Origin: Nereocystis luetkeana
Taxonomy: Eukaryota > Sar > Phaeophyceae > Laminariales > Laminariaceae
DNA length: 64,000 bases
Assembly: GCA_031213475.1 (NCBI GenBank)
Contig: JARUPZ010000002.1
Coordinates: forward strand, 12,224,951 to 12,288,950
Direction: 5' to 3'
Shown: piece after piece, positions 1 through 64,000 of the stretch
How the letters are laid out: each line of letters opens with the position of its first letter
Numbering within the stretch: the first letter of the stretch is position 1
Position numbers and translations under genes: made by a program
The notes under the pieces: generated by a model
The model's input: the letters and a program-made list of their open reading frames with translations, nothing else
Database searches by the model: none
What the model was told of the DNA's origin: nothing

Positions 1-1205
1 CGTGCGTGGGCGCCATCTTGGCCCTGTCGTTTGTCTTCTTGGGTTGACCGAATTTGTCTGAATTTTTCGGTATATCGAAGATCGACCGTTTCGGAGATGT
101 GAAGGAAGGTCATCTCTTTGAGGGGTATAGTTTTGGCGGGGGGTGGGGGGTCGAAAGCTCTCACGGTGGGGACAATAACCCCCACCTCAAGCTTTCCTGT
201 CTTGCCTCATTGCCTCAGACTTGAGTAGGTCTCCACTCCGACTGACCTAGTGCGTTGTGTTTGGCGTCGCAACTCGACAAGCAGTTGAAGGGGAGCGAAC
301 CCTCAATTTTTCTTGTGTCGCATTTTCTTGGCTGAACTAGTACTACCACCAAGCGGGGTGCCGTGGGAGCATTCCTGTTAGTGCCTCCAACGCAGGTAAT
401 TGTTGTATATACGAAGTACAAGCGATACACCGAGTTTATGCGCAGGCCACTGTGATGCGAGCGAACTCGCGGGGATTCATGAGGCAGCCCGATCTTGAGT
501 GGGTTGCTCGGACCGAGCATTTGGTTGTGCTCACACCAGGACGACATTGTTTACCGTCCGACACAGCAAACGATGTTGTCAAGTGCACAAGACGCCCCTT
601 CTGCGTTGTTTTCGATGGCAAGTTCAAGCCTGTATCATATCAAAACGAGCACAGCAGGTGCTAACAGATAACATCAGAATGAACGACCACATTACTGTAG
701 GACAATAACTCCAACTTCTCATGTGTGGGCAAACAAGCGTGAACAAAATATAAACCGTTTAGGCAAAAAACAGGCCCTGAGGAAATATTGCTGTTTCTCT
801 CGCATGTGGTTGGTTATTGTGCGGTCTCCCCGCTCCTTTTCTCTGTATGCATGCGCCAGCAGCGGGGACGCGTTCACGGGCGCGGCTGAAATAGCGTGCC
901 TCCTCCTCCTCCCCTGCACAACGGGTGGCCCAACCGAACCGAAACCGAATCGAAGGGCGACATACATCTTATCATAGGTGGTTTGAACTTCAAGCTTAGC
1001 TGAGTCCGTCTGCTGTTTCTACTGTTGTAAAACTAGAATACGATTACGGAAGCGTGAATTCCTTCCACACCAACTGCAAACAAGGCCAGTGGAGGCCCCG
1101 ATGCGTCCACTATATATCCGTGTACAGCCTGACTCTAAAAAGTTGCAAGCAAGAACACGCAAAACTCCTCCACTGGGGGAGCCCAGATCCTAAAACCAAC
1201 TACCG
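1..1205. other. No gene recognised
   Basis: Several short open frames exist on both strands but none shows a family motif, a convincing start context or splice signals. Nothing repeated elsewhere in the window was recognised here. It lies downstream of the kinase gene's 3' end. Confidence 0.5.
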
Positions 1206-1210
1206 GACAA

Positions 1211-1434
1211 CGGCCCATTTACACGTGCATTACCTCGACTAAACTAAGGTACAAGAGGGATCGAGAATCTTAATTCGGTTACCCGATGCGATGTCGGACT
1301 ATATTGAGAATGCCTAAACTGCGTCCATTTACACGTGCATTACTTTGACTAAAAAAGAGTGCAAGAGGGATCGAGAGTCTTGATCCGTCCGTGTCACGCG
1401 ATATCGGACAATATTGAGAATGCCTAGAATGCCC
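1211..1434. repeat. Imperfect tandem duplication, about 114-bp unit
   Basis: Two adjacent copies (about 1211-1320 and 1325-1434) share the blocks CCATTTACACGTGCATTAC, AAGAGGGATCGAGA and ATATTGAGAATGCCTA in the same order and spacing. The copies are diverged, so the duplication is not recent. No coding content is seen. Confidence 0.75.
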
Positions 1435-1917
1435 GCTCAATCATACATTGAGAATTGCCTATAACGGTCTGGTTGACTTGATAACAACGCGACCCTAAAC
1501 ACCGCATGCGGTAGCCCCGTGGCACGGAGGGTGCGCTATCTGACGCCAACATCGAGCACGTAAAAAAACGCAGGCAGGGAGCGAGCAGGACCGAAATAAG
1601 CTAGCAATCGCGATCAGGTTGCGTCTATCTAAAAAATAACGGCGAAATACAGACAGATCGGACAGACGCGCACAGATATGGGAGGACGCCAACAACTATA
1701 AATAACATGCAGCCAATAAGACAACTTTACAAAACAAAATCCCCCTAACAACACCTTCACGACAACGGCGCAGCTCGAGCCGACGAGGAGTAGTTTATGT
1801 ATATACCCCTAACGCAGCGAGCAGCGACCACCGTCAAACACGGCTCGTCATGAGGGTATATACATCGAATCCCGGGTTTTTCTTGCGCGACCTCACGCAG
1901 CAAGATATCGCCCCCCC

Positions 1918-2245
1918 CGTCTATGGTCATACGACTACGGCCATGCATGATATCGAGTCCCCCCCCCCCCCCCTCCCGATACACACCAGAAAACAAATAA
2001 ATTAATCGACGCTGTCATCCACATGCAAGAAAATCCGCCTCTAAAGCGGGTTCTTCGTAAGGTGCAGCTGACCCTTCATGCGACTCGCCTAACACCTCAC
2101 GGCGCTTCGCGCTTGTGCAAGCAATGTTTGCCTGGTCGGTGAAAACCCGACGTGCTCCGTCCCGCATGGTAGGGATGCGAGGGTCTACGGTCATACGACT
2201 ACGGCCATGCATATAATCAAGAGTACCCCCTCCCCCACCGATAGG
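1918..2245. repeat. Dispersed repeat F with flanking short duplication
   Basis: The block at about 2018-2172 is related to 29036-29190, sharing GTGCAGCT, AACACCTCA, GGCGCT and a CTGCCTGGT-like block in order. It is flanked by two copies of CATACGACTACGGCCATGCAT (about 1926 and 2190), each followed by a long C-rich run. The 29 kb copy contains GGATCAAATCC, which resembles a pol III B box, so a tRNA-derived origin is possible but unproven. Confidence 0.5.
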
Positions 2246-2525
2246 ACAGCATCGCATCTTGTAATTCAAAGTATGGAGTACAACCTTCCACCCGCTGCAC
2301 ATACAGCAGCAGCACACTCTATACCTCGGACTGCGTACATGTTGACTCAATCAAAACCAATGCAGCCGCCGAAACACCTTTCGCCGCCAACACAACACAT
2401 ATACGGCGGCGGCAACGGAGGGACGGACGGACGCACAGGGACATGTTTGAGGGGGGGGGGGGGCAGGGCACAGTAGTGTTGCCGTTCTGAGCTGGCGGGG
2501 GGGGGGGGTGGGGGGTACATATTAT

Positions 2526-2864
2526 TTACCACCACATTGGCGAGCCACCCCCCTCCACATAGATCTGCCGTAAAATGTCCCGCGCCTCCGCGATGAAAGG
2601 CCTGCGATCCGGTTCCCCGTGCCAGCACGACTGCAGGAGGCTTACGAGGCGCGGTGGCCACCGCGGGTCTAAGGGCGGCCTCAGACCTCCGACAATGACT
2701 TCTCGGTAGTGATCCGCCACGCTCATCCCCGCAAACGGCTTGCGGAGCGTGCAGATCTCCCACAGAACCACCGCGAAGGAGTAGACGTCCACCTTCTCGT
2801 TGTACGGAAGACCGTGACAGACCTCCGGCGCCATGAAGCGCTTGCTGCCTGCCATGCCCGACAT
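2526..2864 (-). other. Kinase exon 3 (activation segment to C-terminus)
   Basis: 339 nt including TAA. The acceptor is TTTTCGCAAG, and the exon opens in phase 0 with MSGMAGSKRFMAPE, the typical TKL activation-loop end. It carries APE, DVYSF, CWHGEPDRRP and a short tail ending MWW. The first codon is an ATG but it is internal, not a start. Confidence 0.88.
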
Positions 2865-5800
2865 CTTGCGAAAACGAGCGACAGACAGGAGGACAGACGC
2901 CGCAGCGGAAGATTATGACGGGAAAAAAAAAAAACAACTACCAAAAAAGGACGGGGGGCGAGAGGTGACTTCTCTCTCTTCATGTTTTTTCTTTTTCTTC
3001 CCTTTCCCTTTTTGTTTGTTCCGTTTGGTCATCCTGTTTTTTTCGGTGTGTCCCTGTATCGCCTTTTCCCGTTTTGTCTTTGTTTTTTGCTCGCTTCCTT
3101 GTTCTCTGGTTGGTGGCGGATTCTGTCTTTTTAAGCTCTTAGCTCGATGACACACCCTCCCGCGTTGTTTGCGAGTCTGCGTAGTAACTTGATTGATAGT
3201 CTGAGGTATTCGATCTGTTGCGGTTGTTTATTACGGGGGACCATAGTTAATAGGACCAAATACTGTTAGTAAAAATGGTTAAATATATAGGTTTTTATGT
3301 ATACCATACGCCCTATTAACTATGGTCCCCCGCAATAGTATGTATGTTGTAGTTTTATTATCACTTTTTTCAATGTTTTCCTCCTGAGGCATTTATTTGC
3401 CTGTGAGGTGGTGTTCTACTCCAGAGATAATGGAGCCTGTCCTGTGACGAAGGACTGCATTGCGGCGATGAGTTAATCCATCTAGAACCGCAGTCCCGTT
3501 TTGGGGACAGACCAGTCCAATTTCAAGTGTTTTATCCCCAAAACGGGACTGCGGTCCTAAAGGGGTTAATTCCAGGACAACATCAACAACATGTACCCTG
3601 CTTTACCGCAGCTGCTGTGAATTGTGCCTGGATCCTCTGTAGTTACGCGGATTTGCTTTGGAGCTATTGTCGTAATATTAATAGTCGTTGTTTCATCATA
3701 CGTATATATTATACCAGATACAATACAAGATCACAGCGCGGATATTAAGCTAATGTATCAAACGAGTAGTATGATACGCGTACGAACGGTATGTAGGAGA
3801 TTTTTTGTTTTCCAGATCAAAACGGCGAAGTGCGAGGAACCTGAAGTTTTTTTTGTGTTTGGGACGGGGGAGAAGGGAACCGACTGGAAGGGAGTGGTAA
3901 CGAGAGCACGTGTGAAGGAACGGGCCGATTGGGATAAGGCGATGGGGCGCCCATGGAGAACGGCAGCAGGATGGCAGACGGAGACCCAGGACCGGCGCGC
4001 ACACCATCACGAAAGCAGCGCAGCAGTCATCGTTTTTTTCTGAAATTTGTTTTTTACGAGGCAGTAGTAGGATGTACCTGTTACTTTATACTCACTGGCC
4101 TTTGTAGTGTGGGCGAGTTGTATAACTGGTACTCTTTCTAGTCATGTCCCCCGTGGCTTGGTAGGTGGTTCGCGTGCCTATCAAGATCAATTTCGTGGGT
4201 TCGAGTCTCACCGAGTGCATGCTCGTGGGGACTTGTTCTTGCATAAAAATCGATTGGCGGAAAGCGCGAGAGCGCGAGATAGCTACGTTCAATGAAAATC
4301 GACGAGCAGTGGGAATGCTGAACCCTACGCGCTACAAAACAAAAAGCACGTACCGGGGGTAGGAGGGACGACACCTGTGACCACGGCTTGTCCAGAAGAT
4401 CGCTGAGGGTAAAACCTCCTACGAGTTTGGCTGGAAACTAAGAGTCACGATGAAAAAAAAAAAAAAAAAATGGGGAATGACCCCCGCAATTTGTCAGGGA
4501 CGTGGTCTCATAGCTGTGCTGCATCTTTTGTCAGTCCGGGAAGACATGGAGATCGTTGATATTCGTATTATGGTGGTTTTGGTTCGATTGCTCTTTTTCA
4601 CTACATGTCCGCGACCCCAGACAGCAGGTATGTTCCTCTCTGTCTTCACGTCTACCGTGGGTTTCATACGGTGTAAGCAGCACTCCAGACAGAAACGACT
4701 GTACTCAGTAGCCACGAGTCCGTTAGTTGTGAGAACGGGGGGGACTCTATGCTGCAGTTGAGAGGATACCCGCGGCCATGCTACTGATTGTAGCATGCTT
4801 GGTCTCGTGTACTTTTAAGTGGAAAGCGTGCTTCCCGGCCGAATTTGAACTTTTATGGTTTTCCGGGTCTTCCTCCGAGGGCTCCAGCACCTTATTAATA
4901 GTGTAAACCACAGACTCCTTGATTCGATCGCAGTTGACGTGAGAACAACAATACATCTTATACGATACAAAAGCAGAAAATATGATGCGATACGATACGA
5001 GTACCAGAAGAATTTTGACTGTTATGGTTTTCCGGATCTTCCTACGAGGGCTCCAGCACCTTATTAATAGTGGAACCACGGACTCCTTGATTCGATCGTA
5101 GTTGACGTGAGAACAACAATACATACATATACGATACAAAAGCAGAGAAAATGATACGATACGATACGAGTGCCAGAAGTAGATGGCAACATATCGCAAA
5201 AAAAGTAACCGACGGTCACCATTAATACCAGGTACCAATGCTGTTACTCGTACGGTACAGCAGTACGAGTATCCTGTTTGCCTTTCGATTTACCGCTTGC
5301 AGTTAGCGTTCCACAGGTCGGCTTGATATCTTTGCGCTCAGACACTGCATCAGGCTATCCGCACACATGATGAACAAGGCGCCTATCACCTACGCCGGGA
5401 CGGTGCTGTTCTGGTCGTTGTTGTGATGCTGCGGTTGTCTTCCTCTATCCAACGACGTCCCGTCCAGAACGCAGAACACCCAGCAGTCGGAATCCATTCA
5501 GGAACACCCTCTGGGTACGCAGATGTCCTTGGTTATTGGGATACATTCGCAGCTATTATTAGTGTACTCGTACGTCTATGTACCGTACCGTATATACCGC
5601 CGTATTCGACACACCGAACACACAACAACGAGCAGAGAACTGACCAGCAAAACAAACAGGGGGAGGGGGGAGGTTCTCACCTGATACTTGTCCGTGTTCC
5701 TGTCACGGACCTCTTGAAGCACGGATAGCCCCAGGTCGAAGACCTTGACGTGCCCCAAGGCACACAGCCCGATATTAGTCGGCTTCAAGTCACTGGGGAG

Positions 5801-8800
5801 GGAACGACACAAACAAAATACACAAAAAAACAGGCACAACAAAGAAACGGCAGGCAGAAACAAGCGGGAGGAGATATGGAATTCAGCGAGTTGTTGTTGT
5901 TGTTGCTGTTCTCACAATAACTCATCGCCACAATACAATGCAGTCCGTGGTCGCAGGCAGGACAGGCTCCAATAACTCTGGAGTGGAAGAAAAGGCAAAA
6001 ACAAAAAAGACAAGCATTCGCATTCCACCACTAAGGACACCAGGGAAGCAAATACGTCTTTTGTGTCAATGTGTTTAATCAAGTGGAACTGGAAACCCGT
6101 CGGTACCACTGTATCAATAGCTACCGGTAGGAGGTTTTACCCTCAGCGATCTTCTGGACAGGCCGTGGTCACAGGTGTCGTCCCTTCTCCCCAAAGGTAC
6201 GTGCCTTCATTTTTATCACATAGGGTTCAGCATTCCCACTGCTATTCGATTTTTCTCGAATGCTGTTACTAATAACTCACGCTCTCCTCGCGCTTTCTTG
6301 TAAAAAACTAATTAATACTGTACGAGAGAAAAAGTCCCGATGATACCTGGTATGATTTTTCACTCGGTGACACTACCAGTAGAACCTTCGTACCAAATTG
6401 ATCTTCGCAGGCACGCGGACCACCCACGAATCCCCCGGGGATGCTACAGCTTTTTTTTTGTACTATAAATATTAACATTTGATGTGACTACAGCAGTATA
6501 TTTCTTCTCTGGGGTGTTCTTCCGCTACAGTTTTGGAAGCCAGCCGTGTGACCAACGGACTCAATATTTTGGACATGAGTTATTAGTGGGACAAAGCACA
6601 AAAAAAAAACTCGTATAATATCAGTACTACTAATACTATTAATAGTACTGCTGTGTACCGTGTACCAAGGCACCTACAGCAGTCAGTAGTTTCACCAGCA
6701 TACCAGGTATTGATATTGAGAGTATGTACCTGGTACCTGGTACCTGGTATCAGTTAATCGTTAACCCCTTTGGGACTGCAGCCCCGTTTTGGGGACAAAC
6801 TACTTGAAAATTGAGTGGATTGTCCCAAAACGGGAGGGATCAAGCGCAAAAAAACAAACAAGAAAGGAAGACAAAGGAAGACCACGTTCGAACCAGCTGC
6901 ACCAGTTGGCGGCACGAGTAGCATAGGCATGTTCTACTTCCTATTAATAGTCGGCCTGGTGCCTTGCTACCCTGTCTGCCATCTCCTTCCTACTTTCGTC
7001 CTCCGCAGTTTCCTTTCTACCCCTCCTGTTACCCCCCCTACTCGCATTCCCTTGGTCGGGTTTTCTGTACTCCTCCTGTTACCCCCCCTCCCCCCATTCC
7101 CTTGGACACCACCCACGGCGGATGCGCAGCGCTGCCTACTCAGCTCAGCCTCATCCTCGTGCCACCTCACCATTAACCGTTCGGCTGCTTCGAACCGTTC
7201 GGCTGCTTCGAGGAACCCCCGGTACCACTTCCCCGCCTTTTCATGTTTTTAGCTGCAGTGGACCACAGCGCGGTCTCAACTCCAAACACCAAGGGGGCTT
7301 AGAATAATCAGCACGAACACCGGGTGTACTGATGAAGCTGGGTAGAAACGACGATTTAATGTGAAGACAGCACACACAACCGTAGTGTACTGTTCATTAA
7401 TAGTAGTATTAATAATACTAAAATAGTATTAATAGTAATAGTATCGACGCGTGCCGCGCACAACACCGTATTTCCAACCAAACGACCCCACGGCACACCA
7501 ACCAACCAGGTGTCGGTTAGGGATATAGTGCTCGAGTTCCGGGTCGGGGTGGTGGCCGCCGTTGGCCGCCGTTAGTCGCAAGCGAAAAAAATCGCGCCGT
7601 CGGAAAAATAAAATTCGCCACGTGCAACATACGAAGAACTAGCGGAGCTTCGCCGCGGCGGGCTGACGCCCGCCTGCGGTTTCGCGCATATAGGGAGGAC
7701 AGGAAGGAGCCTTCAGAAAAAAACATGGTTTTACCTCCACCACTGTTGTAGAATGCCTCTCCCATCTGCATACCAGGTACGATACGTACTCGTACATACG
7801 ACGAGTACGGGTAATGCTATGTGCTACCTATGGCACGCGCTCTACATGTAGTTTTGCAAAAAAGTGCTCGTACGAAGAGATCTATATATATCTATATGTT
7901 GGCAGAAGAAAAAGCACGAAAATTTGAACTCACAGCTGACGTGCTTTTGTAGTTTTTTATTAAACATACCAGATAACTACTACCGGGTACGTACGTATTA
8001 ATACTCCAGAGTATTATACATACCAGGTATCATACGAGTGTGCCGCGAATTAAAAAGTTTGTTGACGTGGGCGGTTATTATTGGGTTCTTTGTTTGACCA
8101 TCTGGTAACGGCAAAGAGGGGGATTAATTGAATGATACCAACACATAAGCAGTAAAGCCAACGCCGCACACATAAAAAGGGACTGCTGTTCAAACATGTC
8201 GGGAGACAGCACTTTTACCCCTTGACAAGACACCGTCGAGGCAGTTGTCTCGACACAGCCTTGACAGCCAAAACCCGGGGACGCTAAGAAAAATCCGCGT
8301 TGCTCCGGAAATGCCTGAAAATATTGTCGAAGGTAGTGTGATTTCCTGCATTTTTACTTTTTTCGGCATTTATTTTGATACATTTTCGAGTTCGATCTGC
8401 ATAGAATCTCAATATTTTAAAATAAGGCCCATCTACGTAGGTAAAACGAGTAAAACAGCAGCACCTGAACCGTGAACATAAAATTAGGGGTTTCCACATA
8501 TCTATGTAATGAGGGCCTTACTGCCAAGGGGCGTAGGGGACATTTGTCTACGTAGACAGATGCAGTTTGCCTTGACAGAGAGCCTTGACAGCCGGACAGC
8601 TTGACATTGACATGCCTCCTGACATCTTTGCTGACTGTTTGACGTACTGCGAAGGGGGGTTGTGCTTCAACAGCAGTAAAAAACAGGACCTTCGTTCGTG
8701 TCAAAACATACGTATACGAGGGAAGAAAAGGCTGAAATCTTCTCGCGATAAAAATGAAGGTACGTACCGTAGCGGGAAGGGGGTAGAGGAGCCTGCTATG

Positions 8801-10829
8801 TGACCCCGGATCTGAGTTACGAGTGGGAAGGAGAGAGAGAAGAAGATGTGCGAAGATAAAAAATGGGAAGAGCAAAAACAAACAAAAAAATGACGACAAG
8901 TACTCTCTGTATGACCAGTATGATACGGGTACGTATCATATAAAAATATAAAAATATGATACCAGCTGATGATACCGGTACATAGCGATCGATACGGTAC
9001 GTTTGATCCAACGCTGAAATCTGGAATCCATTCATTCGTGCGACATCTCCGGGCACCTCCACGAGCAGAGAGCAGACCATAAAGCATCCAACGACGTCGT
9101 GTGTCCCATGTATTACATTTAATTTACAGGGAGTATGAAGCAACCGTCGTTTTGACTGCAATGGCAATGCACCCCGTTTCTGGATAATAAAGTACCTGGC
9201 ACTCAAATGTGACCTGTAGTTATTAAATAGTTGGAGAGTACGTACGAGTATTCAAATGAGAAGCTCAGCGATTATACAAAAATCGAGTATAAAAATAATA
9301 CGAATGTATCAGTTCAATCAGTCCAAGTCACAAAAGTTCCACGTATTTTTTATACCACCTACTGCTATTAATAATAGTAGTTCGTACACAGAGTACTTGG
9401 TACGATATACCTGGTACACTTTTAGATTCCCAGACTAACTCGTATATAGGAGGTTTTACTACCCTCGACGACCTTCTGGACAAGCCGTGGTCACAGATGT
9501 CGCCCCTTCTCCCCCCCGGCACGTGCCCTCATTTTTTTGTCGCATGCGAGGGGTTGAACATCCCCACGGCTCGTCGATTTCGAGACTTCCTGCACGTGCA
9601 CGTGAATATTTTTTATATACCGGAGTATGAAAAATACGCAACAGAGAACCCAAAAGGCGGCCCAAAAAGGCGGCATCTTTCGTCTTTCATCAGGCAAACG
9701 ACGCGCCAAAGAAAAAAGAAACACGTATATACAGACGTACAGCAATAATAATAATACCAGGTATAGATCGCAAGGCCGATGCCAGGCTGCTGCTGCTGCT
9801 GTGTTTTACGATGCAAGAACGGACGCCGACGGACTGCTGTGTATATATAGCTCGTGTAACCTCGTGCAACCGAAGGCTAACGCACGCACGTGTGTCCGCC
9901 CCGCTGTGCTTCCCTCTGCCGTCCTCCCCCTCTCGCAAAACTCACCGGTGCAGGACGAACCCTCCCGGGACAGCCTCATTGTGGAGGAAAGAAAGCGCAT
10001 CCGCCAGCTCAAGCGCAACAGGCAGTCTGCCCACAGGATCGCTCCAAACGTCGAACGCCGGCCGGCTGCGCTCCAGCGCCTTGGCCAAGCTTCCGCCGTC
10101 GAGGCGCTCGAGAACCAGGAAGGGCGTCTGTTCTCCCTGCTGCAGGTGGAACCCGGAGCCGTAGGCGTGAGCGATGTTGGGGTGCCCGCCCTGCTCGGAT
10201 ACCCGTTTGTAGATGGCGATTTCTGCGAGTAGGTCGGCGACGGCGCCTTCCGGGCCTTGCGGCTTGGGGACCTTGAGCACGGCCCTCTGGCCGCGGTAGG
10301 TGCAAGAGCAGACCACGCAGAAGCCTCCGTGGTCGAGAGGTGCCACCTCGGACACGTCTGCGAGGGACATGTTCTCGTGGAACGACGTCCTTCGCCGGGT
10401 GGCATCAACTGAAGTAAATGCATCTCCACCCGAGTGCGGGTTACCTCTGTAGTTGTTGATGCCACCACAAGAAGCAGAAGCAGCAGCAGCAGCAGCATGA
10501 TTACCATCATCATCATCATCAGCAGCAGCAGCATTGCCGAAATCCGCCTCCGCTCTGTCGCCGGCGGCGGGCCTGTAGCTTCTCCCCCAGTCTTGCGACA
10601 TGGAGAGGCTGGAGGACCCCGATGTCTGCGATGCCAGGTCTCCGACGCTCTCGCAGTCGTCGCCGAAGTTCCTGGTGGTAGAGATGCTGAGGGATGTGGA
10701 TGTTGTACTTGTCGTCGTGCTGGTGGTGTCGTCCGGTGCCTTGTTGTTGTTGTTGTTGTTGCTGCTGCCTTTGCTACTACTGCTGCTGCTGTAGCCTTGC
10801 TGGAGTTGGCGACTATCAGTACACCCCAT
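2526..10829 (-). CDS. TKL-type protein kinase, three exons, join(10829..9946, 5792..5681, 2864..2526)
   Basis: The spliced product is 444 residues. Residues 1-150 are low complexity (runs of Ser, Asn, Thr, Ala and Asp). The kinase domain follows: a degenerate glycine loop, the ATP-binding lysine at about K186 (VLKVPK), helix-C Glu about E203, HRDLKPTN catalytic loop (D296, K298, N301), DLG at 314-316 in place of the usual DFG, APE at 344-346, and DVYSF around D358. It should phosphorylate Ser/Thr or Tyr residues; the substrate is unknown. The start is the first ATG after an in-frame stop, and the protein begins MGCTDS, which fits an N-myristoylation site with a palmitoylatable Cys3, suggesting membrane attachment. 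Both introns are GT-AG and the reading frame is kept across both junctions: exon 1 ends CACCG and exon 2 begins TGACTTG, giving H-R-D-L. The stop is TAA at 2528-2526. An upstream non-coding exon cannot be excluded. Confidence 0.88.
3229..3337. mobile_element. MITE-1 copy (109 bp)
   Basis: Near-palindromic element with inverted ends TTACGGGGGACCATAGT and an AT-rich centre, flanked by TA. It has no coding capacity. Target TA and length suit a Tc1/mariner-type MITE. This copy ends in GCAATA, so the right end carries one substitution. Confidence 0.88.
3370..3475 (+). mobile_element. LINE-2 3' tail fragment, diverged
   Basis: Resembles the LINE-2 tail at 49015-49080: a GGAGCCTGTCCTG block, then GGACTGCATTG and GAGTTAAT in the same order. 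It is short, 5'-truncated and non-coding. Confidence 0.6.
3481..3569. mobile_element. MITE-2 copy
   Basis: Inverted arms built on CCGCAGTCCCGTTTTGGGGA, ending AAAGGGGTTAA on the right. It belongs to the TTAA-flanked piggyBac-like MITE family; the left TTAA is lost here. Confidence 0.8.
4146..4470 (+). mobile_element. SINE-B, full length, tRNA-derived
   Basis: The head has an A-box-like TGGCTTGGTAGG and a B box GGGTTCGAGTCTCACC, as in pol III-transcribed tRNA-derived SINEs. The body carries the core shared with SINE-A (TTCGATG/TTCAATG, CGACGAG, GCACGTACCG), then CACGGCTTGTCCAGAAG, and ends in an 18-nt A-tract. It lies antisense in kinase intron 2. No clear target duplication was found. Confidence 0.88.
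4853..5190 (+). repeat. Tandem pair of retroelement 3' tails, about 169-bp unit
   Basis: Two direct copies (4853-5021 and 5022-5190) each contain GAGGGCTCCAGCACCTTATT, GACTCCTTGATTCGATCG and GTGAGAACAACAATACAT. Related tails lie at 11517-11610 and 30106-30166, there followed by longer AAC runs. They look like the 3' end of a LINE with an (AAC)n tail. Both copies contain TATTAATAG where the 11.5 kb copy lacks it. Confidence 0.7.
5681..5792 (-). other. Kinase exon 2 (catalytic loop and DLG)
   Basis: 112 nt: one base completing the HRD arginine codon plus 37 codons (DLKPTN through DKYQ). The acceptor is a pyrimidine-rich tract ending CCCCAG and the donor is GTGAGAACC. It carries the catalytic Asp and the metal-binding DLG. 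It is isolated by more than 2.8 kb of repeat-rich intron on each side. Confidence 0.88.
5900..6060 (-). mobile_element. LINE-2 3' tail fragment
   Basis: Starts with a GTT-rich run, then CTCATCGCCACAATACAATG and CAATAACTCTGGAGTGGAAG, matching 23045-23190 and (inverted) 48950-49080. 5'-truncated, non-coding. Confidence 0.75.
6120..6443 (-). mobile_element. SINE-B, diverged
   Basis: Minus-strand copy: GGAGGTTTTACCCTCAGCGA, AGGGTTCAGCATTCCCACTG and CACTCGGTGA mark the tail, body and B-box region. The head region is disrupted by extra TA-bounded words (TACCTGGTA at about 6342 and TACCAGTA at about 6381) absent from other SINE-B copies. Confidence 0.78.
6761..6837. mobile_element. MITE-2 copy, right end lost
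   Basis: Begins TTAACCCCTTTGGGACTGCA and continues through the second arm to AAAACGGGAG, where the LINE-1 tail sequence starts. The right terminus is missing, so the LINE-1 tail arrival or a deletion truncated it. Confidence 0.8.
6838..7306 (-). mobile_element. LINE-1 fragment, RT C-terminus and 3' region, antisense
   Basis: Minus-strand match to 31320-31740 of the reference copy, including the C-terminal RT-ORF segment (KWYRG, TALWS) and the following CTGGTGCAGCTGG-type block. At 6941 it carries CTATTAATAG where all aligned copies read CTAG. A small piece of the LINE-1 terminus (plus sense) follows at 7311-7378. Confidence 0.82.
8713..8890 (+). mobile_element. SINE-A, 5'-truncated
   Basis: Matches the SINE-A body from CGAGGGAAGAAAAGGCTGAA through GTGCGAAGATAA to an A-rich tail. 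The tRNA-like head is missing, as expected for a 5'-truncated retroposed copy. Confidence 0.85.
9436..9582 (-). mobile_element. SINE-B tail fragment
   Basis: Contains AGGAGGTTTTACTACCCTCG, GACAAGCCGTGGTCACAG, CGTGCC and CTCGTCGATTTC in SINE-B antisense order. The tRNA-like head is absent. Confidence 0.78.
9946..10829 (-). other. Kinase exon 1 (N-terminal tail and N-lobe)
   Basis: 884 nt, ending in phase 2 before the donor GTGAGTTTTG. It encodes the membrane-anchor motif, a homopolymer-rich tail and the kinase N-lobe to the His and partial Arg of the HRD motif. The open frame continues upstream to a TAG near 10930, but no ATG occurs before 10829. CAG/CAA/AAC-type trinucleotide runs (10460-10800) encode the Ser, Asn and Ala tracts and probably vary in length between individuals. 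Confidence 0.85.
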
Positions 10830-11040
10830 GAGGAGGTTCTTGTGCAACAACGCGGCAGGGGATCGATTCGGCGCAAACGCCGCCACGGCCTTTACAGAAA
10901 GGGTTTGTTGGTGCGTCTGCGTCGCTTGCTATCTGTCTCTGCTAGCTGGAAGAGATGCACGAGGTGCGCGGTATATTAAAAAAAAGGACTGCTGTTGCTG
11001 TTGTACCACTGACCAGGGGCCCAACAAGTATACCAGGTAG

Positions 11041-11500
11041 CCTGCTTCTTCGGGGGGGGCGAAAAAATGGCTGAATTGAGAGGAAAGACGGGTGAGCCGT
11101 GAAAGTCTCCCGACTCCCTACTCCCGACCCATCGCAAGTAAATGGAATGGATTGCGGCGCTTTCAGCCTTTGGAATCTTCTATCCTGATTCTTCTTGGGT
11201 GGATGCCATCGATTGATTCGTCCGATTCGTCAAGATTATCTGAAAAAAGCAGAAAGGCTGAAAGATATCGAGCGGAAAATGGCCGACGGGACTCGGGCAT
11301 TGTTTCCACGTGAAACTTTACACGAATATTTTGAACATTTTCCTCCTCGTGGTCCCGTAGTTGACCAAATTTGTAATTTATCAAATATTTCGCCCCAAGA
11401 TCTACAGGGAAGTATATTATGATCAAGACATATACTCAGTATTCCAGTATCAAGCTTCGTACCTGGTACCTGGTTTGATATATTTTGAGGCAGACGAATT
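11041..11500 (+). other. Candidate ORF 11195-11422, unrecognised
   Basis: The frame encodes a charged stretch around KKAERLKDIERKMADG followed by an FPPRGPVVDQ segment that reads like protein. The frame opens at a TTG, not an ATG, and no splice sites were confirmed. Overlapping frames on both strands are also open, so it may be chance. It lies upstream of and divergent from the kinase gene. Confidence 0.22.
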
Positions 11501-11516
11501 TTCGTTTTTTTTTTGT

Positions 11517-11612
11517 TTTTCGGATCTTCCTAGGGCTCCAGCACCTTTGTGTGACCACGGACTCCTTCGTCAGAGAGTTAATGTGAGAACAACAACAAAA
11601 AAAAAAAATACG
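11517..11612 (+). mobile_element. LINE-type 3' tail fragment with (AAC)n end
   Basis: CGGATCTTCCTAGGGCTCCA, GACCACGGACTCCTTCGTCA and GTTAATGTGAGAACAACAAC. Same family as the tandem tails at 4853-5190 and the piece at 30106-30166. Confidence 0.65.
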
Positions 11613-11959
11613 ACCAGGTACCACAGGTACCTGGTTGAGGGATATACGACCCACTTCTTTTTCTGAAGATCCGGGGCAAAAAAAACGAAAAAAAAGCTGC
11701 CAGAATGTATTTCATACCGGTATATTTTTACCAGGTACCTTTTTATACTATACCTGGTATTATTATGCTTTCGATTCTGGTGTACGTATACAGCCTAGTC
11801 CGTAGATACGAGGCGGTTAAATTTCGATTTTTTTGAAGCTATGAGAATGCCGACAAAATAAAGTTATAAAATAATAAAATAGTTGATTCTCTCCCCTTGG
11901 CCTTCTGGAGGTAGGTGTGGATATCTATAATACCTTGTACCAGGTATTTTTTTTTTTTT

Positions 11960-11962
11960 TTA

Positions 11963-12000
<38 letters not shown>

Positions 12001-12365
12001 CATGCTTGCCATGCATCCGACAACACAATGTGTATAGCGTTTTGTTCTAATAAACGACTATAATAACAGAAAGTGAAGAACTCTCCAGAACAAAAGCAGT
12101 ATTATTATTATGCTTGCCATCCGACAATGTGAACTGTTGTTCTAAGAAGCGAGACTCACAGAAAGTGAAGAACTCTCCAGGTAGGTACTATTATTATGCT
12201 TGCCATATCCGACAACAATGAATGTGTATGATAGTAGTGTTGTTCTAAAAAAAGACTACCTGGTATATCCATAATAACATACCAGGTACCACAGCTGCCA
12301 GGTAATAACTATTATTAATAATCGAAAATAATGATAATAATAAAACAGAAAGCGAAGAACTCTCC
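11960..12365. repeat. (ATT)n microsatellite and diverged about 100-bp tandem repeat
   Basis: An ATT run (about 11963-12000) leads into at least three units carrying ATTATGCTTGCCAT, CCGACAA, GTTCTAA and AAGTGAAGAACTCTCCA. The third unit is expanded by sequence that begins and ends with TACCTGGTA/TACCAGGTA words. Confidence 0.7.
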
Positions 12366-12543
12366 ATAACAAAAGCGCGGCCGCCGCAGTAGTATCACAC
12401 GACAGATCAAAACTGTGATGTGACGCTCTCATTAAAAGACTACCAGGTATACCAGGTACCTGGTACTACTTAATACTGCAACCAACATCCCCGTCCATCT
12501 CATCCACCAGAAAACGACCACAATCCCCCCTAAGAGAAGCATC

Positions 12544-12652
12544 TATTACGGGGGACCATAGTTAATAGGACCAAATATTGCTAGTAGAAATGGTTAAATA
12601 TATAGGTTTTTATGTACACCACAGGTCCTATTAACTATGGTCCCCCGTAATA
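12544..12652. mobile_element. MITE-1 copy
   Basis: Intact 109-bp copy, TATTACGGGGGACC to GGTCCCCCGTAATA. It interrupts a host repeat that reads GAAGCATC before it and CCAAAACCCGCTGTCCATCA after it; a relative lies at 14815-14860, giving a TA target duplication. Confidence 0.9.
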
Positions 12653-12809
12653 CCAAAACCCGCTGTCCATCAAAATTTAATTATTTCGTACTGGAAATAG
12701 AGGTATAATTATATATTTTCCGTCTCCGGGCACACGATATATTATTGGGCTCGGTTTCAATTTAATTATTTCGTACTGGAAATAGAGGTAATTATTTATT
12801 TTACGTCTT

Positions 12810-12997
12810 CGGGCACACGAAATGGGCGGTTTACAACTGCTATACGCGCACGTTTCAACGCGCAGAAGGTCGTGTGCGGTGTTGTTGTTGCTGTGGTCTA
12901 CACTGCAGCTATTATTGGTAGTACCAAGGAGCGTCGCTGCGGTTTTTCTCTCTCTCTCTCTGTATAGCTCTTCTATACCTCCTCCAACCCTTCCTCC
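12810..12997 (+). repeat. Dispersed host repeat H
   Basis: GTTTCAACGCGCAGAAGG, a GTGGTCTACACTGC-type block and CTCTCTCTGTA recur at 14570-14720 and at 14860-14950 plus 15311-15375. In the third copy a SINE-A splits it. The function is unknown. Confidence 0.65.
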
Positions 12998-14262
12998 CAG
13001 TGTAAGACTTGGCATAGATGCATAGTCGAAGACCTTAGGGAGTTCCGAGCCACCGAAGGGTCAACGGAAGTTGCCCCCTTGGTGTTTGGAGTTGAGACCG
13101 CCTTGTGGTCCACTGCAGCCAAAAAGGTGGGGAAGTGGTACCGGGGGATCCTTGAAGCAGCCGAACGGTTCATGGTGAGGTGGCACGAGGCTTAGGCTGA
13201 GATGAGTAGACAGCGCCGCGCATCCGCCGTGGATGGTGCCCAAAGGAACGGGGGGGGAGGGCGAAGTGGCATAAAGCCCGACCGAGGGAATGCGGAGAGG
13301 GGGGGGAACAGGAGGGGTAGAAGGGAAACGGCGGTAGACGAAAGTAGGAAGGAGATATATGGCAGACAGGGTAGCAAGGCACCAAGTCGACTAGGAAGTA
13401 GAATATGACCATACTACTAGTGCTACCAACTGGTGCAGCTGGCTCGAACGTGGTCTTCCCTTGTCTTCTCTTTTAGTTTTGTTTTTTTTTCTTTCTTGCG
13501 CTGACTCTCCGTGATTTTTATTTCATTTTTTCTCTTCCTCTTCCTTTTCTGATTGATAAGCCGTACTCAAGGAGCCGTGTGGCGTGGTTGGAAGACGAAC
13601 CTGCTCTGCTCGGCTCGTATTGTCTGACGCCAAGGGGCTGGGCATAGTTGACGAACGCAGGGCGGAGACGGCAGTCTGGGTAGCAAGGTACCAGGCGGAT
13701 TAGCAGGGAGAACCTGGCTATACTACTCGTACCACAAGCTGCTGCCGCCACCTGGAAGGTGCTTTGGGCTTTGGTCTGCCTGTTATTTCCCCTTTGTTAT
13801 TTTTCCTTGTTACTTTCTCCTTGGTTCTTGGTCTTACTCTGTTCACAAGCAGTGGTGTTTTTTGTTATTTCTTCTTTTTTCCAGCTCGTTCTTTTTCAAG
13901 TGTTGGCCACCTCGCCTGCGGGGGGGGGGGCACGACAGATTGTTTCTCTTAGATTTTGCTTTCATTTTTCTTCTTTTTCTTTTTCGATTTGTCTACCTTG
14001 TTTTTGTTTTCTCTTTGATTGTTTCTTTTCGTTTCACTATTTCATAGATTGCGTATGTCGTGCCTGTCGTATCTAGTATGATGACATGGCTTTGCATTGC
14101 CCACTGCAGTTCACACTGCACACGTGGCAACGTAGTATCTCTGTGGCGTAGCTTTGTGACCACAGAACTTGTATCTCTTCTAGGATTGAAGAATCGGCAC
14201 GGACACTGGTTGTGCTGGATGTCGACGGGTAGAAAGAACGGTTTAATGTGAAGAACACACAC
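12998..14262 (+). mobile_element. LINE-1, 5'-truncated, with full 3' region
   Basis: Starts inside the RT-ORF C-terminus (GTGTAAGACTTGGCATAGAT), keeps degraded coding sequence to about 13390, then the full 3' region: CTGATTGATAAGCCGTACTC, the T-rich block, GGATTGAAGAATCGGCACGG, and GTTTAATGTGAAGAACACAC. An in-frame stop interrupts the coding part near 13194. It carries the empty CTAG state at 13422. Confidence 0.85.
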
Positions 14263-14269
14263 ACTACTA

Positions 14270-14275
14270 CTTCTA

Positions 14276-14321
<46 letters not shown>

Positions 14322-14438
14322 GCTATACTACTATTACGGGGGACCATAGTTAATAGGACCTATGGTATACATAAAAACCTATATATTTAACCATTTTTAG
14401 TAACAATATTTGGTCCTATTAACTATGGTCCCCCGTAA

Positions 14439-14488
<50 letters not shown>

Positions 14489-14518
14489 TACTACTACTAC
14501 TACTACTACTACTACTAC
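14270..14518. repeat. (CTA)n microsatellite split by MITE-1
   Basis: CTA runs at about 14276-14331 and 14441-14518 flank the MITE directly. The MITE therefore inserted into a TA within an existing array. Apparent poly-Thr or poly-Leu frames across it are artefacts. Confidence 0.9.
14332..14440. mobile_element. MITE-1 copy inside (CTA)n
   Basis: Intact 109-bp copy in reverse orientation relative to 12544. TA on both sides comes from the surrounding CTA repeat. Confidence 0.9.
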
Positions 14519-14950
14519 CTCCAACCGCAAGAGCCCCCCAAGCACTCCCGAAGAAGCACATCCACCAAAAATGGCTGGTTTATAAACTGCTATACGCGCA
14601 TGTTTCAACGCGCATAAGGCCGTGCGGTGTCGTTGTGGTCTACGCTGCTGCTATCAGCAGTACCTAGGAAAGCGTCCCTGCCTTCTTGCTCTCTCTGTAG
14701 CTCTTCTACATTCTCCAATCCCTACCCCTACATACTACTACTGTTACTTCCCGCACCCCTGACCCTGCCACCTCCAACCGCAAGGGCCCAGTCCTCCTTC
14801 CCGAGCGCTCCCGAAGAAGCATACCTGGTACCAGGTATATACCAAAAACCCGCTGTCCATCAAAATGGCTGGTTTATCACTGCTACGCGCATGTTTCAAC
14901 GCGCAGAAGGTCGTGCGGTGTTGCTGGTCTACACTGCTACCGATAGTACC

Positions 14951-15273
14951 CGGTCGCCCCGGTGGTTCAAGTGGTTAACCTCGAATTCTACTTGTTTGAG
15001 TCCCGGGTTCGAGCCCTAGGAGGGTCGGACATTGACTTTATTTGCAAAAATAAAAAAAGGGATTCAATTGTTGAGAGCGCCTTGCAGCGTGGGTAGGCAC
15101 AATTCGATGCGAGTCGACGAGGGAAGAAAAGGCTGAAATCTTCTCGCGATAAAAATGAAGGCACGTACCGTAGCGGGAAGGGGGGAGAAGAGCCTGCTAT
15201 GTGACCCCGGATCTGAGTTACGAGTTGGAAGGAGAGAGAAGAAGAAGATGTGCGAAGATAATGAATGGGATGG

Positions 15274-15310
<37 letters not shown>
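14951..15310 (+). mobile_element. SINE-A, full length, tRNA-derived
   Basis: The head CGGTCGCCCCGG is followed by A box TGGTTCAAGTGG, which fits the pol III consensus, and B box GGGTTCGAGCCC. The body contains TTGAGAGCGCCTTGCAGCGT, AATTCGATGCGAGTCGACGA and GATCTGAGTTACGAGTTGGA. It ends in an A-tract of about 38 nt, suggesting a young copy. It interrupts host repeat H. Confidence 0.92.
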
Positions 15311-15312
<2 letters not shown>

Positions 15313-15420
15313 AGAGAGTCTCCCTGCCGTCTCGCTCTCTCTGTAGCTTTCCTATCTCCTTCAACCCTTCCCCCCATATACTACTATTAATACTGCTGTC
15401 ATAAAACTGAACTATATATT

Positions 15421-15531
15421 TGTGACCACAGAACTTGTATTTCTTCTAGGATTGAAGAATCGGCACGGACACTGGTTGTGCTGGATGTCGACGGGTAGAA
15501 AGAACGGTTTAATGTGAAGAACACACAAACA
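15421..15531 (+). mobile_element. LINE-1 3' terminal fragment
   Basis: Only the last about 110 nt: GTGACCACAGAACTTGTAT through GTTTAATGTGAAGAACACAC. Extreme 5' truncation. Confidence 0.85.
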
Positions 15532-15689
15532 TAATAATACTACGTCAGCCGTGAGTTCGACCGATTGAATGGTTGAAAATCAACCTTTATTTTCAAGCGA
15601 CGCATATATATATACATATATACCCTGTGTGGTAACACCTTCACACCTGGTGTGCTGTGGGGGGGTTACAACTAAAGAGGACAGCAGAG

Positions 15690-17655
15690 TTTGTTGGACA
15701 GTCGTCATGACTGTCTTCGAAGCAGCAGGCCTCACGGTTTAGGAAAAGAAGACAGAGACAATTCTCCTACAAACACCAGACCAGACAGCCCTCGCACCAT
15801 CGCTCATCATCGAAGCACCAGGCCAGAGGTGTAAGCAGGCGACCCAGTTCTTATACCTAGGCGGAATTATCCGCGAAAAACGCTGACCTCTCGCTCGAAA
15901 TCAACCGACGGATCCGTCTCACGCGATCATGCCTCAAACGGTTCGGCCCGGAGTTGTATGATAGGACGACCGCCCCCGTTAGCCTTGAAGTCCGAATGCT
16001 GAAGGCCGAGGTGATTGAGACCCTGCTGTACGGGTGTGTGACGTGGACCCTCAGAGCGGAACACTTTGCCAAGCTTAGAACGGCTCTCCACCAAGTCCTG
16101 TTGCGAGTCATTGGCTTCCAGCGCCGACTTCGTACTGACCATGCCACCCTCTCGTACGCGAAGGCCCTCAAGATGACACGTTGCGAGAGTATCGAAACGA
16201 CCATTCGTAAACGGCGGCTCTTCTTTGCGGGGGGCGTGGCACGGCAAAGCAAGGAGCGATTACCCAGTCTGGTAATGTTCGGGACGATAGCTGGTGGGGA
16301 GAACCCGAGACCAGGCGGACAGTGTAAGACTTGGCATAGATGCATAGTCGAAGACCTTAGGGAGTTCCGAGCCACCGAAGGGTCCACGGAAGTAGCCCCC
16401 TTGGTGTTTGGAGTTGAGACCGCGTTGTGGTCCACTGCAGCCAAAAAGGTGGGGAAGTGGTACCGGGGGGTCCTCGAAGCAGCCGAACGGTTCATGGTGA
16501 GGTGGCACGAGGCTGAGTCTGAGATGAGTATAGGCAGGGCCGCGCATCCGCCGTAGATGGTGTCCAAGGGAATGAGGGGGGGGGGGCAACAGGAGAAGTG
16601 GCAGAAAGCCCGACCAAGGGAATGTGGAGAGGGGGGTGAGCAGGAGGAGTACAAGGGAAACTGCGGTGGACGAAAGTAGGAAGGAGATGGCAGACAGGTT
16701 AGCAAGGCACCAGCCCAACTAGGAAGTAGAGCATGACTATACTACTACTGTAGTGCTACCAACCGGTGCAGCTGGTTCGAACGTAGTCTTCCCTTGTCTT
16801 CTCTACCGGTATTTGTTTTGTTTTTTTCTTGGGCTGATTCTCCGTGATTTTCATTTTATATATTTCTCTTCCTTTTTTCGATTGATGTGTTGTGTGTGTG
16901 TTCTTTTTAAACCGTTCTTTCTACCCGTCGACATCCAGCACAACCAGTGTCCGTGCCGATTCTCCAATCCTATTAATAGAAGAGATACAAGTTCTGTGGT
17001 CACAAAGCTACGCCACAGAGATAATACGTTGCCACGTGTGCAGTAAGCACTGCAGTGGGCAATGCAAAAGCCATGCATGTCATCATACTAGAAACGACAG
17101 GCACGACATACACAATCTATGAAATAGAGAAATGATAAGCCGTATTGAAGGAGTCGTGTGGCGAGGGTGGATGACGAACCTGTTCTGCTTGTTTCGTATT
17201 GTCTGACGCCAAGGGGCTGGGTATAGTTGACGAACGCAGGGCGGAAACGGCAGTCAGGGTAGCAAGGTACAAGGCGGACTAGCAGGGAGAACCTGGCTAT
17301 ACTACTCGTACCACAAACTGCTGCCGCTACTTAACTTGGAGGGTGAATTGGGCTTTGGTCTGCCTGTTGTTTCCCAGTTGTCATTTTTCCCTCGGTTCTT
17401 TGTCTTACTCTGTTTACAAGTAGTGGTGTTTTTGTTCTTTCTTCTTGTTCCCAGCTCGTTCTTTTTCAAGTTTTGCCACCTCGCCTGCGGGGGGGGGGTA
17501 CGACAGTTTGTGTCTTCTATTTTTTCGTTTTTTTTTCATCTTTCCTTTTTTTGTTTTCCGCTTTCGATTTGTTTTTGTTTTCTGTTTGATTGTCCTTTCG
17601 TTTCTCTATTTCATATAATGTGTATGTAGAAATAATGGTTCAATATGAAGAACAC
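15690..17655 (+). mobile_element. LINE-1, degenerate, with nested antisense LINE-1 tail
   Basis: 15690-16555 parallels the RT-ORF C-terminal two thirds but has a stop near 15740 and frame breaks. The 3' region runs on to about 16880. It is interrupted by an antisense LINE-1 terminus (about 16885-17130) and resumes at GATAAGCCGTATTGAAGGAG to an ACACACAC end. The antisense insert carries CTATTAATAG at 16970; a CTACTGTAG insertion sits at 16745. Confidence 0.82.
16885..17130 (-). mobile_element. LINE-1 3' tail nested in LINE-1
   Basis: Antisense terminus (GTGTGTGTTC through CATCATACTAGAAACGACA and ATGAAATAG) between CGATTGAT and GATAAGCC of the host copy. It shows a family member inserting into another member of the same family. 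Confidence 0.8.
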
Positions 17656-17720
17656 ACACAGCAGTTGTTACTCTTTATAGTACAGCAGTAGTGCCATTCT
17701 TAGAATATTACACACATATA

Positions 17721-19320
17721 CCTAGGACAGATCATATCCCATTTATTTCCGGGATCTAGATCTTCTAGGGCTGATAGGTCCCTGATCTACAGGGATCTGC
17801 GGGATCTAGATCATGTTTGCTGTATAGGATCTGTGCAATTTAGATCCTATGTACACGTTAGCCTGGGTGGCATCTATCTGTCTGTATGATCTAGATCTTA
17901 TGTACATGTTTCTGTGTGTGGGATATATATGATCTACGTAGATCTTATACACATGTTTTCCCGGGCATGATCTGTGTGATCTGCCTGATCTGCACATATT
18001 TGACCGGTGAGATGCATCTGCGAGATCTAGATCATATATGCCTGGAGGGATCTGCATGATATAGATCTTACACACATGTTTCGGTGGGTGAGCTCTGCAT
18101 GATGTAGATCATACATACATGTTTCGCCAGGTAGGATCTGCAGATCTGCGTGATCTGCACACATGTTTCAGAAGAGGGGATCTGTGTGATCTAAATCTTA
18201 CATACATGTTTCGCCAGGTGGGATCTGTATGATCTAGATCTTGCATACATGTTTTGCCGAGTAGGATCTGTGTCATCTACATCATCATCTGTACATGTTT
18301 CGCCAGGTGTTCGCCAGGTTGGATCTATCTGGATGATCTGGATGATCTGCACATGTTTGCCATGTGGAATCTGTATGATCTGCATGATCTGCCAAATTGT
18401 ACTCGCAAATGAAGATGTACATTTTTGTTTATGTTGGCTCGCGGGTGATTATATGCGTTGGCTCATCATGTACATCGGGGCCGTTGTATACGTACGAGAT
18501 TTGACGTACATTGACGACATCGCAGCCCACGATGGTGGCGGCGGCTAGCAGCTCAAGCTCCCCCCCATCAACCACACAGCCACAGCTGCACAAGCGCGCC
18601 GTCGCTTACAACCACGTACGGCATGACAACTGTCGGGGGCGGCAGCTCTGATAGAGGCACTGGGGCAGCAGATGATGTCGGCAGCGGGCCGGAAGTGGGT
18701 TCCTCGGCGGATCCCGGAGTCTATATGATCTAGATCTTACGCACACGTTTGCCCGGGCGGGATCTGTATGATCTAGATCTTACACACACGTTTGCACGGG
18801 GGGGATCTGTTTGATCAAGATCTTACATACATGTTTCGCCAGGTGGGATCAGCATGATGTGCGGGATCTGCACATGTGCCACCAGATGGGGTCTGTATGA
18901 TCTAGATATTTCATACATGTTTGCCGGGGTAAGATCTGTATGATCTGCCTGATCTGCACATGTTGTTTGCCTGGCGGGATATGTATGATCTGCGAGATCT
19001 AGAACATATATGCCCGGAGGGATCTGTATGATCTAGATCTTACATACATGTTTCGGTGGGTGGGATCTGTATGAAATTTAGATCATACATGTTTCGCCAG
19101 GTGGGATCTGCAGATCTGCGTGATCTGCACATGTTTCAGAAGGTGGGATCTGTATGATCTGCCTGAACTACATATATATGTTTGCCGGATGGGATCTGTG
19201 TGATCTGCATGATCTACACATGTGTCGCCGGGTGGGATCTGTATGATCTAGATCTTGTGCACAACTTTTACGTATCTGTGAAAAAGGATCTAGATGATCT
19301 AGATCGTGATCTGTCCTAGG
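17721..19320. repeat. GATC-rich minisatellite bounded by inverted repeats
   Basis: Degenerate units of about 40-50 bp, typically GGGATCTGTATGATCTAGAT followed by a TTACATACATGTTTCGCCAGG-like block, fill 17740-18410 and 18715-19320. A non-repetitive stretch (18411-18714) separates the two arrays. The block starts with CCTAGGACAGATC (17721-17733) and ends with its exact reverse complement (19308-19320). Open frames across it are repeat artefacts. Confidence 0.85.
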
Positions 19321-19348
19321 TGTGGGATAAAATTATTAATAAGCGGAG

Positions 19349-19594
19349 GCGTTCTACGATAGAGGTTCACCCTAATTTTTCTGAGGCTCCTCACTTAAGG
19401 AGCTCCGTACCTCACCCGAAAACTGACGCCAGCAAAATTCAAATTGCATCCTGATGAATAATCCCATGGCCCAACTATACAAACAGGTCAGTTTTCGGAA
19501 CAAGAACGGCATTCGGACGATTTTGGGTCAAGGAACCCCGCTATTCAGGAAATAAATGTTTTAGCGGAAATGTGCTACCTCTATCGTAGAACGC
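19349..19594. mobile_element. Short terminal-inverted-repeat element
   Basis: GCGTTCTACGATAGAGGT at 19349-19366 is repeated exactly inverted at 19577-19594, 246 bp end to end. No ORF fills it. It looks like a single-copy MITE of another family or a large stem-loop. Confidence 0.7.
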
Positions 19595-19644
19595 GCCAGC
19601 GTTTCATTAATAGTTTGTGAATTAAACTTACTATTTCGATATTA

Positions 19645-20098
19645 TATTACGGGGCACCATCGCCCCGGTGGCTCAAGTGGTTAACCTCGAAATCTACTTG
19701 TTGTGTTTGAGTCCTGGGTTCGAGCCCCAGGTGGGTCGGACTTTTGACTTTATTTGCAAAAATAAAAATAAAAGGATTCAATTGTTGAGAGCGCCTTGCA
19801 GCGTGGGTAGGTACAATTCGATGTGAGTCGACGAGGGAAGAAGCGGCTGAAATATGCTCGCGATAAAAAAGAAGGCACGTACCGTAGCGGGAAGGGGGGA
19901 GAAGAGCCTGCTATGTGACCCCGGATCTGAGTTACGAGTGGGAAGGAGAAAGAGAAGAAAATGGGCGAAGATAATAAAAGGGATGAGCAAGAAGAAAAAA
20001 AAAAAAAAAAATAGGCCCAAATATTATTCGGAAAAATAGCGAAATATATTGGTTTTTGTGTGTACCGTAGGTCCAATTTGATATGGTCCCCCGTAATA
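19645..20098. mobile_element. MITE-1 copy split by SINE-A
   Basis: The left end TATTACGGGGCACCAT (19645-19660) and the remaining body from about 20012 to CCCCCGTAATA (20098) flank a SINE-A. A few MITE bases at the junction are missing. Confidence 0.85.
19661..20011 (+). mobile_element. SINE-A nested in MITE-1
   Basis: CGCCCCGGTGGCTCAAGTGG head, B box GGGTTCGAGCCCC, full body and A-tail. It carries a small insertion in the tRNA-like loop (TTGTGTTTGAG). The copy must postdate the MITE it interrupts. Confidence 0.9.
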
Positions 20099-20115
20099 GA
20101 TGCTACAAAAGATAT

Positions 20116-20224
20116 TATTACGGGGGACCATAGTTAATAGGACCAAATTTTGTTAGTAAAAATGTTTAAATATATAGGTTTTTATGTATACCACAGGTCC
20201 TATTAACTATGGTCCCCCGTAATA
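20116..20224. mobile_element. MITE-1 copy
   Basis: Intact 109-bp copy only 18 bp from the previous, SINE-split copy. TA at both ends. Confidence 0.9.
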
Positions 20225-20820
20225 GTATCAACAATACTACGGTGACCGTACACTATAACCAAGATACCACACACCCCCAGGGACGAATTGCAGACCTGGC
20301 GCAAAACGAAAATGGTGGCTTTGGAAATATTTCCAGTTTCATCGAGAAGGACGCATTTTCGGCGTATATATACGCCCTCTCCCCGTTTTGTCGAGAAAGA
20401 GGAAGGTTGTTAAACAACCTGGTTTCGGAACGGCAGCGGGTAGAAACATGAATAGAAACAGTAGAAATCGAAGGTGAGGGGTTTCACACGGAACCAACGG
20501 GATGTTTCGTACGGGGGTAACACTAGAAAGACAAAGAGGACACTCGTAGCAGGATCAATCGCACTTCAAGTAAGGAAGAGTGGAGAGCAGCGGGAGCAGC
20601 GATAATCAGAGTCGATAGATATCGGGCGAAGCCCAGCACGAGCAGGGGAGAGTCAGACGCCAAGCAGTGAGCGGCGTAGATCCATCAGGCATCGTCTATT
20701 TTGGGGTGTCGGGGTTGGTTTTTTGTTTTTTTCCCACCCACCCTCCCGTATTTTTTTCCCACGGCGGACGGGCAAACGGAGGGGAAAAGGGCAGAGCACG
20801 TAGGCGGTCGATTTTCGTGG
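20225..20820. other. No gene recognised
   Basis: Unique-looking sequence with short open frames (for example 20209-20451) lacking family motifs. It leads into the tandem array. Confidence 0.45.
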
Positions 20821-20821
20821 T

Positions 20822-21465
20822 GATCCGATATGAGCGGACCATCCTAATCGTTTAGCAATCGTGGTGGGTTCCCGATATGAGCGGGCCGTTAGATACGGTA
20901 GACCACTCGAGAGCACGTGCACGTAGTGGTCGATTGGCAGTGGTTTTCCCGATATGAGCGGGCCGTTAGAAAACGGAACCATTGCACTGAATAATCGTTT
21001 GGCAATCGCGGTGGGTCCCCGATATGAGCGGGCCGTTGTCACGGTAGACCACCCGAGATGCACGCGCAAGGAAGCACCGTAGACGGCCGATGTCGAGGTG
21101 GTCCGACATGCGGGACATCCTATTCGTTTAGCAGTCGTGGTGGGTTCCCGATATGAGCGGGCCGTTAAATACGGTAGACCACTCGAGAGCACGTTTACGT
21201 AGTGGTCGCTTATTAGTAGTAGGGATTTTCCCGGTAACACGGGCCGCTAGAAAACGGAACTGGTCCACTACAATGGATAATCGTTTGGCGATATGGTGGG
21301 TCCCCAATATGAGCGGGCCGTTGTCACGGAAGACCACCTGAAAAGCACGCGGTACTACTGTATGTAGTGGTCGGTCAAGTGGGTTCCCGAGATGAGCGGG
21401 CCGTTAGAAACGGAACCATGTGACAGTTTAGCAATTTGTCAGATTCCCGATATGAGCGGGTCCCT
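20822..21465. repeat. Higher-order tandem repeat, 276-bp period
   Basis: CCCGATATGAGCGGGCCGTT recurs about every 70-110 bp as a subunit. A larger period is visible: TTTAGCA(A/G)TCGTGGTGGGTT at 20851 recurs at 21127, each followed by the same CGGTAGACCACTCGAGAGCA block. Subunits alternate CGGTAGACCAC and CGGAACCA contexts. Non-coding. Confidence 0.85.
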
Positions 21466-21544
21466 CTGGATTGCCCATGCACGGCGGGGGGGGGGAGGAG
21501 TTCCATTAGCGGAGCGCGACCGGTAGGGAGGTCGGCCGCGGTTT

Positions 21545-21695
21545 GGTATGTGTTTAGGGGAAGGCGTTACCACGCGGGGGGAAAAGGGGCGGCGCGGCCC
21601 CTTCCCCCCTCCCCCCTTGGCTATTTTTTATTCGCCAAGGGGAAGCGGACGCACGCGGGGAAAAGGAGCAGAGCAGCCCCCTTCCCCCCCCCCCT
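21545..21695. repeat. Short GC-rich direct duplication
   Basis: Two units each contain ACGCGGGGAAAAGG-type sequence followed by a CCCCTTCCCCCC run (about 21570-21620 and 21652-21695). No gene. Confidence 0.6.
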
Positions 21696-21865
21696 TCAAC
21701 TGTTTTCATAATTCAAAGTATCTTTCGTGGAAGTAACATCCAAAGACCCAGCTTTAAGGAAGCGTGTTATCTTGCGTGTTTCATACGGTATAATATGATA
21801 CACCAACCACCCGCCGTTAATGCCGCGCCCACAGAAATAAAACCAGGAGGAATACTATTAATATT

Positions 21866-21867
21866 AG

Positions 21868-21941
<74 letters not shown>

Positions 21942-22045
21942 CTCACATTAACTCATCGCCACAACACAATACACTGCAGTCCGTGGTCGCAGGACAGGCT
22001 CCAATAACTCTGGGGTGGAAGAAATACCTCGATGAAAGTGTAAAA
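21866..22045 (-). mobile_element. LINE-2 terminal fragment with (GTT)n end
   Basis: A GTT run of about 70 nt (21868-21940) joins CTCACATTAACTCATCGCCA and CTCCAATAACTCTGGGGTGG. Read on the minus strand this is the LINE-2 3' end with an (AAC)n tail. The long poly-Val or poly-Cys frames here are artefacts. Confidence 0.78.
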
Positions 22046-22184
22046 CAAGCAAAGAATGGTACACATGATAACTGAAGCACATCTACACCTCAGACAAAAA
22101 ATAAAACTGAGGTCCGCGCACGTACGTATCAGATACATGCGGTACGCAGTACAAGTCGCCACAGAAACCGAGAAGACCACATAC

Positions 22185-22215
<31 letters not shown>

Positions 22216-22232
22216 GCTGTTCTCACAATAAC

Positions 22233-22859
22233 CAACATCAACCGTTGGTTCACGCGATCTCCCGCACGCTGAAGCGGCTGGGAATCCCTCACCAAGTGGA
22301 GAGCGGCGAACCGTTCACTGCAGACCGGAACCTGCGGATGGACATCGTTGTCAGGAGAGGAGGTCTTCGGGACGCTCCTAAAAGGGAATTCAGGGAAAAG
22401 TCCATCCTGCTGGGCGTCCCCCATGCAGACCCGCAAGCGCAGGTCCACCTGCGAGGAGGCTGCGCTGATCATGATGGATCAGCTGCCTCTACCTCCGAGG
22501 CGCGCAAGCGCCAACACTACGCGCGTCCGGGACATGTGTCCTTCGACGAGCGGAGCCACAAACTAGCCACCTTAGCGGTGGAAAGCTTTGGGCGCCTCGG
22601 GGTAGAGGGCAGCAACTTCATCGACCAGCTGGCAGCTAGCGTCGTGGGGGGGAGGGATGGTGGGTCGATGGCAAGGAAGGGGGTAGTGAAGGAACGCCTG
22701 CTCCAAATCGTCTCGGTGACCACTCAGGCCGCCATTTCGAGGAGGGTGTCGAGGTTCAAGCTTCAGCTTAGGGACCGCCAAGAAGGAAGAAGGAACAGGG
22801 GAGGGAGGGACGACAGACCCACACCGATGGCGTGGGGATGGAGCTTGGATGCAGTTTAG
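22233..22859 (+). pseudogene. Mobile-element ORF C-terminal fragment (HAISRTLKRLG domain)
   Basis: An open frame downstream of a second (TGT)n run reads HAISRTLKRLGIPHQVE, MDIVVRRGG, KSILLGVPHADPQA, ARPGHVSFDERSHKLATLAVESF-type segments and ends at TAG 22857. Pattern and composition resemble the C-terminal region of stramenopile retroelement proteins, with a D...LL(D)V arrangement reminiscent of a nuclease-like fold; here the second acidic position is Gly. That family assignment is from memory and tentative. It has no start of its own, being preceded by a microsatellite, so it is probably a truncated element copy. Confidence 0.45.
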
Positions 22860-23039
22860 AACGTAATGAGAAGGAAGGAGCAAATACAGCAAATAGAGTA
22901 GACAAGCTGAAAGTTGGCACGGAAGGGAGGTAGACTTGGTGCATGGGTTTCTTTTTGTTTCCGAGGTTTTCTTCTTTCGGGAAAGTTATGAGTGATCCAT
23001 GTTGAAGATCATGCTGCACATTGTCAGATGGCAAGAGGA

Positions 23040-23690
23040 ATGATAATAATAACTCATCGCCACAATATAATGCAGTCCGTGGTCGCAGAACAGGCTCCAA
23101 TAACTCTGGAGTGGAAGAAATACCTCAAGTAAAACAGAGGCAAAAAACAGAAAACAAGCATACGCACTCCACCACTGCGGACACCAGGGAAGCAAAAAGG
23201 AGACTATTAATAGCAGACAACAACCTAAAACAGAAGATGAAGCGAAGCAAAAAAAACAAAACAAAACAAAAACAGAAGCAGATAGCAAAAAACGCAAAAA
23301 AGGCAAAACGGACCATACTAACAAGGACACAAAGAGGTACAAACGGGAATGAAAGAAAAATGAAAAAAAGAAGAGACAAAAAAGCGATAATCACGGGCGG
23401 GGGGGAAAGAAAATACGAAAGGCAGGCACTGGAGCATACAGACACGCAAAGTTGCCCAGGTGGCACCATGCTAGTTACTTGGGTCCCAAAGAAGGGAGTG
23501 CATCATGACGATGATGGCCATAACCAGGCTTCAGTCTGTTGGGCAGACCGCCCCCCCCCCTTCCCCCCCCCATTCCCCCTCGTCCCCCTTTCGCCCCCCC
23601 CCTCTTCCCTGCCATTCTGCGCACTCGCGTTGGTGTCAACGGCTATGATCGTGGTTGCAGCTATTATATGCCGTTCTGCCGATGCCTCCT
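23040..23690 (-). mobile_element. LINE-2 3' region, 5'-truncated copy
   Basis: Minus-strand tail parallel to 48610-49080: CATCATGACGATGATGGCCA, TTGCCCAGGTGGCACCA, an A-rich block, ACACCAGGGAAGCAAAAAGG and CTCTGGAGTGGAAGAAATAC. CTATTAATAG at 23214 interrupts what reads CTAACAG in the neighbouring copy at 24004. The long Lys/Arg-rich plus-strand frame here is its antisense. Confidence 0.8.
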
Positions 23691-23899
23691 TCTCATAATC
23701 TGTATCACTGTATCATACCCAGAAAAAATAGACAGGATGGAAATATCAACTCGACGTCGGAAACTCGAATCAAAATCGAAAATATGACAAAAATCCAAAA
23801 GGGAAGAGAGAGAAAAAAAGTTCAATTCAAGCAAGGAAGCAATAGAAAGCAAGAAATCAAGAAAGGAAACACACAAGAGAATGCGGAAGTTTTCGCAGA

Positions 23900-24660
23900 T
23901 TGCGGGCTCGCACGCTACGCGAGGGGTGTAGAACAGAGAGAAAAGAACAAAAAGATAAACATACGTACTCCGCCACTAAGGACACCAGGGAAGCAAAAAA
24001 GAGGCTAACAGACGAAAAACAAGAAGGAAGACGAAGCAAAACAAAAGCAAAAGCAGATGATAGCAAAAAAGCAAAACGGAAGATACAAACAGAGACACAA
24101 AGATGTACAAACGGGAAAGAAGAAAAGACGAAAAGAAGGGACAAAAAAAGGACAAAACCGGGCGGGGGGGAAAGATAATACGAAAGGCAGGAACTGGTGC
24201 CTACGGACACGCAAAGTTGCCCGGGTGGCACCAAGTTACTTCGGTCCCAAAGAAGGGAGCGCATCATGACGATGATGGCCATACCCAGGCTTCAGTCTGT
24301 TGGGTAGACCGCCCGCCCCCCCCGCCTCCCCCCCCTTCCCGCCCCCCCTCGCCCTCTTCCCTGCCATTCTGCGCACGTGCGTTGGCGTCAACGATTGTGG
24401 TCGTGGTTGCAGCCATCCTGTGCCGTTCTGCCGATGCCTCCTTCTTATCCATATACCATTTCCGCATGAAAACCTCCGCCCCTTCCTCGACCCGTCGGAA
24501 CCATTTGCCGGCTTTTTGTGCTGCCTCGCGCCACCCTTCGAGCTTGATGCCAAGCCCCTTGAGGTCCTCCTTAAGGTACCTCCTCCAGTCCCACTTCTGT
24601 CCTGCGGAGTAACCCTTACCCTCGACCATCTCCCCAAAATCACCCCCTTCGGCACTCCTC
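23900..24660 (-). mobile_element. LINE-2 copy with RT-ORF C-terminal remnant
   Basis: The minus strand from 24629 encodes a fragment with WDWRRYLKEDLKGLGIKLEG and AQKAGKWFRRVEEGAE, parallel to 48288-48615, followed by the tail to about 23900. This resembles the region after the RT domain in LINE proteins. EN and RT domains are absent. Confidence 0.72.
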
Positions 24661-24739
24661 TTACGTGCCAGGTAATAGTAGTTAATAGTAGTATTTCGTA
24701 GTTAGTTGTTGTTGTTGTTATTGTTGTTGTTGTTGCTGT

Positions 24740-24850
24740 CTTCACATGATATCGTCCTTTCTACCCAGCTTCATCACTAGTACTGTAGTAGTACACCCAG
24801 TGCCCGTTCTGATTCCTTATCCTAGAGAGATACTGATTATTCTGTGGTCA
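24740..24850 (-). mobile_element. Diverged LINE-1-like terminus
   Basis: After a GTT run, CTGTCTTCACAT, TTTCTACCCAGCTTCATCA, CAGTGCCCGTTCTGATTC and CTGTGGTCACAG follow the LINE-1 terminal order in antisense at low identity. It is fused directly to LINE-2 sequence. Confidence 0.5.
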
Positions 24851-24859
24851 CAGGCTGTG

Positions 24860-25575
24860 AAACAGAGGAAGACTGAAAAATAAAAAAAACAGTCGCAAAA
24901 TTCAAGTGTGAGTCACCCCACGGTAGGGGTTGCACTTTTTGGGCCAAAGGCTTCTGACCAATCGAGTTCCTTACGCGAGGGACTACCAGTTAAGATGAAA
25001 AAATTACTCGTATAATCGTTTTAGGACTAGCGCATACAAGTGCCGGTCGGGTGGCACGAACGAATTTCTTCCAAGTATTGTATCGGGTGAGATATCGAGC
25101 TACTACTGTGAGGGGCTCGGGAACTTCTGGTGCACTCCTACTGTGGGATGCTCCGTGTCAAGCAAGTGAAGTGCTAGCATCGTACCGGGTACGAGGACAC
25201 AACAACACAAGCAAGACCAGAAAAAAACAAGAGCATTGTATTTACTGATGTGGTATTTAATACGAAGTAGATAGTAGTTTGTTGTCTATTCAGGGGGCAC
25301 GCAGACGGCAAACAACCCAATTAAAATCCCGATTAACCGTACATATATCACAGACATGTACACACATGTATATACTATTGACATACCTCTACTAGTCGTA
25401 ATTATACAAACTCGTACGAGTAGACATAAACAAGTAATAATACCTGTCGTATTCCATTGTACCTGGTAATAATTATAAGGGCCAGTCAGTTTTTACAAAA
25501 AAACTACCTGGTATACGAGTATATATAAGTATGTATACTTCGTATATATTTTATCCTCCGGCGGATTGGTAAAAA
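24860..25575. other. No gene recognised
   Basis: AT-rich unique-looking DNA. Short frames (25051-25248) have no motif. Confidence 0.45.
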
Positions 25576-25581
25576 TAAAGT

Positions 25582-25683
25582 TTATCCCTTTTGGGACCGT
25601 AGTCCCGTTTTGGGACAAACTACTCAGAATTTGACTATTAATAGTTTGTCCCCCAAACGGGACTGTGGTTCTAAAGGGGTTAA
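25582..25683. mobile_element. MITE-2 copy, tandem left member
   Basis: Arms on TAGTCCCGTTTTGGGACAAA and its inverse, ending TAAAGGGGTTAA. It carries CTATTAATAG at 25635 in the loop. Its right TTAA (25680-25683) is also the left TTAA of the next copy. Confidence 0.85.
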
Positions 25684-25776
25684 CCCTTTTAGGACTGCAG
25701 TCCCATTTTGAGGGCAAATCTCGCAAATTCCAAGCACTTTGTCTCCCAAACGGGACTGCGGTTCTAAAAGGGTTAA
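25680..25776. mobile_element. MITE-2 copy, tandem right member
   Basis: TTAACCCTTTTAGGACTGCA to CTAAAAGGGTTAA. Sharing one TTAA with its neighbour suggests the second element inserted into a TTAA created by the first. Confidence 0.88.
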
Positions 25777-25890
25777 GCTCGCCACACTTCCAAAGAGCAA
25801 GTCAGCTTCAACCAATCAGTCTATTTTCAAGTTTGCAAGCTGCGTGAATCGTTCGCTCGCGTGTTTTCCATTATTTCCACCGCGATTGAT

Positions 25891-25999
25891 TATTACGGGG
25901 GACCACAGTTAATAGGACCTGTGGTATACATAAAAACCTATATATTTAACCATTTCTACTAACAATATTTGGGACTTTTAACTATGGTCCCCCGTCATA
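25891..25999. mobile_element. MITE-1 copy
   Basis: 109-bp copy with one substitution in the right terminus (CCCCCGTCATA). Confidence 0.88.
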
Positions 26000-26018
26000 C
26001 TGGCCTGTGACTACCAGG

Positions 26019-26110
26019 TGTTACGATACTGCCTTGCATCGAGTACCGGCTTAATACGTATAGGCAAACCTGTACAGCGATATAAAGTGTCCCGACCTCT
26101 GATCTTAACA
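26019..26110 (+). mobile_element. LTR remnant (internally deleted) of the 36862 LTR family
   Basis: Begins TGTTACGATACTGCCTTGCA and ends GATCTTAACA, matching both ends of the 276-bp LTR but lacking about 185 bp inside. Confidence 0.75.
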
Positions 26111-26239
26111 CAGGGTCGACGAGACGATACTAATAACAACAGCATGTATTAATAGTAATCAGAAACAGAAAAGCTGTGTCCTCAGCCTGAATTTCTTACG
26201 CGTATTACTTTGTGAGAAAAGGGTGCGTTGTACACTACA

Positions 26240-27065
26240 TACATGTAATAGAACCCGATTATCGTGGTAAGGGAATATAATGCAGGTACTATTGGAACTG
26301 GCTAGGAAGGCAGCGTCTCTTGTCCAGCGCACCTCTTCTTGTGCGCTCGTATTTTATTCCTCATGGCGAGAGAAGGGCGCTGTTGAGAGAGAGAGAGTCG
26401 ATAGGGGCTTGATTCGAGGCATCAAGCCCACTCTACTCTCCTTCTATTAACCCGCTAGACGGGCAAAGACACTTGTCCGAGGAACTTTCCTCGGGCGTTC
26501 GTCTACTCTTCTTCTATCGGCTCCTCTAACCATTTGTGCTGCAAAGGAAATTTCAGAGCCCCGGGAATGCTCTTAGGGTAGTCAGGGCTTTGATACTACG
26601 GGCTGTATGATAACCACTTCTATAGCCCGATACTATATCATATCACTTTAGCCCACCCTGAATAGTCGTATATGCAGACCGCACGACGGTCAATGGATGA
26701 TACCCAAATCACCCGAAAATACCGGCAAGGGAGGTCGAAGATACGGCTATTCGAAGCAACGACATGAGGCTATAAATTTCCCACACCTCGTAGTGAGGCA
26801 TAGGCGTCACGGACAGTGTTAATGTCAGAAACGCCCGTTGAAAGACGGGGTCAAAAACCGAAACAGAAAAGGACAGGAGCCAAAAGGAAGGCAACAAGAA
26901 TCACTAGGACTAACGCAGACGAAGGATGCAGAAACCCGAAATGGAGTCAAAAGAGATGCCAAGACTAGTCCAGAAGAAGCAAGCGGAATTCGGGGAACGG
27001 CCTTGTGCGTGGGGCTCGAAGTAGGGCTCGGGATCATACGAGGCCCGATACTATATCATATCACA
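26240..27065. repeat. Dispersed repeat G (about 820 bp), LTR-element-like
   Basis: Related along its length to 46030-46880: GAAGGCAGC, CTCTTGT, AAGCCCACTCT, GAGGAACTTTCCTCGG, TCATATCAC followed by TAGCCCACCCTG, GAAGATACGGCTATTCGAA and CACACCTCGTAGTG in order. The TAGCCCAC/GTCGAAG part also resembles the internal region of the small LTR element at 36862-38421, so G is probably a diverged relative. GCCCGATACTATATCATATC occurs twice (26621 and 27043). Confidence 0.65.
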
Positions 27066-28190
27066 ATACAGTTGTACAAGCAGTAACTTTAGTGGTGCAC
27101 AGTAACGACTGCCGAGTTTCTTACATCAGTGGATATTTCAAGCATATATGTTTTTTTTTCACTCGGTTTCTTGCATGACGCCGACAGCTATATCGAAGTA
27201 TCACACACGGGTTGCAAAGATGAGTTTCGACGAAATCCTCAGTCTCACAGCTGTTGTTTTTTAATATTATAAATATACATACTACCGGTACTACTACCAC
27301 CGCTGCCGCTGTAGTATTGGATGCTACGCCCCTTGGACGCTGCGGCCGCTGAAAACGTCTCGGACACGATTGCTTCCGCAGAAACCTCCCGGCCGTATCC
27401 AAACACTCCTCCTACTGTTTGCTCGCCTTTATCCTTCTCTTGCCGTTCCGTGCATCGCTTCTTCCATTTTCTCGCGTAGACCTTTTTTCACTTACTTGCC
27501 ACCTGAAAATATATAGCGTTTGTTCCAATCATGCTGTCAACTAAAAACATACGAAGTACAAACAGAGGTCCGGAGTTCACAATTATACTCCAGGGGTATC
27601 ATCTCAGATGTACCAATCAGACCTGAACACGGAAAAAAACGAAAAACGTAAACCCCCTTCCTTCGCAATTTCACGGCTGCGATCACTACCCCCTCCCTTT
27701 CCCAATTAATTGCCTTACGTACTTACGAGTAGTTCCCGCCACCCCCCTGTACCTTGCCACCTACCTGGTACTGCTACTGCCATCGCCAAGTCCTCTCCCC
27801 CCGAAAAAAAAAACTAAAGCGTCGAACGACATACCTTGTATCGGTCGAATACCTATTTAATAGGAAAGTCTCTCCTCCGTCCTGCTTCCTCTGCAGCGAT
27901 TATGCGGCTGATCGAAGGTCTAAATTCCCATGACGTCACGCACCTTCAATCCGGTATGGGTTCGTTGTAGTTAACAGTTTGGCACTCATAGGCCATTCTT
28001 TCCAAGCCATCGGTCCCCCCCTCCTCGGAAAGGGACCATTCCGAGCTTCACGCGAGTACAACGCGGGTGTTCGAGCATGCGCCGTACGATCGCATGCAAT
28101 TTGCGTGTGATCCGCGTGATATCCAAAGCAAAAAAGCAAAACATCCACGATACGTGACATTCGTTCACCTTTTCTTTCGTTTTTCTTAAT
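27066..28190. other. No gene recognised
   Basis: Mixed-composition DNA with short frames only. Nothing repeated in the window was identified. Confidence 0.45.
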
Positions 28191-28194
28191 CGTG

Positions 28195-28985
28195 TTGAGA
28201 GAACACGTGGGGGTGTTGCCCCGACCTTCGAGACACGAGCCTGCGCGTGAAATCACAATGGGTTTCCTCCCCATTATTTGTTAAGGTCTTAGTCCGCTGG
28301 GCTATTGGTAAAAGGTCAACCAATCGCCTACCCAATCTAACACTCTCCCTCCCCTGGAACGGACCGGATGTACGGGTCGACGTGCCACCAACACACGGTT
28401 CCGATTTTTGGGGATCCAGAATCCAGAAGTAGTTTTTCAGATTATTGACAATGAGGAAATTCACTTTTCTTTAAAAAGCGATTTTATGGTGGACGAGAGA
28501 TTCATACTCACGACTAACGACCCATGTACTGCCGCTGACGCCATTTATTTGTTGAGGTCTTATTAGTTGTCCCTTGGGCTACTGGTATAAGGCTAACCTT
28601 TTCCCTTTACTTATTTAGCCCGACGGACCAAGACCTTCACAGAACACAGATTTTACAGCTACAAGAAAACGAGAAGAATAAGCAAGCGGCGAAATATTTG
28701 GAGTGTGGCGTTTTTCTTATATCAAACCCACACACCCTTCCGTCGCGAGCGCGCCGTACTACACAAAAAATTGCAATGCATGAGTATCATCATCATGCTG
28801 TCTTGACAATATATACATGAGGAAATTCACTCTTTGAAAAGCGTTTTCATGGTGAACGTGAGATTCGAACTCATGTCCAACGACCCATGCACTGCCGATG
28901 ACGCCATTTGTGAAGGTCTTAGCCCGTTGGGTTGAACCCTTACCAGTATAACATAACTATGATATAACCTACCCTTCGATGTGGC
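28195..28985 (-). repeat. Cluster of tRNA-related repeat family C
   Basis: 28225-28275 (minus) is a tRNA-Ser-like 3' half: anticodon stem ATGGG/CCCAT, GGA anticodon loop, and the GTGATTTCAC variable arm. Three following blocks share TTAAGGTCTTAGTCCG-type sequence (about 28279, 28552, 28911) and GATTC(G/A)(A/T)ACTCA with GACGCCATTT (28500, 28870). A related block lies at 36030-36290. These may be tRNA-derived SINEs or leader segments of LTR elements; fragmentation prevents a firm choice. Confidence 0.5.
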
Positions 28986-29035
28986 TTCTATTATTGATGG
29001 CGTAGAAAACAAAATCAACTCATTTTGAAAGTGTC

Positions 29036-29190
29036 ACCCATAGGCATGCAAGAAAGTCCTACTCCTCACAAGCGGTTTTTAGAAGGGTGCAGCTCACCCT
29101 CCACGCGGCTCGCCGAACACCTCATGGCGCTCACAGCGCTTGGTGCGAGCAATGTCTGCCTGGTGGATCAAATCCCGTCGTGATCCGTCC
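29036..29190. repeat. Dispersed repeat F, second copy
   Basis: Paralogue of 2018-2172: GCATGCAAGAAA, GGTGCAGCTCACCCTCCACG, GAGCAATGTCTGCCTGGTGG. No coding content. Confidence 0.55.
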
Positions 29191-29435
29191 CGGCCGCCCT
29201 CTCCCGCTCCGACGTTTGTTTTGCGCCACGGAGGCTCCAATGTTGACTTCATCCGCCGGCAAACAGACGTTTAGGGAACGCAGGGGTCCAGGGTAAGGGG
29301 GCAAGAGCTGAAGCTTTTCTATTTCGGGCCTACAAGGTGTCCTCTCGGATTGGGCAATATAAACGAAGAGATTTCTGTAACTGCTAACCGAGCGCAAATA
29401 CATAACACACACCCTTGGGTGACAACGTTGGAGTG

Positions 29436-29535
29436 CGTGAGTGTGTACTTCACCCTAAATTTAAAACCGTTTTCTCTACCCGTCGACATCCAGCACAATC
29501 AGTGTCCGTGCCGATTCTTGAATCCTAGAGACGGA
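29436..29535 (-). mobile_element. LINE-1 terminal fragment
   Basis: Antisense terminus: GTGTACTTCACCCT, ACCCGTCGACATCCAGCACA, TGTCCGTGCCGATTCTTGAA. Truncated after CCTAGAGA. Confidence 0.78.
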
Positions 29536-29589
29536 AACTTGTGGAAGGGGATACATGCCTGCATACACACTTACATATATACATACATA

Positions 29590-29915
29590 CGGTGGTTCAA
29601 GTGGTTAACCTCGAATTCTACTTGTTTGAGTCCTGGGTTCGAGCCCCAGGTGGGTCGGACTTTGACTTTATTTGCAAAAATAAAAATAAAAAAGATTTTA
29701 TTGTTGAGAGCGCCTTGCAGCGTGGGTAGGCACAATTCGAGACGAGTCGACGAGGGAAGAAAAGGCTGAAACCTTCTCGCGATAAAAATGAAGGCACGTA
29801 CCGTAGCGGGAAGGGGGGAGAAGAGCCTGCTATGTGACCCCGGATCTGAGTTACGAGTGGGAAGGAGAGAGAGAAGAAGATGTGCGAAGACAATGAATGG
29901 GATGAGCAAAAATAT
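29590..29915 (+). mobile_element. SINE-A, near full length
   Basis: Starts GGTGGTTCAAGTGGTTAACC (A box), B box GGGTTCGAGCCCC, body, and ATGGGATGAGCAAAAAT end. The first about 12 nt of the head are missing and the A-tail is short. It is flanked by (ATAC)n-type repeats on both sides. Confidence 0.9.
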
Positions 29916-30105
29916 ACCAGGTATGTATATATATATTTATATATATACATACATACATACATACAGACATGCATACATACATATACACATATCATACATA
30001 TACGTCGAACGCCCGTGTCCAAGGCAAACGAAACCCCTTTGCATTCGCACTGCTACCGTTGCTGTGTTATGTTTCGGAGTAGTGCTGCTCTGCATCTAGG
30101 TACGT

Positions 30106-30168
30106 GTGACCACGGTCTCCTTCGTCAGAGATTTAATGTGAGAACAACAACAACAACAACAACAACGT
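30106..30168 (+). mobile_element. LINE-type 3' tail with (AAC)n
   Basis: GTGTGACCACGGTCTCCTTC, GATTTAATGTGAGAACAACA and an AAC run. It lies immediately upstream of the LINE-1 reference copy. Confidence 0.65.
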
Positions 30169-30189
30169 ACAGCAATATCATGTTCGTAA

Positions 30190-32523
30190 TAGACCATGAA
30201 CAAAAATGCATACATCGATCTGCAGAAAGCGTACGACTCTGTCGACCGAGAGCTGTTGTTATGGAAGGTACCAACCAAGATGCTGAGAATTATCCGTAAT
30301 TTCCACGATGGCATGCGGGCTCGCGTGCGTACGGATGACGGCGAGCTCTCGGAATGGTTTGATGTCACGCAGGGGCTGCGGCAAGGCTGTGTACTATCAC
30401 CGTTACTGTTCAACATGTTCTTCGCTGCTGGGTTACACGTCGTACTAGTACGCTTCAGCCAAGACGAAACCATTGTAAGGGATTTGGTCCAACTCTGTGA
30501 AGCTGGAGTAGTTCGAACAGGGAAGGAGGAGCCGTTGGCGTGCGTGCGAAGGTCTGTATGGGGCATGTTGTACGCAGACGATGCAGGAATTGTCTCGAAG
30601 TCGGCTGAAGGGCTCGCAAAAATGATGACAGTCATCGTGACTGTCTTCGAAGCAGCAGGCCTCACGGTGTCGGAAAAGAAGACTGAGACAATGGTCCTAC
30701 AAACACCAGACCGGACAACCCTCGCACCACCGCTCGTCATCGAAGCGGCAGGTCCGAGGTATAAGCAGACGACCCAGTTCTTATACCTAGGCGGCGTTAT
30801 CCACGAAAACGCTGCGCTCTCGCTCGAAATCGACCGACGGATCCGCCTCATGCGAGCATGCCTCAAACGGTTCGGCCCGGAGTTGTATGATAGGACGACC
30901 GCCCCCCTTAGCCTTAAAGTCCGAATGCTGAAGGCCGAGGTGATTGAGACCCTGCTGTACGGGTGTGTGACGTGGACCCTCAGAGCGGAACACTTTGCCA
31001 AGCTTCGAACGGCTCACCACCAAGTCCTGCTGCGAGTCATTGGCTTCCAGCGCCGACTTCATACTGATCATGCCACCCTCTCGTACGCGAAGGCCCTCAA
31101 GATGACACGTTGCGAGAGTATCGAAACGACCATTCGTAAACAGCGGCTCTTCTTCGCGGGGGGCGTGGCACGGCAAAGCAAGGAGCGATTACCCAGTCGG
31201 GTAATGTTCGGGACGATAGCTGGTGGGGAGAACCCGAGACCAGGCGGACAGTGTAAGACTTGGCATAGATGCATGGTCGAAGACCTTAGGGAGTTCCGAG
31301 CCACCGAAGGGTCAACGGAAGTTGCCCCCTTGGTGTTTGGAGTTGAGACCGCGTTGTGGTCCACTGTAGCCAAAAAGGCGGGGAAGTGGTACCGGGGGAT
31401 CCTTGAAGCAGCCGAACGGTTCATGGTGAGGTGGCACGAGGCTGAGGCTGAGATGAGTAGGCAGCGCCGCGCATCCGCCGTGGATGGTGCCCAAGGGAAC
31501 GGGGGGGGAGGGGGCAACAGGAGAAGTGGCATAAAGCCCGACCGAGGGAATGCGGAGAGGGGGGGGAACAGGAGGGGTAGAAGGGAAACGGCGGTAGACG
31601 AAAGTAGGAAGGAGATGGCAGACAGGGTAGCAAGGCACCAAGTCGACTAGAAAGTAGAATATGACCATACTACTAGTGCTACCAACCGGTGCAGCTGGCT
31701 CGAACGTGGTCTTCCTTTGTCTTCTCTTCTTGTTTTTGTTTTTTTTTCTTTCTTGCGCTGACTCTCCGTGATTTTCATATATATTTTTTCTCTTCCTCTT
31801 CCTTTTCTGATTGATAAGCCGTACTCAAGGAGCCGTGTGGCGTGGTTGGAAGACGAACCTGCTCTGCTCGTTTCGTATTGTCTGACGCCAAGGGGCTGGG
31901 CATAGTTGACGAACGCAGGGCGGAGACGGCAGTCTGGGTAGCAAGGTACCAGGCGGATTAGGAGGGAGAACCTGGCTATACTACTCGTACCACAAGCTGC
32001 TGCCGCCACCTGGAAGGTGCTTTGGGCTTTGGTCTGCCTGTTATTTCCCCTTTGTTATTTTTCCTTGATACTTTCTCCTTGGTTCTTTGTCTTACTCTGT
32101 TCACAAGCAGTGGTGTTTTTTGTTATTTCTTCTTTTTTCCAGCTCGTTCTTTTTCAAGTGTTGGCCACCTCGCCTGCGGGGGGGGGGGCACGACAGATTG
32201 TTTCTCTTAGATTTTGCTTTCATTTTTCTTCTTTTTCTTTTTCGATTTGTCTACCTTGTTTTTGTTTTCTCTTTGATTGTTTCTTTTCGTTTCACTATTT
32301 CATAGATTGCGTATGTCGTGCCTGTCGTATCTAGTATGATGACATGGCTTTGCATTGCCCACTGCAGTGCACACTGCACACGTGGCAACGTAGTATCTCT
32401 GTGGCGTAGCTTTGTGACCACAGGACTTGTATCTCTTCTAGGATTGAAGAATCGGCACGGACACTGGTTGTGCTGGATGTCGACGGGTAGAAAGAACGGT
32501 TTAATGTGAAGAACACACACACA
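30190..32523 (+). mobile_element. LINE-1 reference copy (non-LTR retrotransposon), 5'-truncated
   Basis: Contains the RT ORF (30196-31650) plus an about 870-nt 3' region ending TTTAATGTGAAGAACACACA. The 5' half (endonuclease and any first ORF) is absent, as is typical of incomplete target-primed reverse transcription. It is the longest open copy among at least ten LINE-1 fragments. No clear target duplication was seen. Confidence 0.9.
30196..31650 (+). CDS. Non-LTR retrotransposon reverse transcriptase, N-terminally truncated ORF
   Basis: 484 codons without a stop. RT palm motif A is [13 protein letters not shown] (D8 and D14), motif B is [16 protein letters not shown] (about 59-73), and motif C is [10 protein letters not shown] with YADD at 126-129. 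A thumb-like region and a basic C-terminal tail (RQRRAS, GGNRR) follow. It would copy element RNA at a nicked target. The ORF begins just before motif A, so the RT fingers and the endonuclease domain are missing and the product cannot be a complete enzyme. The first ATG is incidental to truncation. The intact frame and YADD suggest recent activity of the family. Confidence 0.88.
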
Positions 32524-32581
32524 CCTACGTATAAGATGATTCCATTTGGCATCTGACAAGACGGGCAGCTTACCACCTTAT

Positions 32582-32668
32582 TCCTTTTAGAACCGCAGTC
32601 CCGTTTTGGGGACAAACCACTCAAATTTCAAGCAGTTTGTCCCCACAACGGGACTGCGGTTCTAAAAA
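32582..32668. mobile_element. MITE-2 copy
   Basis: AGAACCGCAGTCCCGTTTTG to GGGACTGCGGTTCTAAAA. Terminal TTAA is not preserved. It is followed within about 30 bp by another LINE-1 copy. Confidence 0.8.
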
Positions 32669-32700
32669 TTATCCGAGAAAATGGTTGGGGGTTGGACTGC

Positions 32701-34372
32701 TGCTCAAACGGTTCGGCCCGGAGTTGTATGATAGGACGACCGCCCCCCTTAGCCTTAAAGTCCGAATGCTGAAGGCCGAGGTGATTGAGACCCTGCTGTA
32801 CGGGTGTGTGACGTGGACCCTCAGAGCGGAACACTTTGCCAAGCTTCGAACGGCTCACCACCAAGTAAGTCCTGTTGCGAGTCATTGGCTTCCAGCGCCG
32901 ACTTCATACTGACCATGCCACCCTCTCGTACGCGAAGGCCCTCAAGATGACACGTTGCGAGAGCATCGAAACGACCGTTCGTAAACGGCGGCTCTTCTTT
33001 GCGGGGGGCGTGGCACGGCAAAGCAAGGAGCGATTACCCAATCGGGTAATGCTCGGGACGATAGCTGGTGGGGAGAACTCGAGACCAGGCGGACAGTGTA
33101 AGACTTGGCATAGATGCATAGTCGAAGACCTTAGGGAGTTCCGAGCCACCGAAGGGTCAACGGAAGTTGCCCCCTTGGTGTTTGGAGTTGAGACCGCGTT
33201 GTGGTCCACTGCAGCCAAAAAGGCGGGGAAGTGGTACCGGGGGATCCTTGAAGCAGCCGAACGGTTCATGGTGAGGTGGCACGAGGCTGAGGCTGAGATG
33301 CGTAGGCAGCGCCGCGCATCCGCCGTGGATGGTGCCCAAAGGAACGGGGGGGGAGGGGGCAACAGGAGAAGTGGCATAAAGCCCGACCGAGGGAATGCGG
33401 AGAGGGGGGGAAACAGGAGGGGTAGAAGGGAAACGGCGGTAGACGAAAGTAGGAAGGAGATGGCAGACAGGGTAGCAAGGCACCAAGTCGACTAGGAAGT
33501 AGAGCATGACTATACTACTACTGTAGTCCTACCAACTGGTGCAGCTGGCTCGAACGTGGTCTTCCCTTGTCTTCTCTTTTAGTTTTGTTTTTTTTTCTTT
33601 CTTGCGCTGACTCTCCGTGATTTTCATTTCATTTTTTCTCTTCCTCTTCCTTTTCTGATTGATAAGCCGTACTCAAGGAGCCGTGTGGCGTGGTTGGAAG
33701 ACGAACCTGCTCTGCTCGGCTCGTATTGTCTGACGCCAAGGGGCTGGGCATAGTTGACGAACGCAGGGCGGAGACGGCAGTCTGGGTAGCAAGGTACCAG
33801 GCGGATTAGCAGGGAGAACCTGGCTGTACTACTCGTACCACAAGCTGCTGCCGCCACCTGGAAGGTGCTTTGGGCTTTGGTCTGCCTGTTATTTCCCCTT
33901 TGTTATTTTTCCTTGTTACTTTCTCCTTGGTTCTTTGTCTTACTCTGTTCACAAGCAGTGGTGTTTTTTGTTATTTCTTCTTTTTTCCAGCTCGTTCTTT
34001 TTCATGTGTTGGCCACCTCGCCTGCGGGGGGGGGGGCACGACAGATTGTTTCTCTTAGATTTTGCTTTCATTTTTCTTCTTTTTCTTTTTCGATTTGTCT
34101 ACCTCGTTTTTGTTTTCTCTTTGATTGTTTCTTTTCGTTTCACTATTTCATAGATTGCGTATGTCGTGCCTGTCGTATCTAGTATGATGACATGGCTTTG
34201 CATTGCCCACTGCAGTGCACACTGCACACGTGGCAACGTAGTATCTCTGTGGCGTAGCTTTGTGACCACAGGACTTGTATCTCTTCTAGGATTGAAGAAT
34301 CGGCACGGACACTGGTTGTGCTGGATGTCGACGGGTAGAAAGAACGGTTTAATGTGAAGAACACACACACAC
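32701..34372 (+). mobile_element. LINE-1 copy, frameshifted RT C-terminus and full 3' region
   Basis: Parallels 30863-32523. Relative to the reference, a 4-bp duplication in CACCAAGTAAGTCCTG (about 32866) shifts the RT frame, so coding is broken between about 32870 and 32875. The 3' region is intact to an ACACACACAC end. It carries the CTACTGTAG insertion at 33518. Confidence 0.87.
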
Positions 34373-34774
34373 ACTGCAGTACCTGGACAGAAGTAGTAAA
34401 CCTCACCCTGAAACGTCAGTCAGGCCCAATCAACCATTGGTTGGCAGTAGCACCTCTGTTCCTTTCTCTCGTATGCAGTAATGTGGGTCAACCATTTCTC
34501 GAAAAAGTTGGTAAGCCCTCTCATTAATAGTAACGGTAATAATGCTTTACGTACCGGTAGCCCATTTTGAAGCACCTGGTACCAGGTACCATGGTATGAC
34601 GCAAGTGATAAGATATACCTGGTAGCATAACACCCCCTGTGTCGGACGAATGAATCTCCAGGCTGATTTTCGTTCGAAGAGCTCTTTCCACTGGCCTCGA
34701 TTTTCGTTGTGGGCCGCTCCCCTTGACCTTGTTCGTTGTTTCGGATGTGATCGGCTCGAAAGATCCTCCCATGC

Positions 34775-35095
34775 CGGTCGCCCCGGTGGTTCAAGTGGTT
34801 AACCTCGAATTCTACTTGTTTGAGTCCTGGGTTCGAGCCCCAGGAGGGTCGGACTTTGACTTTATTTGCAAAAATAAAAAAAGGGATTCAATTGTTGAGA
34901 GCGCCTTGCAGCGTGGGTAGGCACAATTCGATGCGAGTCGACGAGGGAAGAAAAGGCTGAAATCTTCTCGCGATAAAAATGAAGGCACGTACCGTAGTGG
35001 GAAGGGGGTAGAAGAGCCTGCTATGTGCCCCCGGATCTGAGTTACGAGTTGGAAGGAGAGAGAGAAGAAGATGTGCGAAGATAATGAATGGGATG

Positions 35096-35128
<33 letters not shown>
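34775..35128 (+). mobile_element. SINE-A, full length
   Basis: CCGGTCGCCCCGGTGGTTCA head, B box GGGTTCGAGCCCC, full body and an A-tract of about 32 nt, which suggests a young insertion. Confidence 0.92.
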
Positions 35129-35129
<1 letters not shown>

Positions 35130-35231
35130 ATGATGAGGTGTGTGATTATCTTGCATCTTTATACCAAAGTATGCCAAGTATGCAGCAGTATATATTGTTC
35201 AAAGAATACAATGAATTCGTATGTGCAAATG

Positions 35232-35563
35232 GGTGTCCCCGGTGTGGCTTGGTAGGTGGTCCGCGTGCCTATCAAGATCAATTTCGTGGGTTCAAGTCTC
35301 ACCGAATGCATGCTCGTGACCTTTTCTTGCAAAAAAAAATGATTAGCGGGAAGCTCGAGAGCGTGAGTTAGCCACATCCGATGAAAATCGACGAGCAGTG
35401 GGAATGCTGAACCCTATGCGCGACAAAAAATAAAGGCACGTACCGGGGGGGAGAAGGGTAGACACCTGTGACCACGGCTTGTCCAGAAGCACGTTGAGGG
35501 TAAAACCTCCCACGAGTAAGGCTGGAAAGTAAAAAGTGATGTTGAAAAAAAGAAGAAGAAGAA
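35232..35563 (+). mobile_element. SINE-B, full length
   Basis: GTGTCCCCGG start, A-box-like GTGGCTTGGTAGGTGG, B box GGGTTCAAGTCTCACC, GACGAGCAGTGGGAATGCTG, and a tail ending in an A/AAG run. It lies about 100 bp after a SINE-A in the same orientation. Confidence 0.9.
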
Positions 35564-36025
35564 GCCCCACTCTTGCTGTGCCTTCGATGTGATACGTATG
35601 ACACCTGCTACGTTTGATGGTGGTACTCGTACGTATGCGCCGTTTTTTTTCTCGTTCCCGCCTCACACCCCGAGACCTCAGGAAATGAAACTCAACATTA
35701 TTACCCGGGGTATTTAACGAGGGGAGCACGCTGATCCGAATTCCAGACAACACAGATGGCCACAACGGCCCATGTTCTCGACTAGACGCAGACGGCGGTG
35801 CCGTCGCGGTATTGGTGGTACTCTTGTCACACGGCTTCAAGTTGTCGGAACATGCACCATTTTGGTCAGCCCTCCGAGTATAGGCGAGAAAATGAAAGTA
35901 AGTGTGGGATTATTACAGGCAATGTAATCTACTCGGGCATTACCCCAGATTGCTAGACAAGCGGGTCTGAACCCCCAACGAGTCTCTCTCCACTCGCTGC
36001 GGATAGGGCACCGCTACCGACCGGG
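35564..36025. other. No gene recognised
   Basis: Unique-looking sequence with short unsupported frames on both strands. Confidence 0.4.
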
Positions 36026-36029
36026 TTGG

Positions 36030-36290
36030 CATTGTGAAGGTCTTTGTCCGTTGGGCTATAAAGGTAAAAGGTTAACCAATCGCCTACCCAATCTAAGCCT
36101 CATAACACCCCCCCCCCCGGAACGGACCGGATTTTACGGGTCGACGCGCCACCACACGCGGTTCCATTTTCTGGGGATCCAGAAGCATTTTTCAGATTCT
36201 TGACAGGAGGAAACTCACTTTTCTTTTAAAAAGCGATTTCATGGTCTCTCACGACCAACGACTCATGGTCCTGCCGCCGTCGACGCCACT
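36030..36290 (-). repeat. tRNA-related repeat family C, another copy
   Basis: Shares GTAAAAGGTTAACCAATCGC, GGAACGGACCGG, GGGGATCCAGAA, TTCAGATTCTTGACA and AAAAAGCGATTT with 28279-28490. It abuts the LTR at 36291. Confidence 0.6.
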
Positions 36291-36563
36291 TTTTAAGATC
36301 ACGGAGAGCGAGACACTTTGTATCCCTGGACAGGTCTGCTTACGGCACTCGTTGGTACTCACGTTGATGTTCGCTTAGAGATAGAAGAGTCACCTTATTC
36401 CTTTCGTGCACGACGGAGACTGAGACCACGCTAGTAGTGCCTCTCTGGAAAACCCCTGGTTTTCCACCTAAGATGCGCCTTCCAAGTACTACAAATGCAA
36501 TCCCAGTGCCAGAACCCAGGTAATTACCGGGCTTTCAACCTCATACAAAGCAGTATCATAACA
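36291..36563 (-). mobile_element. Solo LTR of the small LTR-element family
   Basis: Reverse-orientation match to the 276-bp LTRs: TTTTAAGATCACGGAGAGCG at one end and CAGTATCATAACA at the other. No second LTR in the same orientation is nearby, so it is probably a solo LTR. Confidence 0.78.
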
Positions 36564-37139
36564 GCAGCCGGGGGATATTGCGGAACAAGTGATACAAAGA
36601 GGAGGCAGGTGGAAATCCGGGATTGATAGTCGGGTCATTCTTGCATCGGAGAGTTTTTCCCATTATTTCCATGGTTTTTTCGCGCAAATTTTCAATCTTC
36701 CACATTTTCCTGATTTTCTTTCCAAATACGTGCAATTTAACAAACCTGATTTTTTTGCTTCTAGAGAATTTCACGAATAGTGACTGAACGCCTCTGTATC
36801 TTGGCACATATCTACAATTATAAAAAACCCTTCGATAAGGATGTACACTCGCAACAACACGTGTGATGATACTGCTTTGTATCAGGTAGAAAGCCCGGTA
36901 ATTACCTGGGTTCTGGCACTGGGATCGTATTTATAGTACTTGGAAGGCGTATCTTAGATGGAAAACCAGGGGTTTTCCGGAGAGGCACGAGCGTGGTCTC
37001 AGTCTCCGTCGTACACGAAAGGAATAAAGTAGCTCTTCTATCTCTAAGCGAACATCAACGTGAGTACCAACGAGTGCCGGCTTAATAGGCAGACCTGTCC
37101 AGGGATACAAGGTGTCCCGCTCTCCGTGATCTTAACATG

Positions 37140-37222
37140 TGGCGTCGTCGGAAGGACTCGAACATGCGCGTGAAATCACAATGGGTTTCCAATCCATTCC
37201 CTTAACCACTCGGGCACGTCGA
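37140..37222 (-). other. tRNA-Ser(GGA)-complementary segment in primer-binding position
   Basis: Read on the minus strand this is a nearly complete tRNA-Ser with CCA: acceptor GTCGACG/CGACGAC (one mismatch), D-arm CCCGAGTGGTTAAGGG, anticodon loop TTGGAAA (GGA), a class-II variable arm GTGATTTCAC, T-loop TTCGAGT, then G and CCA. The T stem has two mismatches. It starts 2 nt after the 5' LTR, where TGGCGTCGTCGGAAGGAC is the expected primer-binding site. I read it as an extended PBS or captured primer tRNA, not a working tRNA gene: no terminator T-run follows. Confidence 0.6.
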
Positions 37223-37225
37223 CTG

Positions 37226-37525
37226 ACTCCGCCGATACTGCAACACCGCGTGCTTCCCAACGGGGCCCATTTTTGGTACAAGGGCGACGACGGGCTATGG
37301 TGGCTCGGGAAAATTAGCGCGACTACGCCCACGGATGGAGTATATTTGGTTCGATTTTTGGACGACCCGGGACCGATCAAGCTTCTTCTTTCTCCGGCGC
37401 GCTACACGACTTCGACGAGAGCTGTACGTGGCTCTTGGTGTCTACAACTTCACTTTGCTAGCGCATTTGCACGGGGGGTCCAGCCTAATGCAGACGAATC
37501 TCGAGGCGCCGCCGTGGATAGCTGA
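37226..37525 (+). pseudogene. Short internal ORF of the LTR element, SH3/tudor-like flavour
   Basis: The frame reads FWYKGDDGLWWLGKIS, YLVRFLDDPGPIK and GSWCLQLH, ending at TGA 37523. The W/Y-rich and VRFLDD pattern resembles small beta-barrel domains seen in stramenopile mobile-element proteins; this is recalled, not computed. It is far too short for a complete protein and has no good start. Confidence 0.42.
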
Positions 37526-37739
37526 TTTTCGCTCCTCGGCTGCGCTCGATTTTTCTTCTTTTCTTGACGTTTTCCTGGATTTGGGCGGTGATCTTTCTAT
37601 TTGTTGACGTTTTCCGAGTTTTCGGGTCAAGTTTTTTTTTTCTGGCAGGTGTGTTCCTGAGTTGTTTGTTTGAGTTTTTGTTTTGGGCTTGGTTGGGGAT
37701 GTTTTTCGCGTATTCTGTCGTGCCTACCCCCCCCGCTCA

Positions 37740-38145
37740 GTGCCGGGGCTGGTTTGGGTAATCGGGCCACTCATTCGTGGCACAGGAGAGGACACGTTTC
37801 CCGAGTAGTAGGCTGGGTTTTCGGTGTTCCTTGACATCTTCCGTGATATTTTTCTTCTCGTCTTTTTCATATTCACTTTTCACTTCCCCTGCATCTTCCT
37901 CGCCCCCCCCCATCGCGGGTGACATGGCGATGGTTTTTCGTTGACGATTTCTTCCTGCCCCTTAAAGCTACACCTTCCTTTCATTCTTCTTACGTACTTT
38001 GACGGCTTCGTTGCCTTGCCGTTCAGAGGTGTGGGAGTGAGTTTTGAGGAGCCGCTTCTTCGACTCATGTTCTAGTTTGTGGAATCGGGGTTTCCATGAA
38101 TTTCCCATAATTCTGCATAATATACGGCTCATCAGAGTGGGCTAG
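37740..38145 (-). repeat. LTR-element internal segment with SCATNEWPDY remnant
   Basis: The minus strand encodes SCATNEWPDYPNQPRH before a stop, and the whole segment is paralogous, inverted, to 42971-43560, which encodes SCATNEWPDYSYQPRG. The coding strand is opposite to the element's LTR-PBS orientation. It also supplies the empty site for the MITE-2 at 43134 (TTAA at 37962). Confidence 0.55.
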
Positions 38146-38462
38146 TGTTATGATACTGCTTTGTATCAGGTAGAAAGCCCGGTAATCACCTGGGTTCTGG
38201 CACTCAGATCGTATTTGTAGTACTTGGAAGGCGTATCTTAGGTGGAAAACCAGGGGCTTTCCAGAGAGGCACGAACGTGGTCTCAGTCTCCGTCGTGCAC
38301 GAAAGGAATGAAGTGGCTCTTCTATCTCTAAGCGAACATCAACGTGAGTACCAACGAGTGCCGGCTTAGTAGGCAGACCTGTCCAGGGATACAAAGTGTC
38401 CCGCTCTCCGTGATCTTAACACACGGACGACAAAAGCTCAAAATGAAACACAAATCGGAGCA

Positions 38463-38722
38463 TTATTTTTTCATAATCTCTTTTACTTTCCAGCCTAAAA
38501 CTCATAGGAGGTTTTACCCTCAACGAGCTTCTTCTGGAGAAGCCGTCATATTCCCACTGCTCGTCCGAAAGTAGCTAACTCATGCTCTCGCGCTTTCCGC
38601 TAATATTTTTTTAATGCAAGAAAAAGCCCCTACGAACACATGCACTCGGTGAGACTTGAACCCACGAAATTGATCTTGATAGGCACGCGGACCACCCACT
38701 ACCAAGCCACCGGGGACGCCGG
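38463..38722 (-). mobile_element. SINE-B with internal deletion
   Basis: AGGAGGTTTTACCCTCAACG, then a jump that skips the CACCTGTGACC to GGGTTCAGC segment, then CCCACTGCTCGTC, B box region GAGACTTGAACCCACG and CACCGGGGACGCC. It arrived immediately downstream of the LTR element. Confidence 0.82.
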
Positions 38723-38735
38723 CATGGGGAGCTAC

Positions 38736-38845
38736 TAATTTCGGGGGACCGTAGTAAATAGAACCTACGGTGAACACAAAAACCTATATATTTCCCTATT
38801 TTTACTGAAAATATTTGGTCCTATTTACTATGGTCCCCCGTAATA
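38736..38845. mobile_element. MITE-1 copy, left end diverged
   Basis: Left end TAATTTCGGGGGACC, right end GGTCCCCCGTAATA, with the usual AT-rich middle (CCTATATATTT). Confidence 0.82.
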
Positions 38846-39018
38846 AGTACGAATCGATTAAATGGCTTGCTTTTCCATTCTTTTTTCAATTGATTTTAGG
38901 GTTCTCCCTGCTGTCTAGCTCTCGAGGAAGGATACGTATTAATTAGAAGTGTGGCGTTCGATATATTTTTATTCCGTGTTCCCCTGACTTTATCTGCCGC
39001 TGTGATAGGCCTGATCTT

Positions 39019-39110
39019 TTATGGTACTGCATGCAGTCCCCTTTTGGGGGCAAAATTTCTTAGGCTTTGAGTGGTTCGTCCCCAAAAAAGGGACTGCAGT
39101 TTACCCTAAA
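39019..39110. mobile_element. MITE-2 copy, diverged
   Basis: TGCAGTCCCCTTTTGGGGGC and inverse TCCCCAAAAAAGGGACTGCA. Terminal TTAA was not identified. Confidence 0.72.
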
Positions 39111-39389
39111 AGGCTGCAAGCAATGTTCAACACTACTACTGTCTGCGGGTGCGCATATGAAGGAACCCCCTACAGCAACCGCACCCACGCTTTTGGGGGG
39201 TAAATTGTTGACACATTGATGTACCTACATGTCATACGGTACGTACGTAATAAGTAGAATTCGTGTGGCATTGTTTATTATCCGCCATAAATCCGCCTTA
39301 TATATTTCTGGCAAAGTTTCTCCAGAAGTTCCGGAATAAAAGGATGCTGTTGTAACGAGGGAGGGGGATCCCTCTATGTGCGGGAGCGT

Positions 39390-40170
39390 ACTGCTCCTGC
39401 ACAAAACTGTTGTGTGCAGGGAGTGTGTCGTCAATTTTAACCTTACACGTCGGCCCAGACCAAGCCAATCCCAGGCCTGGCCCTAACCCTAACCCTAACC
39501 CTAACCCTACCCCTAACGCTAAGCTCAACCCTTTCGGGAGCTCGAGGTCGGCAGGGGCAGCACGCTCTCCGCCGCGTGTTTTGGTGGCGTTTTCCCAAAA
39601 AAAAAGCCGGGCGGCCGAAAGACCCGCCTAGACCAATATAAGACCCGCACCCTGCACAAAGTTTTGTCCAAAATGCTCCTGCACATAAGATAGGTCGAGT
39701 CGAGGGAGAGGGGTTTTGCCGCGAAATTGTGAGGGATTTTTCCCCCGATGGTGATATTATTTCCGGCTTCGGCTCGCGGCGGCCACCACCCCGACTCGGA
39801 ACTCTCACCATAGATCACCCTACCCCTAACCAGAGGCCTAAAACTATGGGCGCCCGCAGTTGGCAAACATGATGTTGAGAAAAATAGGCTCAGATCGGCA
39901 CGAACAATGAGAAACTTGGGCTGAGAAACACAGCTCAACAGTGGGACCAATTCTCAATCTTATACAAGATAGTTAGATCAAGGTCGGAAAAAAGACGTTA
40001 ATCCTGGACACCAACAAAGTGACGTTTCTTAGCACCGGGCGCCCAACTGCTGTACGTGGTACTTGGTTCTTATTTGGTTTGCCAGCTGGTCGCTGTGCTT
40101 GGAAACGGCTCTATTTGTTGATCTGGGACATCTATCTACGGAAGTTCGCCTGCACGGGCAGCTCTACGCG
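39390..40170. repeat. Dispersed repeat X-Y, copy 1 (X inverted), with telomere-like array
   Basis: Y part (about 39695-40170) parallels 59385-59640: GTGAGGGATTTTT, CGACTCGGAACTCT, CCCTAACCAGAGG, GCCAGCTGGTCG. X part (39390-39690) matches 59090-59385 only as its reverse complement. X contains CCCTAACCCTAACCCTAACC (about 39481-39512) with degenerate units after it. The X borders are inverted CTCCTGCACA/TGTGCAGGAG words. Confidence 0.7.
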
Positions 40171-40214
40171 AACAGGTCATTTTTGAGGAAGTTATGGCTC
40201 GTAATACCCCGCCG

Positions 40215-40303
40215 CCGGGTGTGTGTATGTTCTTCGTCTTTTCTACTGCTGTGCCCGTCGACATCCAGCCCAACAACCAGTGTCCGTGCCAATTATTCAA
40301 TCC
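40215..40303 (-). mobile_element. LINE-1 terminal fragment ending at MITE-1
   Basis: GTGTGTATGTTCTTC, CCGTCGACATCCAGCC, GTGTCCGTGCCAATTATTCA, then CCTA, where MITE-1 begins. The break is exactly at the CTAG that is empty in other copies. Confidence 0.78.
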
Positions 40304-40747
40304 TATTACGGGGGACCATATTAAATAGGACCTGTAGCCGGTCGCCCCGGTGGTTCAAGTGGTTAACCTCGAATTCTTCTTGTGTGAGTCCTGGGTTCGA
40401 GCCTCAGGTGGGTCGGACTTTGACTTTATTATTTGCAAAAATAAAAATAAAAGGATTCAATTGTTGAGAGCGCCTTGCAGCGTGGGTAGGCACAATTCGA
40501 TGCGAGTCGACGAGGGAAGAAAAGGCTGAAATCTTCTCGCGATAAAAATGAAGGCACGTACCGTAGCGGGAAGGGGGGAGAAGAGCCTGCTATGTGACCC
40601 CGGATCTGAGTTACGAGTTGGAAGGAGAGAGAAGAAGATGTGCGAAGATAATGAATGGGATGAGAAGAAAAAAAAAAAAAAAAACGGTACACACAAAAAC
40701 CTCTATATTTCGCTTTTTTACGAACCATATTTGATCCTATTTACTAT
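40304..40747. mobile_element. MITE-1 copy split by SINE-A, right end lost
   Basis: The left part TATTACGGGGGACCATATTA (40304-40338) and the rest from about 40685 (ACACACAAAAACC, TTTGATCCTATTTACTATG) flank a SINE-A. The final GGTCCCCCGTAATA is missing and another LINE-1 tail follows. Confidence 0.8.
40339..40684 (+). mobile_element. SINE-A nested in MITE-1 (second case)
   Basis: CCGGTCGCCCCGGTGGTTCA head, B box GGGTTCGAGCCTC, full body and A-rich tail. Confidence 0.9.
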
Positions 40748-41035
40748 GTGTGTGTTCCTTCACATTGTCTTTCTACCCGTCGACATCCAGCACAACCAGT
40801 GTCCGTGCCGATTCTTCAATCCTAGAAGATATACAAGTTCTGTGGTCACAAAGCTACGCCACAGAGATACTACGTTGCCACGTATGCAGTGAGCACAACA
40901 GTGGGCAATGCAATGCCATGTCATCATACTAGATACGACAGGCCCGACAAACACATTCTATGAAATAGAGACACGAAGGGAAACAATCAAAGGGAAAACA
41001 AAAGCAAAGAAGACAAATCGAAAGAGAAAATGGAC
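40748..41035 (-). mobile_element. LINE-1 3' region fragment
   Basis: TGTGTGTTCCTTCACATTGT, CATCCAGCACAACCAGTGTC, ATCCTAGAAGATATACAAGT, CACTGTG-type and CATGTCATCATACTAGATAC blocks, then an A-rich stretch. The CTAG site is empty here. Confidence 0.82.
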
Positions 41036-41119
41036 CCCCGTAATAGAGAGATGCACAAACAAGCTCTGTGGTCACACAACTACGACTCAAGAGATGCGAC
41101 AGCAGCGTAGTATGCAAAG

Positions 41120-41465
41120 TACGCAGTGTGTGTGTTCTTCACATTGAACCGTTATTTCTACCCGTCGACATCTACAACAGCAGTCAGTGGCACACAACCA
41201 GTCAGTGTCCGTGCCGATTCTTCAATCCTTGACGGCAGTACAGTTATACAAGATGTGTGGTCATACAATTACACCAGAGATACGACTACGTTGTTGTTAT
41301 GCAGAAAGTGGAGTAGACAATGCAATGCCATGTCCATGTCATCGTACTGGATACGACAGGCACTTCATACGCATTACATGAAAGCGAAAAAGAAAAGAAC
41401 AAAAAAAAGAACTCGAAATATAAAAAAAGAGATGAAAGAAAAAATGGTCGTGCCCTGCAATAATA
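41120..41465 (-). mobile_element. LINE-1 3' region fragment, diverged
   Basis: Begins GTGTGTGTTCTTCACATTGA and repeats the same order with extra CAG-rich insertions (for example ACAGCAGTCAGTGGC). It lies in tandem with the previous fragment. Confidence 0.72.
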
Positions 41466-41643
41466 GGGGATGTGGCAAACAGTGCAGAACGAACTATTAA
41501 TACTACAGCAGCAGTACTAATACTGCTGTTGAGGAACAACACTACCACATGTAAACAAGAACCAACGGAACTAACAGAAGGAAAACCGAAGGACAAACAA
41601 AAACATGAACACACAAACGCAATGCCATGTCATCGTACTACCT

Positions 41644-41970
41644 TCTTTTTTTTTCTGATCATCACTTTTACTTTCCAGACTTAAACTCGTTTCACCCTCA
41701 ACGACCTTGTGGGCATGTCGTGGTCACAGGTGTCTACCCTTCTCCCCCCCCGGTACGTGCTTTTACTTTTTGTCGCGCATAGGGTTCAGCATTCCCACTG
41801 CTCGTCGATGTTCATCGATTGTAGCTAACTCACGCTCTCGCGCTCTCCGCTAATCAATTTTCTTATCCAAGAAAAAAAACCCTACGAGCACGCACTCGGT
41901 GGGACTTGAACCCACGAAATTGATCGTGATAGGCACGCGGACAACCTACCAAGTCACCGGGGACGCCGGC
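41644..41970 (-). mobile_element. SINE-B, full length
   Basis: Starts with a T-run, CATCACTTTTACTTTCCAG, TCACAGGTGTCTACCCTTCT, AGGGTTCAGCATTCCCACTG, B box GGGACTTGAACCCACG, ending ACCGGGGACGCCGGC. Confidence 0.9.
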
Positions 41971-42509
41971 TCCATAGGTACTCGACATACGGACTCTAAG
42001 GAAGAAAGATCGAAAGAAACAAGAAAAATCGAAAGGAAAAAGGAAAAAAAGAAAAAAAAAAAGAGAGGTGTACGTCCCCGTAGGCCCGTAGGGTGGCAGA
42101 CAATGCAGAACAAGCCGAAGCAGGAAGAGACAATGCCACCACATATAAACAGAGTAAGGCTAAGACCAAAGGGAAGTAACAGGCGAACGTCAAGATCGAG
42201 GTCGGGACAATTTATATCCCTGGACAGGTTTGTGTGATGTGGGAGAGAGAGGTAAGGGTGCCAAGGATGATCCACAGGAGAAGTGTGACACAGGTTAGGT
42301 GTCTGTGCTTGGCCAAATTCAGACGCAGTTCGTAAGACGTTCTCTTTTATTATTGGCGTGCGGTTTGCTCGAAGGGGCAAGAAACGAGTGAGCAAGGAGG
42401 GGGGGGGGGAAGCAGCTGGTTTTTTATTTTTTCAAGACAGAAGTATCGCCTGTCTTCAACCGGCTATAATCTACTGGCAAGGGGACACGCGTCACCCTCG
42501 ACTTCAATA

Positions 42510-42625
42510 GTGTAACATCCCGTAAAACCTGACGTATAAAGATACTATGTAGTGCAACACCCCGTGAATCCTGTATGAAGATACTATGTAGTGCAACACC
42601 CCGTGAATCCTGTATGAACATAGTA
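42510..42625. repeat. Tandem repeat, three units of about 40 bp
   Basis: GTGCAACACCCCGTGAATCC followed by TGTATGAAGATACTATGTA occurs twice with a third diverged unit before it. It lies inside the interruption of the second LTR element. Confidence 0.8.
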
Positions 42626-43133
42626 CGTACGTATATCCCTATCTCCTCGGCTACTTAGATTCTAGACTGTGTATCCATTCTGCAAATACAACTATCTTAT
42701 TTACTGATGGTTGGTCTATACATGGTATACTATAAGCCAAGGTACTCTCATCACATTTGCCTATGAAGTCGGTACTCGTTGGTACTCACGTGTGCTGTCT
42801 GCTTGGAGATAGAAGAAGAGCAGCTTCATTCCTATCGTGCACGCGGAGAATCGGGAAAACCCCTGGCTTTCCATCTAAGGTACGCCTCCCAAGCACTACA
42901 AACACGATCACAATACCTGAACCCAGGAAATTACCGGGCTTTCAGGCTCATTCGAAGCAGTAACATATCACTAGCCCACTCTGATGAGCCGTTTATGCAG
43001 AATTATGGGAAATCCGTGGAAACCCCGATTCCACGAGCTAGTACATGAGTCGAAGGTGCGGCTCCTCATAACCACTCCCACACCTCTGAACGGCAAGGTG
43101 CATAAAAAAGGAGAAAGAAAGGAAGGCCTAGCC

Positions 43134-43231
43134 TTAACCCCTTTAGGACTCTAGTCCCGTTTTGGGGACAGACTACTTATAATTTGAGTGTTTTGTCCCC
43201 ACATATGGGAGTGCGGTGCTAAGAGGGTTAA
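43134..43231. mobile_element. MITE-2 copy with demonstrable TTAA duplication
   Basis: TTAACCCCTTTAGGACTCTA to CTAAGAGGGTTAA. The paralogous segment on the minus strand at 37962 reads GCTTTAAGGGGCAGG with a single TTAA, the pre-insertion state. This fits a piggyBac-type target. Confidence 0.88.
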
Positions 43232-43479
43232 GGAGCAGGAATAAATCGTCAAAGAAAGCCATCGCCATGCCACCCGCAAATGTGGGTAGGGCGAGAAAAT
43301 GTCTACGGAAAAGCGAAATTTTGACACAAAAAACGAGACGGTCCTGTTCCCCAGTAGGTGTTGCCAATGTTATTCAGATCGCCCTCAGCTCTGGAGCGCG
43401 GGGGGGGGTCGGTAGGAGGAGAAGAAAAGTAACACGGACTACGCCGAGGACCACCTAGACCCAGCCCACCACCTCCGGA

Positions 43480-43627
43480 AACATGTCCTGTGCCACAAAT
43501 GAGTGGCCCGATTACTCTTACCAGCCCCGAGGTTTGGCTGTCGCACCTAGTGTCGACCCCCCCCTCGCGCTGTCAGAACACGGCCCGTGCCTCGTCGGGG
43601 GCACCATTCCCCTGGATGACGCCGCTT
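43480..43627 (+). pseudogene. SCATNEWPDY coding remnant
   Basis: ATG at about 43484 opens a frame reading MSCATNEWPDYSYQPRG and continuing to TAA right at the LTR border. The motif is shared with the minus-strand remnant at 37740. The function is unknown; it is part of the LTR element or of an older element it captured. Confidence 0.42.
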
Positions 43628-44116
43628 GTTAAGATCAGAGGTCGGGACGCTTTGTATCCCTGGACAGGTTTGCCTATTAACTCGGTACTCGTTGGTACTC
43701 ACGTGTATTGTTTGCTTAGAGATAGAAGAAGAGCAGCTTTGTTCCTTTCGTGCACGCGGAGACTGAGACCCAAGCTCGTGCCTGACTGGGAAATCCCCTG
43801 GTTTTTCATCCAAGATACTCCTCCCAAATACTACAAATACGATCCCAATATCTGAACCCAGGTAATTTCCGGGCTTTCAGCCTCATTCCAAACAGTAGCG
43901 TAACACGAACGGAAGCACAGCGAAAACAAACAAAAACCACCCTCCAGGCCCAAAGGGCTCTAAAGAAGCATGTGCAGCAGCAGCAGTGTTCATAGTAAGG
44001 ATACTTACATATATTAAACAGAACATAATCTAATTCGTCTGTCATGAGATCGAGGATTTCGTCGAAACCCATTATTCATATTTTTGGACGCTGTGTGTGA
44101 TACTTTGCATAAGGTT

Positions 44117-44852
44117 GTTTCCTATGCGGTTCAGATTTTGAGCTTCAGATTTTGGCCCGATCGCATTTTCGGCTGTGAACTTTGCAAATCGAAACAGTCT
44201 TCTCGTGCGGAAAAATCGAAGATAATGTACGTGCAGAGATTCGAGCAAACGCCGAGACCAACTGCTGTTGTTGTGGTCTGGCACCACGAAGAGACGCGCT
44301 GGGTGCGCTGCCCTACGCGTAGGACCCCAGCGTCCAAGCCAAAGCTGACTGCCTTTGTTTTGGCGGCGAAGAGACGTGCCGAGCGCGCTAGAGTCAACCT
44401 GTCTTGATATTTTGCATTTCACAATGTGACTGACTGCTGCTGCTGCTGTCATCTACGAGTACGTATCCACGGAGAGGTGTGCGCCCACTGCGCTCCTCTT
44501 GGTATCTAGGCCCAAGCCCGTGCCAGCCGACCGTAGTCTGGCCACGGAGAGACGCGCCGCCCTCCGACCGCGCGTCGGGCGCGAAGCAACGTCGGTATAC
44601 AGCTGTGTAACCATCCAACTCATCCATCGTTCTGTTGCTGGTTGCTGTCGCGGATAACACCTTGAATTTAGAGACCATCTCATTTTTCGATTTGAAAATC
44701 TGATGACCCAAGCCGCCTTGGGCCATCGGATGCTCAAACCGAAGAAAATCCGGTCAGATTTTGCATATTTGGACTGCACAACAAGCAGATGCTTTCATTG
44801 TTGAGATCGATAAATACAAATCTGAAGCTCGAAATCGAACCGCACAGGAAAC
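44117..44852. mobile_element. Terminal-inverted-repeat element, 736 bp
   Basis: GTTTCCTATGCGGTTCAGAT with GAGCTTCAGATTT at the left end matches the reverse complement of the right end (CCGCACAGGAAAC) over about 37 bp with few mismatches. The interior carries open frames on both strands without recognisable motifs. It is probably a non-autonomous DNA transposon. Confidence 0.65.
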
Positions 44853-44884
44853 AGGCCCATTTAGCAGCTTAATTATAGTGCTCG

Positions 44885-45011
44885 TATTACGGGGGAGCAT
44901 AGCAACCAGGACAAAATATACGCTTGGTAAAAATCCTGGACTACGTACGTTGGTTTTTATATAGGTTTTTGTGTGTATGATGGGTCCTGATTACTACGGC
45001 ACCCCGTAATA
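44885..45011. mobile_element. MITE-1, diverged 127-bp variant
   Basis: TATTACGGGGGAGCATAGCA to GGCACCCCGTAATA, with a longer, different centre. An older copy or a subfamily. Confidence 0.8.
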
Positions 45012-45284
45012 GTTCGTATAGCGACGAAGTAAACGGCGAGTTTTTGAGTGCGATTTTTTAGGGAAAAAGCCAAAATCAGGTACACCTGTTTCGTATGAGC
45101 CTAAAACGGTTACACACTGAAACCAAGTAAAAAGCACCTTTCACGAGCGGTGTTTTTGGCCTTGAAAATATCACAAACATCATTTTTTTTGCGCTTACGA
45201 ACGTTGAGAGTGTGGACTCCAAAACCTGAATTGTTTTGTGTTGTTTTGTTTCTTTATATACATGGATTTCCCATTCCATTAGCT

Positions 45285-45589
45285 ATATCTCCGCCCTTCT
45301 TTTCTCTCTCCTTCCTCGTCGTAGCTCAGATTCGGGGTCACAAAGCAGGCTCTTCTCCCGCCTCCCCACCACAATTCTTGCCTTGCACTTTTATCGCGAC
45401 AAGACTCCAGCCCTTTCTTTCCTCGACGACTCGCATAGAATCGCGCCCACCCACGCTACTAGGCGCTCTCAGCGGTTGATTCCGAAAAAAAATAAACTCA
45501 AAAGCTCGGCCCGCGTGGGATTGGAACTGCAGTACCAATTATTAGAGGCATTCGAGGGTGCCACTAGCCCACCGGGGCGACCGACTACA
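45285..45589 (-). mobile_element. SINE-A, old diverged copy
   Basis: Antisense order: CTCAGATTCGGGGTCAC, TTTATCGCGA, TCGACGACTCGCATAGAAT, GGGATTGGAACTG (decayed B box), CACCGGGGCGACCG. It directly abuts the T-run of the following SINE-B. Confidence 0.8.
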
Positions 45590-45923
45590 TTTTTTGTTTT
45601 GTTTTTCAATCATCAGTTTCACTTTCCAGCTTAACTCGTGGGAGGTTTCACCCTCAGCGATCTTCTGGACAAGCCGTCGTCACAGGTGTCGTCCCTGCTA
45701 CCCCCGGTACGTGCCTTCATTTTTATCGCGCATAGGGTTCAGCATTCCCACTGCTCGTCGATTTCCATCAAATGTTGCTAACTCACGCTCTCGCGCTTTC
45801 CGCTAATCATTTTTTAATGAAAAAAAAAGTCGTCACGATCGTCTGCACTCGGTGAGACTTGAACCCACGAAATTGATCGTAGTAGGCACGCGGAACACCT
45901 ACCAAGCCACCGGGGACGCCGGC
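45590..45923 (-). mobile_element. SINE-B, full length
   Basis: CATCAGTTTCACTTTCCAGC, GAGGTTTCACCCTCAGCGAT, AGGGTTCAGCATTCCCACTG, GAGACTTGAACCCACG, CACCGGGGACGCCGGC. Confidence 0.9.
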
Positions 45924-45964
45924 GATACTAAAGTACCACGGGCTCCACTTGGACCTGCAGAGGA

Positions 45965-46900
45965 TCATGTCATAAGGATTACCCTGGGCTGGGTAATCGA
46001 CCGACCTTTCACCCCTATAGCTCAGTAGACAACATGTAGTAGAGCCCGAGGATAGAGGTAAAGAGGTGGGATGCAGTAACTGGCTCGGAAGGCAGCTTCT
46101 CTTGTTTAGGAGACTTAGTTCATTTGTTGTCGTGTTATTACCCTTTATGATGAGAGAAAAGGGGGCAGTTTGAGAGTGATTCGATTGGGGCTTGAGTCGA
46201 GGTACCAAGCCCACTCTGCTCCCTTCCACTAACGCGTTAGACGGGAAAAACGTACTTGCCCGAGGAACTTTCCTCGGACACTGGTATACTCGTCTCCCAT
46301 CGGTGATATTAACCAAAGGAGTAGCCAAACCCTGGGATACTTCTGTAGTCTACTAAAACTCAATATCCCGGGCCATCCTGTCTTTAAGGACGGTCTGCCC
46401 TGGGAACAGTCCTAGCGTCCTTACGAAAGTCTTAATACTCCTGACTGTCTTATGTACGGAGAGAAACTTCAGAGCCCCAGGAATACGCTCAGGGCAGTCA
46501 GTATTCAGGGCTTTGATACTACGGGCTATCTCATAACCTCTTCTATATCCCGATACTATGTCATATCACATTAGCCCACCCTGGATAGTCATACATGCAT
46601 ACCACACGACAACCGATGGATGATATCGGGGTTCATCCGAAAAAAAACGGGAAGGGAGGTCGAAGATGCGGCTATTCGAAACAACGAAATGAGGCTAAGA
46701 TTTCCCCACACCTCGTAGTGGGTCCTATAATAGGTGTCACGGACAGTGTTATTGTCAGAAACTCCCGCCGAAAGAGGGGCCACACAGAAAAGGACAGGAG
46801 CCGAAATGAAGGCAACAACAAACTCTAGGATCAACACAAAAGAAGGATTCACAAATAACAGACAAAACGGAAAAATGGGAACGAAACAAAAAATGGGAAC
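45965..46900. repeat. Repeats E (tail) and G, second copy
   Basis: 45965-46035 matches the end of repeat E (GGGCTGGGTAATCGA, ATAGCTCAGTAG). 46030-46880 is the relative of 26240-27065. Short frames (46595-46828) are conserved remnants at most. Confidence 0.62.
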
Positions 46901-46904
46901 GGAC

Positions 46905-47335
46905 GGGTTTTTTTAGAAAGCAAACCAATTGTGTACAACTCCAAGAAAAAAAGTTGACAGTCCTGTGGGGCTGTACAGCAGCCTTCGAATGAGCTGTCGC
47001 TCAGGCTGGAAGTCCTCGGCATCGCCGCGGTAGCCAGCATCTAGAGAAATCACAATAGAGCCAGCGTATATCGCTTTTTGCGCCCACCCGAAGGCACGAG
47101 ATGGAGCATGACCGTTCTGACGAGCTCCTCTCACAGGGCTGGCCAAGGGGTTTCGCAGGATCATTTTGGTTCTCTGATACACCACATGGTTCTGGAGATA
47201 CGGCTTGGTTCTCATTTTAGGCTTCGTTCCCATTTTTCAGATTTGTCTGTTAAATCCGAAATAGAGTGAACGGAGACACCAATAACACAGCAGTCACATT
47301 CGACGTCGTCGAGGACACGGGTTCCAATCTCGCGT
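46905..47335. other. No gene recognised
   Basis: Low-motif sequence between repeats G and E. Confidence 0.4.
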
Positions 47336-47585
47336 TGAACGTTTCTTTTACACAAACGCTTGCGCGTGCATCCCTGAACACTGAACACATACATCTCCCT
47401 GGTTCCCCAGGCATTGGAACAAAGCGGTTTGGTCAGCGTACGGCCGTATGCGGTACCAACGCCCCAATGATCCCGCCGTTCAAAGGGGGGGGCAGTGTTA
47501 CAAGGATTACTAGCCTGGGCTGGGTAATCGATCGATCTTTTACCCCTGTAGCTCGGTAGGTAACACCTTCACAGTCACCAGGCTT
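47336..47585. repeat. Dispersed repeat E
   Basis: Shares ACGTTTCTTTT, CCCTGGTTCCC, ACGGCCGT, CGCCCCAA, TCCCGCCGTTCA, GGTAATCGATCGATCTTT and TAGCTCGGTAGGT with 57349-57600 and 45965-46035. TAGCTCGGTAGG resembles a tRNA D-arm/A box, but no B box follows. Confidence 0.62.
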
Positions 47586-47589
47586 CGTT

Positions 47590-48235
47590 TGTTTCACAAC
47601 GGCGGGCGCGCCAAGAGAATTTTTCTGGCGATTCCCCCCCGTTGCCAGCTATGAAGCCTCTCGATCATCCTTGCGGAACCGCCTGCTCGGCATGAAATTT
47701 TGCCGTACCAAACCTGATACCTCCTCGACGCGGGGTGGGGCAGACGAGCTCGCGTCTGTGTCCATGGTGCTGTAATATGACTCCTGTGACCATAGAAAAC
47801 AACGGAGTACACATCATAACAACTACCAGGAAAAGCACATCATACACCTCAGAGAAGAAAAGTGAAATCAGCGTTCGTTTGTATGCCTAAATACGCACGT
47901 ACGGGGACGTACGGACTTACACATGGAGTTAATACGCAAGAATTGCAACCGAGGGACCGGGAACACATACGCAGAGAAAAGACAGTGTACACATGGTCTC
48001 TATGATTGGCTGAAAATCAGAAAAACACTTGAAAGCTAGACAAATTACAGTAGAAAAATCCAGGTGTGCCAGGCCAGTTTCAATCCAGAAACAGGCACGA
48101 CATGAGACTGGCCAATGGCAGGGCTCCTGGCGTGTACTTTCTACTTGTTTTTAGACCATACCTGACTTTGGTCCAGAATGGACCAGGTATACCAGGTACC
48201 TGATTTTGGCATTTTTTTTTTTTTCTAAGCGTATA
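47590..48235. other. No gene recognised
   Basis: Unique-looking sequence with short frames only. Confidence 0.4.
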
Positions 48236-48239
48236 TACA

Positions 48240-49090
48240 GCTGGTTGGGGGTAAGGGTTACTCCGGAGGACAGGAGTGGGACTGGATGAGGTACCTTGAG
48301 GAGGACCTCAAGGAGTGCGGCATCAAGCTCGAAGGGTGGCGCGAGGCAGCACAGAAAGCCGGCAGATGGTTCCGACGGGTCGAGGAAGGGGCGGAGGCCT
48401 TCATGCGGAAATGGCATACAGATGAGAAGGAGGCATCGGCAGAACGGCATAGAATAGCTGCAACCACGACCACAGCCGTTGACGCCAACGCGAGTGTGCA
48501 GAATGGCAGGGAAGAGGGGGGGGGCGAAAGGGCGACGAGGGGGAATGGCGGGGGGGGGGAGGGGAGGCAGTCTGCCCAACAGACTGAAGCCTGGGTATGG
48601 CCATCATCGTCATGATGCACTCCTTTCTTTGGGACCCAAGTAACTAGCATGGTGCCATCTGGGCAACTTTGCGTGTCTGTATGCTCCAGTGCCTGCCTTT
48701 GGTATTTTCTTTCCCCCCCGCCCGTGATTATCGCTTTTTTGTCCCTTCTTTTTTTTCATTTTTCTTTCATTCCCGTTTGTACCTCTTTGTGTCTTTGTTA
48801 GTATGGTCCGTTTTGCCTTTTTTTTTGCGTTTTGCTATCTGCGTCTGTTTTAGTTTTGTTTTTGTTTTTGTTTTGCTTAGCTTCATCTTCTTTTTTTAGG
48901 TTTTTGTCTGCTATTAATAGTCTCCTTTTTGCTTCCCTGGTGTCCGCAGTGGTGGAGTGCGTATGCTTGTTTTTTTTTTGTTTTTTTTGCCTCTGTTTTT
49001 ACTTGAGGTATTTCTTCCATTCCAGAGTTATTGGAGCCTGTCCTGCGACCACGGACTGCATTGAATTGTGAGTTAATGTGAGGACAACAG
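48240..49090 (+). mobile_element. LINE-2 copy with RT-ORF C-terminal remnant
   Basis: The plus frame 48286-48615 reads YLEEDLKECGIKLEGWREA, GRWFRRVEEGAEAFMRKWH and then a Gly/Arg-rich tail. The 3' region runs through CATCATGATGCACTCC, a T-rich block, CTATTAATAG (48911) and GTTAATGTGAGGACAACAGC. Catalytic domains are absent (5'-truncated). Confidence 0.75.
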
Positions 49091-49224
49091 CGAGAACCCT
49101 CTTTTTCATCAAGCGTCTATATCAGGACAAAGAGCTTGCAAGCAAGGACAAGTAGGAAGCATCATCATCGTGCCCCCGCCCGCGTGTCCCGCAGCTATTA
49201 ATAGCTCCCTACTCGTTCGTTCTT

Positions 49225-49305
49225 GCACTTCGGGCGCATTTCCTCCTCCTCCTCGTCCTCCTCCCCCTCCTCGCCCTCCTCCTCCTCCTCTTACTCTTAC
49301 TCTTG

Positions 49306-49362
<57 letters not shown>

Positions 49363-49372
49363 TTACTACTGC
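49225..49372. repeat. (CTC)n/(CTA)n microsatellites
   Basis: CTC-rich run about 49243-49292, then ACT/CTA run about 49306-49372. Homopolymer frames here are artefacts. Confidence 0.9.
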
Positions 49373-49678
49373 ATATTGACCCGTAGCAAAGCAACCCGTG
49401 CTACTTTTCATGAGGCCGATGCAGGGGACGGACGTCATCATCCATTAATTTCGACGCTTTTTCCCCCTCTCAAAAGTCTCCAAGGCCAAAGAATGGGGAT
49501 ATAGAAAGCTACGCACGCGTAACGATTCAACTAACTGACGAAGTAACTGGTTATTGCTGCTGCTGCTGCTGCTGCGGCTGTGCGTATTTCTTCTTGGCGA
49601 GGGAAGGTGCCAGTATATACACATTCAACAGTTTTATTTAGCGAAAATATCTTTTGCTGGCGGGGGGAATGGGGGGTG

Positions 49679-49775
49679 TTAACCCTTTTAGGACCCCAGT
49701 CCCGTTTTGGGGACAAATCACTTGAAATTAGACTGGTTTGCCCCCAAATCGGGACTGCGGTGCTAAAGGTGTTAA
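49679..49775. mobile_element. MITE-2 copy
   Basis: TTAACCCTTTTAGGACCCCA to GGGACTGCGGTGCTAAAGGTG then TTAA. Both TTAA ends are present. Confidence 0.88.
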
Positions 49776-49915
49776 GTTTAAAGGGCAGTACTGCTTCGTA
49801 TGCAGGTACAGGTACGAGTAGTGCTTCTGGTGCTGCTCTCGTCACTCACACAAGGTGCTTGAACGTTATCATTCTTGTATTACTAATGTTACCACGTGTT
49901 GATATTAATAGTAAC

Positions 49916-49993
49916 ATGGAAGATAACACCCCCCCGGAGACGAAAGCCCAAGCTGAAGTTCTCGATGACTGGGCAGAGCGCAAACGCCGAAAG
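49916..49993 (+). CDS. Candidate first exon, unknown protein
   Basis: ATG opens MEDNTPPETKAQAEVLDD followed by WAERKRRK, then GTGCGTCTA, a plausible donor in phase 0. Composition reads like protein, but no partner exon was found and the frame also stays open past the donor to about 50137. A near-palindrome (GGAAAGATCTCG with its inverse, about 50003-50030) follows. Confidence 0.22.
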
Positions 49994-50643
49994 GTGCGTC
50001 TATGGAAAGATCTCGTCGAGATCTTTCCGACGCCTCCATGTTCGTTGAGTGTGCCCCACTTGGTTTGGAGAACATCGGCTCGGAAACGCATCCCCTTCCA
50101 GGGCGAAGGGTATGTTATCCTGCGTGTTTTACAATGATGATACGATACGTAGGTCCAAAAAAATCTCTGAAGTCTCTGTGCAGGGCGAAGGACGCAACAT
50201 CTGAAGCATTGTCGGCCTTGCCGATTGGCTGTGCGTGTGGCATCGTGCGCCACATACGAAGTGGCTTAGTAGTAGTACCTACGCCCGCTCACCTTTACGA
50301 CGTACACCAAGTCTCACACTCGCGCAGTGCTTTGTCTACCATATTGGGACGATCCACGCCATGGCGTGACCATGCAAGCGTCTTCTTGGTCAAGTTTGAG
50401 GGACTGTCAGCGTGTCTACAATCTTTGTCTGTATCGATCACCAACCCTATGAAATCAGAAGTCGAATGCAATTATTTACCATACGAGTATATAAAATCTT
50501 TCGATGTTCGACTTATTTACTTTAAAATATCAAATCATGTTGCTATATGCGCTTTCCCATTCGCAGTGTCGGTGGTCGGTGGCAACAAATGGAAATGATT
50601 CCCATTGGTTGGTAGCGATGACAATCGCTCAATCGCTCGCGTT

Positions 50644-50932
50644 TTAGAACGGAGTTCCAAAAGAGAGTTGAGCGGACGTCCAGGCCCATATATCGGGGTT
50701 AGGGGTTTTTAAGATTCGCTCAGACCGCACAACGAAAGCCACAGCAGAAGCGAAGGTGGTAGGTACCATCAAAGGTCCGCGCTCGCCAGGGTATCGGTAC
50801 TCAAGGCTTTCTGTGGGGAAGATAGCCCAAGCAGGGTCACGGAACAACAAGATTTCGCACTCCTCGAGGTCGAAGTTGGAGGGTATTAGTGGAGGAGAGG
50901 CGAGAGCAAGTCCGAGTTCTCGCGCGTCGTCG
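50644..50932 (-). CDS. Candidate terminal exon, unknown protein
   Basis: After a pyrimidine-rich stretch ending CCCTGCTGGCAG, the minus strand reads DDARELGLALASPPLIP, FDLEECEILLFRDPAWAIFP, YPGERGPLMVPTTFASA and ends at TAA (50646-50644). The amino-acid mix and the acceptor context suggest a real exon in phase 2. No family was recognised. It may belong with the exon near 52412-52670. Confidence 0.42.
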
Positions 50933-50970
50933 CTGCCAGCAGGGATGGTACAGCCAAAGAGGTTGGTTTA

Positions 50971-52400
50971 TACGTAAAACCGCGTTTAGTCCCCATCCGT
51001 GTCCCCCGAAGCAAAGCGATGTGCATTGGCACGCGTGGCGGGCGAGTTGACTTGACGCCGTACACAGTAGCCCATCGTCCCGTCCCTTCTCCACGCCCTC
51101 GTTCGCGTGTGGTCGGGTCCCAGGCGACGAGCGAGCTCTGTCGAACGGTTTATCGTTTCCCGACCTTCCCCGTTCCCCGAAGCCGAAGCGTATTCCGCCA
51201 GCAGTATCGAAGTATACTGAGTTTGTTATAGTGTAAGCATAAGATCCGGTTTGATGATGACTTGTAGAGACGTTTGTTCTGCCTTATTGTGGTACCAGGG
51301 GGTACCTATCTCATGCCTGGAACCGTATTGTGTATGATATGAATACGAGTACGGCAACAGCAGTACACTCTGTTTCATTTTCTTCCCATGAAGTGGTGGA
51401 ACTACGGTACGAGTACTATTAATACTATTAATATGAATACCTGGTATTAGATACCAGGGTATTAATAACGTGGTTGTTCTATGTACGGAAGACTACATAC
51501 GCACCCTCGCGTTGTTGTCGTTGCCTCCTCTGTTGCTTCACATAACGGCGTCACGGAAGTTGTTCACGAACCATCGCGGCGGAGGAAGGCGGGCAGGCAG
51601 GCAGGCGCCCCTGAACGCAAAAACAAGCCGAGCTCACGGCGCCTGCATGGCCACAGCAGTAGGCAGCCGCCATCCCCCGCTTGCTATTTTGTACTCGTAC
51701 GTACTGCTCTGTACCTTGGTACACAGCAGTAGTACAAGGTATCGTAGCGCTTTTCCGTTTCCCTTTGAGTATATTATTGCCTCCACCAGACAACCAGGAA
51801 ACGTGCGGTTTCTCTCTGTACTCTGTACGCTATCGAAAATTCGTCCGATCACTGCCACCCCGTCTCCTTTCCTGGACGGACCTCGCCCATTTGTTTCTAC
51901 TGAGAGTGTCCGCTGTTTACGTACAACAGTAGTGACCTCTCTACATGGTGTATCATCCTCATCATCATCGTAGTGCCGGTGTGCACCAGCCAACAAAATC
52001 GGCACGATTCGTAGCGGCAACCGGCACTGCTCCCTCCGCCCACTCCCACGCTTGCTGGCAAAGATGTCAGGGGACGGTCAGTCACGGGAAAAGGTGCATC
52101 GGTCAAGGGTGTTAATCCGAGTGTTCCACACTCAAACCCAGTAGTTTGGCGTCCGTCAAGATAAATAAACGGGAAAATGCCGTCCGTCAAGGGGTTAAAG
52201 TGCCGTCTCCTGACATACTTGCTGACGGGTGAATCCCAATCTCTCAGTGTGCCAAGCGATTCCACCGGCGCTACAGCAGTATACGCGGGCAACCGGCACG
52301 ACTCGACCGGCACTATAAGAGGGACCACTTCGTACTCTGCTGTAACGCGAAGAACACACACCACACCACCTACGTGTCACATTGTTTGTCTACACCTACG
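50971..52400. other. No gene recognised
   Basis: It would be an intron if the minus-strand exon candidates on either side belong together. Contains many TACC(A/T)GGTA and ACAGCAGTA words and a repeated CCGTCCGTCAAG motif (52148-52195). Confidence 0.4.
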
Positions 52401-52411
52401 AGTATAATTAT

Positions 52412-52670
52412 TGATTATTGTTGTTTACCACAGGCCGCCATATGTATACCGGGGGGGTAGTGCCGCACGTAAGTGACTCCTAGCTTATGGTTTGCTTGTA
52501 CCATCAAAGTATCTCCCAGCTCATTGGCTAGCAGCTCATGTTTCATCATCACAGCACACACGGACGGAGGAAACACAACTGCTGTTGTGAGCATCTTCCC
52601 TCGATCGCCATACTTGTACAAACTGACGGAATCCGCGAGGTACGCGCAGAAGTCCGAAGTCCGAATGTCA
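52412..52670 (-). CDS. Candidate internal exon, unknown protein
   Basis: The minus strand reads DIRTSDFCAYLADSVSLYKY, GDRGKMLTTAVVFPPSVCAV, MMKHELLANELGDTLMVQAN and HKLGVTYVRHYPPG in one frame across about 80 codons. The codon pattern and varied residues look coding. The exact borders are unsure: possible donors are GTGCGG after GVTY or GTATAC further on, and the frame upstream closes at a TGA near 52700. No family was recognised. Confidence 0.48.
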
Positions 52671-53335
52671 CCAGCTTGGCCTCGTATGCGCGTATGACAT
52701 CATGTGATATCGTATACCGGTATCTGGTGCGTACGTACTGCTGCTGTAGTATCGTGTACCTGGTACAACCGTGTAGGCGCCTTGAGGTACCAGGTGCTGT
52801 GCGATGTGCTGTCATCTGCCAGCTTCTATAAACCCAAGGGCCGCAAGCATTCTCGTTTCACCCAGCAGGTACAATTGCTTGTAGATACCAGGTACTTCCG
52901 TAGCACGCTTACCTGGTACTTCGAATGATACGCATCTGATGATCTGTTGCTAGGAATCGTGTAGACTACGTGCTGTAGTATTCCTGTTAAATATTAGCGG
53001 TACCTCTCTATTTGGGCCATGGAAAACGGTTGTTTACAGCTGAACTATAAGCGACTCGCATAGATAACAAGCCGAGTAGCCTCGTACATCTGATCTTATA
53101 ATACCGTAATAATGGAGCAAAATAATGGGAGCAAACGCCCCCGGCGAAAACGGGCAGAATCCGCTGAGAACGTTGTTGCCAACACAACAATGCGAAAACA
53201 CGCCCCGGCCGCACAGTAAACGCCCTCGATGTCATTTTTGCGGGTAAACGCCGCGCGGTCAAGCCGGCCAGTCATTCGAGTGTGGGAGACCGATGGAGCT
53301 GTTTCCGAAATAGGCAAATGCGTGTTTTACATAAG

Positions 53336-53557
53336 AACCCTTCTAGCACCGCACTCCCATATGTGGGGACAAAACACTCCAATACCGTAGCGGGAAGGGG
53401 GGAGAAGAGCCTGCTGTGTGACCCCGGATCTGAGTTACGAGTTGGAAGGATAGAGAGAAGAAGATGTGCGAAGATAATGAATGGGATGAGAAAAAAAAAC
53501 AAAAAAAAACATACCTGGTATGTAGTTTGTCCCCAAAACGGGACTGGGGTTCTATGT
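53336..53557. mobile_element. MITE-2 copy split by SINE-A fragment
   Basis: Left arm TAGCACCGCACTCCCATATG and right arm TTTGTCCCCAAAACGGGACT flank the SINE piece. A TACCTGGTA word marks the right junction. Confidence 0.8.
53384..53512 (+). mobile_element. SINE-A, strongly 5'-truncated, nested in MITE-2
   Basis: TACCGTAGCGGGAAGGGGGG through GTGCGAAGATAATGAATGGG to an A-rich tail. Confidence 0.88.
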
Positions 53558-54459
53558 GGGGGGGTACATGCTTTGCGGAATAACAGCGTAAAACAGATAA
53601 GGGTCAGACGCGGATAGAGAACCCAACATGTTTTGGACGTGTGCTGGATTTAAAACGTAATTATCACTCAGCCAGTCGAACGAGAACCATGCTAGCATGC
53701 ATTGGGGTGTGGCGTTTACAAACAGCTCGTGCTGGTGTGTATCCTGATGGACCCGCGCTCTACCACCTGAGCAACAGGCGCGGGAACCGGGGCCGGCGTG
53801 CCCTCCCTCGTGGGCGCCGCTTCACCAGGGCGACGCCAGCTCCCCCAACTACTTTGATCGATCATCAGTGCTTTCATCGGGGATGAGTGCCTTGTCGTTG
53901 CTGCTGGGTTGCGACACGAGAACACCTGCTGTTGGCTTGCTGTTGCTGTGTGCGTGTGAGAGGTGTAAGTTTTTTTCCCCTCGATTTTGTTGCATCACGC
54001 GTGTGAGAGGAGTGTTATTTTTTTCCTGTTTTTTTCGTACCGCCACGGTGGGCCAAAACGCCGAGATACATATGTTTTCATAAAACGCGACAAGCAGTAC
54101 CGCAGTAAACGCTCGGGGGCGTCTTTTTACACCCGCAAAATCATACCAGGTACAGCAGTAGCTACCCGGGGGGCGTTAACTCGCATTATTACGGTAAATC
54201 ATACCTGGTACACAGCATTAGTACAGGGCACCTACAGTGTCTATGTACTCGTATACGTACACGAAAGACAACGGCAAACCAAGAAGAGCCGGGCTGTGCT
54301 TGACAGAAAAGTAAGATACTCGGGAGTCGTTGCTCTTGCAGTTGGAGCATGTAAGAACGCATCCATTTTCAAGCAAGAAATCCAGCCTGGACGAGCATCC
54401 CCTGTCTCTCACATGGCACCTACTGTGTGGTAAACTCACACGTGTTTTTTGTTGTTCTT

Positions 54460-54676
54460 GTTTTTTTTTCAATCGTCACTTTTCAACTTGTATTGCTCTT
54501 CAGCTCATCAACTCGTAGGAGGTTTTACCCTCGGCGGCCTGCTAAACAAGCCGTCGTCACGGATGTCGTCTCGTCTCACCCACGGTATGTACGTGCTTTC
54601 AGCTTTATCGCGCAGACGGTCCATTCAGCAAGCAGCAAGCAGTCTCACTTGCTCGTCGATTAGCATCGAATACTGC
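54460..54676 (-). mobile_element. SINE-B, head lost
   Basis: T-run, CAATCGTCACTTTTCAACTT, GTAGGAGGTTTTACCCTCGG, AAGCCGTCGTCACGGATGTC and TGCTCGTCGATTAGCATCGA. The tRNA-like head is replaced by CTGCTGCTGTACGTACGTGC-type sequence. Confidence 0.8.
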
Positions 54677-57225
54677 TGCTGTACGTACGTGCGTACACAG
54701 GCATTCTGCCTGTACTACCGTCGGTTTCTACCGTCCGTTTACGTACGTACTCGTGCGTAGCGCACAGCAGACAGCAGTATTATATCCCGTTCTTTGGGTT
54801 TTTGTAAGCGATGGTGGCGTTCACGCGCGTGCGGTGCGTGCGCACAAGGATAGGCCACGCTCGGCGTCCACATCATCTGATTATGAGAATACGCCGGTAC
54901 ACATTTATGATTTTTTACGTAGCCCTCGCGCGGTGCGCCATGCAAACGAAGGAAACGCACGAGCGACCATGGCCTTGAGAGTGCCGGGCTGACCGGTATT
55001 TGGCGTACCGCTTCTACAGCAGCAGCACCGATAATGTGTATATCGAGGCACACAGCTAGCCTACGTACGCGTACGTAGATAGTATGATAGTATACCTCCT
55101 CTTGTGTCGTAAGTGAGATCGTCTGTGTTTGTAGAGGCCGTTATCACCCCATCGCGTGTTGGATTTTTTCCCCCGTTTTTTAGGTTGAAACCGTCTTTTT
55201 TTAGTCCAAATGCTCTCCTACCAATTCCACCGGGTGTTCGACTGGCCGAAACAAAAGCAATCGGTCCGAATATGGCCGTATTTCGCCCCTCTGTTCCGGG
55301 GACGGCAAAAAAACGACCGGAAACATACGAAGAAAAGGTGGAAGTGCGAAAAACGCCAAAATACGTTCGGTTTCAGCTCTCCTCTGCCATCGACGCTACG
55401 AGCTACGCCTCGTCCGAAACCATCTGATCATGTGATCACCTCTGTGCGGCGTGACAAACGTTCGAATTTGGCCCGAAATCGGCAAAGTCAAAACGCAAAA
55501 TAATCCTAAAATGGGGCTAATTTTTTACCCAATTTTTTGTAGGAGTTACGAGCGTGAGTCTTTTTTTTTCTTTTTTTTTTTATCAACTCTCCCAGCTTCT
55601 ATTTCAAGTTTACATTTCCAACAATCGCCGACTCTTTATCATCGCCAACGCCACCACCTGTGAGGGTTGTACGATGCGCACCCCACAGATGGCTTTACTT
55701 GCGGCACAGAATAAGTCTTCATATACAGCAGTTTCAACTGGGTGTGTTTTTTTCTGAAAGTTGGTAGGGTACGTGCCCACTATATACCGGAGGTATCCCT
55801 TCGGTAAATAAAATATCTCACCGAAAGTGTTCGGTAAGGTTCGGTACGGGCCTCAATCATACCCTATACCGGACACCCCGGTGTTTTTCGCTGCGTGCGC
55901 CCCACTTTTTGTGGATAAAATGGTCCCGTCAATTCCTCCGAGGGTGTGTGTTATCCTATCACGCGGGTGATGGTGCTTATCACACGGGTGATAGTGTTGT
56001 ACGGTAGCCGGGGTATAACGACGTGGTGAAACGTTGCACTGGCGCACCTCTTTCGTCAGAAGTCCGCTCAGCGCACCATAAATTAACAGCATTTGGAGCG
56101 CCCCATTTATTTATTTTTTGCCCTAGGCGGGACAAATTGGGCGGTCTAATATCGCCGAAGGCGAAGACATGGACATACATATCGTGTATTGGGACTGTTT
56201 ACGCCGTAGTTAAGCTTGTCTTGTTTTGGGGGTTGTTTCGACCTCAGACTTGATTTGTTTTGGTATATTTTTAGTCACCTTTTTGAGGACTTCGTTGCGA
56301 ACTTCCGTGTGGCTTTTCTTTCTGAGGGAATTCGATTTAACTACGAGCACAGTACTAGTAATAGTAGACGTTTCTCCCTGTCCGAGGATGAAACAAGCCT
56401 TCGAAAAGCTTGCACAAAGGGAGGAAAAGGTGGCTGTTCAATGAGTTTAATGAGGAAATACACTTTTTCCTGGTAGGTGAGTAACCCCGTGATATTAACG
56501 CCTCGTGAAGACACGGAAATCTGTTTTCCCCTACATTTCCGGACTCTGGAGGGCACAGGGCATAGCAGAGGCGCACGCTTCGAATAGATTTGCGCAAACA
56601 CGTCGAAATGTTTGCCTCTGGCGGCCCCCCGGGGGCTCCTTCGGGGGGATGCACCTCGCCTCCGGATCGGGATGCGCACCGCCTCCCGTCCGTAGTGCGC
56701 TGTCGCGCAAAATGACCTCCCTTTACGGTACGAAGCTACTGTTGTAGCCCACGTGTCATGTGTACGAAGATACTGGTGTGGTCCATGTGTCGTGTGTGAC
56801 CCACGCTGGCCAAATTTCGTGGAGTCGGGACCCCCGGTGAAAACGTGTCCGATCGCTGAAAGCTGGCAGCAGCACTGCCAGAGCGCGAGTTAGTGCGTAA
56901 CGAGTTGGCAAGTATGGATGGGAATCGCCGAAGCAGTAGCAGGAGCAGCACCAGCATCAGCAGTGGGGAAGACGAACGAACCCTCCTCGCGATAAGAAAC
57001 CCCGGCGTGAGCTCGTGTACTACGTACCAGGAGGGAGAAGGGCAGGCACCCACCTGTTGACCCGTTACAGCGTTACAGCCAGTACCTAATGGCTTATCCA
57101 GAAGGTCGCTCGGCGTAAAATATCCCCCTACTGGTCTACGACTTTGTCTCTCGGTATGAGGACAGTTGGAAGACTTGTTCGAAGACCAAAACGTTAGTGG
57201 AAGTAATTCAAAGGCCGCTGCGAAA
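54677..57225. other. No gene recognised
   Basis: 2.5 kb with only short unsupported frames (for example 55113-55427, whose KKRPETYEEKVEVRKTPKYV stretch reads plausibly but lacks start or splice support). About 56980-57140 retains a decayed SINE-B tail (GGCTTATCCAGAAGGTCGCT). 55790-55870 is rich in CGGTA/TACCG words. Confidence 0.4.
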
Positions 57226-57326
57226 GCCCTTTGGGACTGCAGTCCCGTTTGGGGGACAAACTACTCGGAATTTGAGCGGTTTGTCTCCTAAATGGGACCG
57301 CAGTTTGCCCTCTATAAGAGGGTTAA
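57226..57326. mobile_element. MITE-2 copy
   Basis: GCCCTTTGGGACTGCAGTCC to GGGACCGCAGTTTGCCCTCT and AGGGTTAA. The right TTAA is present. Confidence 0.82.
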
Positions 57327-57348
57327 ACTATACCTGGTGCTATGTCGA

Positions 57349-57600
57349 ACGTTTCTTTTTATAGAAGCGCTTGGGCGTGCGGTCCGTAAATACACGTATC
57401 CCTGGTTCCCGAGGTGTTGAAGCGAGGCGGGGAGGTCAGCTTACGGCCGTGTACGGTACCGACGCCCCAAATATCCCGCCGTTCAGAGGGGGGGAGAGTT
57501 GTTGTACGGATGAATTACCCTGGGCGGGTAGTCGATCGATCTTTGATTTTTCACCCCATCATAGCTCAACAGGTGATGCCTTCACAATGAACTGAAGACC
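57349..57600. repeat. Dispersed repeat E, another copy
   Basis: Paralogue of 47336-47585 in the same order and orientation. Here the D-arm-like word reads TAGCTCAACAGGTGATGCC. Confidence 0.62.
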
Positions 57601-57729
57601 AAACGGCACTTATATTTCCGTCCTGAACGGTTTATACCAAATACACTCTACATGTATATCGGACAGATGAACGGGGAAAATGACGATGGTACTACACGAA
57701 GAAATAAAATTGCGTTCTTGTAATATTAA

Positions 57730-57838
57730 GATTACGGGGGACCATAGTAAATAGGACCAAATATTGTTACTAAAAATCGGGAAATAGACAGGTTTCTGTG
57801 TGTACCGTAGGTCCTATTAACTATGGTCCCCCGTAATA
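57730..57838. mobile_element. MITE-1 copy
   Basis: GATTACGGGGGACCATAGTA to GGTCCCCCGTAATA, 109 bp. Confidence 0.9.
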
Positions 57839-57902
57839 GTACACACGGTGCGTTTGTTGGGCATCAACCTCGGCATTCGCGGAGAAGCGACAGCCCCGAA
57901 CA

Positions 57903-57991
57903 GGTCCTACGACTGCAGTCCCGTTCTGGGGACTAACTACTCAAATTATATGTAGTTTTGTCCCCTAAATGGGACTGCAGTCCTAACAGGT
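57903..57991. mobile_element. MITE-2 copy, ends eroded
   Basis: TACGACTGCAGTCCCGTTCT to GGGACTGCAGTCCTAACAGG. TTAA is not preserved. Confidence 0.78.
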
Positions 57992-58096
57992 CAAACCGTC
58001 AGCGCGACTCATGACCCTTGACTCACACCTAGGTCCAGTAAGCGGGTGCCTAGGTGCGATTTGCTTTTTTTTTGTTTTATTGTATATACCAGGTAT

Positions 58097-58137
58097 GTAT
58101 GTATGTATGCATGCTACAGGCATGCATACATACATAC
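58097..58137. other. Perfect 18-bp hairpin
   Basis: GTATGTATGTATGCATGC, loop TACAG, then the exact inverse. It follows directly on a TACCAGGTA word. Confidence 0.85.
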
Positions 58138-58564
58138 TCTGTTGTGGGGATGCCCCAAGACCCACGGGACTACTACTGCCGCTGTACGACCGCACGTGGC
58201 CATGGGATAAGGTTGAAAAAATATTTACCAGGTACCTGGTACACACTGTTAGTACGAACACGTACGAGTACCGGTACTGGTGTATCATACCGATCGATAA
58301 GATGTGTACCGGATACCAGATATGATATAGCAGCATTTCTCCTGCGGATCATACCTACAGGTACCAGGTGTATATTTTATGTGCATGGACTTACAGCTAC
58401 TTACACTGCTGCACGTAGATACTGCTGCTGTGTAATTTGGCCCTCTCTGCGCAATTTGACCCATCCGTCACGCGAGCTTGATGGTTGCTTCTGCTGTTAC
58501 TGCTGGTGCTGCTGCTTCGTGTCATCTATGATTCGTTCCTTGACTCGGCAGCAAGTTCTCGTCC

Positions 58565-58765
58565 ATGTCGCCGGAGACGGTCCGCATAGCCATCCTCGTC
58601 ACGCTGGTGGTCCAAAACTCTGCCCAGGCCCTGTTCATGCGATACTCGTTCAAGCCCAAGGAATACGTGGAAGGGGAGGAGAGGGAGCCGGAGCCGGCGT
58701 CGGCGACGGCCGTGGTGATGGCCGAGCTGTGCAAGCTGATCTGCTCGATTTGTCTGCAGTACCGG
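58565..58765 (+). CDS. Nucleotide-sugar transporter (SLC35A-like), first exon only
   Basis: 67 codons from ATG: MSPETVRIAILVTLVVQNSA, QALFMRYS, an acidic linker (EGEEREPEPAS), then ATAVVMAELCKLICSICLQY and Arg, followed by the donor GTGAGAGC in phase 0. In Golgi/ER nucleotide-sugar transporters of the SLC35A type, the first membrane helix carries QN/QT and RYS, and the next helix reads STAVVxAELxK; both are present. Such proteins exchange cytosolic nucleotide sugars for nucleoside monophosphates across Golgi or ER membranes. The family is usually 300-400 residues with 8-10 helices, so most of the gene is missing. No later exon was recognised in the 5.2 kb to the window end. The specific sugar cannot be inferred. 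Confidence 0.78.
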
Positions 58766-59084
58766 GTGAGAGCTAACAATAGAAAACAACGCCACGACAC
58801 CACCCCCTCCGCATCGTGAACGTGTATCGGTACTACTGCTGTATACCGCCCTGGATGGAACCGTAAGGACCGTTTTGGTCTTGATTTTAGTGTTTACGGC
58901 TCTTCTATTTGCGTGCAATTTGGTACGTACATGCCTCCATATTCATGTTTCATGCACTCGTACGGTATGTATAAACCTCGTGTATAGATACATGCGCACA
59001 CAACGAAAATGGTGATCAGGTGGCCTAAATCTGACCGTTCTTGCGAAGTTTTTCAGAAGTTGCCAGCAAATAAATTTCAGGGGT

Positions 59085-59640
59085 GTTGAGGGAGACTCGA
59101 CCTATCTTATGTGCAGGAGCGTTTTGCACAAGACTTTGTGCAGGGTGCGGGTCCTATTGGTCGAGGCGGGTCTTTCGGCCGCCCGACGTTTTTATGGAAA
59201 AACGCCTCCATAACGCGCGGCGGAGCCTCGTGACTGCCCCTGCCGACCTCGAGCCCCCCCCCAGAGGTTTGGGGTTCGGGTTAATATGGTTAGGCCTGGG
59301 GTTTCGTTGGTCTGGGTCTACATGTGAGGTTGAAATTGACGACACACAACCTTTGTGCAAGACTCTCCTGCACATGCGATAGCGGGAGCCATTGCGGGAG
59401 AGTTTTGTCACGAAACTGTAAGGGATTTTTTCCCGACTGTGAGATTCTTCCCGGCTTCGTTCGGCTCACAGCGGTCGCCACCGCGACTCGGAACTCTAAC
59501 CCTATATATCCGTATACCCGTGAACCCTAACCAGAGGCTTCGGTTGGTGTGCCAGCTGGTCGTCGTCCTCGGAAAGGCTCTGTTTGCTGTTCGGGCATAT
59601 GTATGTAGGGAAGTTCTCGCCTGATCGGGCAGAGCTACGA
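59085..59640. repeat. Dispersed repeat X-Y, copy 2
   Basis: X (59090-59385) is bounded by TTATGTGCAGGAGCGTTTTG and its imperfect inverse CTCTCCTGCACATGCG. Y (59385-59640) parallels 39695-40170. Telomere-like sequence in X is degenerate here (GGTTCGGGTTAATATGG). Confidence 0.7.
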
Positions 59641-59981
59641 GTATGATATGGGAACACCTTTTTGGGCTCTTCTCCCGGTTGTCTGTCGTGGAGCGGTGTG
59701 TTTCCGGGCGTGGAGAAAACCAGCGGTGTGTTTCCGTGCGTATGACGTACCTGGTACACATACTGCCGTACCTCGTATATATCATCTGGTCCGCTTATTG
59801 TATGTATACCATGGTACCAGGTGCCAGGTAGTCTCTACGGTCGACGGACAATGTGAACCCGGAGAAAAATCGCACCATCGAACATCATCATATTATACGA
59901 TTTGGTGACTCCCTTTTCGACGAATCGGATGAAAATTAATATTTACGTGGTCAAAAATACCAGGTACATACCTGGTGCTGG

Positions 59982-60083
59982 TATTACGGGGGACCATTGG
60001 AGTAAATAGGACCTACTGTACGCACAAAAACTCATATTTTTCCCCTTTTCTACCAACGTTTGGTCCTATGGTCCCCCGTTAAA
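59982..60083. mobile_element. MITE-1 copy, diverged
   Basis: TATTACGGGGGACCATTGGA to GGTCCCCCGTTAA. The right terminus is altered. Confidence 0.8.
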
Positions 60084-60483
60084 TAGAACCTATCGACTGG
60101 TAGGAAGAGCGGTTGAATGGGAAGAGCGCGAGAACGCGTACGTGCCGATTGTATCATACGTTTATATTTTCGAATCTCATTTAAAATTTACAACTTATAT
60201 ATCCTCGTGAATAAAACACCGCCGTCACGTAACGGCATAAATAGAGGGTTTGATTGGGACCCGGGACGAAGTTCGTACGTATGTCCTTGCTTGTTTGTAT
60301 GTTTCATCACCTGTGTTTCATCTCCCGAACGACCCGCGACCCGCGTGACCCGAGAGTTCCTACGAAGCTTCCAGTACGTATGATACGAAGTACTTTCGTT
60401 TTTTTCTTCGTCTTGGAGGAATTTTCTTCGTCTTCGCGTTTTCTCTATCTCTCTCTTGCTCCATCAGAGATCACTGCCATCCA

Positions 60484-60817
60484 GTCCCCGGTGGCTTGGT
60501 GGGTGGTCCGCGTACCTATCATGATCATTTCGTGGGTTCAAGTCCCACCGAGTGCATACTCGTAAAAAGGTATTTTTTCTGCATGAAAGAAATTGATTAG
60601 CGGAAAGCGCGAGAGCGTGAGTTAGCTACATTCGATGAAAATCGACGAGCACTGGGAATGCTGAATCCTGCCCATGCGCGACAAAAAATAAAGGCACGTG
60701 GCGGGGGGGAGAAGGGTAGACACCTGTGACCACGGCTTGTCCAGAATGTCGTCGAGGGTAAAACCTCCTACGAGTTAGGCTGGAAAGTAAAAGGGATGAT
60801 TTAAAAAAAAAAAAAGT
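60484..60817 (+). mobile_element. SINE-B, full length
   Basis: GTCCCCGGTGGCTTGGTGGG head, B box GGGTTCAAGTCCCACC, CGATGAAAATCGACGAGCAC core, CACGGCTTGTCCAGAATG and an A-tail. Confidence 0.92.
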
Positions 60818-60943
60818 AACTCAGATCCCGGGTCAACATTACTATTTTGACGTGTATTAATACATTAATACGTTAATACGTCAAGGTACCAGGTATATAA
60901 TATTAATAACAATAATATAATAGTGAGCTCTCATGATCCCTCC

Positions 60944-60990
60944 CCAGTACGTACGTACGTACGTGTGTGTGTGTGTGTGTGTGTGTGTGT
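60944..60990. repeat. (ACGT)n/(GT)n simple repeat
   Basis: ACGTACGTACGTACGTGTG into a GT run. The GT run is also the (AC)n tail of the antisense LINE-1 that follows. Confidence 0.9.
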
Positions 60991-62171
60991 TCTTCACATT
61001 AAACCGTTCTTTCTACCCGTCGACATCCAGCACAACCAGTGTCCGTGCCGATTCTTCCATCCTAGAAGAGATACAAGTTCTGTGGTCACAAAGCTACGCC
61101 ACAGAGATACTACATTGCCACGTGTGCAGTGTGAACTGCAGTGGGCAATGCAAAGCCATGTCATCATACTAGATACGACAGGCACGACATACGCAATCTA
61201 TGAAGTAGTGAAACGAAAAGAAACAATCAAAGAGAAAACAAAAACAAGGTAGACAAGTCGAAAAAGAAAAAGAAGAAAAATGAAAGCAAAATCTAAGAGA
61301 AACAATCTGTCGTGCCCCCCCCCCCGCAGGCGAGGTGGCCTACACTTGAAAAAGAACGAGCTGGAAAAAAGAAGAAATAACAAAAAACACCACTGCTTGT
61401 GAACAGAGTAAGACAAAGAACCAAGGAGAAAGTAACAAGGAAAAATAACAAAGGGGAAATAACAGGCAGACCAAAGCCCAAAGCACCTTCTAGGTGGCGG
61501 CAGCAGCTTGTGGTACGAGTAGTATAGCCAGGTTCTCCCTGCTAATCCGCCTGGTACCTTGCTACCCAGACTGCCGTCTCCGCCCTGCGTTCGTCAACTA
61601 TGCCCAGCCCCTTGGCGTCAGACAATACGAGCCGAGCAGAGCAGGTTCGTCTTCCAACCACGCCACACGGCTCCTTGAGTACGGCTTATCAATCAGAAAA
61701 GGAAGAGGAAGAGAAAAAATGAAATGAAAATCACGGAGAGTCAGCGCAAGAAAGAAAAAAAAAAAAAACTAAAAGAGAAGACAAGGGAAGACCACGTTCG
61801 AGCCAGCTGCACCAGTTGGTAGCACTAGTAGTATGGTCATATTCTACTTCCTAGTCGACTTGGTGCCTTGCTACCCTGTCTGCCATCTCCTTCCTACTTT
61901 CGTCTACCGCCGTTTCCCTTCTACCCCTCCTGTTCCCCCCCCTCTCCGCATTCACTCGGTCGGGCTTTATGCCACTTCTCCTGTTGCCCCCTCCCCCCCC
62001 GTTCCTTTGGGCACCATCCACGGCGGATGCGCGGCGCTGTCTACTCATCTCAGCCTCAGCCTCGTGCCACCTCACCATGAACCGTTCGGCTGCTTCAAGG
62101 ATCCCCCGGTACCACTTCCCCACCTTTTTGGCTGCAGTGGACCACAACGCGGTCTCAACTCCAAACACCAA
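60982..62171 (-). mobile_element. LINE-1, 5'-truncated, antisense
   Basis: Minus-strand copy with the complete 3' region and the RT-ORF C-terminus (frame open from 62171 down to the stop near 61851). The three diagnostic CTAG sites (61063, 61825, 61851) are all in the empty state, making it a good reference. Confidence 0.88.
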
Positions 62172-62230
62172 CGTACGTACGTACGGTTCGTGCCTTGCAA
62201 CGTACGTACGTACGGTTCGTGCCTTGCATT
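62168..62230. repeat. Short direct duplication
   Basis: CGTACGTACGTACGGTTCGT followed by GCCTTGCA occurs twice in a row (about 62171-62198 and 62201-62228). Confidence 0.85.
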
Positions 62231-62492
62231 TTTATCGCGAGTCTGATATACCATGGTACACTCGTAGACTGCACTGTTGTTGCACCACGTTTGTTTCCCG
62301 TCGTCGAATCGCGTCGAATTACAGCTATACCTGGTATATTATACCTCTGGTATACCGCCGAAGGCGCTGCTCAGCAATTGGTACGAATGAAGCCAAAAGC
62401 TCTCCACGGGGTGGAATTCAAACTCGGGTGCCAATCCTATTAATGCTAATACCGGTAGTATAGTATTTATAGCATTCGGGGCTTGTTACCAC

Positions 62493-62605
62493 TATTGCGG
62501 GGGATTTAAGTAAATCCGACCAAATATTTATTGGTACGAAAATAGGGAAAATATACGTTTTTATGTGTGTGCCGTAGGTCCTAATTACTACAGTCCCCCG
62601 TAATA
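62493..62605. mobile_element. MITE-1 copy, diverged
   Basis: TATTGCGGGGGATTTAAGTA to AGTCCCCCGTAATA with a typical AT-rich centre. Confidence 0.82.
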
Positions 62606-62609
62606 GCCT

Positions 62610-64000
62610 ACCGGGGCTACCGGTGCATATTGACCAGTATGAAGAGTAGAGTCTAAACGAGTCTTTTGCTATTTCCGCGGGAAAAACTTGCGAAGAAAAT
62701 CATGTCACGACCGCGTCGAAAAACTGGGTTTTGCGGCGGCCTCGATTTTGTTTTTAGCCGCCCGAAGGCGGTCTATCTAGACTGCTATGCTCAGGGCCTT
62801 CGGAAGCCGCGCCGCGGCTGCTTCGATGGTCCTACCTTTCGTGATAGTGGGTTATCATCTCTGAACCAATCGACGATACGGCACAAGTTTTCTGTATGCG
62901 ATGGAACATGCCATGCCGTTTCCAGACGGACAAGCTCTCCAAATCGAATGCAATGTTCTCATCAGGTACCAGGTAGTATTTTGGGATTTATTTTTGTCAA
63001 ATTTGAGTAAAATCGAATTTCGCTCTTCCCAAAATGAAGAGGCCTCGTTGATGATTCAGTGTTCGACCAACTATAAGCAAACTCAGTTCGAATAAAGAAA
63101 ACGAAGAAAAACAGACTCGGTTTTTCTCGTGATGGTTTATCAGTCGATTTCCCCCCAGTTTTGTGGCCGCCGGCGTGGGATCAGGTTGTACTGTTGGATA
63201 TCGAAACGAAAAAAGGTTGTAGTGCGATAGTTCGATAAACGACAACGGTATTGATAATTATCGTTATCGAATCAAAACTCCCAAATATCGATAAACAATA
63301 TAACGATACCGATTATGGAGGCGAAATCCGACGCATGCTGCCCACAACTCACAACTTACACGCCCGTCATTCTCACGTTTCGTGTGTTTGTGCACATGAT
63401 TGGCTACTGGTTCCTGTTCCTTATGATTAGTCCTGGTTCTGAAAATTAATTTCTCGAACAACCCACGTTTTCTAGCAGCAAGCGCAGCGACAAGGGGCAG
63501 ATGCATTCGGCACCAATTAAATGGAAAAATGTGAATTCGAGGCCGAGGTTAAGCGACACGACCGAGAAACTGAAAAAGTGGTGCGATCATGTCAACCGTC
63601 TGTTTACTATATACAGCAGCAGTACAAGCGGTACAGACTCATGCACATCCGTTTTGCCTTTAATGTTCCATCATGTACATACTTGAAAGTATGTTTTTGT
63701 CAGGGCTCACTTCGGTGGTTTTACCGCGGTACTTTTACCGCGGTAAAACCACGGTAATTGGTAAACGGGACGTTACCGTGATAAATCGCAATTACCGTTA
63801 CCAAGCAAATCACGTTCTCCCGTTCCCATCCAAATCGTTACCGAGATTATCGTGTTGTCCCATTCCCATCCAAACAATTACCGTGCAAATATAGGTATTT
63901 CCGTCGTTTCTCGTTACCACCCAACCAAATACTTCGCAAATGTACAGTTCCCAATTGCCGTACAGTAAGGTCAGATGAATTACCGCAGACTCCACAATTC
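62610..64000. other. No gene recognised; palindrome-rich end
   Basis: Short frames on both strands lack motifs. 63715-63752 holds a perfect 17-bp hairpin (GTGGTTTTACCGCGGTA, 4-nt loop). The following 200 bp are rich in TTACCG/CGGTAA words. This would be within the transporter gene's next intron if that gene continues rightwards. Confidence 0.45.

Follow-up and report, generated by a model that had tools for sequence, protein, structure and literature searches.

In the excerpted parts of the papers cited here, Tc1/mariner elements are described as cutting 2-3 nt inside their 5' ends (PMC7827188, PMC2170065, PMC9632168), e.g., ISY100 cuts 2 nt inside (PMC2170065), and Sleeping Beauty leaves 3-nt 3' overhangs together with a footprint that equals the overhang (PMC7827188). 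For Stowaway-type MITEs of grasses, footprints consist of short pieces of both ends between TAs, e.g., TACTCC...AGTA (PMC1925063). Among brown algae, Mariner-Tc1 MITEs such as TcMar-N1_Ec32 are catalogued for Ectocarpus with 17 families and 11,912 copies; the words 'footprint' and 'excision' are absent from the main text of that study (PMC12477816).

Here, we analysed a window of 64,000 nt (C2:12224951-12288950, GC 48.6%) from a kelp genome assembly of 465,085,209 bases in 1,987 contigs; for three kelps, the excerpted part of PMC10498591 gives similar values, with assemblies of 511-548 Mb and 49-50% GC. Within the window, the decamer CTATTAATAG at 16970..16979 (scars are given without strand) was left, with a probability of about 0.9, by the excision of MITE-1, a non-autonomous element of 105 bp that moves by cut-and-paste, where excision is what we infer from the comparison of homologous sites. 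A sequence-only reading of the window had already taken this decamer for a probable MITE-1 scar, which is now supported by homologous states, shared flanks and word frequency.

Like Stowaway-type MITEs, which are moved by Tc1/mariner transposases, MITE-1 is short, TA-flanked, non-coding and bounded by inverted repeats. It is brown algal and non-autonomous like the TcMar-N1_Ec32-type MITEs, given that the Ectocarpus set is described as mostly non-autonomous (PMC12477816, excerpt). With Sleeping Beauty, ISY100 and Ppmar2 it shares, as far as the excerpts describe them, a TA target that is duplicated and a short footprint (PMC7827188, PMC2170065, PMC9632168), here the change from TA to TATTAATA seen in the sequence comparison. 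The footprints of Stowaway/Osmar5 elements vary and are built from 1-4 bp pieces (PMC1925063, excerpt), whereas TTAA dominates here; the termini of MITE-1 differ from those of Stowaway as well, and CTATTAATAG alone reaches 22,282 copies. Furthermore, the usual Tc1/mariner footprint is the overhang of one end (PMC7827188, excerpt), whereas the MITE-1 scar is palindromic and cannot be spelled from one end alone. That is, TTAA is found neither in TTAC nor in GTAA and both ends therefore contribute. The earlier classification as a Tc1/mariner-type footprint consequently holds with regard to the TA plus terminal letters but not with regard to a plain, classical one-end footprint of 2-3 nt. TA duplication and inverted repeats alone are no proof of Tc1/mariner membership. 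A Tc1/mariner-like footprint is of a known kind; what is unusual is that one palindrome made from both ends dominates, and that it is so abundant. In open-licence PubMed Central, we found no report of this palindromic footprint and no literature on footprints or excision in brown-algal MITEs, and queries with the MITE-1 end and the decamer returned unrelated papers only.

The profile model of MITE-1 has 105 bp with terminal inverted repeats of ~27 bp that start with TTACGGGGGACC. Using nhmmer, we located 12 MITE-1 loci in the window and three in the contig JALZVY010000069.1 (L001). TA is present on both sides at 11 of these 15 loci; at the other four, a flank is altered or the boundary is displaced. 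On the forward strand, copies are found at 3231..3335 (TA on both sides), 12546..12650 (perfect terminal inverted repeats, i.e., 29/29 complementary positions at 12544-12652 with the TAs included), 19647..20096 (split by a SINE), 20118..20222 and 57732..57836 (left TA reads GA), along with diverged copies at 44887..45009 and 62495..62603. Reverse-strand copies are located at 14334..14438 (in a TAC repeat), 25893..25997, 38739..38843 (TA on one side reads AA) and 59984..60082 (diverged). Occupied junctions read TATT/ACGGGGG...CCCCCGT/AATA (slashes mark junctions). A genome search for the transposase PF13358 gave no match among 30 scored candidates, and Pfam assigned to 19 different window ORFs only reverse transcriptase (RVT_1) plus one match below the cut-off. 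Compared by phmmer with solved structures, the LINE protein hits LINE/R2 reverse transcriptases (E 4e-4 to 7.5e-4). The patterns of the MITE-1 end, LINE, SINE and fold-back repeats as well as the LINE protein yielded no relative in IMG/VR.

One of the 12 window loci has informative empty copies, namely a LINE-1 tail site. At 16971, a homologous copy of this tail carries CTATTAATAG, i.e., TA is extended to TATTAATA, which is a 6-bp gain relative to the six window paralogues that read CTAG in the paralogue alignment (61063, 40823, 32440, 34288, 14182, 15448). Beside these six empty copies and the scarred one, the window holds one occupied copy (40303) and one that is too diverged for its state to be read (41229). 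In the occupied copy, MITE-1 spans 40306..41043 on the forward strand and reads CCTA/TTACGGGGGACC ... GGACCCCCGTAA/TAG. Both junctions can be read: the profile HMM covers the pieces 40306-40332 and 40684-40748, and the right junction CCCCCGTAA/TAGAGAGATGCAC is found at 41035 (within 41032-41046). Between both junctions, a SINE and a LINE tail are nested in the element as later insertions. When joined minus one TA, the flanks of the occupied copy align at the CTAG of the empty copies. That is, a single LINE site shows CTAG when empty and CTA(MITE-1)TAG when occupied, which is a TA target duplication. Empty, occupied and scarred states at one homologous position had been claimed in the sequence-only reading, and the window alignments recover all three. 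At 40303, the left MITE-1 junction that it had seen is confirmed, and the right one, which it had missed, is present as well. Its comparison with CTAG at 61063 within the same flanks keeps the 6-bp gain but not the details, as CTAG starts at 61062 and the left flank is CCATCC instead of CAATCC.

We also screened the whole genome for this site with the pattern TCAATCCTA-N{0,16}-GAAGAGATACA, whose length is exceeded by full MITE insertions. It yields 2,700 matches (1,329 on the plus and 1,371 on the minus strand); among the first 100 listed, 97 are empty (CTAG) and 3 have an insert, i.e., CTATTAATAG (TTAA), CTATTTAATAG (TTTAA) and the 12-base CTATTATCAATAGTAG. Judged by its letters, each of the three inserts resembles a TTAA scar or a variant thereof, and the 12-base insert is readable as a putative scar within a scar. 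In both L016 and L021, a copy of the 16971 site is longer by 12 bases. A second scar placed in the middle TA of a first one would account for these bases if one substitution is granted to each copy; the unmutated 14-mer of such a nested scar has 0 occurrences in a 278-kb sample (278,095 bases comprising the window, part of L001, and L002-L025).

The 6-bp gain is not restricted to this site: in paralogue alignments it is exact at 5 independent window loci, and the gained letters are identical at each of them. The CTATTAATAG in the LINE-1 body at 6941..6950 is an exact gain relative to 31649, 61852, 33494, 16721 and 13393, and the one in the LINE-2 tail at 23204..23213 relative to 24006. The latter scar is shared in opposite orientation by a 93% identical copy at 48911..48920, where it was inherited or copied, and the same LINE-2 site is also scarred in L013 and in L025. 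Both gains had been noticed before, the first correctly as an exact difference (here to five LINE copies), the second with a coordinate of 23214 that should read 23204. In the fold-back repeat, the scar at 25635..25644 shows a 6-bp gain over copies reading TG or TA, and other fold-back copies align to this site with gaps of 4-5. Finally, a TATTAATA at 4893..4900, part of a tandem duplication with the second copy at 5062-5069, is a 6-bp gain over 11547 (TT). Two CTATTAATAG copies are without usable window paralogue (6636..6645) or without any window paralogue (49195..49204). All other 6-bp gains catalogued for the window have different letters; one of them, ACGGTT, is seen four times at a single LINE position.

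With regard to the 278-kb sample, 18 of its 103 TATTAATA occurrences are comparable with a paralogue, and 8/18 have at least one paralogue that shows the exact gain. About 6 of the 8 are independent, since 4893/5062 is a tandem duplication and L013/L025 represent one LINE-2 site. The exact gain is absent from the other ten evaluable loci. At 3 of them, every paralogue has the word too, and at the other 7 a paralogue has another net gap size or none (3/7 also have word-sharing paralogues). Two of these ten are 23205 and 48912, for which the separate window alignment did give the exact gap. Some TATTAATA lie in TA-rich DNA, where paralogy is uninformative (e.g., 7407, 7427).

We compared these counts to chance expectations. 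The window contains 7 copies of CTATTAATAG (16970, 6636, 6941, 23204, 25635, 48911, 49195), while 0.09 copies are expected from 100 whole-window dinucleotide shuffles and 0.05 from 200 shuffles within 250-base blocks, with a largest value of 1 in either case. The core TATTAATA is found 26 times versus 1.41 expected from the block shuffles (largest 5); Markov expectations from the window's 4-, 5- and 6-mers are 2.1, 8.1 and 15.6, where the higher-order estimates are raised because they contain the word's own pieces. Genome-wide, the 22,282 copies of CTATTAATAG face 267 of the reversed word, which is 83 times rarer. Given these shuffles and reversed words, a chance origin of CTATTAATAG was rejected. 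Had the decamer been no more frequent than its composition implies, the scar reading would have been in doubt by its own terms; genome-wide, it is in about 80-fold excess. A similar picture is obtained for a sample of 200 kb (20 stretches of 10 kb along C2:100001-1250000, i.e., not genome-wide), in which TATTAATA occurs 70 times and its reversed word 3 times; here, CTATTAATAG has a density of 125 per Mb versus about 48 per Mb genome-wide. In the 278-kb sample, TTAA is found 37 times between CTA and TAG versus 0.29 expected, and adjoining scars of the form TATTAATATTAATA occur 3 times.

How the scar might arise can be sketched as follows. A TA-specific transposase would cut MITE-1 out such that short 3' overhangs of terminal letters stay on both flanks. 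The simplest fit would be a 3-nt overhang TTA, i.e., of the same length as in Sleeping Beauty. Such overhangs could pair in a staggered way via their self-complementary last two letters TA, and filling in one base on each side followed by ligation would produce TTAA. Minor forms with TTTAA and TTAAA would then result from sloppier joining. In the 278-kb sample, TATTTAATA is found 9 times versus 1.5 expected and TATTAAATA 4 times versus 1.35; together with the LINE-site copy that reads CTATTTAATAG, they fit a less exact joining. We consider the exact TTA-overhang model to have an even chance of being correct. The sequence-only reading had let 2 bp of each MITE-1 end stay behind; the TTAA product is right, but the split is ambiguous, since T/TAA, TT/AA and TTA/A give the identical scar. 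A plain 3-nt overlay with a T-T mismatch, which leaves TTA or TAA, was rejected, as TATTATA (38 versus 25.9) and TATAATA (30 versus 24.6) show no comparable excess in the 278 kb.

A different joining is possible, although we rate it as unlikely: given a 2-nt stagger as in ISY100, unpaired TT overhangs could be filled in completely to yield TT plus AA. The product TTAA would be identical, but unpairable ends would have to be joined with almost no loss of letters. Products that retain a single end are mildly enriched in the 278-kb sample (TATTTA 102 versus 57.7, TAAATA 80 versus 53.4), and so is TATATA (211 versus 89.3); the excess of TATTTA and TAAATA is neither for nor against the 2-nt stagger.

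To relate scars to MITE-1, we compared the nucleotides outward of the TA at positions -3, -2 and -1. For the MITE-1 ends (n = 54 ends), the frequencies are T 0.54, A 0.65 and C 0.57, and for TATTAATA (n = 206 half-sites, two per scar) T 0.49, A 0.53 and C 0.59, whereas background TAs show T 0.31, A 0.29 and C 0.20. When TAC-like flanks are removed, C at -1 is still found for 20/32 MITE-1 ends and 86/138 scar half-sites versus a background of 0.20. Restricted to the window, C-TA or TA-G is present at 17/24 scar loci (without 5062 and 48912) and 10/11 occupied loci (including L001), compared to 36% in the background; without ten TA-rich loci, this window test is weak (9/14, P 0.03). The preferred MITE-1 target is TAC-TA-GTA. 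Given the shared target and the occupied homologous site, the scar is tied to MITE-1 and not to just any TA-specific element.

It is very unlikely that the scars were left by another TA-specific family with TTA... ends instead of MITE-1. Such a family could be invoked because excision is a process we infer and because scars outnumber the element, i.e., 70 TATTAATA face 22 MITE-1 segments in the 200-kb sample (19/22 of at least 80 bp). On the other hand, the target profile agrees and the sole occupied homologous site holds MITE-1. We furthermore scanned the 278 kb for TA-flanked inverted repeats with 16-base arms, at most 2 mismatches and a distance of up to 1.2 kb. Starting with TTA, 16 hits were obtained, and all of the 14/16 listed are MITE-1 ends. 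An autonomous parent with the same ends counts as the same family.

Next to MITE-1 excision, one may ask whether TATTAATA is the original target, which an ACGGGGG...CCCCCGT element enters between TATT and AATA without duplication, such that CTAG copies represent 6-bp deletions. This would resemble Spy-type elements, which insert into a fixed palindrome without target duplication, and the junctions TATT/ACGGGGG...CCCCCGT/AATA are formally compatible with it. The short form is, however, the commoner one (97/100 of the matches listed; 5 and 6 short versus one long each in the window), which makes original-target insertion extremely improbable; Spy-type insertion into a pre-existing palindrome was rejected on the same grounds, as CTAG prevails. 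The TTAA target of piggyBac and Kolobok elements is duplicated at both junctions, and this class was rejected because the empty site reads CTAG. PIF/Harbinger elements duplicate a 3-bp target (TNA) and do not fit either: where empty copies allow the comparison, at a single site, the duplication is the two-base TA. A different cause of the decamer's frequency (e.g., a protein-binding site or microsatellite drift), with the 6-bp gains arising as chance indels, could be suspected for copies in TA-rich simple sequence but is scarcely credible, given the 83-fold rarity of the reversed word, the same letters gained at five loci, and paralogue states that speak against it.

If CTATTAATAG is the scar of MITE-1, the locus offers access to an event that genome assemblies usually hide, since here one family leaves one recognisable word. 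With this word and abundant LINE copies that show the prior state, past excisions can therefore be counted and dated versus host repeats. They can also be compared with present copies, as by the 70 TATTAATA and 22 MITE-1 segments above. This opens for brown algae the question of how 3' overhangs of transposons are end-joined and whether the footprint is set by nothing but the overhang.

A second word of this kind is TACCWGGTA, with 182,395 genomic copies versus 1,744 of the reversed word and 44 copies in the window (e.g., 6727-6749, 12441-12465). Its flanks differ from those of MITE-1 ends and TATTAATA (C 0.11 at -1). The 278-kb sample contains 154 copies, of which 10 are evaluable, and 5/10 show an exact 7-bp gain at TA; a second alignment rule again gave 5 exact 7-bp gains, four of them common to both. 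Two exact-gain loci lie inside MITE-1 copies (L014:2296, L024:2582). The word is often arranged in tandem with a shared TA (15 pairs), and its centre is A or T and hardly ever C or G (44 versus 2 in the window), as expected if CCAGG overhangs pair with one central A-A mismatch. Within paralogue-covered window DNA, TACCWGGTA is depleted (1/44 copies versus 1,278/3,690 TA). Because 7-bp gains are exact at several loci of the 278 kb, we take it as scar-like despite this depletion. The inverted-repeat scan of the 278 kb found no element with CCAGG ends, and TACCWGGTA is probably a second footprint class without visible parent.

Further candidates are weaker than TACCWGGTA. The words TACGAGTA/TACTCGTA (CGAG/CTCG) are found at 27 window places (e.g., 5245, 5264, 51408) versus 3.7 expected and 58 times versus 3 reversed in the 200 kb, with no paralogue gain seen. 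For CCGG, 12 versus 2 copies and two gains were observed. CAG/CTG occurs 90 times versus 28.7 in the 200 kb, but 9 times versus 9.2 in the window, and shows three gains, of which two share a LINE position. Two MITE-1 copies (L006:5630, L017:3329) have gained exactly 6 bp at one shared internal TA, where they read TACCGGTA. The kelp genome might hold several hundred thousand footprints, i.e., fixed words between TAs (TTAA, CCWGG, perhaps CGAG/CTCG, CCGG and CAG/CTG), each representing the self-paired overhangs of one family; this generalisation could equally well turn out right or wrong. If true, the genome is a readable excision log of living and vanished families, with repeated LINEs as empty-site controls.

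Outside the assembly, the contig scan with the MITE-1 end matched JALZVY010000069.1 as the sole contig, which is deposited as Phycisphaera MAG g3_MAG_00007. Its positions 1-2055 have 50% GC, split coding stretches, 3 MITE-1 and one CTATTAATAG, and the remainder is bacterial with 65% GC. Names of the type g1-g4_MAG were used in a metagenome study of kelp blades, and the excerpt mentions a host kelp bin in its tissue assemblies (PMC9238374). The contig is therefore most simply explained as a kelp-bacterium chimera, i.e., its first ~2 kb are probably kelp host DNA joined during assembly.

Some further features of the window were recorded. Rfam annotates one tRNA. A large inverted repeat at 36277-37151 consists of three nested arm pairs (66, 93 and 127 nt) that are 91-95% complementary, and it ends at the tRNA-Ser gene 37140-37223. 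A short interstitial CCCTAA array at 39481-39532 corresponds to the TTAGGG-type telomeric repeat, and a satellite-like array at 17874-19269 has a 43-bp unit rich in GATCTAGATC. The fold-back repeat family with GTCCCGTTTTGGGGACAAAC arms is located at 3472-3569, 25577-25776, 32577-32674 and 49678-49775.
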